NCBI GenBank assembly: GCA_003327425.1
Contig: QOQW01000035.1
Location: 1 to 39,802, forward strand
Length of the DNA: 39,802 nucleotides
Source: Candidatus Ozemibacter sibiricus
Lineage (GTDB): Bacteria > Muiribacteriota > Ozemobacteria > Ozemobacterales > Ozemobacteraceae
Reading direction: 5' to 3'
The notes under the pieces: model-generated
Told to the model about the DNA's origin: nothing
Seen by the model: only the letters and a program-made list of their open reading frames with translations
Database searches by the model: none
Shown: positions 1-39,802 of the stretch, piece after piece
How positions within the stretch are numbered: position 1 is the first letter of the stretch
Layout of the letters: every line of letters starts with the position of its first letter
Position numbers and translations under genes: made by a program

Positions 1-106
1 TAAACGTGTTGCCCTCGACCTCCTGAGGGAAGCCCATCTGGCCACGAGATTCGAGATACTTCGGAGCCTGAGTCGGCAGCGACTCATGTTTCTTGGTAAA
101 GGCCAT
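1..106 (-). CDS. 5' end of an unidentified multicopy gene (partial)
   Basis: An open frame starts at the ATG at 106-104 and runs off the left edge. It begins MAFTKKHESLPTQAPKYL and continues for 35 codons. The identical frame starts at 39697 in the right copy. I do not recognise the protein. A -10-like TAGCAT lies 8 nt before the ATG inside the repeat. A transposase of an insertion sequence would explain the multicopy behaviour, since the repeat boundary lies only 21 nt upstream of the start codon, but the 35 visible residues show no transposase motif. A repeated native gene family is equally possible. Confidence 0.45.
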   Translation of the reverse strand, partial: MAFTKKHESLPTQAPKYLESRGQMGFPQEVEGNTF

Positions 107-127
107 CTGTACCCATGCTAGAGTGTC
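1..127. repeat. Left copy of perfect 127-bp inverted terminal repeat
   Basis: Bases 1-127 are the exact reverse complement of 39676-39802. Identity stops abruptly: base 128 onward does not match the sequence inside the right copy. The repeat contains the first 35 codons of a gene reading outward from the window. A length of exactly 127 matches a common assembler k-mer size, so this is most simply a node shared by two contig ends at a multicopy element, not a biological telomere. Confidence 0.95.
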
Positions 128-169
128 ACGTCCGGCTTGCCGATACCTTGCCTGATGAGGACAAGCGCT

Positions 170-1195
170 ATGCACCATTCTTGCTGTGCCAATTCCCGGC
201 CGCTGCCCGGCGGCCTCCTGTTGCTGTTGTTCACCCTGGCGACCGGGGTCGCCTCGGCGGCCCTCACGCCGCTCGAACGACCCGGCGCCACACCGCCCGC
301 CCTCCAGGCCGCCCCCGCGAGCCGGCCGGCGCAGGCTCTGGCCCTCGAGGAAGAAGCGACCGAAGGCGGGTTCGTCTTCTACAACCGCAAACTGATCGCC
401 GAGACCATGGGCCGGATGCGCCAGCTCCTGCTCACCTTCGACGACGGCCCCCATCCCGTGACCACGCCACAGGTGCTGGACATCCTCAAGCGCTGGAACG
501 TCAAAGGGGTCTTCTTCGTCGTCGGCATGAACGCCCGCAAGTACCCCGACCTGGTGCGCCGCATCCATGCCGAAGGCCACACCATCGGCAACCACACCTG
601 GTACCACTTGAATCTGAAGAAATTCAGTCCCGAACGCATTCGCAAGGAAATCCGGGAAACCAACGACCTGATCCAGCAGCTCACCGGGGTGCGTCCCCGC
701 CTGTTCCGCCCCCCCTACGGCAGCCTCAACGCCACGGTCGTCGAGATCCTGCGCCAGGAGGGCATGGACATCATGCTCTGGACCTTCGACCCGCGCGACT
801 GGCGGAATCGCAGCATGGTCCAGACGGTGGCGTCCCTCAAGAAGCAGCTCCATCTCGAGAACGGCGGCAAAGGCGGCATCATCCTCCTGCATGATCCGCT
901 CCCTTCCACCGCCGCCTCGCTCGACCCGCTGCTGGCGGCCCTCTCCCAGAGCAACCTGCTGCCCACCGCCTACCACCGCGGCCCGACCCAGGGTCGGGAG
1001 TTCTGGGCGGCGCGCAGTCCCTTCCTGTGGCGAACCTTCCACTGGAAGCGTCCCTTCCAACCGGACGGGGCGCGCTACCCGGTGTTGACCAGCCTGCTGC
1101 AGCCGCCCCCGCCCGGCGACTTCTCGGCGATGGCCCTCTTGCGGGCCAAGAAATCGGGACAGCTGTTCACCACGCTGGTCACCCGCGCCTTCTGA
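170..1195 (+). CDS. Exported polysaccharide deacetylase (NodB/CE4 family)
   Basis: A 341-residue protein predicted to remove N- or O-acetyl groups from an extracellular or cell-wall polysaccharide using a divalent metal. All CE4 motifs are visible: TFDDGP (motif 1, catalytic Asp and metal Asp), HTWYH (motif 2, metal His pair), RPPYG (motif 3), DPRDW (motif 4) and LLHD (motif 5, catalytic His). A hydrophobic stretch (GGLLLLLFTLATGVASA) forms a signal peptide or N-terminal anchor. I chose the ATG at 170 because AGGA lies 8 nt upstream and the signal peptide then sits at the N-terminus; an in-frame ATG at 137 adds 11 residues. About 95 residues follow the last motif and match nothing I know. It converges with the minus-strand operon, with only 6 nt between stops. 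Substrate (peptidoglycan, chitin-like or exopolysaccharide) cannot be told. Confidence 0.9.
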   Translation: MHHSCCANSRPLPGGLLLLLFTLATGVASAALTPLERPGATPPALQAAPASRPAQALALEEEATEGGFVFYNRKLIAETMGRMRQLLLTFDDGPHPVTTPQVLDILKRWNVKGVFFVVGMNARKYPDLVRRIHAEGHTIGNHTWYHLNLKKFSPERIRKEIRETNDLIQQLTGVRPRLFRPPYGSLNATVVEILRQEGMDIMLWTFDPRDWRNRSMVQTVASLKKQLHLENGGKGGIILLHDPLPSTAASLDPLLAALSQSNLLPTAYHRGPTQGREFWAARSPFLWRTFHWKRPFQPDGARYPVLTSLLQPPPPGDFSAMALLRAKKSGQLFTTLVTRAF

Positions 1196-1201
1196 GCCCC
1201 T

Positions 1202-1780
1202 TCAACCGCAGGACCGCGCCCACAGATTGATCCAGGCCACGTCGGGCCGACCCGCCAGGTCGGCCGATCGTCCGCATTCCACCGATCGGAAGCCGGCGAT
1301 GGTCGCCAGGTCGATCAGTTCGTCTTCCTGGTAGAGAGCCCAGAACCGGCCTTCCTCATCGGCGAATTCGCCGGTGCCGGCCTTGACCGACAGGAACAGC
1401 AGCCCCTCCGGCATCAGCACTCGATGCGCCTCGTGGAGCGCGAAGAGGATCCGGGCTTTGGGCAGATGCAGCAGGGAGGCGCACGCCCAGATGCCGGCGA
1501 AACTGGCCGGACGGAAGGGCAGCCAGGCCAGATCGCCCCGGATCAGGGTCTGGCCGCCCCGCTCCCGATGCTGCCGCAGCATTCCCATGCTCCGATCGAG
1601 GGAGACCACGTCGAACCCCCTGGCGGCCAGGGTCAGCGAATCGCGGCCGGCCCCCGACCCCAGATCGAGGACCCGACTGCGGGGCGGCAGCGCCCGACAG
1701 AACGGTTCCCACAGGAAGGCAAGGTCCCGAGCGAGGGAATGGGCCGCATACGCGGCCGCGTGGCGATCGTAGAAATCCAT
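1202..1780 (-). CDS. Class I SAM-dependent methyltransferase
   Basis: A 192-residue protein with a Rossmann-type methyltransferase fold. Motif I is VLDLGSGAGRDS (residues about 37-48), followed by the acidic end of beta-2 in VVSLDRS and the motif LPFRPASFAGIWACASLLHL typical of the Methyltransf_11/25 group. Small-molecule methylation (quinone, lipid or similar) is the usual role of such proteins, but the substrate cannot be read from sequence. It is the last gene of the minus-strand operon, 15 nt after the HAD phosphatase, so it is probably co-transcribed. It has no signal peptide or membrane segment and is cytoplasmic. Confidence 0.85.
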   Translation of the reverse strand: MDFYDRHAAAYAAHSLARDLAFLWEPFCRALPPRSRVLDLGSGAGRDSLTLAARGFDVVSLDRSMGMLRQHRERGGQTLIRGDLAWLPFRPASFAGIWACASLLHLPKARILFALHEAHRVLMPEGLLFLSVKAGTGEFADEEGRFWALYQEDELIDLATIAGFRSVECGRSADLAGRPDVAWINLWARSCG

Positions 1781-1795
1781 GGCGCCTCGGCTCGG

Positions 1796-2488
1796 TCAGG
1801 ACAGCACCAAATGTTCGACCGCCGCGGCATCGGCCAGATCGGGCAGCACCCAGGTGGGGGCTGCGGCGGCCAGCCGGGCGAGCGGAACCGCTCCGGTGGC
1901 CACGGCCAGCACGCGCACCCCCGCTGCCTGGGAGGCCGTGATGTCGTTGATGGTATCGCCCACCATGATCACCTCATCGGCGGGCACCGGCTGGCCGCGC
2001 AAGGCGCCGGCGCGACGCACCGCCCGTCGGATCAGCTCGGCCCGCTCCGGATCTTCGCACCCGAAGGCCCCGACCCGAAAATGCTCGGCGATGCCGAAGC
2101 GGGACAATTTGATCTGCGCCCCTTCTCGGAAATTGCCGGTCACCAGGCCCAGACAGACGTCGGGATGAGCGGACAACCGCTGCAGCAAGTCGGCCACGCC
2201 CGGCTTCAGGTGGCCCCGCCCCTGGATGCCCGCGGCCAGGATCTCGGCATAGCGAGCTTTGAACCGCGCCAGGCGGTCGGGCGACGGGAAGGGCGTGCCA
2301 TCGCGAGCGCTGATCTGACGCAGGGCGTTGAGATCGGTATTCCCGTCCAGGCGGATGCCTTCGAGGCCGCGCGGCGCCTCGAGCACCTCGATGACCGACC
2401 GTTCCAGGGCCTCGTACCCGCTGCGATCGGCCGACAGCAGGGTGCCATCGATATCGAAGAGGACGAGACGCCGCCAGGAGGTGGACAT
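1796..2488 (-). CDS. HAD-superfamily phosphatase, phosphoglycolate phosphatase-like
   Basis: A 230-residue haloacid-dehalogenase hydrolase. Motif I LFDIDGTLL carries the nucleophile and acid/base Asp pair; motif II is the Thr of GLVTGN; a Lys in IKLSRF is a candidate for motif III; motif IV GDTINDI supplies the metal-binding Asp. The helical cap lies between motifs I and II, as in the Gph/PGP subfamily. Likely a cytoplasmic phosphomonoesterase; the true substrate is unknown. It starts about 9 nt after the adenylate cyclase stop. I prefer the ATG at 2488; a GTG at 2494 two codons upstream has GGAAG at a better distance and is a real alternative. No phosphoglycolate-producing pathway gene is nearby. 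Confidence 0.85.
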   Translation of the reverse strand: MSTSWRRLVLFDIDGTLLSADRSGYEALERSVIEVLEAPRGLEGIRLDGNTDLNALRQISARDGTPFPSPDRLARFKARYAEILAAGIQGRGHLKPGVADLLQRLSAHPDVCLGLVTGNFREGAQIKLSRFGIAEHFRVGAFGCEDPERAELIRRAVRRAGALRGQPVPADEVIMVGDTINDITASQAAGVRVLAVATGAVPLARLAAAAPTWVLPDLADAAAVEHLVLS

Positions 2489-2496
2489 GGCCACGG

Positions 2497-4221
2497 TCAG
2501 CTTCCGCCCCCCGGGCGATGGTCCTGGACCGGTTCGGGGGTTGCATCGCTGACCGGTTCGGCGGGGAGCGGCTCGGCCGGCGGCTGGCCGGAGCGGCCGG
2601 CCGCCATCTTGTCCTTCATCCGGATGATCTTGCCCCGCCCGCGCACCCCGGCCTCTTCCCGGTAGCCCAGCACCTCGTAGACCCGCATCGTGCCCTCCAG
2701 GCCACGGATCGCGACGTTCTCGCGCGGCACGGCCCGCACCTCGTTCGAGATCTGCTCGTAGGTCGGCTCATCGATCAGCAGGCTGCTCTTCAGCTCTTTA
2801 TTGAGCGCTTCGAGGCGAGACGCCAGGTTGACGGTGGTGCCCATGACGGTGAACTCGGAGCGCCGTTCGGAGCCGATGTTGCCGGCCAGCACCGGCCCGG
2901 TGGCGATGCCGATGCGGATGCTGAAGCCTTCGCGCCCCTCCTGGGCCCAGCGGGCCTGCAGGTGGCGCACCTCTTCGAGCATGGCGAGCGCCGCCCGCAC
3001 GGCGGACAACCCGGGCAGCGGCAGGTCGGCCAGGACGCCGAAGCGCGCCATGACCGCGTCGCCGATGAATTTGTCGATCTCCCCGTTGTTGTCGAGCACG
3101 ATCTCGGTCATGCGCGAAAGGTACTCGTTGATGGCATGGACCACCTGCTCCGGGGTCAGCCGGGAACTGAAGCGGGTGAACCCTGCGATATCCGAAAACA
3201 GGATGGTCGCCGTCTTGGTGGTGCCGCCCATGCGGATCGAGCCGGGGTTTTTCATGATGGTCTCGACCAGTTCAGGCGAGGTATACCGCGAGAAGATCTC
3301 TTTCAGGCGCTTCTTCTCCTGGAGCTGCTGTTCCGTCAACTGCCTGGTCGAGGTCAGTTCGTCGCGGGTCTGCAGCAGGATGTTGGCATTGGCCAGGGCC
3401 ATGCCCATGAACGAACCGAGCGAGGTGAGGAAGCGCAGGTCGGCCTCGTCGATCTCCTGGCGCTCGCCCTGGAAGGCCTCGAGATGGATCACCCCGAGCG
3501 ACTCGGTCTGGGTATGGATGGGCAGCGCCAGCAGGGTGCCGGGCAAAGGCGGCAGGTCGATGAGCGGGCGGGTTTCCAGGTCATCGGTCGCCGCCAGCCG
3601 ATAGACGGGGCGACGGCGCTGGAAGGCGAACGTCAGGAAGTGCGGCTGGTGCAAGGGAATGATCAGGGTTCCTTTGATGGAGTCGGGAAACCCCTGCCAG
3701 CGGCAGGGATACAGCTCCTGCTTTTCGCGGTCGTGCAGGAAGAGGATGAACTTGCTGACCCCGACTTCCTGGACCAGCATGTCATTGATGTTCTGAAAGA
3801 GCTGTTCCGGATCAAGCGTGGTCGACAGATTCTTCACCTTGGTGAACAGCGTCGACAACTGGTTGCGCACCGCCCTGATCCGTTCGTTGAGGGCTTCCGA
3901 CTTCTTCTTGAACTCCTCGCGTTGCCGCTCGAGGTAGCTCTTTTCGAGCGACTTCTGGAGGTCGGCCCCCAGACGGATCTGCTTGTCCCCCAGGATGTAG
4001 CGCAGGAGATACAGGAGGATCGCCACCGCCACCAGGAGCAGCACCCCCAGCACTTCGGCCACGAACCACGGGAAGGGACTGCTCGGATAGACGAACTCCA
4101 ACCCCTCGGCCCGCGCCGCGGTCGCTCCGATCGCCTCCAGGAAGAGGCCGAGCAGGAGGAGGCCGCCACGGGCAGAACGACCAAGCCGGAAGAATGGTCG
4201 GCAGTCGAATGGCGACGGCAT
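2497..4221 (-). CDS. Membrane-anchored class III adenylate cyclase with GAF domain
   Basis: A 574-residue protein expected to make cAMP from ATP. Order: signal-like hydrophobic segment (about 15-36), short extracytoplasmic stretch, transmembrane helix (about 50-72), coiled coil, GAF domain (about 130-285), a second coiled coil ending in the RYTSPELVETI linker, and a cyclase homology domain (about 330-520). The catalytic set is complete: metal Asp in FSDIAGFT, Lys and second metal Asp in DKFIGDAVMARFG, and Asn/Arg in NLASRLE. The purine-specifying pair is Lys plus Thr (VMGTTVN), as in class IIIb adenylate cyclases. The ATG at 4221 is used because the upstream pilin gene stops 1 nt earlier (TGA-G-ATG), indicating translational coupling; a longer frame to 4443 only overlaps that gene. 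Position inside a minor-pilin operon suggests it responds to the pilus or surface, which is inference. The C-terminal 55 residues are basic, then proline-rich. Confidence 0.92.
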   Translation of the reverse strand: MPSPFDCRPFFRLGRSARGGLLLLGLFLEAIGATAARAEGLEFVYPSSPFPWFVAEVLGVLLLVAVAILLYLLRYILGDKQIRLGADLQKSLEKSYLERQREEFKKKSEALNERIRAVRNQLSTLFTKVKNLSTTLDPEQLFQNINDMLVQEVGVSKFILFLHDREKQELYPCRWQGFPDSIKGTLIIPLHQPHFLTFAFQRRRPVYRLAATDDLETRPLIDLPPLPGTLLALPIHTQTESLGVIHLEAFQGERQEIDEADLRFLTSLGSFMGMALANANILLQTRDELTSTRQLTEQQLQEKKRLKEIFSRYTSPELVETIMKNPGSIRMGGTTKTATILFSDIAGFTRFSSRLTPEQVVHAINEYLSRMTEIVLDNNGEIDKFIGDAVMARFGVLADLPLPGLSAVRAALAMLEEVRHLQARWAQEGREGFSIRIGIATGPVLAGNIGSERRSEFTVMGTTVNLASRLEALNKELKSSLLIDEPTYEQISNEVRAVPRENVAIRGLEGTMRVYEVLGYREEAGVRGRGKIIRMKDKMAAGRSGQPPAEPLPAEPVSDATPEPVQDHRPGGGS

Positions 4222-4222
4222 C

Positions 4223-4924
4223 TCAATAGGTCGGATTGGCGGTCGGCTTCGACTCCACCACCAGCTTGAACTTGGCATTCTGGACGAGGGTGATCTCGGG
4301 ATTGCCGATCGACGGCGGCGGTTTGAGCAGGATCGAGATCTCGAGGATGGAGCCCACGATGCGGCCTGGCCCATCGAGTTCCTCTTCGAAGGTGGCATCG
4401 CGTTGGGTGACCTGGCTGGCCCGGATCGTGATGGTGTCGACATCTTCGAGCACGAGCAGGTTGGCGACCCCCGGCCCCGTCAACCGGATCTCGCGCCCCG
4501 CCCGGGTCAGGAGCCAGGTATCGGGGCCGGTGACCAGGCCCGAGGCGGGATCGAAGTGATCGATCTGCCAGGCCATGAAGATGCCATCGGCCGTCGGGGA
4601 AGGGTTGAACAGCAGGGGGCGGGAGGTCCGGGTGATGGTCCAGTTCCCCGGCGTGGCCAGATCCTGGCGTTCAAGCTTGTCGGTGGCTTCTTCGAGCGGC
4701 TTGCGCAGGCGATTCCAGAACAATTCGGCCTGGCGGGTCCGTTCCTGCTTCCAGGTGGTGAGGCGATAGGAGCCCATGGATTGCCGATAGAGGATCATCG
4801 CGCCGGTGCCCAGAATGGCGAGGACGAACACCGTCACCAGGACCTCGACCAGGGTGAAGCCCGGCGAAGGGCGGCCCCCCGCCCCGGCGCCAGCGATGCC
4901 CCGCGCGGCCGGCCGTTCAGTCAT
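4223..4924 (-). CDS. Minor pilin/pseudopilin, PilW/GspJ-like
   Basis: A 233-residue protein with a type III (prepilin) signal. The leader ends in a Gly followed by FTLVEVLVTVFVLAILGTGA, so cleavage is expected after Gly22, leaving N-methyl-Phe1 and the conserved Glu5. The long globular domain and the position after PilV- and PilX-like genes fit a PilW/GspJ-type minor pilin. It would enter the inner membrane, be processed by a prepilin peptidase (not encoded here) and assemble in a pilus or pseudopilus tip. It overlaps the previous gene by 8 nt and is followed at 1 nt by the adenylate cyclase. Beyond the N-terminus I see no family motif, so the PilW/GspJ label rests on size and order. Confidence 0.82.
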   Translation of the reverse strand: MTERPAARGIAGAGAGGRPSPGFTLVEVLVTVFVLAILGTGAMILYRQSMGSYRLTTWKQERTRQAELFWNRLRKPLEEATDKLERQDLATPGNWTITRTSRPLLFNPSPTADGIFMAWQIDHFDPASGLVTGPDTWLLTRAGREIRLTGPGVANLLVLEDVDTITIRASQVTQRDATFEEELDGPGRIVGSILEISILLKPPPSIGNPEITLVQNAKFKLVVESKPTANPTY

Positions 4925-5426
4925 GGGTGACTTCCACCTCGAGGAGTTCTTCGATGATCTTCTTCTCGGTTTCGCACTGGCCCCAGGCTTCGATCTTGAT
5001 GAAATCGCGCCGATAGCCGGTGTCTTCGCGCGTGATCAATTCGAACCGGTTGATGCCGACCCGGTAGGTGCGACCGTCGTGCAGCTTCAGGGCATCGGTG
5101 AGCCGTCGCGCGATGGGGCCATCTCTTTCGCTGTCCATTTCGGCCAGCCAGATGGAAGTATAAGGCGCCGCCTGGGCGGGCGGCAGTTCCCGGACGGCGG
5201 AGGCCACTTGATAGAACTCGGTGGGCAGCACCCGGAACTTGTACAAGGCCATCTGCATGATACCACGGGCGGCCGCCAGCGCTTTGGCCTGGAGTTCGAG
5301 CTGCCCGAAGGTATCGCGCTGAGCGCGCGACCGGAAGAACAGCACCGAGACGAAGACCAGCAGGCCGATGGTCAGCACCAGGACCATGGCCAGGGCGAAG
5401 CCGCGGCGGGGCAGGCGGCGGTTCAT
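4917..5426 (-). CDS. Minor pilin-like protein, PilX/GspK-like
   Basis: A 169-residue protein with a short basic N-terminus followed by GFALAMVLVLTIGLLVFVSV and a basic stop-transfer segment. The sequence after the Gly resembles the atypical prepilin starts of PilX and GspK, which often lack the Glu5 found in other pilins; here residue 5 is Met. Lack of Glu5 is typical of the tip-most subunit GspK. The globular domain is small (about 135 residues), closer to PilX than to full-length GspK (about 300). ATGA overlap with the upstream PilV-like gene and an 8-nt overlap with the downstream PilW-like gene support tight co-translation. Confidence 0.75.
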   Translation of the reverse strand: MNRRLPRRGFALAMVLVLTIGLLVFVSVLFFRSRAQRDTFGQLELQAKALAAARGIMQMALYKFRVLPTEFYQVASAVRELPPAQAAPYTSIWLAEMDSERDGPIARRLTDALKLHDGRTYRVGINRFELITREDTGYRRDFIKIEAWGQCETEKKIIEELLEVEVTHD

Positions 5427-6058
5427 CGGCGCAGGTCCGCCCGGAAGGTGGCCAGGCGTACGGGCTGGCTTTCGGGATTGCTGACGGTCACCGCGATGCG
5501 CAGGAAGCAGTCGGGACAGCTATAGGTGGCGATCATGAGGCCAGGAGGAGGCACCGGGAGGAAGGGAAGGGGAGGAGGAGGAGGGGGCGGCAACGGGCCG
5601 GCATTGGGATCGGCGGGAGGGAGGGCATGGAAGAAGTGGAACATCAAGGCATTGCTGCTGCCGGCCGGCCCGGAGAATTCCCGGAAGACCTGCACCTGGA
5701 TGTCATAGCGGACGCGGCCGATGTCGACGCTGCCTGACCCCAGCGCCGGACTGCCCTGCAGCGTGATCTTCCCGTTGCTCGATCCGCTGGCGTGGATCAC
5801 TTCGAAGGGCAGATCGACGCTGGTGGAGGCATTATCGAGGAGTTCGAACTGGACACCCATCAACTTGGCCAGCGCCGCTTCGGCGATCTTCAATCCCTGT
5901 TCCTGGAACGCCTGCTTCGAGGTCAGGGCGTAGGACGTGCCGAACACCCGGATCAACGGGAAGACGGCCGCCGCCAGGATGACCAGGGCCACCAGGACTT
6001 CGGGCAGGGTGAGCCCGTCTCGCCTGCGCATGGGTGATGGACGGCCGCCAGCGATCAT
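5423..6058 (-). CDS. Minor pilin, PilV/GspI-like, with polyproline tract
   Basis: A 211-residue type IV pilin-like protein. The prepilin signal is MRRRDG followed by LTLPEVLVALVILAAAVFPL, with Glu5 conserved (cleavage after the Gly). The Leu-Thr-Leu start and VLVALVILA are typical of PilV/GspI. Residues about 155-172 form a proline run (LPPPPPPPLPFLPVPPP), unusual for a pilin head. The start at 6058 overlaps the stop of the preceding gene as ATGA, which argues for coupling; an internal ATG at 6031 would give a shorter, more standard leader. Neither has a good Shine-Dalgarno sequence. It is the first of three consecutive pilin-like genes. Confidence 0.82.
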   Translation of the reverse strand: MIAGGRPSPMRRRDGLTLPEVLVALVILAAAVFPLIRVFGTSYALTSKQAFQEQGLKIAEAALAKLMGVQFELLDNASTSVDLPFEVIHASGSSNGKITLQGSPALGSGSVDIGRVRYDIQVQVFREFSGPAGSSNALMFHFFHALPPADPNAGPLPPPPPPPLPFLPVPPPGLMIATYSCPDCFLRIAVTVSNPESQPVRLATFRADLRR

Positions 6059-8331
6059 TCGAGCTTGCGGTGCTTCTGCTCGAGGACCCGGATCCGCGTC
6101 TTCTCGTCGGTCACCTTGAACAGCACGGTCAGGCTCCGTTCGTTGCCGCGATAATCGAACATCGTGGCCGAGATCGAGGGGTGCTGGGAAGGATTGCCCG
6201 GACCAGGCACGGTGGGTTCGCCGACCGTCGGCTCGCGAAACACCACCCGGATCGGCTCGGACTTGTACTGGTCTTTGCGCCAGGATCGCCTGATCTGCAG
6301 TGGCGGCACCTGGTTGGGCACATCGATGATGAACTCGCCGCGTTCGATCCCGCTGTAGGGGGGATCGATGACTTTGCCCGACAAGGGCCAGTTGAGGAAA
6401 TGCACGTTGTCTTCCGCCCAGATCGTGACCTCATACTCCACGTCTTCGATCAGCGGAATCGTCTGCACCAGCACGGCCTTGTACCCCCACCCGTTCCGTT
6501 CACCGAAGGTGGCGGCATCGGCCACGATGGGATTGCCCTGCAGGTCGGTGTCGGACCTGGCGAAATTCTCGAGCCGGAAATGCTGGCGAATGAAACTTTC
6601 GCTCCGGGCGGGGCCGGGCAGGAATTTGCTGGCCCAGGTCGCTTCGACGCTCGAGAGCAGGGGGCGGGCCCCCCCATCCAATTGGAGAGCGATGATGTCG
6701 TAATCGCGAACGTAGGCCGGTGTCATGTCTTCGATTCTGATGGGGGCTTTCTCGATGAATTGCGAGTATTCCGCATCGTTCAGCGTCTGGACGGACGCCA
6801 CCCCGACCGGCGGGAAAAACAGCACATCATTGGGGTCGCGCATCGATTGCACCCGGATGATGATATTGGGTCGATCATTGTCATCGACCCAGATGGTCCC
6901 TTCGCCTTCCTCGATCCGCTGACGGATGTCGAGGTCTTCGAACCTGACCTGATCAGGCTCTTTGGTCACCATGTAGGGGAACGGCCTGGCCTGCCCCGGG
7001 TCGGTCAGAAGATCTTCGGCGAGCGGGCCCCGCAAGCCATAACAGTCGGTCGGCACATCTTCCTGAATCATCGGTTCACCGGGGTTGAGGACTTTGTTTT
7101 CGTCCCACGCAAAGACGGTGTATTTCATTTCTCCCAGGCAGTCATTGGGAAGGAAGACATGCGAGGCCAGGGATTCGCCAGGCAACGTCACTCCGATGCT
7201 GCCTATGAATTTCCAGTCTTCCGGTGGGGGGCTCCAGGGGCCAGGCCCGGGGGGGCCGACCATGCGCCCGATGCCGAAGCACGAATAGATCCGCTTGCCG
7301 GAATTGTCTTTGGCGGCCAGGCCGGCGAGTGCATAGAAATCGCCCGTGGTCGAGGTGCGCGGCGGACACACCCCGGTCGTCGGATCGGGCGGCCCCCCCA
7401 GCAACGGAAAAGTGGGCGCCGGCGGATGGATTTCATTCCCGAATTCGAAAATGCGGGGAGGGGTCCGGTCTTTATAGCGAATGACGTAGCAGACGTCGCT
7501 GGTCACTGGAGATTTCCGAGGAATATCGAACGCCTGTTCCTGAAAGGAGGCATCGATGTCGCGTCCATCGTAGCACCCATGCCCGGCGACATCAGCAGCA
7601 TTGAAGCAGTGTGTCGCGACATCGGGCGGACAACATCCGCTCGGGCAGGGGCGTTTTTCGCACGAGCAGGTCGTATGAAATTTGTTGGTCGGTAGATGCG
7701 GCTTATACACGATCTGCTTGGCCGAGAACTGCAACCCGATCTTGAAGACGACATCGCGAGGGGCGACGGTCGGATTTCGCGGGTAGGGCAGCCAGTATTC
7801 TGCCGAGTTGGCGGGTTTGCCGGGTGGGAGCAATTCGGCCAGCAGCAGTTTGAGAATGTTGCCATCCTGGTCGACAATCTCGGCATTCTTGGCGTACCAC
7901 CGCTTGACGTCATGGGCATCGAGAATGTCATTGCCGCCCAGAATGATCTTGGGCACGTCGAACAAGTCTTTCATCTCATTGGCCCGATCGACCGAGACAT
8001 GCTTGCCAGGATTGCCGTCCATGTACATGTCCCTGAAGGCGTTCCAAGGAAGGAAGATATCCTTCCACCCGAGGGGATTGCGAAATTCGAGGTGGATGTT
8101 GGTGATGGTGGCGACATCCTCGTAGGTATCGACGACCCCGTCGGCAGGGAGAGGTGGGGTATCGAAATCAGAGGTCAACAAGATCAGACTCGAAGCGATC
8201 GCCTGCGCGGGCAGGTCACGAACCACCGACGCGACCGGCGGATTCGCCTGCCCCGGATGCGTTCCGCCCATCAGGATCAGGAGGCACAGGAGAAGCCCGA
8301 TTGGAGCAGAGGCGCTTCTGACATTTATCAT
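6055..8331 (-). CDS. Large secreted protein of unknown function in minor-pilin operon
   Basis: A 758-residue exported protein that I do not recognise by sequence. A signal peptide (GLLLCLLILMGG, cleavage near QANP) is clear. I chose the ATG at 8331 over 8340 because the GAGGGGG element (8341-8347) is 9 nt from the former and touches the latter. Residues about 221-255 are Cys-rich (CSCEKRPCPSGCC then two further Cys) and may bind metal or form disulfides. Acidic loops such as VDQDGN and WVDDNDRP look like possible calcium sites. It lies directly upstream of PilV-, PilX- and PilW-like genes (ATGA overlap), the place where classical minor-pilin operons carry PilY1, the pilus tip adhesin. A PilY1-like tip role is inference from position; no beta-propeller motif is visible. 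Confidence 0.8.
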   Translation of the reverse strand: MINVRSASAPIGLLLCLLILMGGTHPGQANPPVASVVRDLPAQAIASSLILLTSDFDTPPLPADGVVDTYEDVATITNIHLEFRNPLGWKDIFLPWNAFRDMYMDGNPGKHVSVDRANEMKDLFDVPKIILGGNDILDAHDVKRWYAKNAEIVDQDGNILKLLLAELLPPGKPANSAEYWLPYPRNPTVAPRDVVFKIGLQFSAKQIVYKPHLPTNKFHTTCSCEKRPCPSGCCPPDVATHCFNAADVAGHGCYDGRDIDASFQEQAFDIPRKSPVTSDVCYVIRYKDRTPPRIFEFGNEIHPPAPTFPLLGGPPDPTTGVCPPRTSTTGDFYALAGLAAKDNSGKRIYSCFGIGRMVGPPGPGPWSPPPEDWKFIGSIGVTLPGESLASHVFLPNDCLGEMKYTVFAWDENKVLNPGEPMIQEDVPTDCYGLRGPLAEDLLTDPGQARPFPYMVTKEPDQVRFEDLDIRQRIEEGEGTIWVDDNDRPNIIIRVQSMRDPNDVLFFPPVGVASVQTLNDAEYSQFIEKAPIRIEDMTPAYVRDYDIIALQLDGGARPLLSSVEATWASKFLPGPARSESFIRQHFRLENFARSDTDLQGNPIVADAATFGERNGWGYKAVLVQTIPLIEDVEYEVTIWAEDNVHFLNWPLSGKVIDPPYSGIERGEFIIDVPNQVPPLQIRRSWRKDQYKSEPIRVVFREPTVGEPTVPGPGNPSQHPSISATMFDYRGNERSLTVLFKVTDEKTRIRVLEQKHRKLE

Positions 8332-8357
8332 CTTGGTCATCCCCCTCGCAGAAATTC

Positions 8358-9968
8358 TCACGCCTGAATGATCTTCAGAGCCAACGTCCGCAGCTCGCGG
8401 TCGTTGGTCTGGCCTTTGGGCACGAACCGGGCGATCACCGCGGCCTCCAGGTCGCGCAGGAAACGAGGCAGCCAGGTCGGCGGCGTCGGTTGCAGGCCCG
8501 TCAGGAAGGCCTGTTCGAAATCGTGCTCGCCCAGACTCTGTTGCAGGTGCTGCCGCGCCACTCCCAGGAAGAAATAGGCCCGAGCCGCCAGACCCGGCGA
8601 TGACAGGGCCGCCTGCAGATGTCGGAGAGCCTCTTCCGACTTGCCGTTGCTGATCAGCACCAGCCCCGTCACATAGCAGAACCAGGGCACGGTGGCCCGA
8701 CGGACCAGAGCCAGCAAGCGGCCTTCCTCCGTCGTGATCTCGCCGCCCAGGCCGCGCCAGAGCAAGCGCACCATGTCGGCCAGCATCTTGAACGAAAAGC
8801 GGTCGATCAGGGCGTCGAACATGCGCCAGGCCGCCACGAACGCAGCTAGGCCGCCCACCCCGACCAGGGCCATGGCCAAGAACAGCCACGGATGGCCATT
8901 CACATAGCACCGCCAGAAGAAGCCCCACGATCGGCCCGCCTGCGCCGCGACCGCAGCGGCCTTCAGATATTCACCCTTTCCCGCCAGAGCTTCACTCACA
9001 TTCGCCAGCACCTGCTGCCGGGAGAACCTTTTCCTCTCGTCGAACAGGAAGCGAGTGGCCAAGGTTGAAGCTGCCGTAGAGGAGGCGGTCGCCCGAGAAC
9101 CAGCCTCGGACTGACGGAGCTGCCAGCGTTCGACCTGCGGCCATTTTTTGAGGAGGGTCAGGAAATCGGCGATGGCCAAATCGAAACGTCGAGCCCCCAA
9201 ATAGGCAAGCCCCCGGCGGTAGACCCAACTCCAGTGTTCGGGATTCCGGCGCAGAAGAGCGGTGTGCCAATCGATGGCACGTTCATACTCCCCGGCCGAT
9301 AGACAAGTTTCAGCATTGAGCAACATATCCCTCAAGTAGCGATCGGTCGCGATCTGCTCGCGCAGCTCCATTGCCTGCTTGAATTGCGGGTCACGCTCGA
9401 GGGCCCGGGTGATGAAATCCATAGCTTGCTCAAGATTGTCGCTGTCGTAGGCAGCTTTGGCCCGATTGAACAGGTCGCGCGCCGAGAGCGCCGCGAGATC
9501 GAAGGAACGACCGGTATCCGGCGCGATGACGATCCCTTGCTCCCGGTATTTCTGGACGGTCTTGGCCACGTTCTCCATGGCTTGCAGACCGGCTTTGGCT
9601 TCGGGATGATCGGGGATGAGCTTGAGCACATAGCGATACTCCTGCATGGCGCGAGGAGGATCGGTGCGGGAGTAGAATTCGGCCGCCTTCAGGTGGTCGG
9701 CGGCCTCCTGGTTGATGGTTTCCATCAAGGTCTTTTCGTAGTCGAGCAGTTCCGGGTCTTCGGGGTCGGTCGTTTTCGCCTGCCGGAAGTAGTTCATGGC
9801 CGACAGCGCGTTCTTGTTCTTGAGGGCGGTCCTGGATTTTTCGAGGAAGGCCGCCCCCTGCGGCGACAGGGCCTGCACCAGGCTGCTTCCTCCCGCCGCG
9901 AGGACGAAGAAGAAGGCGAGAAGGCCCGCGAGCATGCTTCGGAGCAACGAATGGGTACCCTTGGCCAT
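8358..9968 (-). CDS. Membrane TPR-repeat protein heading the pilin operon
   Basis: A 536-residue protein. An N-terminal signal or anchor (SMLAGLLAFFFVLAAGGSS) is followed by TPR-like helical repeats to about residue 250 (for example AMNYFRQAKTTDPEDPELLD and AMQEYRYVLKLIPDHPEAKA), a linker, a transmembrane helix near 353-378 (WLFLAMALVGVGGLAAFVAAW) and a C-terminal part with one more TPR-like unit (ALRHLQAALSSPGLAARAYF). TPRs usually scaffold protein complexes; assembly of the pilus proteins downstream is a reasonable guess. The ATG at 9968 is used because it places the signal at the N-terminus; the longer frame to 10148 would run across the aldolase promoter. It is the first gene of the minus operon, 26 nt before the secreted protein. 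A TACCAT hexamer lies 6 nt before the ATG, without a convincing -35. Confidence 0.82.
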   Translation of the reverse strand: MAKGTHSLLRSMLAGLLAFFFVLAAGGSSLVQALSPQGAAFLEKSRTALKNKNALSAMNYFRQAKTTDPEDPELLDYEKTLMETINQEAADHLKAAEFYSRTDPPRAMQEYRYVLKLIPDHPEAKAGLQAMENVAKTVQKYREQGIVIAPDTGRSFDLAALSARDLFNRAKAAYDSDNLEQAMDFITRALERDPQFKQAMELREQIATDRYLRDMLLNAETCLSAGEYERAIDWHTALLRRNPEHWSWVYRRGLAYLGARRFDLAIADFLTLLKKWPQVERWQLRQSEAGSRATASSTAASTLATRFLFDERKRFSRQQVLANVSEALAGKGEYLKAAAVAAQAGRSWGFFWRCYVNGHPWLFLAMALVGVGGLAAFVAAWRMFDALIDRFSFKMLADMVRLLWRGLGGEITTEEGRLLALVRRATVPWFCYVTGLVLISNGKSEEALRHLQAALSSPGLAARAYFFLGVARQHLQQSLGEHDFEQAFLTGLQPTPPTWLPRFLRDLEAAVIARFVPKGQTNDRELRTLALKIIQA

Positions 9969-10010
9969 GCTTCCATGGTAGCACAAGTCTGGCCTCGGAA
10001 GGGAGGTTCT

Positions 10011-10039
10011 TTGACAAAGGGGGAGGGGTTTGCTAGACT
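10011..10039 (+). promoter_or_regulatory. Housekeeping promoter of the aldolase gene
   Basis: TTGACA at 10011-10016, 17-nt spacer, TAGACT at 10034-10039, with a TGC extended -10 element directly before it. Transcription should start near 10046, giving a leader of about 105 nt. This is one of the best sigma-70-type matches in the window and faces away from the divergent pilin operon. Confidence 0.8.
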
Positions 10040-10150
10040 GGCGCCGGCGGCGGGCAGGAGCAGCGCCGATCTCGCTTCGCCTCAACGATTTCCCGCCCCG
10101 AGAGGGCCTCCTGGCCGCGGCCGCCACCATTCCAACTTGGGAGGTCACCC

Positions 10151-11095
10151 ATGCCGCTGGTCACCAGCAAAGAACTGTTCAAGCGCGCGTACAACGAGCA
10201 TTTCGCGTTGGGCGCTTTCAACGTCAACAACATGGAGATCATCCAGGGCATCTTCGAAGCGGCCATCGCCGAGAAGGCCCCCCTCATCATCCAGGTCTCG
10301 GCCGGCGCCCGCAAATACGCCCGCCACGAGTATCTGATCCACCTGATCCAGGCCTCGCTCGAGATGGCCAAGGCGTCGGGCGTCGATCTGCCGGTGGTGC
10401 TGCACCTCGATCACGGGGAAGACTTCGAGATCTGCAAGAAATGCATCGACGGCGGGTTCACCTCGGTGATGATCGACGGCTCCAAGCATCCCTTCGAGGA
10501 AAACGTCCGGCTGACCAAACAGGTCGTCGACTACGCCCACCCCCGCGGCGTCGTGGTCGAAGCCGAGCTGGGTCGGCTGGCCGGCGTCGAGGACAACATT
10601 AAAGTCGATGCCAAGGATTCGTCCTACACCGACCCGAAGCAAGCCAAGGAGTTCGTCGAACGCACCGGCTGCGATTCGCTGGCGGTGGCGATCGGCACCA
10701 GCCACGGCGCCTACAAGTTCAAAGGCGATCCCAAACTCGACTTCCAGCGCCTGGCCGAGATCGAAAAGCTGCTGCCGGGGTTCCCGCTGGTTCTGCATGG
10801 CGCCAGCTCGGTGCCCGAAGACCTGGTCGCCATCTGCAACAAGTACGGCGGCAAGATCGAAGGGTCGAAAGGCGTGCCCGAGGAGATGATCACCCAGGCC
10901 AGCAAAGGCGGAGTCTGCAAGGTCAACATCGATACCGATCTGCGCCTGGCCTTGACCGGCGCCATCCGCAAGGTGTTCGCCGAGAACCCGGGCGAGTTCG
11001 ACCCCCGCAAATACCTGGGCCCCGCTCGCGACGCCATCAAGCAGGTGGTCATCCGCAAGCTGAAGGTGCTGGGCTGCACCGGCAAAGCCGTCTGA
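10151..11095 (+). CDS. fba: Class II fructose-1,6-bisphosphate aldolase
   Basis: A 314-residue zinc aldolase that interconverts fructose-1,6-bisphosphate with dihydroxyacetone phosphate and glyceraldehyde-3-phosphate in glycolysis and gluconeogenesis. Key residues: catalytic Asp87 and zinc His88 in HLDHGE, metal-site Glu138 in VEAELG, zinc His185 in TSHGAYK and zinc His216 in LHGASS, and the substrate phosphate site NIDTD at 259-263. Length is normal for the family. GGGAGG at 10139-10144 lies 6 nt before the ATG. It is monocistronic behind its own promoter and is followed by a GC-rich intergenic stretch. Cytoplasmic. Related tagatose-bisphosphate aldolases share the motifs, but general glycolytic use is more likely with no sugar-catabolic neighbours. 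Confidence 0.96.
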   Translation: MPLVTSKELFKRAYNEHFALGAFNVNNMEIIQGIFEAAIAEKAPLIIQVSAGARKYARHEYLIHLIQASLEMAKASGVDLPVVLHLDHGEDFEICKKCIDGGFTSVMIDGSKHPFEENVRLTKQVVDYAHPRGVVVEAELGRLAGVEDNIKVDAKDSSYTDPKQAKEFVERTGCDSLAVAIGTSHGAYKFKGDPKLDFQRLAEIEKLLPGFPLVLHGASSVPEDLVAICNKYGGKIEGSKGVPEEMITQASKGGVCKVNIDTDLRLALTGAIRKVFAENPGEFDPRKYLGPARDAIKQVVIRKLKVLGCTGKAV

Positions 11096-11113
11096 GCCGC
11101 CACGGCCAGGCGA

Positions 11114-11140
11114 CCGGCCCGTGGCCGGCGGTCCGCTTCT
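11114..11140 (+). terminator. Possible weak terminator after the aldolase gene
   Basis: CCGGCC-CGT-GGCCGG (11114-11128) forms a 6-bp perfect stem 18 nt after the fba stop and is followed by a pyrimidine-rich tract (CTTCTTCTTCC) without a true T-run. Weak evidence. Confidence 0.3.
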
Positions 11141-11205
11141 TCTTCCGCCGCCGCGGGTCGGGTCGCCCCTGGTCTGACCACCCAACCGGAAGGGACCCCA
11201 CCGAC

Positions 11206-11805
11206 ATGCCGCTCCGCCATCCAGTTTCCAGCCCCTGGTCGACCTTGCCGCTGGCCAGGGAAAAAGGGGCGGCCGCGCCGGCTCCTCCATCCCGCGGCCG
11301 AGGCCTGCGACGATCGGTCGGGGCGGGCTTCCTCGCCGTTCTCTTGTTGTTGACCACCGGATGCGGCGGAGGGGGAGGGGGCGGAGAGGGCGGCGGCACG
11401 GGCATCGACCCGGTCGAGACCGAGGTTCGGGCCGCCCTCGACGTTTTCCAGGCCGCCGTTCAGAACGAGAACCTCACGCAGGCCCGAGGCAGCCTGTCTC
11501 CTTCGCTGCGCTATTTCCGCGCCGGGGTCTCGGGCTGGGAAGACCATACGGCCTTCCTCGATCGGCTGGCGGCGTTCTTCGACTCCGCCACCCTTCTGGC
11601 CTTCGACCTGCGCAACCTGGGTGTGAGCCCGGGGGGCGAAACCGCCGCCACCGCGCGCGGCACCCTGGTCTGCCGCTATCAGGATGCTGGCGGCACCACC
11701 CGTGAACTCACCGAAGAGGTCGAGCTGCAGTTCGAGCGGGTCGAGACCTGGCAGATCACCTCGCTCTCACGCTTCAACCTGGCCGGCATGGCCTTCCCGC
11801 CTTGA
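11206..11805 (+). CDS. Predicted lipoprotein of unknown function
   Basis: A 199-residue protein. After a long polar start, the stretch FLAVLLLLTTGC forms a lipoprotein signal, with the lipobox Cys followed by a glycine-rich linker (GGGGGGGEGGG), a frequent tether between lipid anchor and domain. The remaining ~130 residues (LDVFQAAVQNENLTQARGSL onward) resemble the general helix-plus-curved-sheet layout of NTF2/SnoaL-like domains, but I see no diagnostic motif. The ATG at 11206 leaves about 35 residues before the hydrophobic core, longer than usual; a TTG at 11245 is an alternative start. It opens a plus-strand block of envelope or scaffold proteins and sits 38 nt before the next gene. Confidence 0.72.
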   Translation: MPLRHPVSSPWSTLPLAREKGAAAPAPPSRGRGLRRSVGAGFLAVLLLLTTGCGGGGGGGEGGGTGIDPVETEVRAALDVFQAAVQNENLTQARGSLSPSLRYFRAGVSGWEDHTAFLDRLAAFFDSATLLAFDLRNLGVSPGGETAATARGTLVCRYQDAGGTTRELTEEVELQFERVETWQITSLSRFNLAGMAFPP

Positions 11806-11842
11806 GCCCGCCGGCTGCTTCCCGCCCCCGCCGTTTCCGCCT

Positions 11843-13294
11843 ATGATCCCTGCCACCCTCGAGCAACGTGCCGGTTGTGTTGTGATCGCCTTGCGACCCG
11901 AGGGCGGTCTGCTATCCTGGCAGGATTGGATGTGCGATACCATCGCCCTGCTGGGCGTTCCCGCCGCGAACGACACCCCGGCGCTCGTGGTGTTCTCCTA
12001 CCGCACCGGGGCGGTCCTGGCCAGATGCCGGCTGCCGGCTGGCGATCTGGACACCCTGGCCGGAGCGCACCGGTACGTCCTGACCGCCGCCGAGCTGGAG
12101 GGCCCTCTCCAACTCGAAGGATCGATCTGCAAGCTCGAGCCGATCGATCTCACCGGAGGGATCTATGCCGGCATCCAGCTCCAGGCGGCCGGGCAGCCGG
12201 CCGAGGCCCTGCCGCTCTACGCGCGGGCCCTGGCCGCCGCCGACGGCCTGCCCCGGGTGCGGTGCCTGATGGCGGCCTGCCACCGCCTCGAGCACCGATT
12301 CGATCTGGCCGAGCGCCTCTATCAGGAAGAATGCGAGCGGTTTCCCCAGTTCCCTGACGCGTTCGCCCAGCTCGGCATCCTGTACCAGCAGACCGACCGG
12401 ACCCACCTGGCGCGCACCATGTTCGAACAGGCGCTCGAACGCGACATGTTCTGCCTGAACGCCCTTTTGCACCTGAGCCGGCTGCTGATGGGGCAGCCCG
12501 GCACGCCGCCCCGCATGATCGGTCCGCTCACCCATCGGCTGGCGGTCGGGTTCGGCGACCTGCCCATCGTCCAGGAACATCTGCAGAAGCTGGCCGAAGC
12601 CGCCGGCCTGTCGCCGATCGAGTTCGCCGCGCGCACCCGCGCCGAGGCCGGGCTGGTGGCCAATCCCACCCTGCTGCGCCTGATGAAGCGGCTGGAAAGC
12701 CTGCGGCTGAACGGGGCGGGGCTGGCCGCCTTGCGCGGCTACGCCCATCTGCTCGAGCAGAGCGCCGATACCCATCTGGCCGGGTTCTTCCAGCACTGGG
12801 TCACCCGTCGCCTCGCCCTGTTCCCGGCCCTGCTGCCCGGGTTCCTGCAAACCGCGTTCGACGCCGGCCGGCAGGAGCTGGCCGCACGCTATCCCGGGCT
12901 CGGCCAGGCCGCGTCCCCGACCGAGCCGGGCAGCGGCGCCCCCACCGCGCTGAGTCGCGACGAGTTCTACCTGCTGGCCCTCGAAGAGGTCCTCCTCGAC
13001 GGGCAGATCACGCCGACCGAGCAGGCCCTGCTGGCCCGCCTGCGGGGCGCCCTGCGCCTCGACGAGGCCCAGCATCAGAAGCTGTTCGCCCGGGCCGCCG
13101 CCCTGGCCGGCCAGACGCTGGCCGATCGCGGCACCGATTTCGATCCGGTCCGCTTCATGCGCAAGCTGATCCTGGCCATCACCCGCGACCAGCGGGTCGA
13201 AGCCCAGGAGCGCACCTTCCTCGACCTGGCCCGGGAAGCCCTCCAGCTCACCCCGGACACCCTTACCTCGATTCTCGCGGAGGTCAACCGATGA
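11843..13294 (+). CDS. TPR protein with C-terminal TerB-like domain
   Basis: A 483-residue cytoplasmic protein without a signal peptide. Residues about 110-250 hold TPR-like pairs (AGQPAEALPLYARALAAADG, HRFDLAERLYQEECERFPQF, TDRTHLARTMFEQALERDMF). The C-terminal ~110 residues (EFYLLALEEVLLDGQITPTE and the repeat-like KLILAITRDQRVEAQERTFL) resemble the two-helix acidic units of TerB/tellurite-resistance-type domains: a hydrophobic helix, then D-G/D-x-x-x-x-x-E. This is pattern-based. Start choice is open: ATG 11843 has no Shine-Dalgarno, whereas ATG 11930 has AGGA 4 nt away, and third-position GC is visibly lower before 11930. The next gene overlaps as ATGA. Function unknown; a scaffold role is likely. 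Confidence 0.72.
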   Translation: MIPATLEQRAGCVVIALRPEGGLLSWQDWMCDTIALLGVPAANDTPALVVFSYRTGAVLARCRLPAGDLDTLAGAHRYVLTAAELEGPLQLEGSICKLEPIDLTGGIYAGIQLQAAGQPAEALPLYARALAAADGLPRVRCLMAACHRLEHRFDLAERLYQEECERFPQFPDAFAQLGILYQQTDRTHLARTMFEQALERDMFCLNALLHLSRLLMGQPGTPPRMIGPLTHRLAVGFGDLPIVQEHLQKLAEAAGLSPIEFAARTRAEAGLVANPTLLRLMKRLESLRLNGAGLAALRGYAHLLEQSADTHLAGFFQHWVTRRLALFPALLPGFLQTAFDAGRQELAARYPGLGQAASPTEPGSGAPTALSRDEFYLLALEEVLLDGQITPTEQALLARLRGALRLDEAQHQKLFARAAALAGQTLADRGTDFDPVRFMRKLILAITRDQRVEAQERTFLDLAREALQLTPDTLTSILAEVNR

Positions 13295-13896
13295 CACCAC
13301 GGACATCCCCCCCCAAGGAAATCTCTTCCCACGATCGCGAACTGATGAAGCTGGTCGACCAGTACCTCCGCGAGGAGGACTACCGGTTCCACTTCATCGC
13401 CGACGACTGCATCGAGATGTACCTGCAAGGGAAGCATCTGACCATGCGCATGCTGATCTACTCCCACAACCGCCATCTGGTCGTGCGGGTCCCCGCCTTC
13501 ATCCGCGGCGTGGAGATGCGCCGGTCCGATCTGCTGCTCGAGCTGATGGGCCTGATGAACGAGTTCTTCGACATCCGGTTCGAACTGTCCCCCGACGGTC
13601 ACAGCCTGTCGGCCGCCAGCAACCACATCGTCGAAGACGGCCATGTGACCAAGGCCCAGTTCATGCAGGCCCTGATGGTCGTGGCCTACATGGTCGACGA
13701 GAATTACCCCCGCTTTTTGAAGATCTTGTATGGACAAGCGGCCCCGATCGAGGCCTTCGGCACCAAGCCCGGGCCCATCGCGGCCCCGGATGGCGATTCG
13801 CCTGACGAGCCGGCCGATTCCCCCGACGGAGAAGAAGATGAACCTGCCGAAGAAAGCCCGGTGACCGCCGGCCCCACCAAACCCAAGCTCAATTAG
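13291..13896 (+). CDS. YbjN-like protein (type III chaperone-like fold)
   Basis: A 201-residue cytoplasmic protein. Residues about 15-150 resemble YbjN-domain proteins: an N-terminal helix, a strand-rich segment (MRMLIYSHNRHLVVRVP), and the ending SLSAASNHIVEDGHVTKAQF followed by a long helix (FMQALMVVAYMVDENYPRFL). The fold is that of type III secretion chaperones and is used for protein binding. The last 45 residues are an acidic, proline-rich disordered tail. It overlaps the TPR-TerB-like gene by 4 nt (ATGA), so the two products probably act together, perhaps as a chaperone or adaptor pair. The assignment is from overall pattern, with moderate certainty. Confidence 0.7.
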   Translation: MTPRTSPPKEISSHDRELMKLVDQYLREEDYRFHFIADDCIEMYLQGKHLTMRMLIYSHNRHLVVRVPAFIRGVEMRRSDLLLELMGLMNEFFDIRFELSPDGHSLSAASNHIVEDGHVTKAQFMQALMVVAYMVDENYPRFLKILYGQAAPIEAFGTKPGPIAAPDGDSPDEPADSPDGEEDEPAEESPVTAGPTKPKLN

Positions 13897-13922
13897 GCCC
13901 TGCGAGAGGAGGAGAACCGCAC

Positions 13923-15032
13923 ATGAGCCGAACCCGCCCGCGCCTGCCCTGGATGGCCGTCCTCCTGCTGGCCGCCGCCAGCCACGCCGCCCTCGCCGCC
14001 ACGACCCAGATCCCGCCCTGGTATACGCTGACCGCCACCCTGGAGGCCCCGCCCCAGATCAAGGTCCCGGTCGTCGCCAAGGTCACGGTCGGGGCTCCTC
14101 TCGTCGACCTGCAGGATCTGGAGATCGTCCTGGTCCCGCCCGCCGGCTGGGCCGGCACCGCCACGCCCAGCCAACGGCTGGACCGTCTGGCCGCCGGGGA
14201 AACCCGGACCCTGTCGTTCACCCTGACCCCCACCGGACCTGTCGCGCACGGCTCGATCGTCGTCTTCCTGCGCACCCCGGTGCCCAAAGGGGCCATCCAG
14301 GAGGCCTTGCGCGCCACGATGGGGGAAGACGGCCCGGCGATGGCCGAGCGGGTGGCGGCCTGGCCGGCCCACGGCGAGGGGATCACCGAGATCGCCTTTT
14401 CCCTTCTCCCCGAAGAAAGTTTCTATCCGCTGACCGGCGATATGTGGACCACCTATGACGACCGGCTGAAGAAAGAGCCGGCGCTGCGCGGGCCGGTGCT
14501 GTTCCGCGAGGCCGTGGTGACCCCCTTCCAGGCCCAGACCGACGTCGACATGCACGACCGCCTGACCGGGCTGCTGCAGACCGATCCCACCCTCGCCGGC
14601 ACCCTCGAAGCCCAGGGCATCGATCTCGCCCGCAAACGCCAGGATCTGCTGCTGGGCCTGTATGTGCTGGCCACCGAAGCCTATCTGAAAGGCGAGACGG
14701 CGACCGCCCAGTCGTTCCTCGCCCGGCTCCAGAACGAGCTCGCCCAGGCCCCGCCCGCCGTGGGGCAGGCGCTGCAGATTCCGGCGGGCAACCTGCGCGG
14801 GCTGCTGCAGTGGTCCATGGGCGACCGCAAAGCCGCCGAGGAAACCCTGCGGGCCACCTTCTACCGGGACCGCAAAGCCCCGGTCCAGCGGTATCTGTTG
14901 CGCAATCTCGGCTTGCTGATGCTGGAGAAGGGCGATCAGACCACAGCCCGCGAGATGTTCCGGCTGGCGCTCGAGCTGAAACCGGCCTATACGCTGCTGC
15001 AGGAGGAGTATGCCCGCCTGAAGAAACCCTGA
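13923..15032 (+). CDS. Secreted TPR-containing protein
   Basis: A 369-residue exported protein. A signal peptide (MAVLLLAAASHAALA, cleavage near ALAATT) is followed by a beta-rich domain of about 100 residues (LTATLEAPPQIKVPVVAKVT; LAAGETRTLSFTLTPTGPVA) resembling immunoglobulin-like/bacterial NEAT-type adhesion folds only in general character. A helical C-terminal half follows with TPR-like units (AEETLRATFYRDRKAPVQRY and ATAQSFLARLQNELAQAPPA, ending ARLKKP). AGGAGGAG at 13907-13914, 8 nt before the ATG, is a strong ribosome site. It sits 26 nt after the YbjN-like gene and 10 nt before the HEAT-repeat gene. Likely periplasmic; function unknown. Confidence 0.75.
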   Translation: MSRTRPRLPWMAVLLLAAASHAALAATTQIPPWYTLTATLEAPPQIKVPVVAKVTVGAPLVDLQDLEIVLVPPAGWAGTATPSQRLDRLAAGETRTLSFTLTPTGPVAHGSIVVFLRTPVPKGAIQEALRATMGEDGPAMAERVAAWPAHGEGITEIAFSLLPEESFYPLTGDMWTTYDDRLKKEPALRGPVLFREAVVTPFQAQTDVDMHDRLTGLLQTDPTLAGTLEAQGIDLARKRQDLLLGLYVLATEAYLKGETATAQSFLARLQNELAQAPPAVGQALQIPAGNLRGLLQWSMGDRKAAEETLRATFYRDRKAPVQRYLLRNLGLLMLEKGDQTTAREMFRLALELKPAYTLLQEEYARLKKP

Positions 15033-15042
15033 GCCTGAGGCC

Positions 15043-17481
15043 ATGGATCCGCTCCGGACCCTGTTCGCCGATCTCCATTCCCCCGATCCCGCCATCCGGT
15101 TTTCGGTGCTGTCGCGGATCGAGGATCTGGAGTGGAACGAGCAGCAGATCGCGACCCTCCGGGAGCTGGCCGCGCAGGAACGGGATCCCGGCACCCGGTT
15201 CCACATGCAGAAGATCCTGGCCCGCATCGAGCGGGAGCGCGGCGGCCAGCGACCCGCTCCGGCCGCCACCGCGCAGCAGATCGAAGGATTGCTGCAGAAT
15301 GCGCACCGGGATGACCTGAGCCTGGCCCTCCTGCTGGAATCGCTGCCGCGCGCCGAAGCCCCCCTGGTGGTCATGGCGCTGCGCGACATCGACTGGACGA
15401 ACTTCGAGGCGCCGCTCCTGCCGTTCATCCTGCGCTTCCTGAAGCAATATGGCTCGCCGGCCGATGTTCCCCGGATCGAAACCCTCTGCCGGCACCCCGA
15501 CCCCCGGGTGCTGGCCGAAGCGGTCGAGGCTCTCGAGAAGCTCAACCCCGAACGTCTCAAGGATCTGATCGTTCCGCTCCTGGTCAATCCGGTGCACGGG
15601 ATCCGGTCTCGGGCCGTCCGCCTGCTCTACCGCTGGGACCCGCAGGAAGCGATGCTGCATTTCGAAGCGATGCTCTTCTCGGAAGATCCCGAAGATCGGC
15701 AGGCGGCCCTGTTCCATGCCTTCTTCTTCCCGTTCGCCGAGATCGAGCCGCTGCTGCTGAAGTTCCTCGGCATCGAAAACGACCTGGCCATGCTCGAACG
15801 GGCCGGGCTGCTGTTTCGAGCGAATCCCACCCCCGACGAGCCTCTACGCCTGCTCGAAGCCCGGGAAGCCAGCCTGGGCGAGAAGAAACGGGTGATCGGC
15901 GAGATCCTGACCGGCGTGGTCGATTCGCTGTACCAGGCCGGTCTCGTCGCCAAGCGCCCTGCCGAGCTGCTCGCCGAGCTGGAAGGCCAGTTCTTCCAGC
16001 GGCGCACCGTGCAGCTCATCGACAGCTGCCAGCTCTCCCTGCGCTCCGCTGACCCCCAGGAGCGGCGCGAAGCCGCGATGCGCCTGGCCGAACTGTTCCA
16101 GCGCGGCTTCAAAGAGACCAGGCCGATCCTCGAAGCCTGGCTGCAGACCGAATCCGACCCTGCCCTGCGGGAAGCGCTGCTCACTCGACTCGGCCCCGCC
16201 TTCACCCCGCCCGTCCGGCCGGGATCGCCGGTCGCCGCCTCGCTTCCCGAGACCCATGCGGCCGGCGCTCCGACCGAAACGATGCTCCAAGAAGCGCCGT
16301 CGGAGATCGACCTCAGTCTGGCCCCCCCCGCCCAGCGGCTCCGCATTCTCGCCAATCTCAACCGGGGCGGTCTGCGACGGGTCCGCAGCTGTCTGCCGGC
16401 GCTCCTGCGCACCGGAACGGGCGAAGAGAAGGCTTTGCTGCTGCAAGCGCTCGGCCGGTGCGGCGACAAGGGAGACGCCGCCATCGCTCTGGGCGGCCTG
16501 AACGACGCCGACCCCCGGATCATCGTCACCGCCATCGAAGTCCTGCGCGATCTCGATCCCGACCTGCTGAGCCCCCACCTGCCACGCCTGATCCAGCACG
16601 CCACCGACGAGGTGCGGGCCGCGGCGGTGCGGGTGTTCGCTCTCTTCGACAAGAAGCAGGCCCTCTCTCTGGTCGAGAAGATGCTGTTCTCGCTGCAGCC
16701 CAAGCAGCGCAGCCTCGCCATCTTCAGCGCCGCGCAGCTCGATTTTCCGTCGGTGCGCGATCTGTTGCTGCGCGCCCTCGAGAAGGAACAGATCGCCGAG
16801 AATGCCCGCCAGATCTGCTCCATCCTGCGGGCCCATCTCGAGGAAGAGCTGTTCTTCGCGCTGCATGCCGCCGTCCGATCGGCTCCCGACGCCACCCGGG
16901 AGGTACTGCAGGCCTTCGTCCACGAGGCCGCTGCCACCCTCATCCGGGACCGCCGGACCCGCTGGTCGCGCCCTGAGGAGCTGGTGGCCGAAGCCGAGCG
17001 CCGCACCGCGGCCGCCACGCAACGCCAGCAGCAAGCCCAGCCTTCGTATGCCCTCAAGAACATCCAGAAGATCCGACAACAGCAGATGGCGGCTGAAACG
17101 CCCCGGATCGACCCCGGCCTGGTCCAGTTCGCCGTGGTCGCCTTCAGCATCGGAGCCGTGCTGACCGCGTTGATCTGGTTCCTGTTCCTGGCCCCTGCTC
17201 CTCCCCCGACCACCACGGGTGGAGAAGTCCCGGCGGCGCGTCCCGCCAGCCCGCCGTTCGACCGGACCGCCCGCAACATCGAAGGACAGATCACCGAAGC
17301 CAATGAGCAGACCCAGACCCTTCGGGTCGTCGTTCCGGGCGACCCCCCGGAAACCTTCCTCATCGAATTCCGCGATTCGGGGCTGAGCATGCCGCCGGCC
17401 GGCAGTCGATTCCGCGGCCAGATCCGCCCGCTCGGCCGGGAAGGCGACGTGATCCGCTGCGAAGTTCTGGCGGTCTACTGA
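15043..17481 (+). CDS. HEAT-repeat protein with C-terminal membrane anchor
   Basis: An 812-residue protein. Residues about 1-650 are paired helices of HEAT/armadillo type with recurring D-P-x-x-R and L-x-x-L signatures (for example LHSPDPAIRFSVLSRIEDLE, LLVNPVHGIRSRAVRLLYRW, GLNDADPRIIVTAIEVLRDL, IQHATDEVRAAAVRVFALFD). A Q/A-rich linker leads to one transmembrane helix at about 692-718 (FAVVAFSIGAVLTALIWFLF). About 90 residues follow on the other side of the membrane: a Pro/Ala linker and a small beta-rich domain (NIEGQITEANEQTQTLRVVV) that may be OB-like. With no N-terminal signal the HEAT solenoid should be cytoplasmic, forming a scaffold that reaches across the membrane. GAGG lies only 2 nt before the ATG. 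Last gene of the block. Confidence 0.78.
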   Translation: MDPLRTLFADLHSPDPAIRFSVLSRIEDLEWNEQQIATLRELAAQERDPGTRFHMQKILARIERERGGQRPAPAATAQQIEGLLQNAHRDDLSLALLLESLPRAEAPLVVMALRDIDWTNFEAPLLPFILRFLKQYGSPADVPRIETLCRHPDPRVLAEAVEALEKLNPERLKDLIVPLLVNPVHGIRSRAVRLLYRWDPQEAMLHFEAMLFSEDPEDRQAALFHAFFFPFAEIEPLLLKFLGIENDLAMLERAGLLFRANPTPDEPLRLLEAREASLGEKKRVIGEILTGVVDSLYQAGLVAKRPAELLAELEGQFFQRRTVQLIDSCQLSLRSADPQERREAAMRLAELFQRGFKETRPILEAWLQTESDPALREALLTRLGPAFTPPVRPGSPVAASLPETHAAGAPTETMLQEAPSEIDLSLAPPAQRLRILANLNRGGLRRVRSCLPALLRTGTGEEKALLLQALGRCGDKGDAAIALGGLNDADPRIIVTAIEVLRDLDPDLLSPHLPRLIQHATDEVRAAAVRVFALFDKKQALSLVEKMLFSLQPKQRSLAIFSAAQLDFPSVRDLLLRALEKEQIAENARQICSILRAHLEEELFFALHAAVRSAPDATREVLQAFVHEAAATLIRDRRTRWSRPEELVAEAERRTAAATQRQQQAQPSYALKNIQKIRQQQMAAETPRIDPGLVQFAVVAFSIGAVLTALIWFLFLAPAPPPTTTGGEVPAARPASPPFDRTARNIEGQITEANEQTQTLRVVVPGDPPETFLIEFRDSGLSMPPAGSRFRGQIRPLGREGDVIRCEVLAVY

Positions 17482-17503
17482 GTCTGTTCCTCCATCTGGG
17501 GCC

Positions 17504-17524
17504 AGCGGCCGGTTCCCGGCCGCT
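17504..17524 (+). terminator. Perfect 9-bp hairpin after HEAT-repeat gene
   Basis: AGCGGCCGG-TTC-CCGGCCGCT begins 22 nt after the stop codon. The stem is perfect and GC-rich. No T-run follows, so it may be a weak or factor-assisted terminator or an mRNA 3'-end stabiliser. Confidence 0.5.
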
Positions 17525-17546
17525 CCCTAACGTGGAACCGCCGAGT

Positions 17547-17575
17547 TTGACAACCCCTTGGGCCAGCGGTAGCAT
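17547..17575 (+). promoter_or_regulatory. Promoter of STAS gene, positioned for a leaderless mRNA
   Basis: TTGACA at 17547-17552, 17-nt spacer, TAGCAT at 17570-17575. The ATG of the STAS gene is at 17582, where transcription should start, so the message would have no leader or only one or two bases. No Shine-Dalgarno sequence exists in the 6 nt between. Confidence 0.75.
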
Positions 17576-17581
17576 GCCTCC

Positions 17582-17938
17582 ATGCCGACGTTCACCTGCC
17601 AGGCCGAAGCCCGGGGAACGATCTGCCTCATCCGCACCAACGGCTATCTCGATGAAGCGGGCGGACGGGTGCTCGCCGAGACGGTCGGGCAGTGGCTTCC
17701 CAAGGGCATTCGTCACTTCGTCCTGAATTTCCAGGGGTCGCCCGTCATCAATTCCCAGGGCATCGCGCAGCTCATCGAATTGTCCGAGATCGTGGTCGAT
17801 GAGAAGAAGGGCGGGCTGGCCTTCGTGGGGTTGAATGAGCTGACGATGGGGGTCTTCCGGATGGTAGGGCTGCTGAAGGTCGGCCAGGCCTTCCCCGACG
17901 AAGCGTCCGCCCTCGAAGACCTCGCCTCGCAGGGCTGA
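17582..17938 (+). CDS. STAS-domain anti-sigma factor antagonist
   Basis: A 118-residue single-domain protein of the SpoIIAA/RsbV type. Core strand FVLNFQGSPVINSQGIAQLI contains the phospho-acceptor region; canonical D-S-S-G is replaced by N-S-Q-G, keeping the Ser expected to be phosphorylated by an anti-sigma kinase. In partner switching the unphosphorylated form binds the anti-sigma factor and frees a sigma factor or another regulator; a PP2C phosphatase such as the one at 21839-24703 would reactivate it. No kinase or sigma gene is in this window. The start is fixed by the promoter, whose -10 box ends 6 nt before the ATG. The flagellin gene follows at 87 nt with its own promoter-like element. 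Confidence 0.88.
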   Translation: MPTFTCQAEARGTICLIRTNGYLDEAGGRVLAETVGQWLPKGIRHFVLNFQGSPVINSQGIAQLIELSEIVVDEKKGGLAFVGLNELTMGVFRMVGLLKVGQAFPDEASALEDLASQG

Positions 17939-17973
17939 GCAACCCTTCTGGCCTCCTGCCCATCGCGCTAAAA

Positions 17974-18003
17974 TTGGACATCACCGGATTCCCCGGATAT
18001 ATT
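17974..18003 (+). promoter_or_regulatory. Putative flagellin promoter
   Basis: TATATT at 17998-18003 is a good -10 match, with TTGGAC at 17974-17979 (18-nt spacer) as a poorer -35. I do not find a clear sigma-28 flagellar consensus here, although TAAAATT (17969-17975) could be a partial -35 of that type. Confidence 0.5.
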
Positions 18004-18025
18004 TAAGGGGAGCGAGGTACACACC

Positions 18026-18811
18026 ATGATGGTCGACCGAACCGCAACCACCATTGCGACCACCCTCAGCAACATCCAGGATGCCCAGGCCCGCACCCTC
18101 GAGCGCATCGCCACCGGCAAGCAGATCCTGAGCGGCGCCGACGACCCGGCGGGGTTGGCGATGACCATGACCCTCGAAGCCCAGATGCGGGGGCTCAATC
18201 AGCAGATCACCATCCGCCAGGATGAGATCTCGCTGCTGCAAACCGCCGAAGGCGCCCTCGGCACCACCGGCGAGATGATCCAGCGCCTGCGCGAACTGGC
18301 GGTCCAGGCGGCCAACGGCACCCTGACCCCCACCGACCGTCAGGCCATCCAGGCCGAGATCGGGCAATTGAACGAAGCGATCACCCGGGTGGCCACCGAC
18401 ACCCAGTATAATACCCGACCGCTGCTCAACGGCACATTCTCGATGCAGCTGCAGAACGGCAACGTGCTGTCGATCCCCGGCATGGCCGCTTCCGACCTGC
18501 GCACCGCCACCATCGACGTCACCACCCCGGGCGGGGCCCAGGCGGCGGTGGCCACGGCCGATCAGGCCCTGCAGACGGTGACCGGCACGCGCTCGACCAT
18601 CGGGGCCGTCATCAACGGTCTCACCTCCGAGATCCAGGGCCTGCAGAACCAGTATGCCAACACGGTGGCGGCCACCGCCCAGATCGCCGACGCCGACATC
18701 GCTCGGCAGCTCATCGCGCTGACGACCCAGCGCCTCCAGTCCGAAGCCGCCCTGCGCACCTTCAAGATCGACGACCAGATGCGCGGCTCGGTCCTCAAAC
18801 TGCTGGGCTGA
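18026..18811 (+). CDS. Minimal flagellin
   Basis: A 261-residue flagellin, exported by the flagellar type III apparatus and polymerised into the filament. The N-terminal D0/D1 helices are conserved (LERIATGKQILSGADDPAGL, then IRQDEISLLQTAEGALGTTG and NTRPLLNGTF), as is the C-terminal helix (IADADIARQLIALTTQRLQS, ending SVLKLLG). Only about 50 residues lie between them, so the variable D2/D3 domains are absent and the filament surface would be smooth. GAGG at 18014-18017 precedes tandem ATGs at 18026 and 18029. No other flagellar genes are in the window; a strong terminator follows. A hook-associated FlgL-like role is less likely given the size and the typical flagellin ends. Confidence 0.93.
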   Translation: MMVDRTATTIATTLSNIQDAQARTLERIATGKQILSGADDPAGLAMTMTLEAQMRGLNQQITIRQDEISLLQTAEGALGTTGEMIQRLRELAVQAANGTLTPTDRQAIQAEIGQLNEAITRVATDTQYNTRPLLNGTFSMQLQNGNVLSIPGMAASDLRTATIDVTTPGGAQAAVATADQALQTVTGTRSTIGAVINGLTSEIQGLQNQYANTVAATAQIADADIARQLIALTTQRLQSEAALRTFKIDDQMRGSVLKLLG

Positions 18812-18865
18812 TCACCCTACCGACGGCCGTTCCTCGGCGGCTGGCCGCCTGGCGATCATCCGCTC

Positions 18866-18894
18866 TACCCACCTCGAGAGGCGGGTATTTTTTT
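18866..18894 (+). terminator. Rho-independent terminator of flagellin
   Basis: Stem TACCCACCTC (18866-18875) pairs with GAGGCGGGTA (18878-18887) with one mismatch and a tight loop, followed by seven T (18888-18894). It sits 55 nt after the flagellin stop. Confidence 0.88.
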
Positions 18895-18988
18895 CCCGCC
18901 AGTCGGCAACCTTTCCGCACCGCCATGCGGCGGCTCGAGGCTGGGCGCCCCCCTCCCGAGGCGGGGGCGACCGCTCGCTCTGCCGCGG

Positions 18989-21736
18989 TCACCGGCGGCG
19001 GGGAACCGGACCACGCTGCGGCGGGGCGGTCAACGGATCTTCGGGCCAGGGATGGCGCGGGTACTGGGCGCGCATCTCGCGCCGCAGGGCCGGGTACCCG
19101 GTGGCCCAGAAGCTGCGCAGATCCTGGGTGATCTGGAGCGGCCGCCCCGCCGGGGACAGCAGATGGATGAGCACCGGGATGCGTCCTCCCAGTCGCGGCG
19201 TTTCGAGCAGACCGAACAGCTCCTGCAGCTTGACACGCAGGATGGGGGGGCCCGCTTCCTGGTAGAGCAGGCGAATCCGGCTCCCCGAAGGAACCGTGAT
19301 CCTCTCTGGGACATGGGTCTCGAGCGCCCGGCGCACGGCCGGGGGCAGATGGGCCTCGACGAAGCGGGCGAGATCGACCTGCCGCACCTCTTCCAGGCTG
19401 CGACACCCGGCGACGAGGGCGTCCAGGCGGTCGAGCAGCCAGGGCAGTCCGATCTCAGGCACTTCGGCAAAGCCGGGCAGGGTGCGCAGCAGAGCCACCC
19501 GCCAACGGATCTGATCGAAGGCATCCGAGCCGGCCAGGATCGCCGCGGGATCGCGCCGGATCTCGGCCATCAGCGCCGCTTCGACCGCCGGGCCGTCTTC
19601 GGGCCGCAGCGGGACGACCTGCTCCTCGAGCAGCAGGTCGCTGAAGTAGACCCGACGGCGGGCCACGACGGCTTGGCGCTCGGCCTCGAAGAAGACCTCC
19701 CGTTCACGCCGCATCAGGTGGGGAAACACCTGCTCGAGCCAGGCGCGCTCGATGTGGCTGGCCCACCGGATCAGGCCCTCGTTGCCGTAGCCATGCGCGG
19801 CGCCATCGGCGGCCACCACGATGATCAGTTCCGAGTCGCGCACCGCGCTGCCCGCGCCGAGACGCAGGCCGCGGCCGCCGACCATGGTGTACTGGATGAC
19901 CTCGCCGCCCCCGGCCCGGGGCCGGCGGCGAGCCACCCGGTCGGGAAACCCATGGAGCAGCAACGGCAGCAGTCGCTCTTCGCGATCCGGGGCAGAGACG
20001 GCGGCCCGACCAGCCCCGCCCGTCGGCCTCTCTGAGGAAGAGTCAGGCCGCCCATCGCGCCCGGCCAAGCGGCTAGCGCCCCTGGACTCGTCCGGCCCTC
20101 CCCCGGCGGCGACACTCTGGCCCCTGGGCTTGTCCAGCTTGTCCGGGTTCCCTCCGGCGGGGGGGGGTACCAACCGCCGGGTCAGGCGGGCCAGCTGCCG
20201 GGCCACTTCATCGACGCGAGCCGCCACCCGCAGGTCGACCGTCGACGAGCGGCCTTTGAAGTCGGCGGCACGGGCCTCCTGCAACAGATCGAGCCGCCAC
20301 AAAAAATCGCTGCGGCCCAGCGAGGGCGACGGCCCCCGGGTCTCGTCCCGCAGGGCCAGATCGCGCTCGCTGAGCAGCGCCGCCAGGTCGGCCGCCACCT
20401 CGCCCAGCCCTTCGCCCGCCGCGGCGACCAGCAGGCGGGCCAGGCGCGGCGCTACGGGCAGCTCGAGCATCTGCCGCCCGAGCGGAGTGATGGCCCCCAT
20501 CGCGTCGATCGCTCCCAGGCCGCGCAGCAGCGTCCGCGCCGCTTCCAGCGCCGGGGCGGGTGGCGGCTGGAACCAGTCGACCGCGGCCGGGTCGGTTTTT
20601 CCCCACCCGGCCAGGTGCAGCACCGCCTCGGCCAGATCGACCCGCGCGATCTCGGGGGTGGTCGAGGCCGGCCGCCACCGATGGTCGGCTTCGGTCCAGA
20701 GCCGATAGACCCGCCCGGGCCCCAACCGGCCCGCCCGCCCGGCGCGCTGATCGGCGCTGGCCCGGCTGATCGGCTCCAGCTCGAGCCGTTCGAGCCCGAT
20801 GGCGGGGTCGAGCCGCACCGTGCGGCACCAGCCGGTATCGATGACGGTGGTGATGCCCTCGATGGTCAGCGAGGTTTCGGCGATGTTGGTGGCCAGCACC
20901 ACCTTGCGGCGCCCCGGCTGGGGGCGGATCGCCTGGTCTTGCCGCTCGAGGGGCAGACTGCCATGCAGCGGAACGACCAGCAGCTCTCGCGACAGCCCGT
21001 CTTCGTCGAGCAGATCCTGCGTGCGGGCGATCTCGCCCGCCCCGGGCAGGAAGACCAGCAGATCGCCCCCGCCCGGCTCGGCCGCCACGACCCGGCGCAC
21101 CGCCGCGGCCGCGGCCCGGGCGATCTGCGACTCGACCACCGGACGGTCGAGCCATGTCACCTCGACCGGGTGCAGGAAGCCATGCCCTTCGATCAGCGGA
21201 CAGCCGCCCAGATAGCGCCGAACGGGCTCGGCCTCGAGGGTGGCCGACATGACCAGGATCCGCAGGTCGGGCCGCACCGTCTGCTGGATCTCCCGCGCCA
21301 TGGCCAGGCCCAGATCGGAATGCAGACTGCGTTCATGGAACTCATCGAAGATCAGCACCCCGACCTCTTCGAGGAAGGGATCGGTCTGCAGACGGCGCGT
21401 CAGCAGGCCTTCGGTGACCACTTCGATGCGGGTGCGCGGTCCCACACAGGACTGGAAGCGAACCCGAAAGCCGACGGTCTCACCCAGGGGCGTGCCGTGC
21501 AGGGCGGCCATCCGACGAGCGGCGTTGAGCGCGGCGAGCCGCCGCGGCTGCAGCATCAGGATGCGCCGGTCGCCGAGCCAGGGCTCGTCGAGCAGGGCGA
21601 GCGGCACGAGGGTGGTCTTCCCCGCTCCCGGCGACGCCACCAGGACGGCGGCGTTGCCCTCGCGCAGCGCCTGCTGCAAAGCGGGGAGTTCGGCGGCGAT
21701 CGGCAAGGCCGCCAGCGCGCAAGCGGCCTCTTTCAC
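18989..21736 (-). CDS. hrpB: ATP-dependent helicase HrpB (DEAH/RHA-type)
   Basis: A 915-residue superfamily 2 helicase. Walker A SPGAGKTT (35-42), DEFH box (131-134, the HrpB variant of DEAH), SAT (164-166), TNIAETSLTI (motif V) and DQRAGRAGR (329-337, motif VI) are intact; the C-terminal HrpB domain ends PWPEDPLTAPPQRG. The usual length is about 800-850, and the extra comes from a low-complexity Gly/Pro/Ser/Arg insert at about 524-584. HrpB proteins are thought to act on RNA or RNA-protein complexes; exact bacterial roles are poorly defined. The start is a GTG at 21736 with AGGAG 6 nt upstream. It lies 102 nt after the phosphatase gene on the same strand. Cytoplasmic. Confidence 0.95.
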   Translation of the reverse strand: MKEAACALAALPIAAELPALQQALREGNAAVLVASPGAGKTTLVPLALLDEPWLGDRRILMLQPRRLAALNAARRMAALHGTPLGETVGFRVRFQSCVGPRTRIEVVTEGLLTRRLQTDPFLEEVGVLIFDEFHERSLHSDLGLAMAREIQQTVRPDLRILVMSATLEAEPVRRYLGGCPLIEGHGFLHPVEVTWLDRPVVESQIARAAAAAVRRVVAAEPGGGDLLVFLPGAGEIARTQDLLDEDGLSRELLVVPLHGSLPLERQDQAIRPQPGRRKVVLATNIAETSLTIEGITTVIDTGWCRTVRLDPAIGLERLELEPISRASADQRAGRAGRLGPGRVYRLWTEADHRWRPASTTPEIARVDLAEAVLHLAGWGKTDPAAVDWFQPPPAPALEAARTLLRGLGAIDAMGAITPLGRQMLELPVAPRLARLLVAAAGEGLGEVAADLAALLSERDLALRDETRGPSPSLGRSDFLWRLDLLQEARAADFKGRSSTVDLRVAARVDEVARQLARLTRRLVPPPAGGNPDKLDKPRGQSVAAGGGPDESRGASRLAGRDGRPDSSSERPTGGAGRAAVSAPDREERLLPLLLHGFPDRVARRRPRAGGGEVIQYTMVGGRGLRLGAGSAVRDSELIIVVAADGAAHGYGNEGLIRWASHIERAWLEQVFPHLMRREREVFFEAERQAVVARRRVYFSDLLLEEQVVPLRPEDGPAVEAALMAEIRRDPAAILAGSDAFDQIRWRVALLRTLPGFAEVPEIGLPWLLDRLDALVAGCRSLEEVRQVDLARFVEAHLPPAVRRALETHVPERITVPSGSRIRLLYQEAGPPILRVKLQELFGLLETPRLGGRIPVLIHLLSPAGRPLQITQDLRSFWATGYPALRREMRAQYPRHPWPEDPLTAPPQRGPVPRRR

Positions 21737-21838
21737 CTGAACTCCTGGCTCCCCATGGGCATGATCATGCCGGTCACTTCCGCCTCAAGCCGGTCCCCCT
21801 CGCCCGCGGCCCTCCCCCCATCGGTCTGCCCGCGCGGC

Positions 21839-24703
21839 TCAGGCCGACGCCGCGCCCTCCGGCATGGCGCCGCAGGTGATCAGCACGATGGTGATATCGT
21901 CCTCCTGCGGCCCGCCCCCGGTCACCTGCCGGTGCCAGGCCAGAATGCGCTCGCACGACGCCTTGGGGTCATCGTCGAGGAGAGGGGTGACGCCGGCCAG
22001 CATGCCGCTGTAGCCGATCGCCTCCCCGCCGCGCACCTTGGCTTCGACCAGCCCGTCGGTGTAGAGCAGGACGCGATCGCCAGTCTGCATCGGCTCTTGC
22101 TGCAGCTCGAACTGGTTCTTCTTCATGCTGCCCAGGGGCAGCGCTTTGCTCTCGAAGAACCGAGGGGCCGCGCCCGCCCGAAACAGGTAGGGGAAGTTGT
22201 GCCCGGCATTGGCATAGGAAAGGACGCCGGTGCGCGGGTCCAGCAGGCCCAGAAAGCAGGTCATCATGCGCCGCCGCTTCAACGTGCGGTAGAACACGCG
22301 ATGGACGTTGCTCAGCAAGACATCGGGCGTCGCATCGATCTCACACTCCCGTTCGACGAGCGCCTTGGCCATGGCCATGACCAGCGCCGCCGGCACGCCA
22401 TGGCCCGACACATCGCCGATGAGCACCAGCAGGCGTCCATCGGGCAGGGTCTGCAGGTCGTAGTAATCCCCTCCCAGCTCGGTCGCCGACGAGGTCATGC
22501 CATAGACCCGGAACGGTCCGCCCCGCACCTCCTGGGTCGGGAACAGGCTCTCCTGGACGATGCGACCGACTTCGAGATCAGACAGGCCCTCCATGACCCG
22601 ATTGAAGGTGGCGGCCAGCTCGCCCAGCTCGTCGGGCTCGCCCGGCGGCACCCGGTGCTGGAACTGACGCTTCTGGATGGCCACCACGCCGGCCGACAGC
22701 TCGCTGATGGGAGTGAGGAACCGCTGCGACAGCAGGAACCCCAGGAACAGACTGATGCCGGCGCTCAAACAGGAGAACACCCACAACTGCCGTTCCATGC
22801 TCTTGATCTCGTCTTCGATCGGTCGTTCGGGAACCATGGCGATCAGGACCTGCCCGGTCAGTTCCTTCGGCTTGATGCCGGTCAGCAGGAACCGCCCGCT
22901 CGGCAGCCGCACGCGGCCGATCGTCGTGGCTTGCCGCAGCAGGACGTCACGCAGGAAGGTCTGCACCTGGTCCCGGTATTTGAAGTCGGCAGGCATCCAT
23001 TCGCGGAACTTGTCGTTGAACGAGATCAGATAGCCGCCAGGCAGCCCCTTCCGGGAATTGACCAGTTCCCGTTTGAGGTAGAGCTTCTCCAGTTCCTGCT
23101 TCCGCCAGTTGGCCATGACCATGTGGGTGAATCGGCGCTTTCGGGAGATCAGCGGATTCACGTAGGTCCAGGTGGAGGCACCCGAGAGGGAGAACTCGAA
23201 GATCCGGCCGAGATTGCGGGTGATCTGGGACACCGGATTCTCGCCGCCGGTGAAGGATTCCAGGAACATGATCGCCGCATCGGTCTTGCCTTTGAAGACA
23301 TCGCGGTTGAGGTTGGCCAGGATCTCACCGGCGACGCTGCCCATCATCCTCCGACCGCGATGGCCCTTGGCCCCGACCTCGGGCTCGGCATCCCAGGCCA
23401 CGTTCCCTCGTTCATCGAACAAGACGAGGTCGGAAGCGAAGAACCGGGCGCAGAACCACTTCATGACCCGGATCGCGCGAGCCCGGGCCCGTTCGGTATC
23501 GAAGCGGCAGGTGCGGAAGATCCGGGTGAAGGTGATTTCCATGCGGCCGCGCATCAACGGGAACTGAGCATCGAACGCCTGCAAGGTCCGCTCCATTTCG
23601 TCATGGGTCTGACGCACCCGGGTGGCATATTTCTGGTTGAGGTAGTCCCAGCCGGCCAGGATGACCACCGCCAGGGGCAGTCCGCTGGCGAAGGCGAACA
23701 GCACGACCAGCCGCCACCGGATGGAGATCGGGAACGGCCGTCCTCCCACCATGACCGAATGGCTGAACACCGCCAGGATCGCGAAGATCGCCAGCCCGAT
23801 CCCGATCAACCACCGCCGATGCCGAGAGAAATCCAGCGCCACCGCGCGCGGGCGGGACGCCCAGAACCGGCCGGTGGTCAGCAGGGGCATGATCGAGAAC
23901 AACCGGCCTCCGACCTGGACATGGGGCCGGTTCGTGCTCTGGAAATGACCGAGCGCGATGGCCAGGGGCCCGGTGGGGGTGGCCACCGCCGCCAGGTCAT
24001 GGACGCCGACCTCCACCCCGAGGCGAGAGCGGTAGCGCATCAGCTGGGCGGCTTGATCGGCCAGGCCGGCCAGCAGCATGCCGGGCGGTTCGGACGCATG
24101 GACGAGCAGGCCGAACTGCCCGGGCTCGCAGATGTAGCCGAAGTAGCGATCGGTCTCGAGCGACGAGACCTTGACGAACGAATGGCGGCGCTGCTCGATG
24201 ATCTGCGGGTTGACGTCGTTCCCGACGAACGCCTTGTAGATGCTCAGCGTCTTCTGGAACCGCTCCCGCAGGACCGGCCGCGGCACGTCCTCGGTGACCA
24301 GGTCGAAGAACTTCTTCACGACGGCCCGCGGCGGATGCCCATCGCTCAACGCCGGGATGACCTGCCCGTGGCCATCGCAGACCGTGAAGCGCAGCACCCC
24401 GGGAAAGCGGGCCCGCAGGGTGCGCATGCCGCGTCGCAACCGAGCGAACCGGTCGGGGCCTGACCCAGCGAGCCGCGTCAGGGCCGACAGCAGGTCGAAC
24501 AGGTAATCGAGGGTGTCTTCCCGGCGGCGCATCCGCAACAGCAACCGGTCGAGGCCATCATAGGCCTTGGCGATCGATTGCGTCTCCTGGATCGTCCAGC
24601 GGGCATTCAGACCATACAGCACGAGCAGGAACGGCAGCGCGAAGAAGGTCAGGCAGGTCAGCGCCCACTTGAGCCGCCGGCCCCAATAATCGAAGGCGAT
24701 CAT
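21839..24703 (-). CDS. Double-sensor membrane PP2C/SpoIIE-type phosphatase
   Basis: A 954-residue Ser/Thr phosphatase of the SpoIIE/RsbU group. Order: TM1 (about 12-32), first extracytoplasmic domain (to about 293), TM2 (about 294-315), short loop, TM3 (about 326-349), second extracytoplasmic domain (to about 635), TM4 (about 636-658), HAMP (about 660-710) and PP2C domain (about 730-950). Phosphatase motifs are present: GGDYYDL, IGDVSGHGVPAAL, YANAGHNFPYLF, LYTDGLVEA and EDDITIVLI, with the metal-binding Asp residues conserved. It should dephosphorylate a STAS protein in response to an outside signal; the STAS gene at 17582 is the nearest candidate. I use the ATG at 24703, which puts TM1 close to the N-terminus; an ATG at 24745 adds 14 residues. 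Neither has a clear ribosome site. Confidence 0.9.
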   Translation of the reverse strand: MIAFDYWGRRLKWALTCLTFFALPFLLVLYGLNARWTIQETQSIAKAYDGLDRLLLRMRRREDTLDYLFDLLSALTRLAGSGPDRFARLRRGMRTLRARFPGVLRFTVCDGHGQVIPALSDGHPPRAVVKKFFDLVTEDVPRPVLRERFQKTLSIYKAFVGNDVNPQIIEQRRHSFVKVSSLETDRYFGYICEPGQFGLLVHASEPPGMLLAGLADQAAQLMRYRSRLGVEVGVHDLAAVATPTGPLAIALGHFQSTNRPHVQVGGRLFSIMPLLTTGRFWASRPRAVALDFSRHRRWLIGIGLAIFAILAVFSHSVMVGGRPFPISIRWRLVVLFAFASGLPLAVVILAGWDYLNQKYATRVRQTHDEMERTLQAFDAQFPLMRGRMEITFTRIFRTCRFDTERARARAIRVMKWFCARFFASDLVLFDERGNVAWDAEPEVGAKGHRGRRMMGSVAGEILANLNRDVFKGKTDAAIMFLESFTGGENPVSQITRNLGRIFEFSLSGASTWTYVNPLISRKRRFTHMVMANWRKQELEKLYLKRELVNSRKGLPGGYLISFNDKFREWMPADFKYRDQVQTFLRDVLLRQATTIGRVRLPSGRFLLTGIKPKELTGQVLIAMVPERPIEDEIKSMERQLWVFSCLSAGISLFLGFLLSQRFLTPISELSAGVVAIQKRQFQHRVPPGEPDELGELAATFNRVMEGLSDLEVGRIVQESLFPTQEVRGGPFRVYGMTSSATELGGDYYDLQTLPDGRLLVLIGDVSGHGVPAALVMAMAKALVERECEIDATPDVLLSNVHRVFYRTLKRRRMMTCFLGLLDPRTGVLSYANAGHNFPYLFRAGAAPRFFESKALPLGSMKKNQFELQQEPMQTGDRVLLYTDGLVEAKVRGGEAIGYSGMLAGVTPLLDDDPKASCERILAWHRQVTGGGPQEDDITIVLITCGAMPEGAASA

Positions 24704-24752
24704 GCCGCGCGCCGCCTGCCGAAGGTGAGCGGGGGAACGCCCCATCCGGCGG

Positions 24753-24796
24753 GGCCGAGGTCACCGCCGGCCGGCCAGACGGCGGCGACCTCGGCC
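24753..24796. repeat. Long GC-rich inverted repeat (16-bp stem)
   Basis: In the 248-nt gap between the phosphatase and aspS, GGCCGAGGTC (24753-24762) pairs perfectly with GACCTCGGCC (24787-24796). After one A/C mismatch the stem continues with CCGCC/GGCGG (24764-24768/24781-24785), leaving a 12-nt loop. No T-run follows on either strand. It may end or process the aspS transcript or act in the phosphatase leader. The rest of the gap is extremely GC-rich and shows no gene. Confidence 0.75.
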
Positions 24797-24951
24797 GCCG
24801 CGCGGCAGACCGCGCCGGCGCCCCGTCCCGGCGCCGCCCGCCGCGGCCGCGCGGGGCCGCTGGTCCGGCCCCGTCCTGCCGCGGGTCCGGCCACGGCCTG
24901 CGTCCCTCCTCTCACCGCTTTCCCCCGTCGTCGATCAGAACAGGGGCGGTC

Positions 24952-26733
24952 TCAGCCTTTCTCGGGCAGGACGATCCGCAGGTGCAGCTCATCGAGCTGC
25001 TTCTGGCTGACCTCGCTGGGAGCGCCCATCAGCAGGTCCTGGGCGTTCTGATTCATCGGGAAGGCGATGACCTCGCGAATGTTGCGCTCGTTGGCCAGCA
25101 GCATGACGATGCGGTCGATGCCGGGCGCGATGCCCCCGTGCGGCGGGGCGCCATAGCGGAAGGCCCGGATCATGCCGCCGAATTTGGTGTCGACGTCGGC
25201 CTTGCTGTAGCCGGCGATGGCGAAGGCCTTGTACATGATCTCGGGTCGATGGTTGCGGATGGCGCCCGAGCTGAGTTCGACCCCGTTGCAGACGAGATCG
25301 TACTGGAACGCCTTGATCTTCAGCGGATCGAGCGTCTCGAGGGCTTCCAGCCCGCCCTGGGGCATCGAGAAGGGGTTGTGGCTGAAGGTGATCTGCCCGG
25401 TCTCGGGGTCTTTCTCGAACATCGGGAAATCGGTGATCCAGACGAACGAGAAGGCATTCTTCTCCCGCAGGTCGAGCAGATCGGCGAGACGGATCCGCAC
25501 CTTGCCGAGCACCACCGAGGCCGGCAGGGGGTCGGCGTCGGCGACGAAGAGCAGGGCGCTGCCCGCCGGGGCGCGCAGGCGGGTCTGCAGGGCCTCCCGC
25601 ATGGCGGGGGGCAACGGCTTGGCCAGGGTGCCCTTGGGCTCGCCCCCGACCGGGAAGAGCAGGGTGGCCAGCCCCTTGGCGCCCTGCTCCTTGGCGAAGG
25701 CTTCGAGGTCGTCGAAGAACTTCCGCGACTTGTCGGCGGCACCAGGCACGCTGAGCGCGCGCACCGCTCCGCCCGCCTCGACCACGCCACGGAAGGCCCG
25801 GAACTCGCCGGCCCCGAAGATGTCCGAGACGTCTTCGATCGGCAGATCGAAGCGCAGATCGGGCTTGTCGGTGCCGTAGCGGCGCATCGCCTCATCGTAG
25901 GGCAGCCGCGGGAAGGGGATGCCGGTGACCTTGGCCGAGGAGAACTCGGTGAAGACGCCGTGCATGACCCGCTCGACCGTGGCGAAGACGTCGTCTTGCG
26001 TGACGAACGACATCTCGAGATCGAGCTGGTAGAACTCGCCGGGCGATCGGTCGGCCCGGGCATCCTCGTCGCGGAAGCAGGGGGCGATCTGAAAATAGCG
26101 GTCGAAACCGGCCACCATCAGCAACTGCTTGAACTGCTGCGGCGCTTGCGGCAGCGCGTAGAATTTCCCGGGGTAGAGGCGGCTGGGCACCAGATAGTCG
26201 CGGGCCCCTTCCGGCGAGCTGCTGGTGAGGATCGGCGTCTGGAACTCATTGAACCCTTCGGCGATCATCCGGCGCCGGATGCTGGCGATGACGCGCGAGC
26301 GCAGCAGGATGTTCTCATGCAGCTTGGGCGTCCGCAGGTCGAGGAAGCGGTAGGTCAGGCGGGTCGCCTCGGGGGTCGTCCCTTCGTCATGCAAGGGGAA
26401 GGGAAGCACATCGGCCGGTCCTTGCAGGGTCACGGCCGCGGCTTCGACCTCGATCTCGCCGGTCGGCATGCGGGGGTTGACATTGCCCTCGCCCCGATGG
26501 CGCACGACGCCATCGACGGTGACCACCGACTCGACGCGGAAGTCCTCGAACGCCTGGTGGACCGGCGTGCCCGGCGGCACCAGGATCTGCGTCAGTCCGT
26601 AGTTGTCGCGCAGGGTGACGAACAGCACGCCGCCCAGGTCGCGTTTGTGCTGGATCCAGCCGCTGAGGCGGACGGTCTGACCGATATGGGTGGCGCGGAG
26701 TTCCCCGCAGGTATGGGTACGATACGGATGCAT
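24952..26733 (-). CDS. aspS: Aspartyl-tRNA synthetase
   Basis: A 593-residue class II synthetase that charges tRNA-Asp (and perhaps tRNA-Asn). N-terminal OB anticodon-binding domain ([17 protein letters not shown]), catalytic core with motif 2 [20 protein letters not shown], the bacterial GAD insertion, and motif 3 [13 protein letters not shown]. The motif-2 loop ([11 protein letters not shown]) and the N-terminus [12 protein letters not shown] resemble alphaproteobacterial-type AspRS more than the E. coli form (RADRQPEFTQ). The start at 26733 fits the family N-terminus; AAAGGG lies about 12 nt upstream. A promoter at 26792-26821 precedes it. Residues tied to tRNA-Asp/Asn discrimination are mixed: Leu in RDLGG (discriminating-like) but Gly in EGNVN where E. 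coli has Lys. Confidence 0.96.
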
Positions 26734-26791
26734 GGCTGGGTGACCCTTTCTCGAGCATGAGATGGAAGGACCGGCGCCGAGGCGCCTGGCC

Positions 26792-26821
26792 AGTGTAGCG
26801 CAGCCGCCCGGAGGTTGGCAA
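26792..26821 (-). promoter_or_regulatory. Promoter of aspS
   Basis: On the minus strand TTGCCA (26821-26816), 18-nt spacer, TACACT (26797-26792). Expected start near 26785, giving a leader of about 50 nt before the aspS ATG. Confidence 0.65.
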
Positions 26822-27101
26822 CGACCGGCGACGACCGCGCCCGAATCGCCACGGCGATCTGGCGCCGAGAGCGCGTCGGCGGCGGGTCCTCGCCCTTGCC
26901 AGCGGCCCGGCCCGCCGTCCCAACGGCGATGATCGCCCGAGCGAAGGACAGCCGCCGCCACGCCGACGCCGATCGCCCAGCCGACGGACGCCGGTTCCCA
27001 GCTTCGGCCGCCGCGGGGAGCACGAGGCGAAGCGGCGCCCCTCACTTCCCTCCGGTGATCGCCGATTGGAACGGGGAGCATGGCCACGCGCTGCCTCGAA
27101 G
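26822..27101. other. GC-rich intergenic stretch without a recognisable gene
   Basis: Between the divergent promoters of aspS and the TPR gene. Open frames exist on both strands but translate to Arg/Ala/Pro-rich sequence with no domain, ribosome site or start signal. I see no tRNA, known RNA or repeat. Confidence 0.6.
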
Positions 27102-27130
27102 TGGAAAACCCCTGCAAATGATGGCAGAAT
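27102..27130 (+). promoter_or_regulatory. Putative promoter of secreted TPR gene
   Basis: TGGAAA (27102-27107), 17-nt spacer, CAGAAT (27125-27130) preceded by an extended -10 TGG. Expected start near 27137, about 30 nt before the chosen ATG. Confidence 0.5.
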
Positions 27131-27167
27131 GAAGCGCGAATCCAGACAACCGGAGAGTGCACGAGCT

Positions 27168-27905
27168 ATGGCGTTCCGATCCGCGTGGAAAGCAGGAATC
27201 CTCCTTCTGTCGTCTTCCCTGCTGGGAATGGCGATTCCTCTGCCCGTGCCCGGAGGGGGCATGGCGAACGCCGCTCCCCCGAGCGATCGACAGATCAAGG
27301 CCTTCGAGACGGCGCAGAACCACCTGAGGAAGGCCCGCGACCTTCGCGACCAAGGCAAGGTGCTGGCGGCCATGGCCGCCTACCGCCAGGCGATCGCCGC
27401 CGATGCCGCCACGCTCGAGGCCTATCTGGAACTCGGCGAACTCTATTCCCTCAACAACCGCCCCCGGCAGGCGGTCGAGGTGCTCGACATCGGCATCGGC
27501 ATGGCCCTCGCCCAGGAGATCGCCGGGCCCGAGATCGGTCGCTATTGCTGTCTCCTGGCCCGCAATCACGAGGCGCTGGGCCGCATGGATCTCGCGGCGG
27601 GCGCCCTGACCAAGGCCGTGAAATACCTTCCCGACGATCCCTTGCCTTTCATCGCGCTCGGCGACATGCAGGCCGGCCGCGGCAGGTACGACCTGGCCGT
27701 CCAGGCCTTCCGGCAGGCGCTCCAGCTCGATCCCGACAATCTCGAGGGCTGGTGGGCCTTCGGCAATGCCGCGCTCAAAGGCCGGCTGCCGACCGCCATG
27801 CAGGAGGCCCAGCGCGGACTGACCGCCCTCGATCCGGCGCAGGGGGCGGCCTACGCCGAACTGATGAAAGCCGCCCTGACAGGGCCTTCCTCCACCCGTC
27901 CCTGA
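27168..27905 (+). CDS. Secreted TPR protein
   Basis: A 245-residue protein: a signal peptide (AGILLLSSSLLGMAIPLPV, possible cleavage at MANAAP) and then five to six TPR units (HLRKARDLRDQGKVLAAMAA, DAATLEAYLELGELYSLNNR, LARNHEALGRMDLAAGALTK, GDMQAGRGRYDLAVQAFRQA, PDNLEGWWAFGNAALKGRLP). Likely a periplasmic protein-binding scaffold. The ATG at 27168 has GGAGAG 10 nt upstream, lies about 30 nt after the predicted transcription start and gives a standard signal peptide; ATG 27129 is an alternative with a 13-residue extension. It sits 73 nt before the diguanylate cyclase gene, which has its own promoter. Specific role unknown. Confidence 0.82.
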   Translation: MAFRSAWKAGILLLSSSLLGMAIPLPVPGGGMANAAPPSDRQIKAFETAQNHLRKARDLRDQGKVLAAMAAYRQAIAADAATLEAYLELGELYSLNNRPRQAVEVLDIGIGMALAQEIAGPEIGRYCCLLARNHEALGRMDLAAGALTKAVKYLPDDPLPFIALGDMQAGRGRYDLAVQAFRQALQLDPDNLEGWWAFGNAALKGRLPTAMQEAQRGLTALDPAQGAAYAELMKAALTGPSSTRP

Positions 27906-27929
27906 GACGTCGAGGCGAGCGCCCGGGAG

Positions 27930-27958
27930 TTGCCACCGACGCCCCCCTGGGCTACCAT
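27930..27958 (+). promoter_or_regulatory. Promoter of diguanylate cyclase/TAXI operon
   Basis: TTGCCA (27930-27935), 17-nt spacer, TACCAT (27953-27958). Expected start near 27965; GGGAGGA (27968-27974) follows as ribosome site 4 nt before the ATG at 27979, giving a very short leader. Confidence 0.6.
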
Positions 27959-27978
27959 GACAGGGTCGGGAGGATCGG

Positions 27979-30087
27979 ATGAGCGACACCTTCGTGATGG
28001 CCCCGCCGCCCCCTGGGGAGAACACCAACGGCGTCCCCGGGCCGGGCGGTTCGCTGTCGCGGCAGATTCCCCTGCGACACCGGATCCAGGTCAAATTCTG
28101 GATGGGGATCCTGCTCGTCTCGATCATTCCTCTGGCGGTGCTGGGGCTGTATGCCTTCGACATCCTGACCCGCATCACCCGTGACCTGCTGATCAAGAGC
28201 AATCTGCAGGCCGTCCAGCAGGTCAAGACGGCGGTCGACCAGGAGGTCAACCTCTACGTCGATCTGATCTCCTTCCTGCGGGCCGATCAACGCCTGGCCG
28301 ACCCGGCCTCGGCCGAAGCCGCCGACGCCTTGCGCCAGATGCACCGCGGGTACGAGTTCATCGAGCGCCTGGTCGTCTGCCGCCGGTCGGGCGAGCTGCT
28401 GGCCCATTCCGCCAAGACCGCCGACGAGATCACCGAGCTGAGCCCGTTCGAACGCCGGGCCCTCGAGCTGGAACGCCCCCTGGTGTTCGGCACCGGCCAT
28501 TTCACCATCAAGACCTGCCTGCCGGGCGACCGCGACGCGCCCTGCCTGATCGCCACCGTCTCCTTCCTCAAGCTGCGCAAGGCGCTCGAAGGCATGGCCT
28601 TCGGCACCTCGCTGCGCTTCTTCCTGGTCACCCGCGAGGGCACCAACATCCTCGACCAGCGGGATTTCCCCGCGGACTTGATCCGGCAGCTGATCGATCA
28701 GCCGTTCGGGGGCTACGACATCAGCCTGGCCGGCGAAGAGGCGCCGACCCAGGTGGCGGTCGTCCTGCCGATCCTGCCGTACGGGCTGCGCCTGATCGTC
28801 ATCCAGGATGCGGGCGAGGTCTACGCCGTGGTCAGCGCCATCAAGCGCAACATCTACCTGGTCATCTTCTCGGTGATGGTGATCGCCTTCCTGGCCGGCA
28901 CCGCCTTCAGCCTGCGCATCACGGCGCCGATCATCGCCATCGCCGACAAGGCCAACCAGATCTCGAGCGGCAACCTGCGGGTCAACATCATCAGCGACCG
29001 CCGCGACGAGATCGGGTTCCTGGCCAATTGCTTCAACCACATGACGACCCGCATCCGGCGCAAGGTCTTCGAACTGAGCGCCATGTTCCGCATCTCCCAG
29101 ATCATCAATCAGGCCGGTCATTACCAGAAGGCCCTCGACGACACCATGACCTACATCGTCACCGCCTTCCTGGCCAAACGGGGCTCGATCCTGCTGGTGG
29201 CCGATGCCGAAGACCGGCTCCAACTGCGCAGCGTGCGCTTCTTCGGCGGTCTCAACCCCACCGGCGAGGAGCCGCGGGAGCGGATCATCCTGCACCTGGG
29301 GGAAGGGCTGGCCGGCCTGGCCATGTCCACCGGCCGCCCCGTGGCGTGCGACGACTGCCGGGCCGACCCCCGGTTCAAACCGTATCCGGCCGATCTCGCC
29401 GAGCTGACGCCGCGTCGCTTGCTGGTGGTCCCGCTGATCGTCCAGGGCAAGGCCGTCGGGGTCATCAATCTGGCCGACCGGGCCGACAATCAGCCGTTCA
29501 GCCTCGACGACCAGGAGGTGCTGCTGGCCATCGCCAACCAGGTCGCGATGTCGATCGACAACGCCAAGCTGCATGAACTGGCGATCACCGACGGCCTGAC
29601 CCAGTTGTACATCCACCGTTTCTTCCAGCTCAAGCTCGACGAAGAGATGAAGCGGGCGAAACGCTACGGCGAACCGTTGTCGCTGCTGCTGTTCGACATC
29701 GACCACTTCAAGCTGTTCAACGACACCTGGGGCCACCAGACCGGCGACCTGGTGCTGCGCGAGACCGCGCGCCTGCTGCGCCATGCCGTGCGCGCCTCCG
29801 ACGTGCCCTGCCGCTACGGCGGCGAGGAGTTCACCGTCATCCTGCCCCATACCACGGCCGAACAGGCGTTCATCTTCGCCGAGCGCCTCCGCGAGAAGGT
29901 GAGCGAGAACCAGATCCTCGCCGGCCAGGACTACGTCACCGTGACGATCAGCATCGGCATCGCCGAGTTCCCGCGCATGGCGTCCGACAAGGCCACGCTG
30001 ATCAAGAAGGCCGACATCGCCCTCTACCAGTGCAAGAAACGGGGGCGCAACTGCACGACCATCTTCGAGGACAGCCTGCATGCGTGA
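27979..30087 (+). CDS. Membrane diguanylate cyclase with HAMP, GAF and GGDEF domains
   Basis: A 702-residue sensor predicted to make cyclic di-GMP from two GTP. Order: cytoplasmic N-terminus, TM1 (about 39-60), an extracytoplasmic sensor of about 230 residues (Cache-like in layout), TM2 (about 290-313), HAMP (about 314-365), GAF (about 375-530, with a CDDCRADPRF segment), then GGDEF (from about 535). The active site is intact (RYGGEEF, GGEEF from 614), and the inhibitory I-site RASD (605-608) lies the canonical five residues upstream, so product feedback is expected. The domain opening DGLTQLYIHRFF is a slight variant of D-x-L-T-x-L-x-N-R. The gene overlaps the TAXI binding-protein gene by 8 nt. 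Confidence 0.95.
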   Translation: MSDTFVMAPPPPGENTNGVPGPGGSLSRQIPLRHRIQVKFWMGILLVSIIPLAVLGLYAFDILTRITRDLLIKSNLQAVQQVKTAVDQEVNLYVDLISFLRADQRLADPASAEAADALRQMHRGYEFIERLVVCRRSGELLAHSAKTADEITELSPFERRALELERPLVFGTGHFTIKTCLPGDRDAPCLIATVSFLKLRKALEGMAFGTSLRFFLVTREGTNILDQRDFPADLIRQLIDQPFGGYDISLAGEEAPTQVAVVLPILPYGLRLIVIQDAGEVYAVVSAIKRNIYLVIFSVMVIAFLAGTAFSLRITAPIIAIADKANQISSGNLRVNIISDRRDEIGFLANCFNHMTTRIRRKVFELSAMFRISQIINQAGHYQKALDDTMTYIVTAFLAKRGSILLVADAEDRLQLRSVRFFGGLNPTGEEPRERIILHLGEGLAGLAMSTGRPVACDDCRADPRFKPYPADLAELTPRRLLVVPLIVQGKAVGVINLADRADNQPFSLDDQEVLLAIANQVAMSIDNAKLHELAITDGLTQLYIHRFFQLKLDEEMKRAKRYGEPLSLLLFDIDHFKLFNDTWGHQTGDLVLRETARLLRHAVRASDVPCRYGGEEFTVILPHTTAEQAFIFAERLREKVSENQILAGQDYVTVTISIGIAEFPRMASDKATLIKKADIALYQCKKRGRNCTTIFEDSLHA

Positions 30088-31111
30088 GCTTCCCCGCCCC
30101 GCCCTGACCGGCTTTCTCCCGCCGCGACCCCTGATCGGCCTGCTGGGGCTGGCGCTCCTGCTGGCTGGCATGGGGTCGGTGGCGGCCCAGGAGGCGAGCC
30201 GCACCTACGACGTCCGGCTGGTCAAGCGATTCTTCTCGATCGGCACCGCCAGCATCAGCGGCATGTACTATCCGCTGGGCAGCGCCATGTCGCGCCTGTT
30301 CAATTCCAACCTCGACGGGATCGTGACCATTCCCGAACCGACCAAGGGCTCGGTCGACAACATCGAGCATCTGCGCCGCGGCGAGATCGCGCTGGCCTTG
30401 GTCCAGAACGATGTGGCCTTCAACGCCTTCCACGGCCGGGGCGCCTACGAAGGGCGTCCGATGCCCACCCTGCGTGTGCTGGCCTCGCTCTACTCCGAGG
30501 TGCTGCACGTGGCCGTGCGCCAGGATGCCGGGCTGCGCACCTTCGACGATCTGCGCGGCAAGGTGCTGGCCATCGGCGAGGAAGGCAGCGGCACCGCCGT
30601 CAATTCCCAGATCATCCTCGAGCAGCTCGGGTTCAAACCCGGCGATTTCACCCCCAGCTACCTGGGCGTCACCAAGGCGATCGCCGCCCTCGAAGGCGGC
30701 TACGTCGATGCCGTCTTCTTCACCGGCGGTCTGCCGTCAGAAGGCTTCGCCCTGCTCGGCCGCCGCCTGCCCATCCGCCTGTTGAGCTTCTCCTCCGAGA
30801 TGCGCCAGAAGGTGATCGCCGCCTATCCTTTCTGGCAGGAAGAGATCATCCCGGCCGGGACCTACCCTGGTCAGACCGCCGACGTGGCGACCGTCGGCCT
30901 GCGCGCGCTGCTCTGCACCACGGCCGGCTTCGATCCCGACCTGGGCGAACGCATGCTGGCGCTGATCTTCGACCAGGCCGCCTATCTGGCCACGATGAGC
31001 CGGGCCGCCGCCGGCCTGCGCCTCGACACCGCCACCAAGGGCGTTCCCCCCGAGATGCTGCACCCGGCCACCCGCCAGTTCTTGGCCGGGCGAGGTTTCC
31101 CTCTTCCCTGA
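30080..31111 (+). CDS. TAXI-family (TRAP-associated) solute-binding protein
   Basis: A 343-residue exported binding protein. Signal peptide (LIGLLGLALLLAGMGSVAAQ) followed by the TAXI start FFSIGTASISGMYYPLGSAM, the repeat-region motif VDNIEHLRRGEIALALVQND and the hinge GEEGSGTAVNSQIILEQLGF. Such proteins usually deliver substrate (often glutamate or other carboxylates) to a TRAP permease. No permease gene is present. Instead the gene overlaps the diguanylate cyclase by 8 nt, so the pair is translationally coupled. It may present ligand to the cyclase's extracytoplasmic domain instead of a transporter; that is inference. Length is normal and the protein appears intact. Confidence 0.92.
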   Translation: MRELPRPALTGFLPPRPLIGLLGLALLLAGMGSVAAQEASRTYDVRLVKRFFSIGTASISGMYYPLGSAMSRLFNSNLDGIVTIPEPTKGSVDNIEHLRRGEIALALVQNDVAFNAFHGRGAYEGRPMPTLRVLASLYSEVLHVAVRQDAGLRTFDDLRGKVLAIGEEGSGTAVNSQIILEQLGFKPGDFTPSYLGVTKAIAALEGGYVDAVFFTGGLPSEGFALLGRRLPIRLLSFSSEMRQKVIAAYPFWQEEIIPAGTYPGQTADVATVGLRALLCTTAGFDPDLGERMLALIFDQAAYLATMSRAAAGLRLDTATKGVPPEMLHPATRQFLAGRGFPLP

Positions 31112-31143
31112 AACATCCCGAGGGATCCTGCCCCGAAGGGAGA

Positions 31144-31173
31144 CGGGCGTCGCCCACCGGTAGACGACGCCCG
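31144..31173. terminator. Hairpin between convergent genes
   Basis: CGGGCGTCG (31144-31152) pairs perfectly with CGACGCCCG (31165-31173) across a 12-nt loop, between the TAXI gene stop and the stop of the convergent gene at 31236. No strong T-run on either side. Probably a shared transcription end. Confidence 0.55.
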
Positions 31174-31235
31174 CTTGTATGATGACTGGAGGTCCGCCCA
31201 GATGTCTCTGCGACGTGCCTCCAGGGGTCACCGCT

Positions 31236-31814
31236 TCATCGATCGGTCTGCTGGATCATGATGACCGTCACCTGATCGCGTTGCTGACCGGTTCCGAAAC
31301 GGAAGAGGACCGGGTCGACATCGATCCCGCTGATATAGGTTCCTTTCTCGTCTTTGTAGTCGAGATAGGCGATGATCTTGTTCAGTTTGAGCTGGGACCC
31401 ATGCTGTTGCAGATACTGGGCCAGCGCCTTCTGGGCGGATCGGGACCACGCCGGGGTCAGGTAGTCGGTGGCGACCAGGTGCCTGATTTCCTGAGGGGAA
31501 GCCGGTTTGACGTCGGTCTCATCGAGCCAGCGCTTCTTGCCTTCGTATTCCTGCTCGATGATGCGCCGAACGACCTGGGCGAGGATCAGATCGAAATCCT
31601 TCTCTTTTTCGGCGCGGCCGGGGAACACCTCGAATTCCATCCCATCCACGGATTGGTAATACGTCACAGCGAAGCTGAGGCTGTTTTCGAACCCAGCAGG
31701 AGGGCTGACCTGGCTCAGCTCGAGCCGCGCAAAACTCTGGGCCATGACAGCCCCGGCCGACAGAACGAACAGAGAGGCGAACGCGACGATGGACAGACAA
31801 TGGGCGCGGAACAT
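31236..31814 (-). CDS. Secreted protein of unknown function
   Basis: A 192-residue protein with a signal peptide (LSIVAFASLFVLSAGAVMAQ, cleavage near AQS). The mature part is soluble and charged (FEVFPGRAEKEKDFDLILAQ; IIEQEYEGKKRWLDETDVKP) and ends in predicted strands (LNKIIAYLDYKDEKGTYISG; VTVIMIQQTDR). I recognise no family. GAGG lies 11 nt before the ATG at 31814. It stands alone, convergent with the TAXI gene, with a long gene-free gap upstream. Coding looks genuine from the clean signal peptide. No cysteine remains in the mature protein, so it is not a lipoprotein. Confidence 0.72.
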   Translation of the reverse strand: MFRAHCLSIVAFASLFVLSAGAVMAQSFARLELSQVSPPAGFENSLSFAVTYYQSVDGMEFEVFPGRAEKEKDFDLILAQVVRRIIEQEYEGKKRWLDETDVKPASPQEIRHLVATDYLTPAWSRSAQKALAQYLQQHGSQLKLNKIIAYLDYKDEKGTYISGIDVDPVLFRFGTGQQRDQVTVIMIQQTDR

Positions 31815-32365
31815 GGAGAACAGAACCTCGAAGATCGCAAGAACTTCCGGACGGTTTGCTCTGACGAGTTGACTCCGGAGGGCGCATCCTCGCTAAGCAA
31901 AAATTGTGCCATATACTACCAAAGGGCCTGGGCAGGCTTCTGGAAAGACCTGTGAGCGATACCTATACAGGCGTCGGCCGAAGAAGTGCGCAAAATTTGA
32001 CCAGCATTGCGAGAACCTGGGCGCTTCGAGCGAAATGGGCTTGATCGCGGCCTGCCTCTTCGGCACCAAGGGCCCCGGGGCCTCTTGCCTTGGGCTCCCC
32101 AGCGACCCTCTCGCCCGTTTCCTCTGGCAGCAGGCCCGCGGTGGTGAACGAAATTCGGACAGGCAAGAGCATGCGCTCACGCCCTCGGGGCTCCGCCCGC
32201 GTCATCCCACCATCGCCGAAAGCCAGTCGACCAGCGCCGAGAGATCGCTTCAGCCCCTCTTCGGTCGATTCACCTGCCCCCGACCGACCCCGCGCTCCTG
32301 GCTACCAGGAAGCCACCCACCGGAAAAGCGGTGGCGCCCATCTCATTCCGACCAGCAGATTCTGG
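31815..32365. other. Gene-poor gap
   Basis: About 550 nt. Open frames on both strands have no ribosome site, domain or plausible composition. Locally AT-richer at 31895-32000. A perfect 12-bp palindrome GGCCCCGGGGCC occupies 32071-32082. No tRNA, CRISPR or recognised structural RNA seen. The promoter of the minus-strand gene at 31814 must lie here but I cannot place it convincingly. Confidence 0.55.
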
Positions 32366-32371
32366 TAAGAT
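32366..32371 (+). promoter_or_regulatory. Putative -10 box before cotransporter gene
   Basis: TAAGAT at 32366-32371 ends 7 nt before an ATG at 32379, the same arrangement as at the STAS and Rpn genes. No good -35 is seen at 16-18 nt. Confidence 0.35.
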
Positions 32372-32378
32372 GCAGGGC

Positions 32379-32438
32379 ATGAACATCTGCCCTCTCCGTC
32401 TTCTTGGTTGCCATGGCTCTTCTCGATTCGACCGATGA
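32379..32438 (+). CDS. Possible 19-codon leader ORF
   Basis: ATG at 32379 opens a short frame (MNICPLRLLGCHGSSRFDR) whose TGA stop overlaps the ATG of the cotransporter as ATGA. The cotransporter start has no ribosome site of its own, so termination-reinitiation from this frame could provide translation. It is too short for codon statistics and may be chance. Confidence 0.3.
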   Translation: MNICPLRLLGCHGSSRFDR

Positions 32439-34732
32439 GCGAGCTTCCCCATCACCCCGACGCCAGGAAAGAAGGTCGACATCAGTTCGGCACCTTCGAG
32501 GGCGTCTTCACGCCGAGCATTCTGACCACGTTCGGCGTGGTGATCTTCCTGCGCGCCACCTACGTCACCGGAGTGGCGGGGGCCTGGCGAGCGGTCTTGA
32601 TCCTGTTGCTGGCCAAGTCGATCACCACCATCACCACTTCGTCGCTGGGCGCGATCGCGACCAGCATGAAGGTGCGGGGCGGTGGGGTCTACTACCTGGT
32701 CTCCCGCGTCCTCGGACCCACCCTGGGCGGCGGCATCGGACTGGCGCTCTACGCCGCGCAGACCACTTCGATCGCCTTCTACACCCTGGGATTCGTCGAA
32801 TCGTTGGTCGCCACCGTTCCTGAGCTGCAGGCGGTGCAAGGCGTGGTGGGCCTGGCCGCGATCGCCGCCCTGTTCGGGCTGGCCTACCTCGGCACCGACT
32901 GGGTGATCCGGGTGCAGTATCTGATCATGGCCGTGCTGGGTCTGGCCATCGTCAGCTTCCTGGGAGGAGCCTGGGTTCTGTTTTCTCCGGCGCGGTTCTG
33001 GGAGAACTGGGATGCTGTCTGGTCAGGCAGCCAGGGTGGCGTGACCTGGCACCACGACGGCTTCTGGGACCTGTTCGCCATCTACTTCCCGGCCGTCACC
33101 GGGGTGATCGCCGGCATCGACATGTCAGGGGATCTGCGGCATCCGGGCCGGAGCCTGACCATCGGCACCATCGCCTCGGTGCTGGTGAGCGGGACGGTCT
33201 ACCTGCTGCAGATCGTGCTGTGGGCCGGCGCCGCTTCCCGCCTCGATCTGATCGGCAAGCCCTTCCTGGTCATGTGCGAAGGAGCGCTGTTCGGATGGGG
33301 GGCGGTCATCACCGCGGGAGTGTTCGCGGCCACCATTTCGAGCGCGGTGGGACGGATCCTCGGCACCCCGCGGGTACTGCAAGCGATCGGCCGCGACGGG
33401 ATCCTGGAATGGCTGCGTCCGTTCGGTCGCGGCAGCGGCCCGACCGATGAACCGCGCGTCGCCACCCTCGCCACCGGCCTGCTGGTCGCCGGCATCATGA
33501 TCTGGGCGGCGCTCACGGGCGGATCGAGCGGCGCCCTCAACCTCGTGGCCGAGCTGATGTCGATGATCTTCCTCTATACCTTCGGCATGATCAATCTGGC
33601 GGCCTTCGTCGAGGGGTTCGGAGCCAATCCCACCTTCCGCCCTCGGTTCCGGCTCTTCCACTGGAGCCTGTCGCTGGTCGGGGTGGTGCTGTCGGTGGGG
33701 GTGGCGTTCCTCATCGACTGGCGCACGGCGACGGCCGCCCTGTTCGGGCTGCTCGGACTGTTCTGGTTCTTGCAGCGACGCGCTCTGCAAGTGACGTTCG
33801 GGGACGCCCAGCGGGGGTTTCTGTTCTCGGCCGTGCGGCGACAGCTGCTGCGATTGCAGGCCTATCCTGAAGACGCCCGGAACTGGCGACCGACCATCCT
33901 GGTATTCACCGGCAACCCTCAGACCCGGCGCACTCTGGTGCGCTTCGCCGAGTGGTTCGAGGCCAATCGTGGCATCGTCTACCTGGCCCATGTCGTGGTC
34001 GGCCAGTTGCCCGAGCAGGCCACGGCGCGGGTCGCCGCCCTGCGCCAGCTGCAGGATTTCTGCCGCACCACCGGCCTGCCTGCCTTCCCGATGGTGACCG
34101 TGGCCCCCGATCTGTGTGCCGGGGTGCAAACGATATTGCAGTTGGCTGGCAGCGGCATGATTCCTCCCAATCTCGCCTTATTCGGCTGGCCGCAGGCGCC
34201 GGCCGGTGATCAGGTCCTGGCCCGCCATCTGGCCGCCGCTCGCGACCTCGGCTACAGCCTGGTCCTGATCGACGGTCACGGCCTGTCGGTGGCCCGCCCG
34301 GGACAACGGATCGACCTGTGGTGGCGCGGCCGCGAGAATGGCGATCTGATGCTGATGCTGGCCTTCCTGCTGACCCGTTCGCCGCACTGGCAGGGCGCTC
34401 AGCTCTTCCTGCACCGTATCGTCCAGCAGCCCGACGACGTCGCCCACGCCCGCCGCGACCTGGAGGCCCTCCTCGACCACCACCAGATCGAGGCGACCCC
34501 CGAAATCCTGGTCGCCGACGCCCCCTTCGCGACGATTCTGCACAAGCACTCGGCCGCCGCCGACCTCGTCTTCCTCGGGATCGAGCCGCCCGCTCCCGAA
34601 GATGCCACCGCCTGGTTCGCCCAGCAGCGCATGCTCCTGTCGCCCGCCCACACCACGATCCTGGTCTGGGCCAGCACTTCCTTGCGTGAGGCCATGCGCC
34701 CCGACGACCACTCCGGCGCAACGAGCGGTTGA
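32435..34732 (+). CDS. SLC12-type cation-chloride cotransporter
   Basis: A 765-residue inner-membrane protein of the APC superfamily, close to the cation-chloride cotransporter (CCC) family. Diagnostic stretches: GTFEGVFTPSILTTFGVVIF and LRATYVTG at TM1, GGVYYLVSRVLGPTLGGGIG, and YFPAVTGVIAGIDMSGDLRH. About twelve membrane helices run to residue ~450, followed by a 300-residue soluble C-terminal domain with two Rossmann-like halves (NWRPTILVFTGNPQTRRTLV; ATPEILVADAPFATILHKHS) as in eukaryotic and archaeal CCCs. It should couple movement of K+/Na+ with Cl-, or amino acids, for volume or ion balance. The ATG at 32435 is chosen as the family-like start; a TTG at 32408 adds nine residues. No Shine-Dalgarno is visible. 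Confidence 0.88.
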   Translation: MSELPHHPDARKEGRHQFGTFEGVFTPSILTTFGVVIFLRATYVTGVAGAWRAVLILLLAKSITTITTSSLGAIATSMKVRGGGVYYLVSRVLGPTLGGGIGLALYAAQTTSIAFYTLGFVESLVATVPELQAVQGVVGLAAIAALFGLAYLGTDWVIRVQYLIMAVLGLAIVSFLGGAWVLFSPARFWENWDAVWSGSQGGVTWHHDGFWDLFAIYFPAVTGVIAGIDMSGDLRHPGRSLTIGTIASVLVSGTVYLLQIVLWAGAASRLDLIGKPFLVMCEGALFGWGAVITAGVFAATISSAVGRILGTPRVLQAIGRDGILEWLRPFGRGSGPTDEPRVATLATGLLVAGIMIWAALTGGSSGALNLVAELMSMIFLYTFGMINLAAFVEGFGANPTFRPRFRLFHWSLSLVGVVLSVGVAFLIDWRTATAALFGLLGLFWFLQRRALQVTFGDAQRGFLFSAVRRQLLRLQAYPEDARNWRPTILVFTGNPQTRRTLVRFAEWFEANRGIVYLAHVVVGQLPEQATARVAALRQLQDFCRTTGLPAFPMVTVAPDLCAGVQTILQLAGSGMIPPNLALFGWPQAPAGDQVLARHLAAARDLGYSLVLIDGHGLSVARPGQRIDLWWRGRENGDLMLMLAFLLTRSPHWQGAQLFLHRIVQQPDDVAHARRDLEALLDHHQIEATPEILVADAPFATILHKHSAAADLVFLGIEPPAPEDATAWFAQQRMLLSPAHTTILVWASTSLREAMRPDDHSGATSG

Positions 34733-34766
34733 CGATCACCCTCCGTCTTCGCCGCTGATCATGACC

Positions 34767-34795
34767 TTGCGCGGGTCGGCGTCGTCGGCTAGAAT
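34767..34795 (+). promoter_or_regulatory. Promoter of Rpn-like nuclease gene, leaderless arrangement
   Basis: TTGCGC (34767-34772), 17-nt spacer, TAGAAT (34790-34795). The ATG at 34802 lies 6 nt after the -10 box, at the expected transcription start. GAGGG (34796-34800) lies between but would be upstream of the transcript. Confidence 0.65.
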
Positions 34796-34801
34796 GAGGG
34801 C

Positions 34802-35845
34802 ATGCGCCGGCACGATGCGAGCTACAAGAAGTTCTTCTCGTTCCCCGAGATGGTCGCCGACCTCATTCGGGGGTTCGTGCACGGCGCCTGGGTCAAGAAG
34901 CTCGATTTCACCACCCTCGAGCGGGTCAACGGCAGCTATGTCAGCGAATCCTGGCGGCAACGCCACGACGATGTCGTCTGGCGCGTACGCTGGGGCGAAG
35001 AGTGGCTGTACATCTACATCCTGATCGAGTTCCAGTCCGAGGTCGATCCGTTCATGGCCCTGCGCATGATGACCTACCTCGGCCTGCTCTACCAGGATCT
35101 CATCGCCCAGAAGCAGCTGGCCGCCGACCGCTGGCTGCCACCGGTGCTGCCGATCGTCCTTTACAACGGCATCCCGCGCTGGCGGGCGCCGACCGACATC
35201 CATGATCTCATCTATCCGTTGAAGGGCGGGTTCGAGCGCTATCGACCGCATGTCTCCTATTTGCTGATCGATGAGGGCCGCTTCAAGAGCGACGACCTGG
35301 CCGAACTGAAGAACCTGGTGGCCGCTCTGTTCCGGCTCGAGAAGTCCCGCGACCCCGAAACCGTGCGCGAGGTCATCGCCAACCTGATCGCCTGGTTGCG
35401 TCGACCCCAGCAGAAGCCCCTGCAGCGCGCCTTCACCCGCTGGATCTACCACGTCTTCATCAAGACCCGCTATCCGAAGGCCGAGATGCCAGAGATCGAG
35501 AATCTCGAGGAGGCCCATACCATGCTGTCGAAAACCGTCGTCGAATGGACCAAGCAGTGGAAGCAGGAAGGCCTCGAAGAAGGCCTTGCCAAGGGCTTGG
35601 AAAAGGGACGAGAAGAGGGACGAGAAGAGGGTCGAGAAGAGGGTCGAGAAGAGGGTCGAGAAGAGGGACGAGAAGAGGGACGAGAACGCATGGCCAAAGC
35701 CATTCTTCGTCAGATCGAGCGCAAATTCGGCCCCTTGAACGAGGCTGACCGGCGCCGCATTCTCGAAGCGAGCGAAGAGGAGCTCGACGCCTGGGCCGAC
35801 CGCATCCTCGACGCCGCCACCCTCAAGCAGGTCTTCAAGCACTGA
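34802..35845 (+). CDS. Rpn/YhgA-like PD-(D/E)XK nuclease (PDDEXK transposase-like)
   Basis: A 347-residue protein of the Rpn/Transposase_31 family, whose members promote RecA-independent recombination and act as DNA endonucleases. The start RRHDASYKKFFSFPEMVADL is typical. A PD-(D/E)XK core is visible as DDVVWRVRW, then YIYILIEFQSEVD (the E-x-Q catalytic pair), followed by VLPIVLYNG. The C-terminal part has a charged helix with EGLEEGLAKGLEKG and seven tandem GREE-type repeats, then a short conserved tail (AKAILRQIERKFGPLNEADR). Recombination activity, if any, is not accompanied by inverted repeats or other mobile genes. It begins an accessory island of toxin-antitoxin-like genes. Confidence 0.9.
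   Translation: MRRHDASYKKFFSFPEMVADLIRGFVHGAWVKKLDFTTLERVNGSYVSESWRQRHDDVVWRVRWGEEWLYIYILIEFQSEVDPFMALRMMTYLGLLYQDLIAQKQLAADRWLPPVLPIVLYNGIPRWRAPTDIHDLIYPLKGGFERYRPHVSYLLIDEGRFKSDDLAELKNLVAALFRLEKSRDPETVREVIANLIAWLRRPQQKPLQRAFTRWIYHVFIKTRYPKAEMPEIENLEEAHTMLSKTVVEWTKQWKQEGLEEGLAKGLEKGREEGREEGREEGREEGREEGREEGRERMAKAILRQIERKFGPLNEADRRRILEASEEELDAWADRILDAATLKQVFKH
35605..35688 (+). repeat. Seven tandem 12-bp repeats inside the Rpn gene
   Basis: Seven consecutive 12-bp units of consensus GGGACGAGAAGA encode G-R/R-E-E-type repeats. Units 1, 2 and 6 are GGGACGAGAAGA, units 3-5 are GGGTCGAGAAGA, and unit 7 ends GAACG. Because 12 is a multiple of three, gain or loss of units keeps the frame. Confidence 0.95.
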
Positions 35846-35886
35846 AACCAGCCTTCTGGACGAAGCCCCGCCAAGGCGATTACGGT

Positions 35887-35913
35887 GGCAACCTATTAGC
35901 CAGGTTGGTTGCC
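35887..35913. terminator. Hairpin between convergent Rpn and MNT/HEPN genes
   Basis: GGCAACC (35887-35893) pairs perfectly with GGTTGCC (35907-35913). It lies 42 nt after the Rpn stop and 3 nt after the stop of the truncated minus-strand HEPN frame. No T-run. Likely a shared 3' structure. Confidence 0.45.
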
Positions 35914-35915
35914 CC

Positions 35916-36002
35916 CTATCGCAATTCAGGGTATCTCTCGATCTCCTCGATGGCCATCTGGATATCGAGGAAGAACTTTTCAGGTTTGTGAAGAGAAGAC
36001 AT
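35916..36002 (-). pseudogene. Truncated HEPN-domain (DUF86-like) gene
   Basis: A 28-codon frame (MSSLHKPEKFFLDIQMAIEE, then IERYPELR and TAG) overlaps the 3' end of the MNT gene by 23 nt, exactly where MNT operons carry the HEPN partner. The start pattern, a short N-terminus and then F-x-x-D-I-x-x-A-I-E-x-I-E-x-Y, is that of DUF86-type HEPN proteins, normally about 110 residues. Everything after the first helix is missing, including the RNase R-x4-6-H motif. The downstream DNA does not continue the domain in any frame I checked. Called a 3'-deleted remnant. Confidence 0.65.
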
Positions 36003-36285
36003 TGAGGCGGGTTTTCTCGATGCCGTCGAGAAAATAAGGATTGCGGACACCTTTACGGGATACAAGATCAACTTTCCGGGAAAGAATGCTTTCCAGGCGC
36101 TCTTTTAAAGCGAGAAACCTCCCTAGCAGGTCGGGGTACCCAGGCTCGAACTCGACCAGGAAGTCGAGATCGCTGTCATCGCGGAATTCGGGGGTGGTTG
36201 CCGAGCCGAACAGGTCGAGCCTGGCCACGTGCAACTCTCGACAGACCGCAGCGATCAAAGGAATTCGGGAACGGATATCGTACAT
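35980..36285 (-). CDS. MNT-type minimal nucleotidyltransferase (MntA-like)
   Basis: A 101-residue protein of the polymerase-beta nucleotidyltransferase superfamily. The signature LFGSATTPEFRDDSDLDFLV contains the G-S and D-x-D metal site; a third acidic position is in KVDLVS. In MntA/HepT-type systems the MNT protein adds AMP to its HEPN partner and neutralises it. The partner here is only a truncated frame. I use the ATG at 36285 because family members begin about 20-28 residues before G-S; longer starts at 36318 and 36345 exist. No clear ribosome site. Base composition is less GC-rich than in the core genes, consistent with transfer. Confidence 0.85.
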   Translation of the reverse strand: MYDIRSRIPLIAAVCRELHVARLDLFGSATTPEFRDDSDLDFLVEFEPGYPDLLGRFLALKERLESILSRKVDLVSRKGVRNPYFLDGIEKTRLNVFSSQT

Positions 36286-36529
36286 GAGGTCGCCGTATTT
36301 TCTCGAGAGACCCACCATCAGCGAGGAGGGGGACGTCGCCCCCATCGGGGGACAGGAAGATAGAATCTGGGATTTTCCACCCCATGAGGCCTCTTCATTG
36401 GCGCGTTCTTCGGTCCCTTGATCGGGTTTCGAAAGGCCGGTTTCAAGCGCCAGGCAATGGCTTACCTAATCTTCCCGGAATTTGACCGCGATCTCACCCA
36501 TTGACGTCCAGCACGAGTTGCGCACGATA

Positions 36530-36697
36530 TCAAGCCGCTTTGGACTTCTTGAGATTTCTGCCCAGCTTTCGCGATTCTTCCCATTCTTTGGTCTGCTGGG
36601 TGAACCAAGCGATCTTTTCAGGAATGGAAAAATTCTTGATTTCATTATTGATCCGATCGCGAGCCTCTCGAACCATTTCGACGCAGTCAATCTTCAT
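36530..36697 (-). CDS. Small antitoxin-like protein next to PIN gene
   Basis: A 55-residue protein (MKIDCVEMVREARDRINNEI then KNFSIPEKIAWFTQQTKEWE, ending KKSKAA). It is basic and helical, with the layout of small proteins found directly after PIN toxins of the SWNFKH group. It overlaps the PIN gene end by 11 nt, so it would be translated by coupling. GGAGGTGA lies 15 nt upstream. The role as cognate antitoxin is inferred from this position; I see no recognised DNA-binding motif. The frame is intact although the toxin frame is broken. Confidence 0.68.
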   Translation of the reverse strand: MKIDCVEMVREARDRINNEIKNFSIPEKIAWFTQQTKEWEESRKLGRNLKKSKAA

Positions 36698-37161
36698 CTT
36701 TTTCAAGGCGGGTCACCTCCCTGGGTGAAAAAATCTGAATGGTTCGATACCCCAGCTCCATGTTTACGGCATTGAACAGCCTGATTTTGTCGAACCGAAC
36801 CAGGTGCTTGAAATTCCAACTGACGAGAACATCGACATTGCCGAGGGTAGCGAGGGCGATATGGAGCATGTCGGTATGGAAGCGAGGCTTCAGAATCCCC
36901 CGTTGGGAGTATTGCTCCATAAGTTCGAAGGCTTCCGTTGTGGGTGTGAGCAACTCTGGTTTTTTGTCGCAGAAAGCCTCGAAAAATTCCTGAACCTGCG
37001 CAGGGGCATACTTCAACTCGACGGGCGGTCACCGAGGACATGACCGGGAGCCAAATGCCCCGGTCAAAATCCTGAAAGAGGCCGATCGACCATTTCTCAA
37101 ATTCAGGATCGAAGCACCCTCCAAAGACAGAGGTGTCAATATAGATCCTGGGCTTGCGCAT
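36687..37161 (-). pseudogene. PIN-domain toxin (VapC-like), frameshifted
   Basis: Two overlapping frames together make one PIN protein of about 158 residues. The first starts at ATG 37161 (MRKPRIYIDTSVFGGCFDPE, with the first catalytic Asp) and runs to LPVMSSVTA. The second continues VELKYAPAQVQEFFEAFCDK and includes HTDMLHIALATLGNVDVLVS and WNFKHLV, with later acidic residues. The join lies near 37023-37025: removing one base from the GGG run (CCC on the coding strand) restores V-T-A-V-E-L-K. PIN toxins cut RNA. A real inactivating insertion and a sequencing error in a homopolymer are both possible. Ribosome-like GAGAG precedes the start, and a promoter is at 37182-37210. Confidence 0.8.
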
Positions 37162-37181
37162 GCGTATAGCTCTCTCACCCA

Positions 37182-37210
37182 ATGATACGTTTGCCAGGAA
37201 AGAAAAACAA
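37182..37210 (-). promoter_or_regulatory. Promoter of the PIN/antitoxin pair
   Basis: On the minus strand TTGTTT (37210-37205), 17-nt spacer, TATCAT (37187-37182). Start expected near 37175, 14 nt before the PIN ATG. The -35 box lies in the T-rich tail of the upstream porin terminator. Confidence 0.55.
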
Positions 37211-37234
37211 GAGGGCCCCCGGAAGGGGGCCCTC
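37202..37234 (-). terminator. Strong rho-independent terminator of SLH porin
   Basis: On the minus strand GAGGGCCCCC, loop TTCC, GGGGGCCCTC: a perfect 10-bp stem (37211-37234) followed by TTGTTTTTCT. It lies about 29 nt after the porin stop. Confidence 0.93.
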
Positions 37235-37262
37235 GATGAGGACAGGACGAGGAGTCTACGAC

Positions 37263-39302
37263 TTAGAACCGGCTGTACAGCTCGGCCCAGAACATGTTGT
37301 AGTCGTAGTCGCCAGCGATGCCGCGACCAGCAGAGTAAGAGCGACTGCCAGCCAAAACACCGCCAGCATTATTCCGACCAGCGGTTACGGCATTACCAGT
37401 CATATCATGCATGGTGTAACCAACCCGGATCCGGGTATTTTCAGCGAGCTGGTACCGATACTCGAAGGTCAGGACGAAAGCTTGAGGATCGGACACGCCA
37501 TAGTTGTTGTATTGGTCATACAGGGTGTTGGTCTTGGTATTCCCGGGGATGACGTCGGGCTGGCCGGCGAACTCGGAATTGGAGAACCCAGCGGAACCGA
37601 AAGCCACGCGAGCAGCGTCGTTGGAAACCGTGTCCTTCAGCTCATCAAGCCAGTCGCCAACCAAGCGGAAGTAGTGCTTGGTGTTGCGGGGGCGATATTC
37701 GACCTGAAGCTTGAGGTCATACATGTTCATCAGACCGTTGCGGAAGTACAGGTTGCCGCGGCTGATGTCTTCGTAGGGGGTCTCGATGCCGTCATCATAG
37801 CGGTGATCGTTGTCCAAACTAATCGGGCCAGCGTTCTCGTCGGTCCCGAAGGTGTAGGCCAACTTGGCGGCCCACTCCTTCTTGCTGTCCCACTTCACGG
37901 CGGCATGGCCGATCCATCCCTGCATATCGATACTCTGATAGTTGTTGGTCAGAACAGTAGGACCTGCAACGATGTCGAGTTCATAGTTGGTGTAGGCAAC
38001 GCCGAGGTCGTAGTCCCAGTGCCCGGACTTCCCGATGGGGCCCTTTGAACCGAATTCAATATCCCAGACCTTATCCGACTTTTGGACCTGCAGATTGGCG
38101 GCGGTCAGGGCATTACCCAGATTGATCACGGGGATGGTATAACGGCCAAGCGACTGACCGGCATCACCGGCAATCCATTTTCCGGCAAAGAATCGGTTGT
38201 AGAGGTTAGGCTCATCTTGGCCAAAGAAGTTCAAATAGAGGTCGTGGTCGCGGTATTTGGTACCGAGAGTCAAACCCCAATAGTTCCGGAAGTCATTCTG
38301 GTTGCCTTGAGGAGGAGCGAAATCAGAATCATCTTTGTAGGAACCATGGTGCCGGTCATAGATGCAATACAAGCCGATGTCGACATCGCCTGAGCGTTTG
38401 TAGTATTTTACAGCGTCTACATAGTCGCTCAGCAGAAGACTGTGGCCGGTCGCATAGAAGTTCCGACCGAAGGTGAAGTCGCCGCCGAAGCGGAACATGT
38501 CTTTGATGTGCAAGTAAGCGAGATCAAGGTCGTTGCCCACATCACCGTTTTCCTTCACGCCACCGCGAAGCCCGTTTCCACCCCAAACATTTTGAGGATT
38601 GAGACCAACGAAGGGGCCTTCGTTCAAGCGATCGACCATGTGCCAGCGAGCCACCGCGGTAATGTTCTCGTCAATGTTGGCCTTGAACTGGAACCGGAGC
38701 TGGGTCTGGGTCTGGGAATTGTTTTGGTTACCAGTAGCATTAACCCCCACCGGCAAGTTAGCAGCCAGGGCGGGCGGAACGCCGAATTTATTCCAGTCGC
38801 GGGTGTGGATGAGGGAGGTGTGGCGGACGAGCATGTCGCCGGAGAGCTTCACCTTCTCCATGCCGCCCTTGGCCATGTAGTCCTTGATGCCCTCGACGTC
38901 TTTCTTCAGGGTGCTGACGTCTTCTTTGACGACCTGCATGTCGTCTTCGAGAGCGGTGACCTTGACGCCCAGCAGAGCCAGCTCGTCAGCGAACTCGACG
39001 GTCAGCTTCTCGAGGGTCTGGAGGTCGGACTTGGTGACCAGGTTGGTGCCCACGCCCTTCTCGAGCATCTGCTCGACGTTGGCGAGCATCTTGGCCACGA
39101 CCATGGCGAAGGCATAGCGGGTGACGGGCTTGTCGCCCTTGTAGGTGCCATCGGGATAGCCCATCAGAATGCCCTTGGCGGCCAGCGTGTTGACCGCATC
39201 ATAGGCCCAGTGGGACAGAGGAACATCGGAGAACGGATTGGCGCTGGCAGCGACGGTGCTGAACAGCATCGCAGCAACCAACAGAATCGAGAAACGTTTC
39301 AT
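37263..39302 (-). CDS. SLH-domain outer-membrane porin
   Basis: A 679-residue protein. Signal peptide (FSILLVAAMLFSTVAASA, cleavage near ASANPF), one SLH domain (about 23-75: FSDVPLSHWAYDAVNTLAAK, GILMGYPDGTYKGDKPVTRY), a coiled coil (about 85-150: VKVTALEDDMQVVKEDVSTL) and a beta-barrel of about 525 residues with many alternating strands (TQTQLRFQFKANIDENITAV) ending WAELYSRF. The C-terminal Phe is the outer-membrane assembly signal. This matches SLH porins that link outer membrane to cell wall, as in cyanobacteria, Deinococcus and Negativicutes. The ATG at 39302 follows AAGGGGGG and gives a perfect signal peptide. Third-position GC is lower than in neighbours (many A/T-ending codons), suggesting high expression or a different origin. 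It probably is a major envelope protein. Confidence 0.93.
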   Translation of the reverse strand: MKRFSILLVAAMLFSTVAASANPFSDVPLSHWAYDAVNTLAAKGILMGYPDGTYKGDKPVTRYAFAMVVAKMLANVEQMLEKGVGTNLVTKSDLQTLEKLTVEFADELALLGVKVTALEDDMQVVKEDVSTLKKDVEGIKDYMAKGGMEKVKLSGDMLVRHTSLIHTRDWNKFGVPPALAANLPVGVNATGNQNNSQTQTQLRFQFKANIDENITAVARWHMVDRLNEGPFVGLNPQNVWGGNGLRGGVKENGDVGNDLDLAYLHIKDMFRFGGDFTFGRNFYATGHSLLLSDYVDAVKYYKRSGDVDIGLYCIYDRHHGSYKDDSDFAPPQGNQNDFRNYWGLTLGTKYRDHDLYLNFFGQDEPNLYNRFFAGKWIAGDAGQSLGRYTIPVINLGNALTAANLQVQKSDKVWDIEFGSKGPIGKSGHWDYDLGVAYTNYELDIVAGPTVLTNNYQSIDMQGWIGHAAVKWDSKKEWAAKLAYTFGTDENAGPISLDNDHRYDDGIETPYEDISRGNLYFRNGLMNMYDLKLQVEYRPRNTKHYFRLVGDWLDELKDTVSNDAARVAFGSAGFSNSEFAGQPDVIPGNTKTNTLYDQYNNYGVSDPQAFVLTFEYRYQLAENTRIRVGYTMHDMTGNAVTAGRNNAGGVLAGSRSYSAGRGIAGDYDYNMFWAELYSRF

Positions 39303-39554
39303 TTTTTCCCCCTTCAGGTATTTGATTGAGATTGAGATTTTGGTCGGGGGCTCTGTCGGTTCTCGGCCGTCGGAGTTCTCGGATTCCACTGAAGTGTCCA
39401 TGTTTCCTTTAGCGTTTCCTTCGAACCCCTCGGGTGTCGCACCTCGAGAGACCACCCAGAATGAGGTTTCGGCTCACTGCCTTGGGCTACCTTATCAGGT
39501 CTCCACCTCCTTTCGTCATACCCAGGCCGTGCGATACAACTGCTTACACCTCGG
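39303..39554 (-). promoter_or_regulatory. Long structured 5' leader of SLH porin mRNA
   Basis: About 250 nt from the predicted transcript start to the porin ATG. On the minus strand, GAGACC and a distant GGTCTC can close a domain that contains GGCAGTGAGCC and a CCCA/TGGG pairing. A second hairpin, CTCG-A-GGTG-CGA-CACC-CGAG, follows. An AAAGGAAAC element precedes an in-frame ATG at 39401. No known riboswitch class is recognised. It may stabilise the mRNA or regulate translation. Confidence 0.45.
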
Positions 39555-39560
39555 GGCAAG

Positions 39561-39589
39561 AGTATATTGAACCATCTGCACAAAGTCAA
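39561..39589 (-). promoter_or_regulatory. Strong promoter of SLH porin
   Basis: Minus strand TTGACT (39589-39584), 17-nt spacer, TATACT (39566-39561), with an A-run just upstream (plus-strand T-run 39592-39599) that could act as an UP element. The best promoter match in the window. Confidence 0.85.
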
Positions 39590-39675
39590 GATTTTTTTTC
39601 GGCTCGCCAGCCTCGCCCCGAATCGGCCAGCCAGGCCATTTTGCACATATCACCGAACCGCACCATGTCCTACCG

Positions 39676-39802
39676 GACACTCTAGCATGGGTACAGATGG
39701 CCTTTACCAAGAAACATGAGTCGCTGCCGACTCAGGCTCCGAAGTATCTCGAATCTCGTGGCCAGATGGGCTTCCCTCAGGAGGTCGAGGGCAACACGTT
39801 TA
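39676..39802. repeat. Right copy of perfect 127-bp inverted terminal repeat
   Basis: Exact reverse complement of 1-127. The first base of the repeat is G39676 (GACACTCTAGCATGGG); the flanks inside the two copies are unrelated. Confidence 0.95.
39697..39802 (+). CDS. 5' end of an unidentified multicopy gene (partial, right copy)
   Basis: Same frame as at 1-106: ATG at 39697, 35 codons (MAFTKKHESLPTQAPKYL onward), running off the edge. TAGCAT at 39683-39688 ends 8 nt before the ATG. No family recognised from the visible part. Confidence 0.45.
   Translation, partial: MAFTKKHESLPTQAPKYLESRGQMGFPQEVEGNTF

Follow-up and report, generated by a model that had tools for sequence, protein, structure and literature searches.

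The question raised by this locus is whether an adenylate cyclase gene that directly follows a run of minor pilin genes belongs functionally to the pilus, or whether the two simply lie side by side. The window, meaning the whole 39,802-nt stretch of DNA that was analysed, corresponds to contig C42 in a MAG of 5.7 Mb, the closest named relatives of which are Ozemobacteraceae (Candidatus Riflebacteria). A block of eight tightly packed ORFs occupies the minus strand at positions 1202-9968 (Table 1), flanked by a polysaccharide deacetylase gene on the plus strand and by a divergently oriented gene for fructose-bisphosphate aldolase. The original prediction of eight minus-strand genes with gaps under 30 nt or overlaps holds for the entire block: all of the ORFs are present, and the largest gap (17 nt) falls between the TPR and secreted-protein genes. 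The secreted-protein and PilV genes overlap by 4 nt, as do the PilV and PilX genes, while the PilX and PilW genes overlap by 8 nt. The cyclase ATG lies 1 nt past the PilW stop, confirming the junction that had been described, and is followed by spacings of 2 nt (cyclase to HAD) and 15 nt (HAD to methyltransferase). Judged by this spacing, the eight genes are probably read as a single transcript.

Table 1. Genes of the minor pilin-cyclase block, listed in the order of predicted transcription (window coordinates).
Feature	Position	Strand	Basis
TPR-repeat membrane protein, first cassette gene	8358..9968	-	Pfam TPR families; orthologue at the equivalent place in 11 relatives
Large secreted protein (LSP), predicted beta-rich	6055..8340	-	No Pfam or NCBIfam match; model pLDDT 76
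PilV/GspI-like minor pilin	5423..6058	-	N_methyl above cut-off; PilV and GspI models below cut-off
PilX/GspK-position pilin-like protein, without Glu5	4917..5426	-	Position and sequence; zero family matches
PilW/GspJ-like minor pilin, the cyclase's constant partner	4223..4924	-	N_methyl above, GspJ below cut-off; model pLDDT 89
Predicted class III adenylate cyclase	2497..4221	-	GAF and Guanylate_cyc (Pfam); six invariant catalytic residues
HAD-family phosphatase, lineage-specific addition	1796..2494	-	Pfam; cyclase neighbour in own genus and G004 only
SAM methyltransferase, lineage-specific addition	1202..1780	-	Pfam; cyclase neighbour in own genus and G004 only

The comparison set consisted of 40 genomes from the phylum, among which 19 Ozemobacteraceae (source genome included) possess an orthologue of the cyclase. 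Failure of the pilin-cyclase adjacency to persist in relatives had been set beforehand as the outcome that would count against the original prediction; what was found is PilW directly upstream of the cyclase, on the same strand, in 19/19 of these genomes, even as PilW identity outside its own genus drops to 31-40%. The complete order of TPR protein, secreted protein, PilV, PilX, PilW, and cyclase occurs in 11 relatives (the TPR gene of G002 is cut by the contig start), and the order in G016, G021, G037, and G038 matches up to the contig limits (with the PilV of G021 as a tentative member). Outer neighbours are retained far less often, with the aldolase present in 5/10 informative relatives and the deacetylase in 10/17. 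The HAD phosphatase and methyltransferase, which the original prediction had counted as part of the unit, adjoin the cyclase solely in its own genus and in one other genome (G004), and this distribution led to their rejection as parts of any device.

The PilW-cyclase pair also stays joined away from the other cassette genes. A rumen genus (g11) has a divided cassette, with the pair at another site, behind other pilins in two loci (L023 and L024) and alone in a third (L025). Of the remaining genes, G015 (L119) keeps those for TPR protein, secreted protein, PilV, and PilX as one group, and G018 (L118) keeps those for secreted protein, PilV, and PilX. Flagellin-like and STAS-like ORFs (by eye) were observed upstream of the relocated pilin-cyclase cluster in this genus (L023:4593-5788, L024:5358-6584). 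Absences coincide as well. The genomes G011, G006, G010, and G013 (96%, 93%, 67%, and 70% complete, respectively) have no cyclase orthologue, their best matches to the PilW profile are distant pilins only, and for the secreted protein they give either no match or one no stronger than noise. In G019 (78% complete), the secreted protein is present and the PilW orthologue and cyclase are both missing. This co-absence may represent either loss or ancestral absence. Elsewhere in the source genome (L108:5805-12320, G000:C45), a 1377-aa ORF that resembles the window's secreted protein over a short stretch is followed by pilin-like ORFs and is possibly part of a paralogous tip cluster that has no cyclase.

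It should be noted that adjacency in a single genome carries no weight for this question. The source genome has 52 class III cyclase-domain, 111 prepilin, and 29 T2SSE ATPase matches, and 1 cyclase domain was observed within 3 kb of a pilin (<=3 kb) versus 3.8 expected. As proximity is not enriched, the lone pilin-cyclase adjacency was rejected as evidence; it is the conservation, and not the adjacency itself, that exceeds chance. Many of the 52 cyclase matches are located in ORFs of 1000-2400 aa. A control GAF cyclase (G000:C7:249848 and orthologues) retained its immediate upstream neighbour, a large non-pilin protein, in 15/17 other loci, with one of the two misses at a contig end. Whatever their operons encode, cyclases in the family tend not to leave them. 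Because the control keeps a non-pilin neighbour almost equally well, the PilW-cyclase linkage points to a functional unit and not to a mechanism, and its conservation shows selection for the unit, not proof of a contact sensor. PilW is the closest partner of the cyclase in this unit, and the cyclase and the pilus probably share one pathway. The reading that we favour, which falls a little short of probable, is that the minor pilin cassette carries a dedicated membrane adenylate cyclase whose output would be coupled to the state of the pilus.

The cyclase itself matches the GAF and Guanylate_cyc families, the latter (PF00211) above the cut-off with an E-value of 1.1e-28. The residues D344, K384, D388, T458, N465, and R469 are invariant in an alignment of 17 cyclase orthologues, bearing out the earlier description of a complete enzyme. 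We take these six to be the two metal-binding aspartates (D344 and D388), the purine-site pair (K384/T458), and the transition-state pair (N465/R469), and Lys384 and Thr458 are in keeping with IIIb-type ATP specificity. Adenylate cyclases are the top solved relatives, 6fht (a phytochrome-adenylate cyclase fusion) ranking first and CyaB of P. aeruginosa (3r5g) second, and the predicted product is cAMP. CyaB has a multi-pass MASE2 membrane domain; the domain search of the cyclase returned GAF and Guanylate_cyc only, and no MASE2-type N-terminal membrane domain. The N-terminus, judged by eye, consists of a signal peptide, ~14 residues in the periplasm, and a single TM helix, and the protein continues with a coiled coil, the GAF domain, and the catalytic domain. 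With just this short tail ahead of the helix in the mature protein, the cyclase appears to have no sensory ectodomain of its own. Assignment of the GAF as a cyclic-nucleotide-binding domain was considered and rejected, as an NKxFDE-type motif was not seen by eye.

This architecture lends itself to another account, a real possibility, in which co-expression is the only tie: the cyclase would be made alongside the pilus, its GAF domain would sense a cytosolic ligand, and the cAMP would tune proteins of the pilus or of surface life with no control by pilins. Both the presence of a GAF domain and the near lack of a periplasmic part (by eye) agree with it, and other cyclases of the family are likewise held in fixed operons. 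By itself, however, it leaves unexplained why PilW alone, among the five cassette genes, accompanies the cyclase in the rumen genus.

A further question is what kind of filament the cassette forms. Of the predicted trio of PilV-, PilX-, and PilW-like pilins, PilV and PilW score above the Pfam cut-off for the prepilin motif (PF07963, N_methyl). The protein in the PilX position does not, and a family profile search across 14 of its orthologues gave zero pilin-family matches; its identification by family profile was rejected, and the name reflects where its gene lies and an N-terminus that is hydrophobic and lacks Glu5. NCBIfam matches to PilV and GspI (on the PilV-like protein) and to GspJ (on the PilW-like protein) are all below the cut-off. 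The predicted model of PilW (pLDDT 89) resembles TTHA1219, a type IV-like pilin from Thermus, and the EpsI:EpsJ complex, with high probability and weak E-values. Conservation within PilW is highest in the alpha1-C segment (mean pairwise identity of 56% vs 32% in the head). Searches of Pfam and NCBIfam with the secreted protein returned no match, and its model is of moderate quality (pLDDT 76), with diffuse Ig/FnIII-like matches of low TM-score. The protein may be an adhesin; its assignment as PilY1 was rejected, given the lack of a Pfam match and structural matches that are only diffuse. Profile searches against solved structures with the secreted protein and the PilX-position protein produced weak, unrelated-looking matches only.

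Cyclases are paired with pilus genes at other sites in the phylum. A second conserved operon in the source genome has the order pilT-pilT-cyclase (G000:C7:418316-421981; L167:7317-10981) and occurs in ten genomes of the family, with orthologues in 9/17 of the other genomes searched. In every copy for which the 5' side is present, two pilT genes, for PilT-like ATPases, lie directly upstream; the cyclase has a C-terminal zinc ribbon. Further, a close relative of the window's cyclase adjoins pilins in three other families, in the orders pilB-pilC-pilin-pilin-pilin-cyclase (f2), three pilins-cyclase with fliO and further flagellar export genes directly behind (f4), and cyclase-pilin-pilin (f6). 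In four families (f3, f5, f7, and f8), no pilin lies beside the closest cyclase. The f4 run (L030:6030-11843, G024:C6), whose cyclase is a GAF cyclase, is next to an FHA-GAF-HD protein, and the pilin-cyclase run of f2 is followed by a 296-aa protein that matches F5/8 type C weakly (G022:C68, L109:35-925). In the cyclase tree, the clade of the window has support of 100/100, and the f2, f4, and f6 cyclases do not join it, sitting on long branches with no resolved placement. A single ancestral pilin-cyclase linkage for the whole phylum is not supported by this tree.

These pairings bear on the improbable alternative that the filament is a secretion pseudopilus of the type II secretion kind, not a retractable pilus, and that the cyclase would report secretion instead of surface contact. 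PilW and PilV score on the GspJ and GspI models as they do on the pilus models, the EpsI:EpsJ pseudopilin complex is among the best structural matches, and the secreted protein has no PilY1 match. Against this, the f2 cyclase comes after pilB, pilC, and pilin genes, and the source genome encodes several PilT-like ATPases and the pilT-pilT-cyclase operon, though not at the window locus. A neutral pairing, in which an old operon simply carries the two genes along without a functional tie, is very improbable, for the outer flanks have been broken repeatedly and the PilW-cyclase pair never, and the pair stays joined apart from the cassette with coinciding absences, even though the high numbers of pilins and cyclases make one adjacency likely and a different cyclase has kept its neighbours well too.

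Returning to the reading in which cyclase output follows the pilus, the cassette (TPR protein, beta-rich secreted protein, and PilV-, PilX-, and PilW-like pilins) would form the tip set of a type IV filament, and the single TM helix with its short periplasmic tail would anchor the cyclase in the inner membrane, where cAMP would be made according to pilus state. The simplest route would have PilW touch the cyclase while PilW resides in the inner membrane, either before assembly or after retraction, with the GAF domain supplying a cytosolic input. The cAMP would then work through cyclic-nucleotide-binding proteins. The source genome contains 14 cNMP-binding matches, and the four proteins inspected (L163, L164, L165, and L166) carry GGDEF, MCP-signalling, or ParA-like domains; since the binding domains are joined to such partners, cAMP may act on signalling proteins and not on transcription alone. 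In favour of this coupling are the 19/19 adjacency, the relocation of the pair in g11, the co-absence, the invariant catalytic residues, the pilT-pilT-cyclase operon, the pilin-cyclase neighbours in three families, and the cNMP-binding fusions. Weighing against it are the lack of a sensory ectodomain, the behaviour of the control cyclase, the unenriched proximity, and the failure of the pilin-linked cyclases from other families to join the lineage in the tree. Gating of the cyclase by a pilin is plausible but unproven, PilW-cyclase contact and contact sensing are speculative, and the contact-to-cAMP device of the original prediction is best treated as a hypothesis. The more specific proposal that a minor pilin gates the cyclase directly, with no chemosensory relay, and that the Riflebacteria pair several cyclases (PilW at the tip, pilT-pilT at the motor) to read pilus state is rather unlikely.

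The open-access literature searched contained no description of a cyclase and minor pilin as a conserved pair, and the titles and abstracts found there on Riflebacteria or Ozemobacter were on neither cyclases nor pili. A pair that is kept, moved, and absent together suggests, at the level of gene content, that Ozemobacteraceae cells wire the pilus to a cAMP signal. This provides a first lead on what part of the large stock of cyclases and pilins in the uncultured phylum Riflebacteria may do, and the PilW-cyclase pair, together even outside the cassette, offers a minimal system for asking if a pilin controls a cyclase directly.

Links between pili and cAMP are already known from Pseudomonas and Synechocystis. 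The locus resembles the fimU-pilVWXY1Y2E operon of P. aeruginosa in its run of minor pilins and large secreted protein; we know of no cyclase in that operon, and unlike it, the secreted protein of the window is not PilY1 (family search). In P. aeruginosa surface sensing through Pil-Chp/PilJ-CyaB-Vfr, a chemosensory relay (PilJ, PilG) activates CyaB (PMC12632253, PMC12607626), and the full path from pilus engagement to CyaB has been described as still to be defined (PMC12607626). Both systems tie a class III membrane adenylate cyclase to type IV pili, but the Ozemobacteraceae cyclase has a GAF domain and one TM helix and its gene abuts a minor pilin gene, with none of PilJ, ChpA, or PilG encoded at the window locus. 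In Synechocystis, minor pilin genes and pilus-based motility are tied to cAMP through the blue-light-responsive cyclase Cya1 and the cAMP-receptor proteins Sycrp1 and Sycrp2, which regulate the pilA9-slr2019 minor pilin operon (PMC7690835); unlike that arrangement, the cyclase of the window is encoded with the pilins. The PilY1-PilO-SadC model of P. aeruginosa, in which a pilus part is proposed to control an inner-membrane diguanylate cyclase (PMC9210963), shares the idea of an inner-membrane nucleotide cyclase under the control of a pilus component, and differs in producing c-di-GMP instead of cAMP and in having PilO, and not a minor pilin, as the point of contact.
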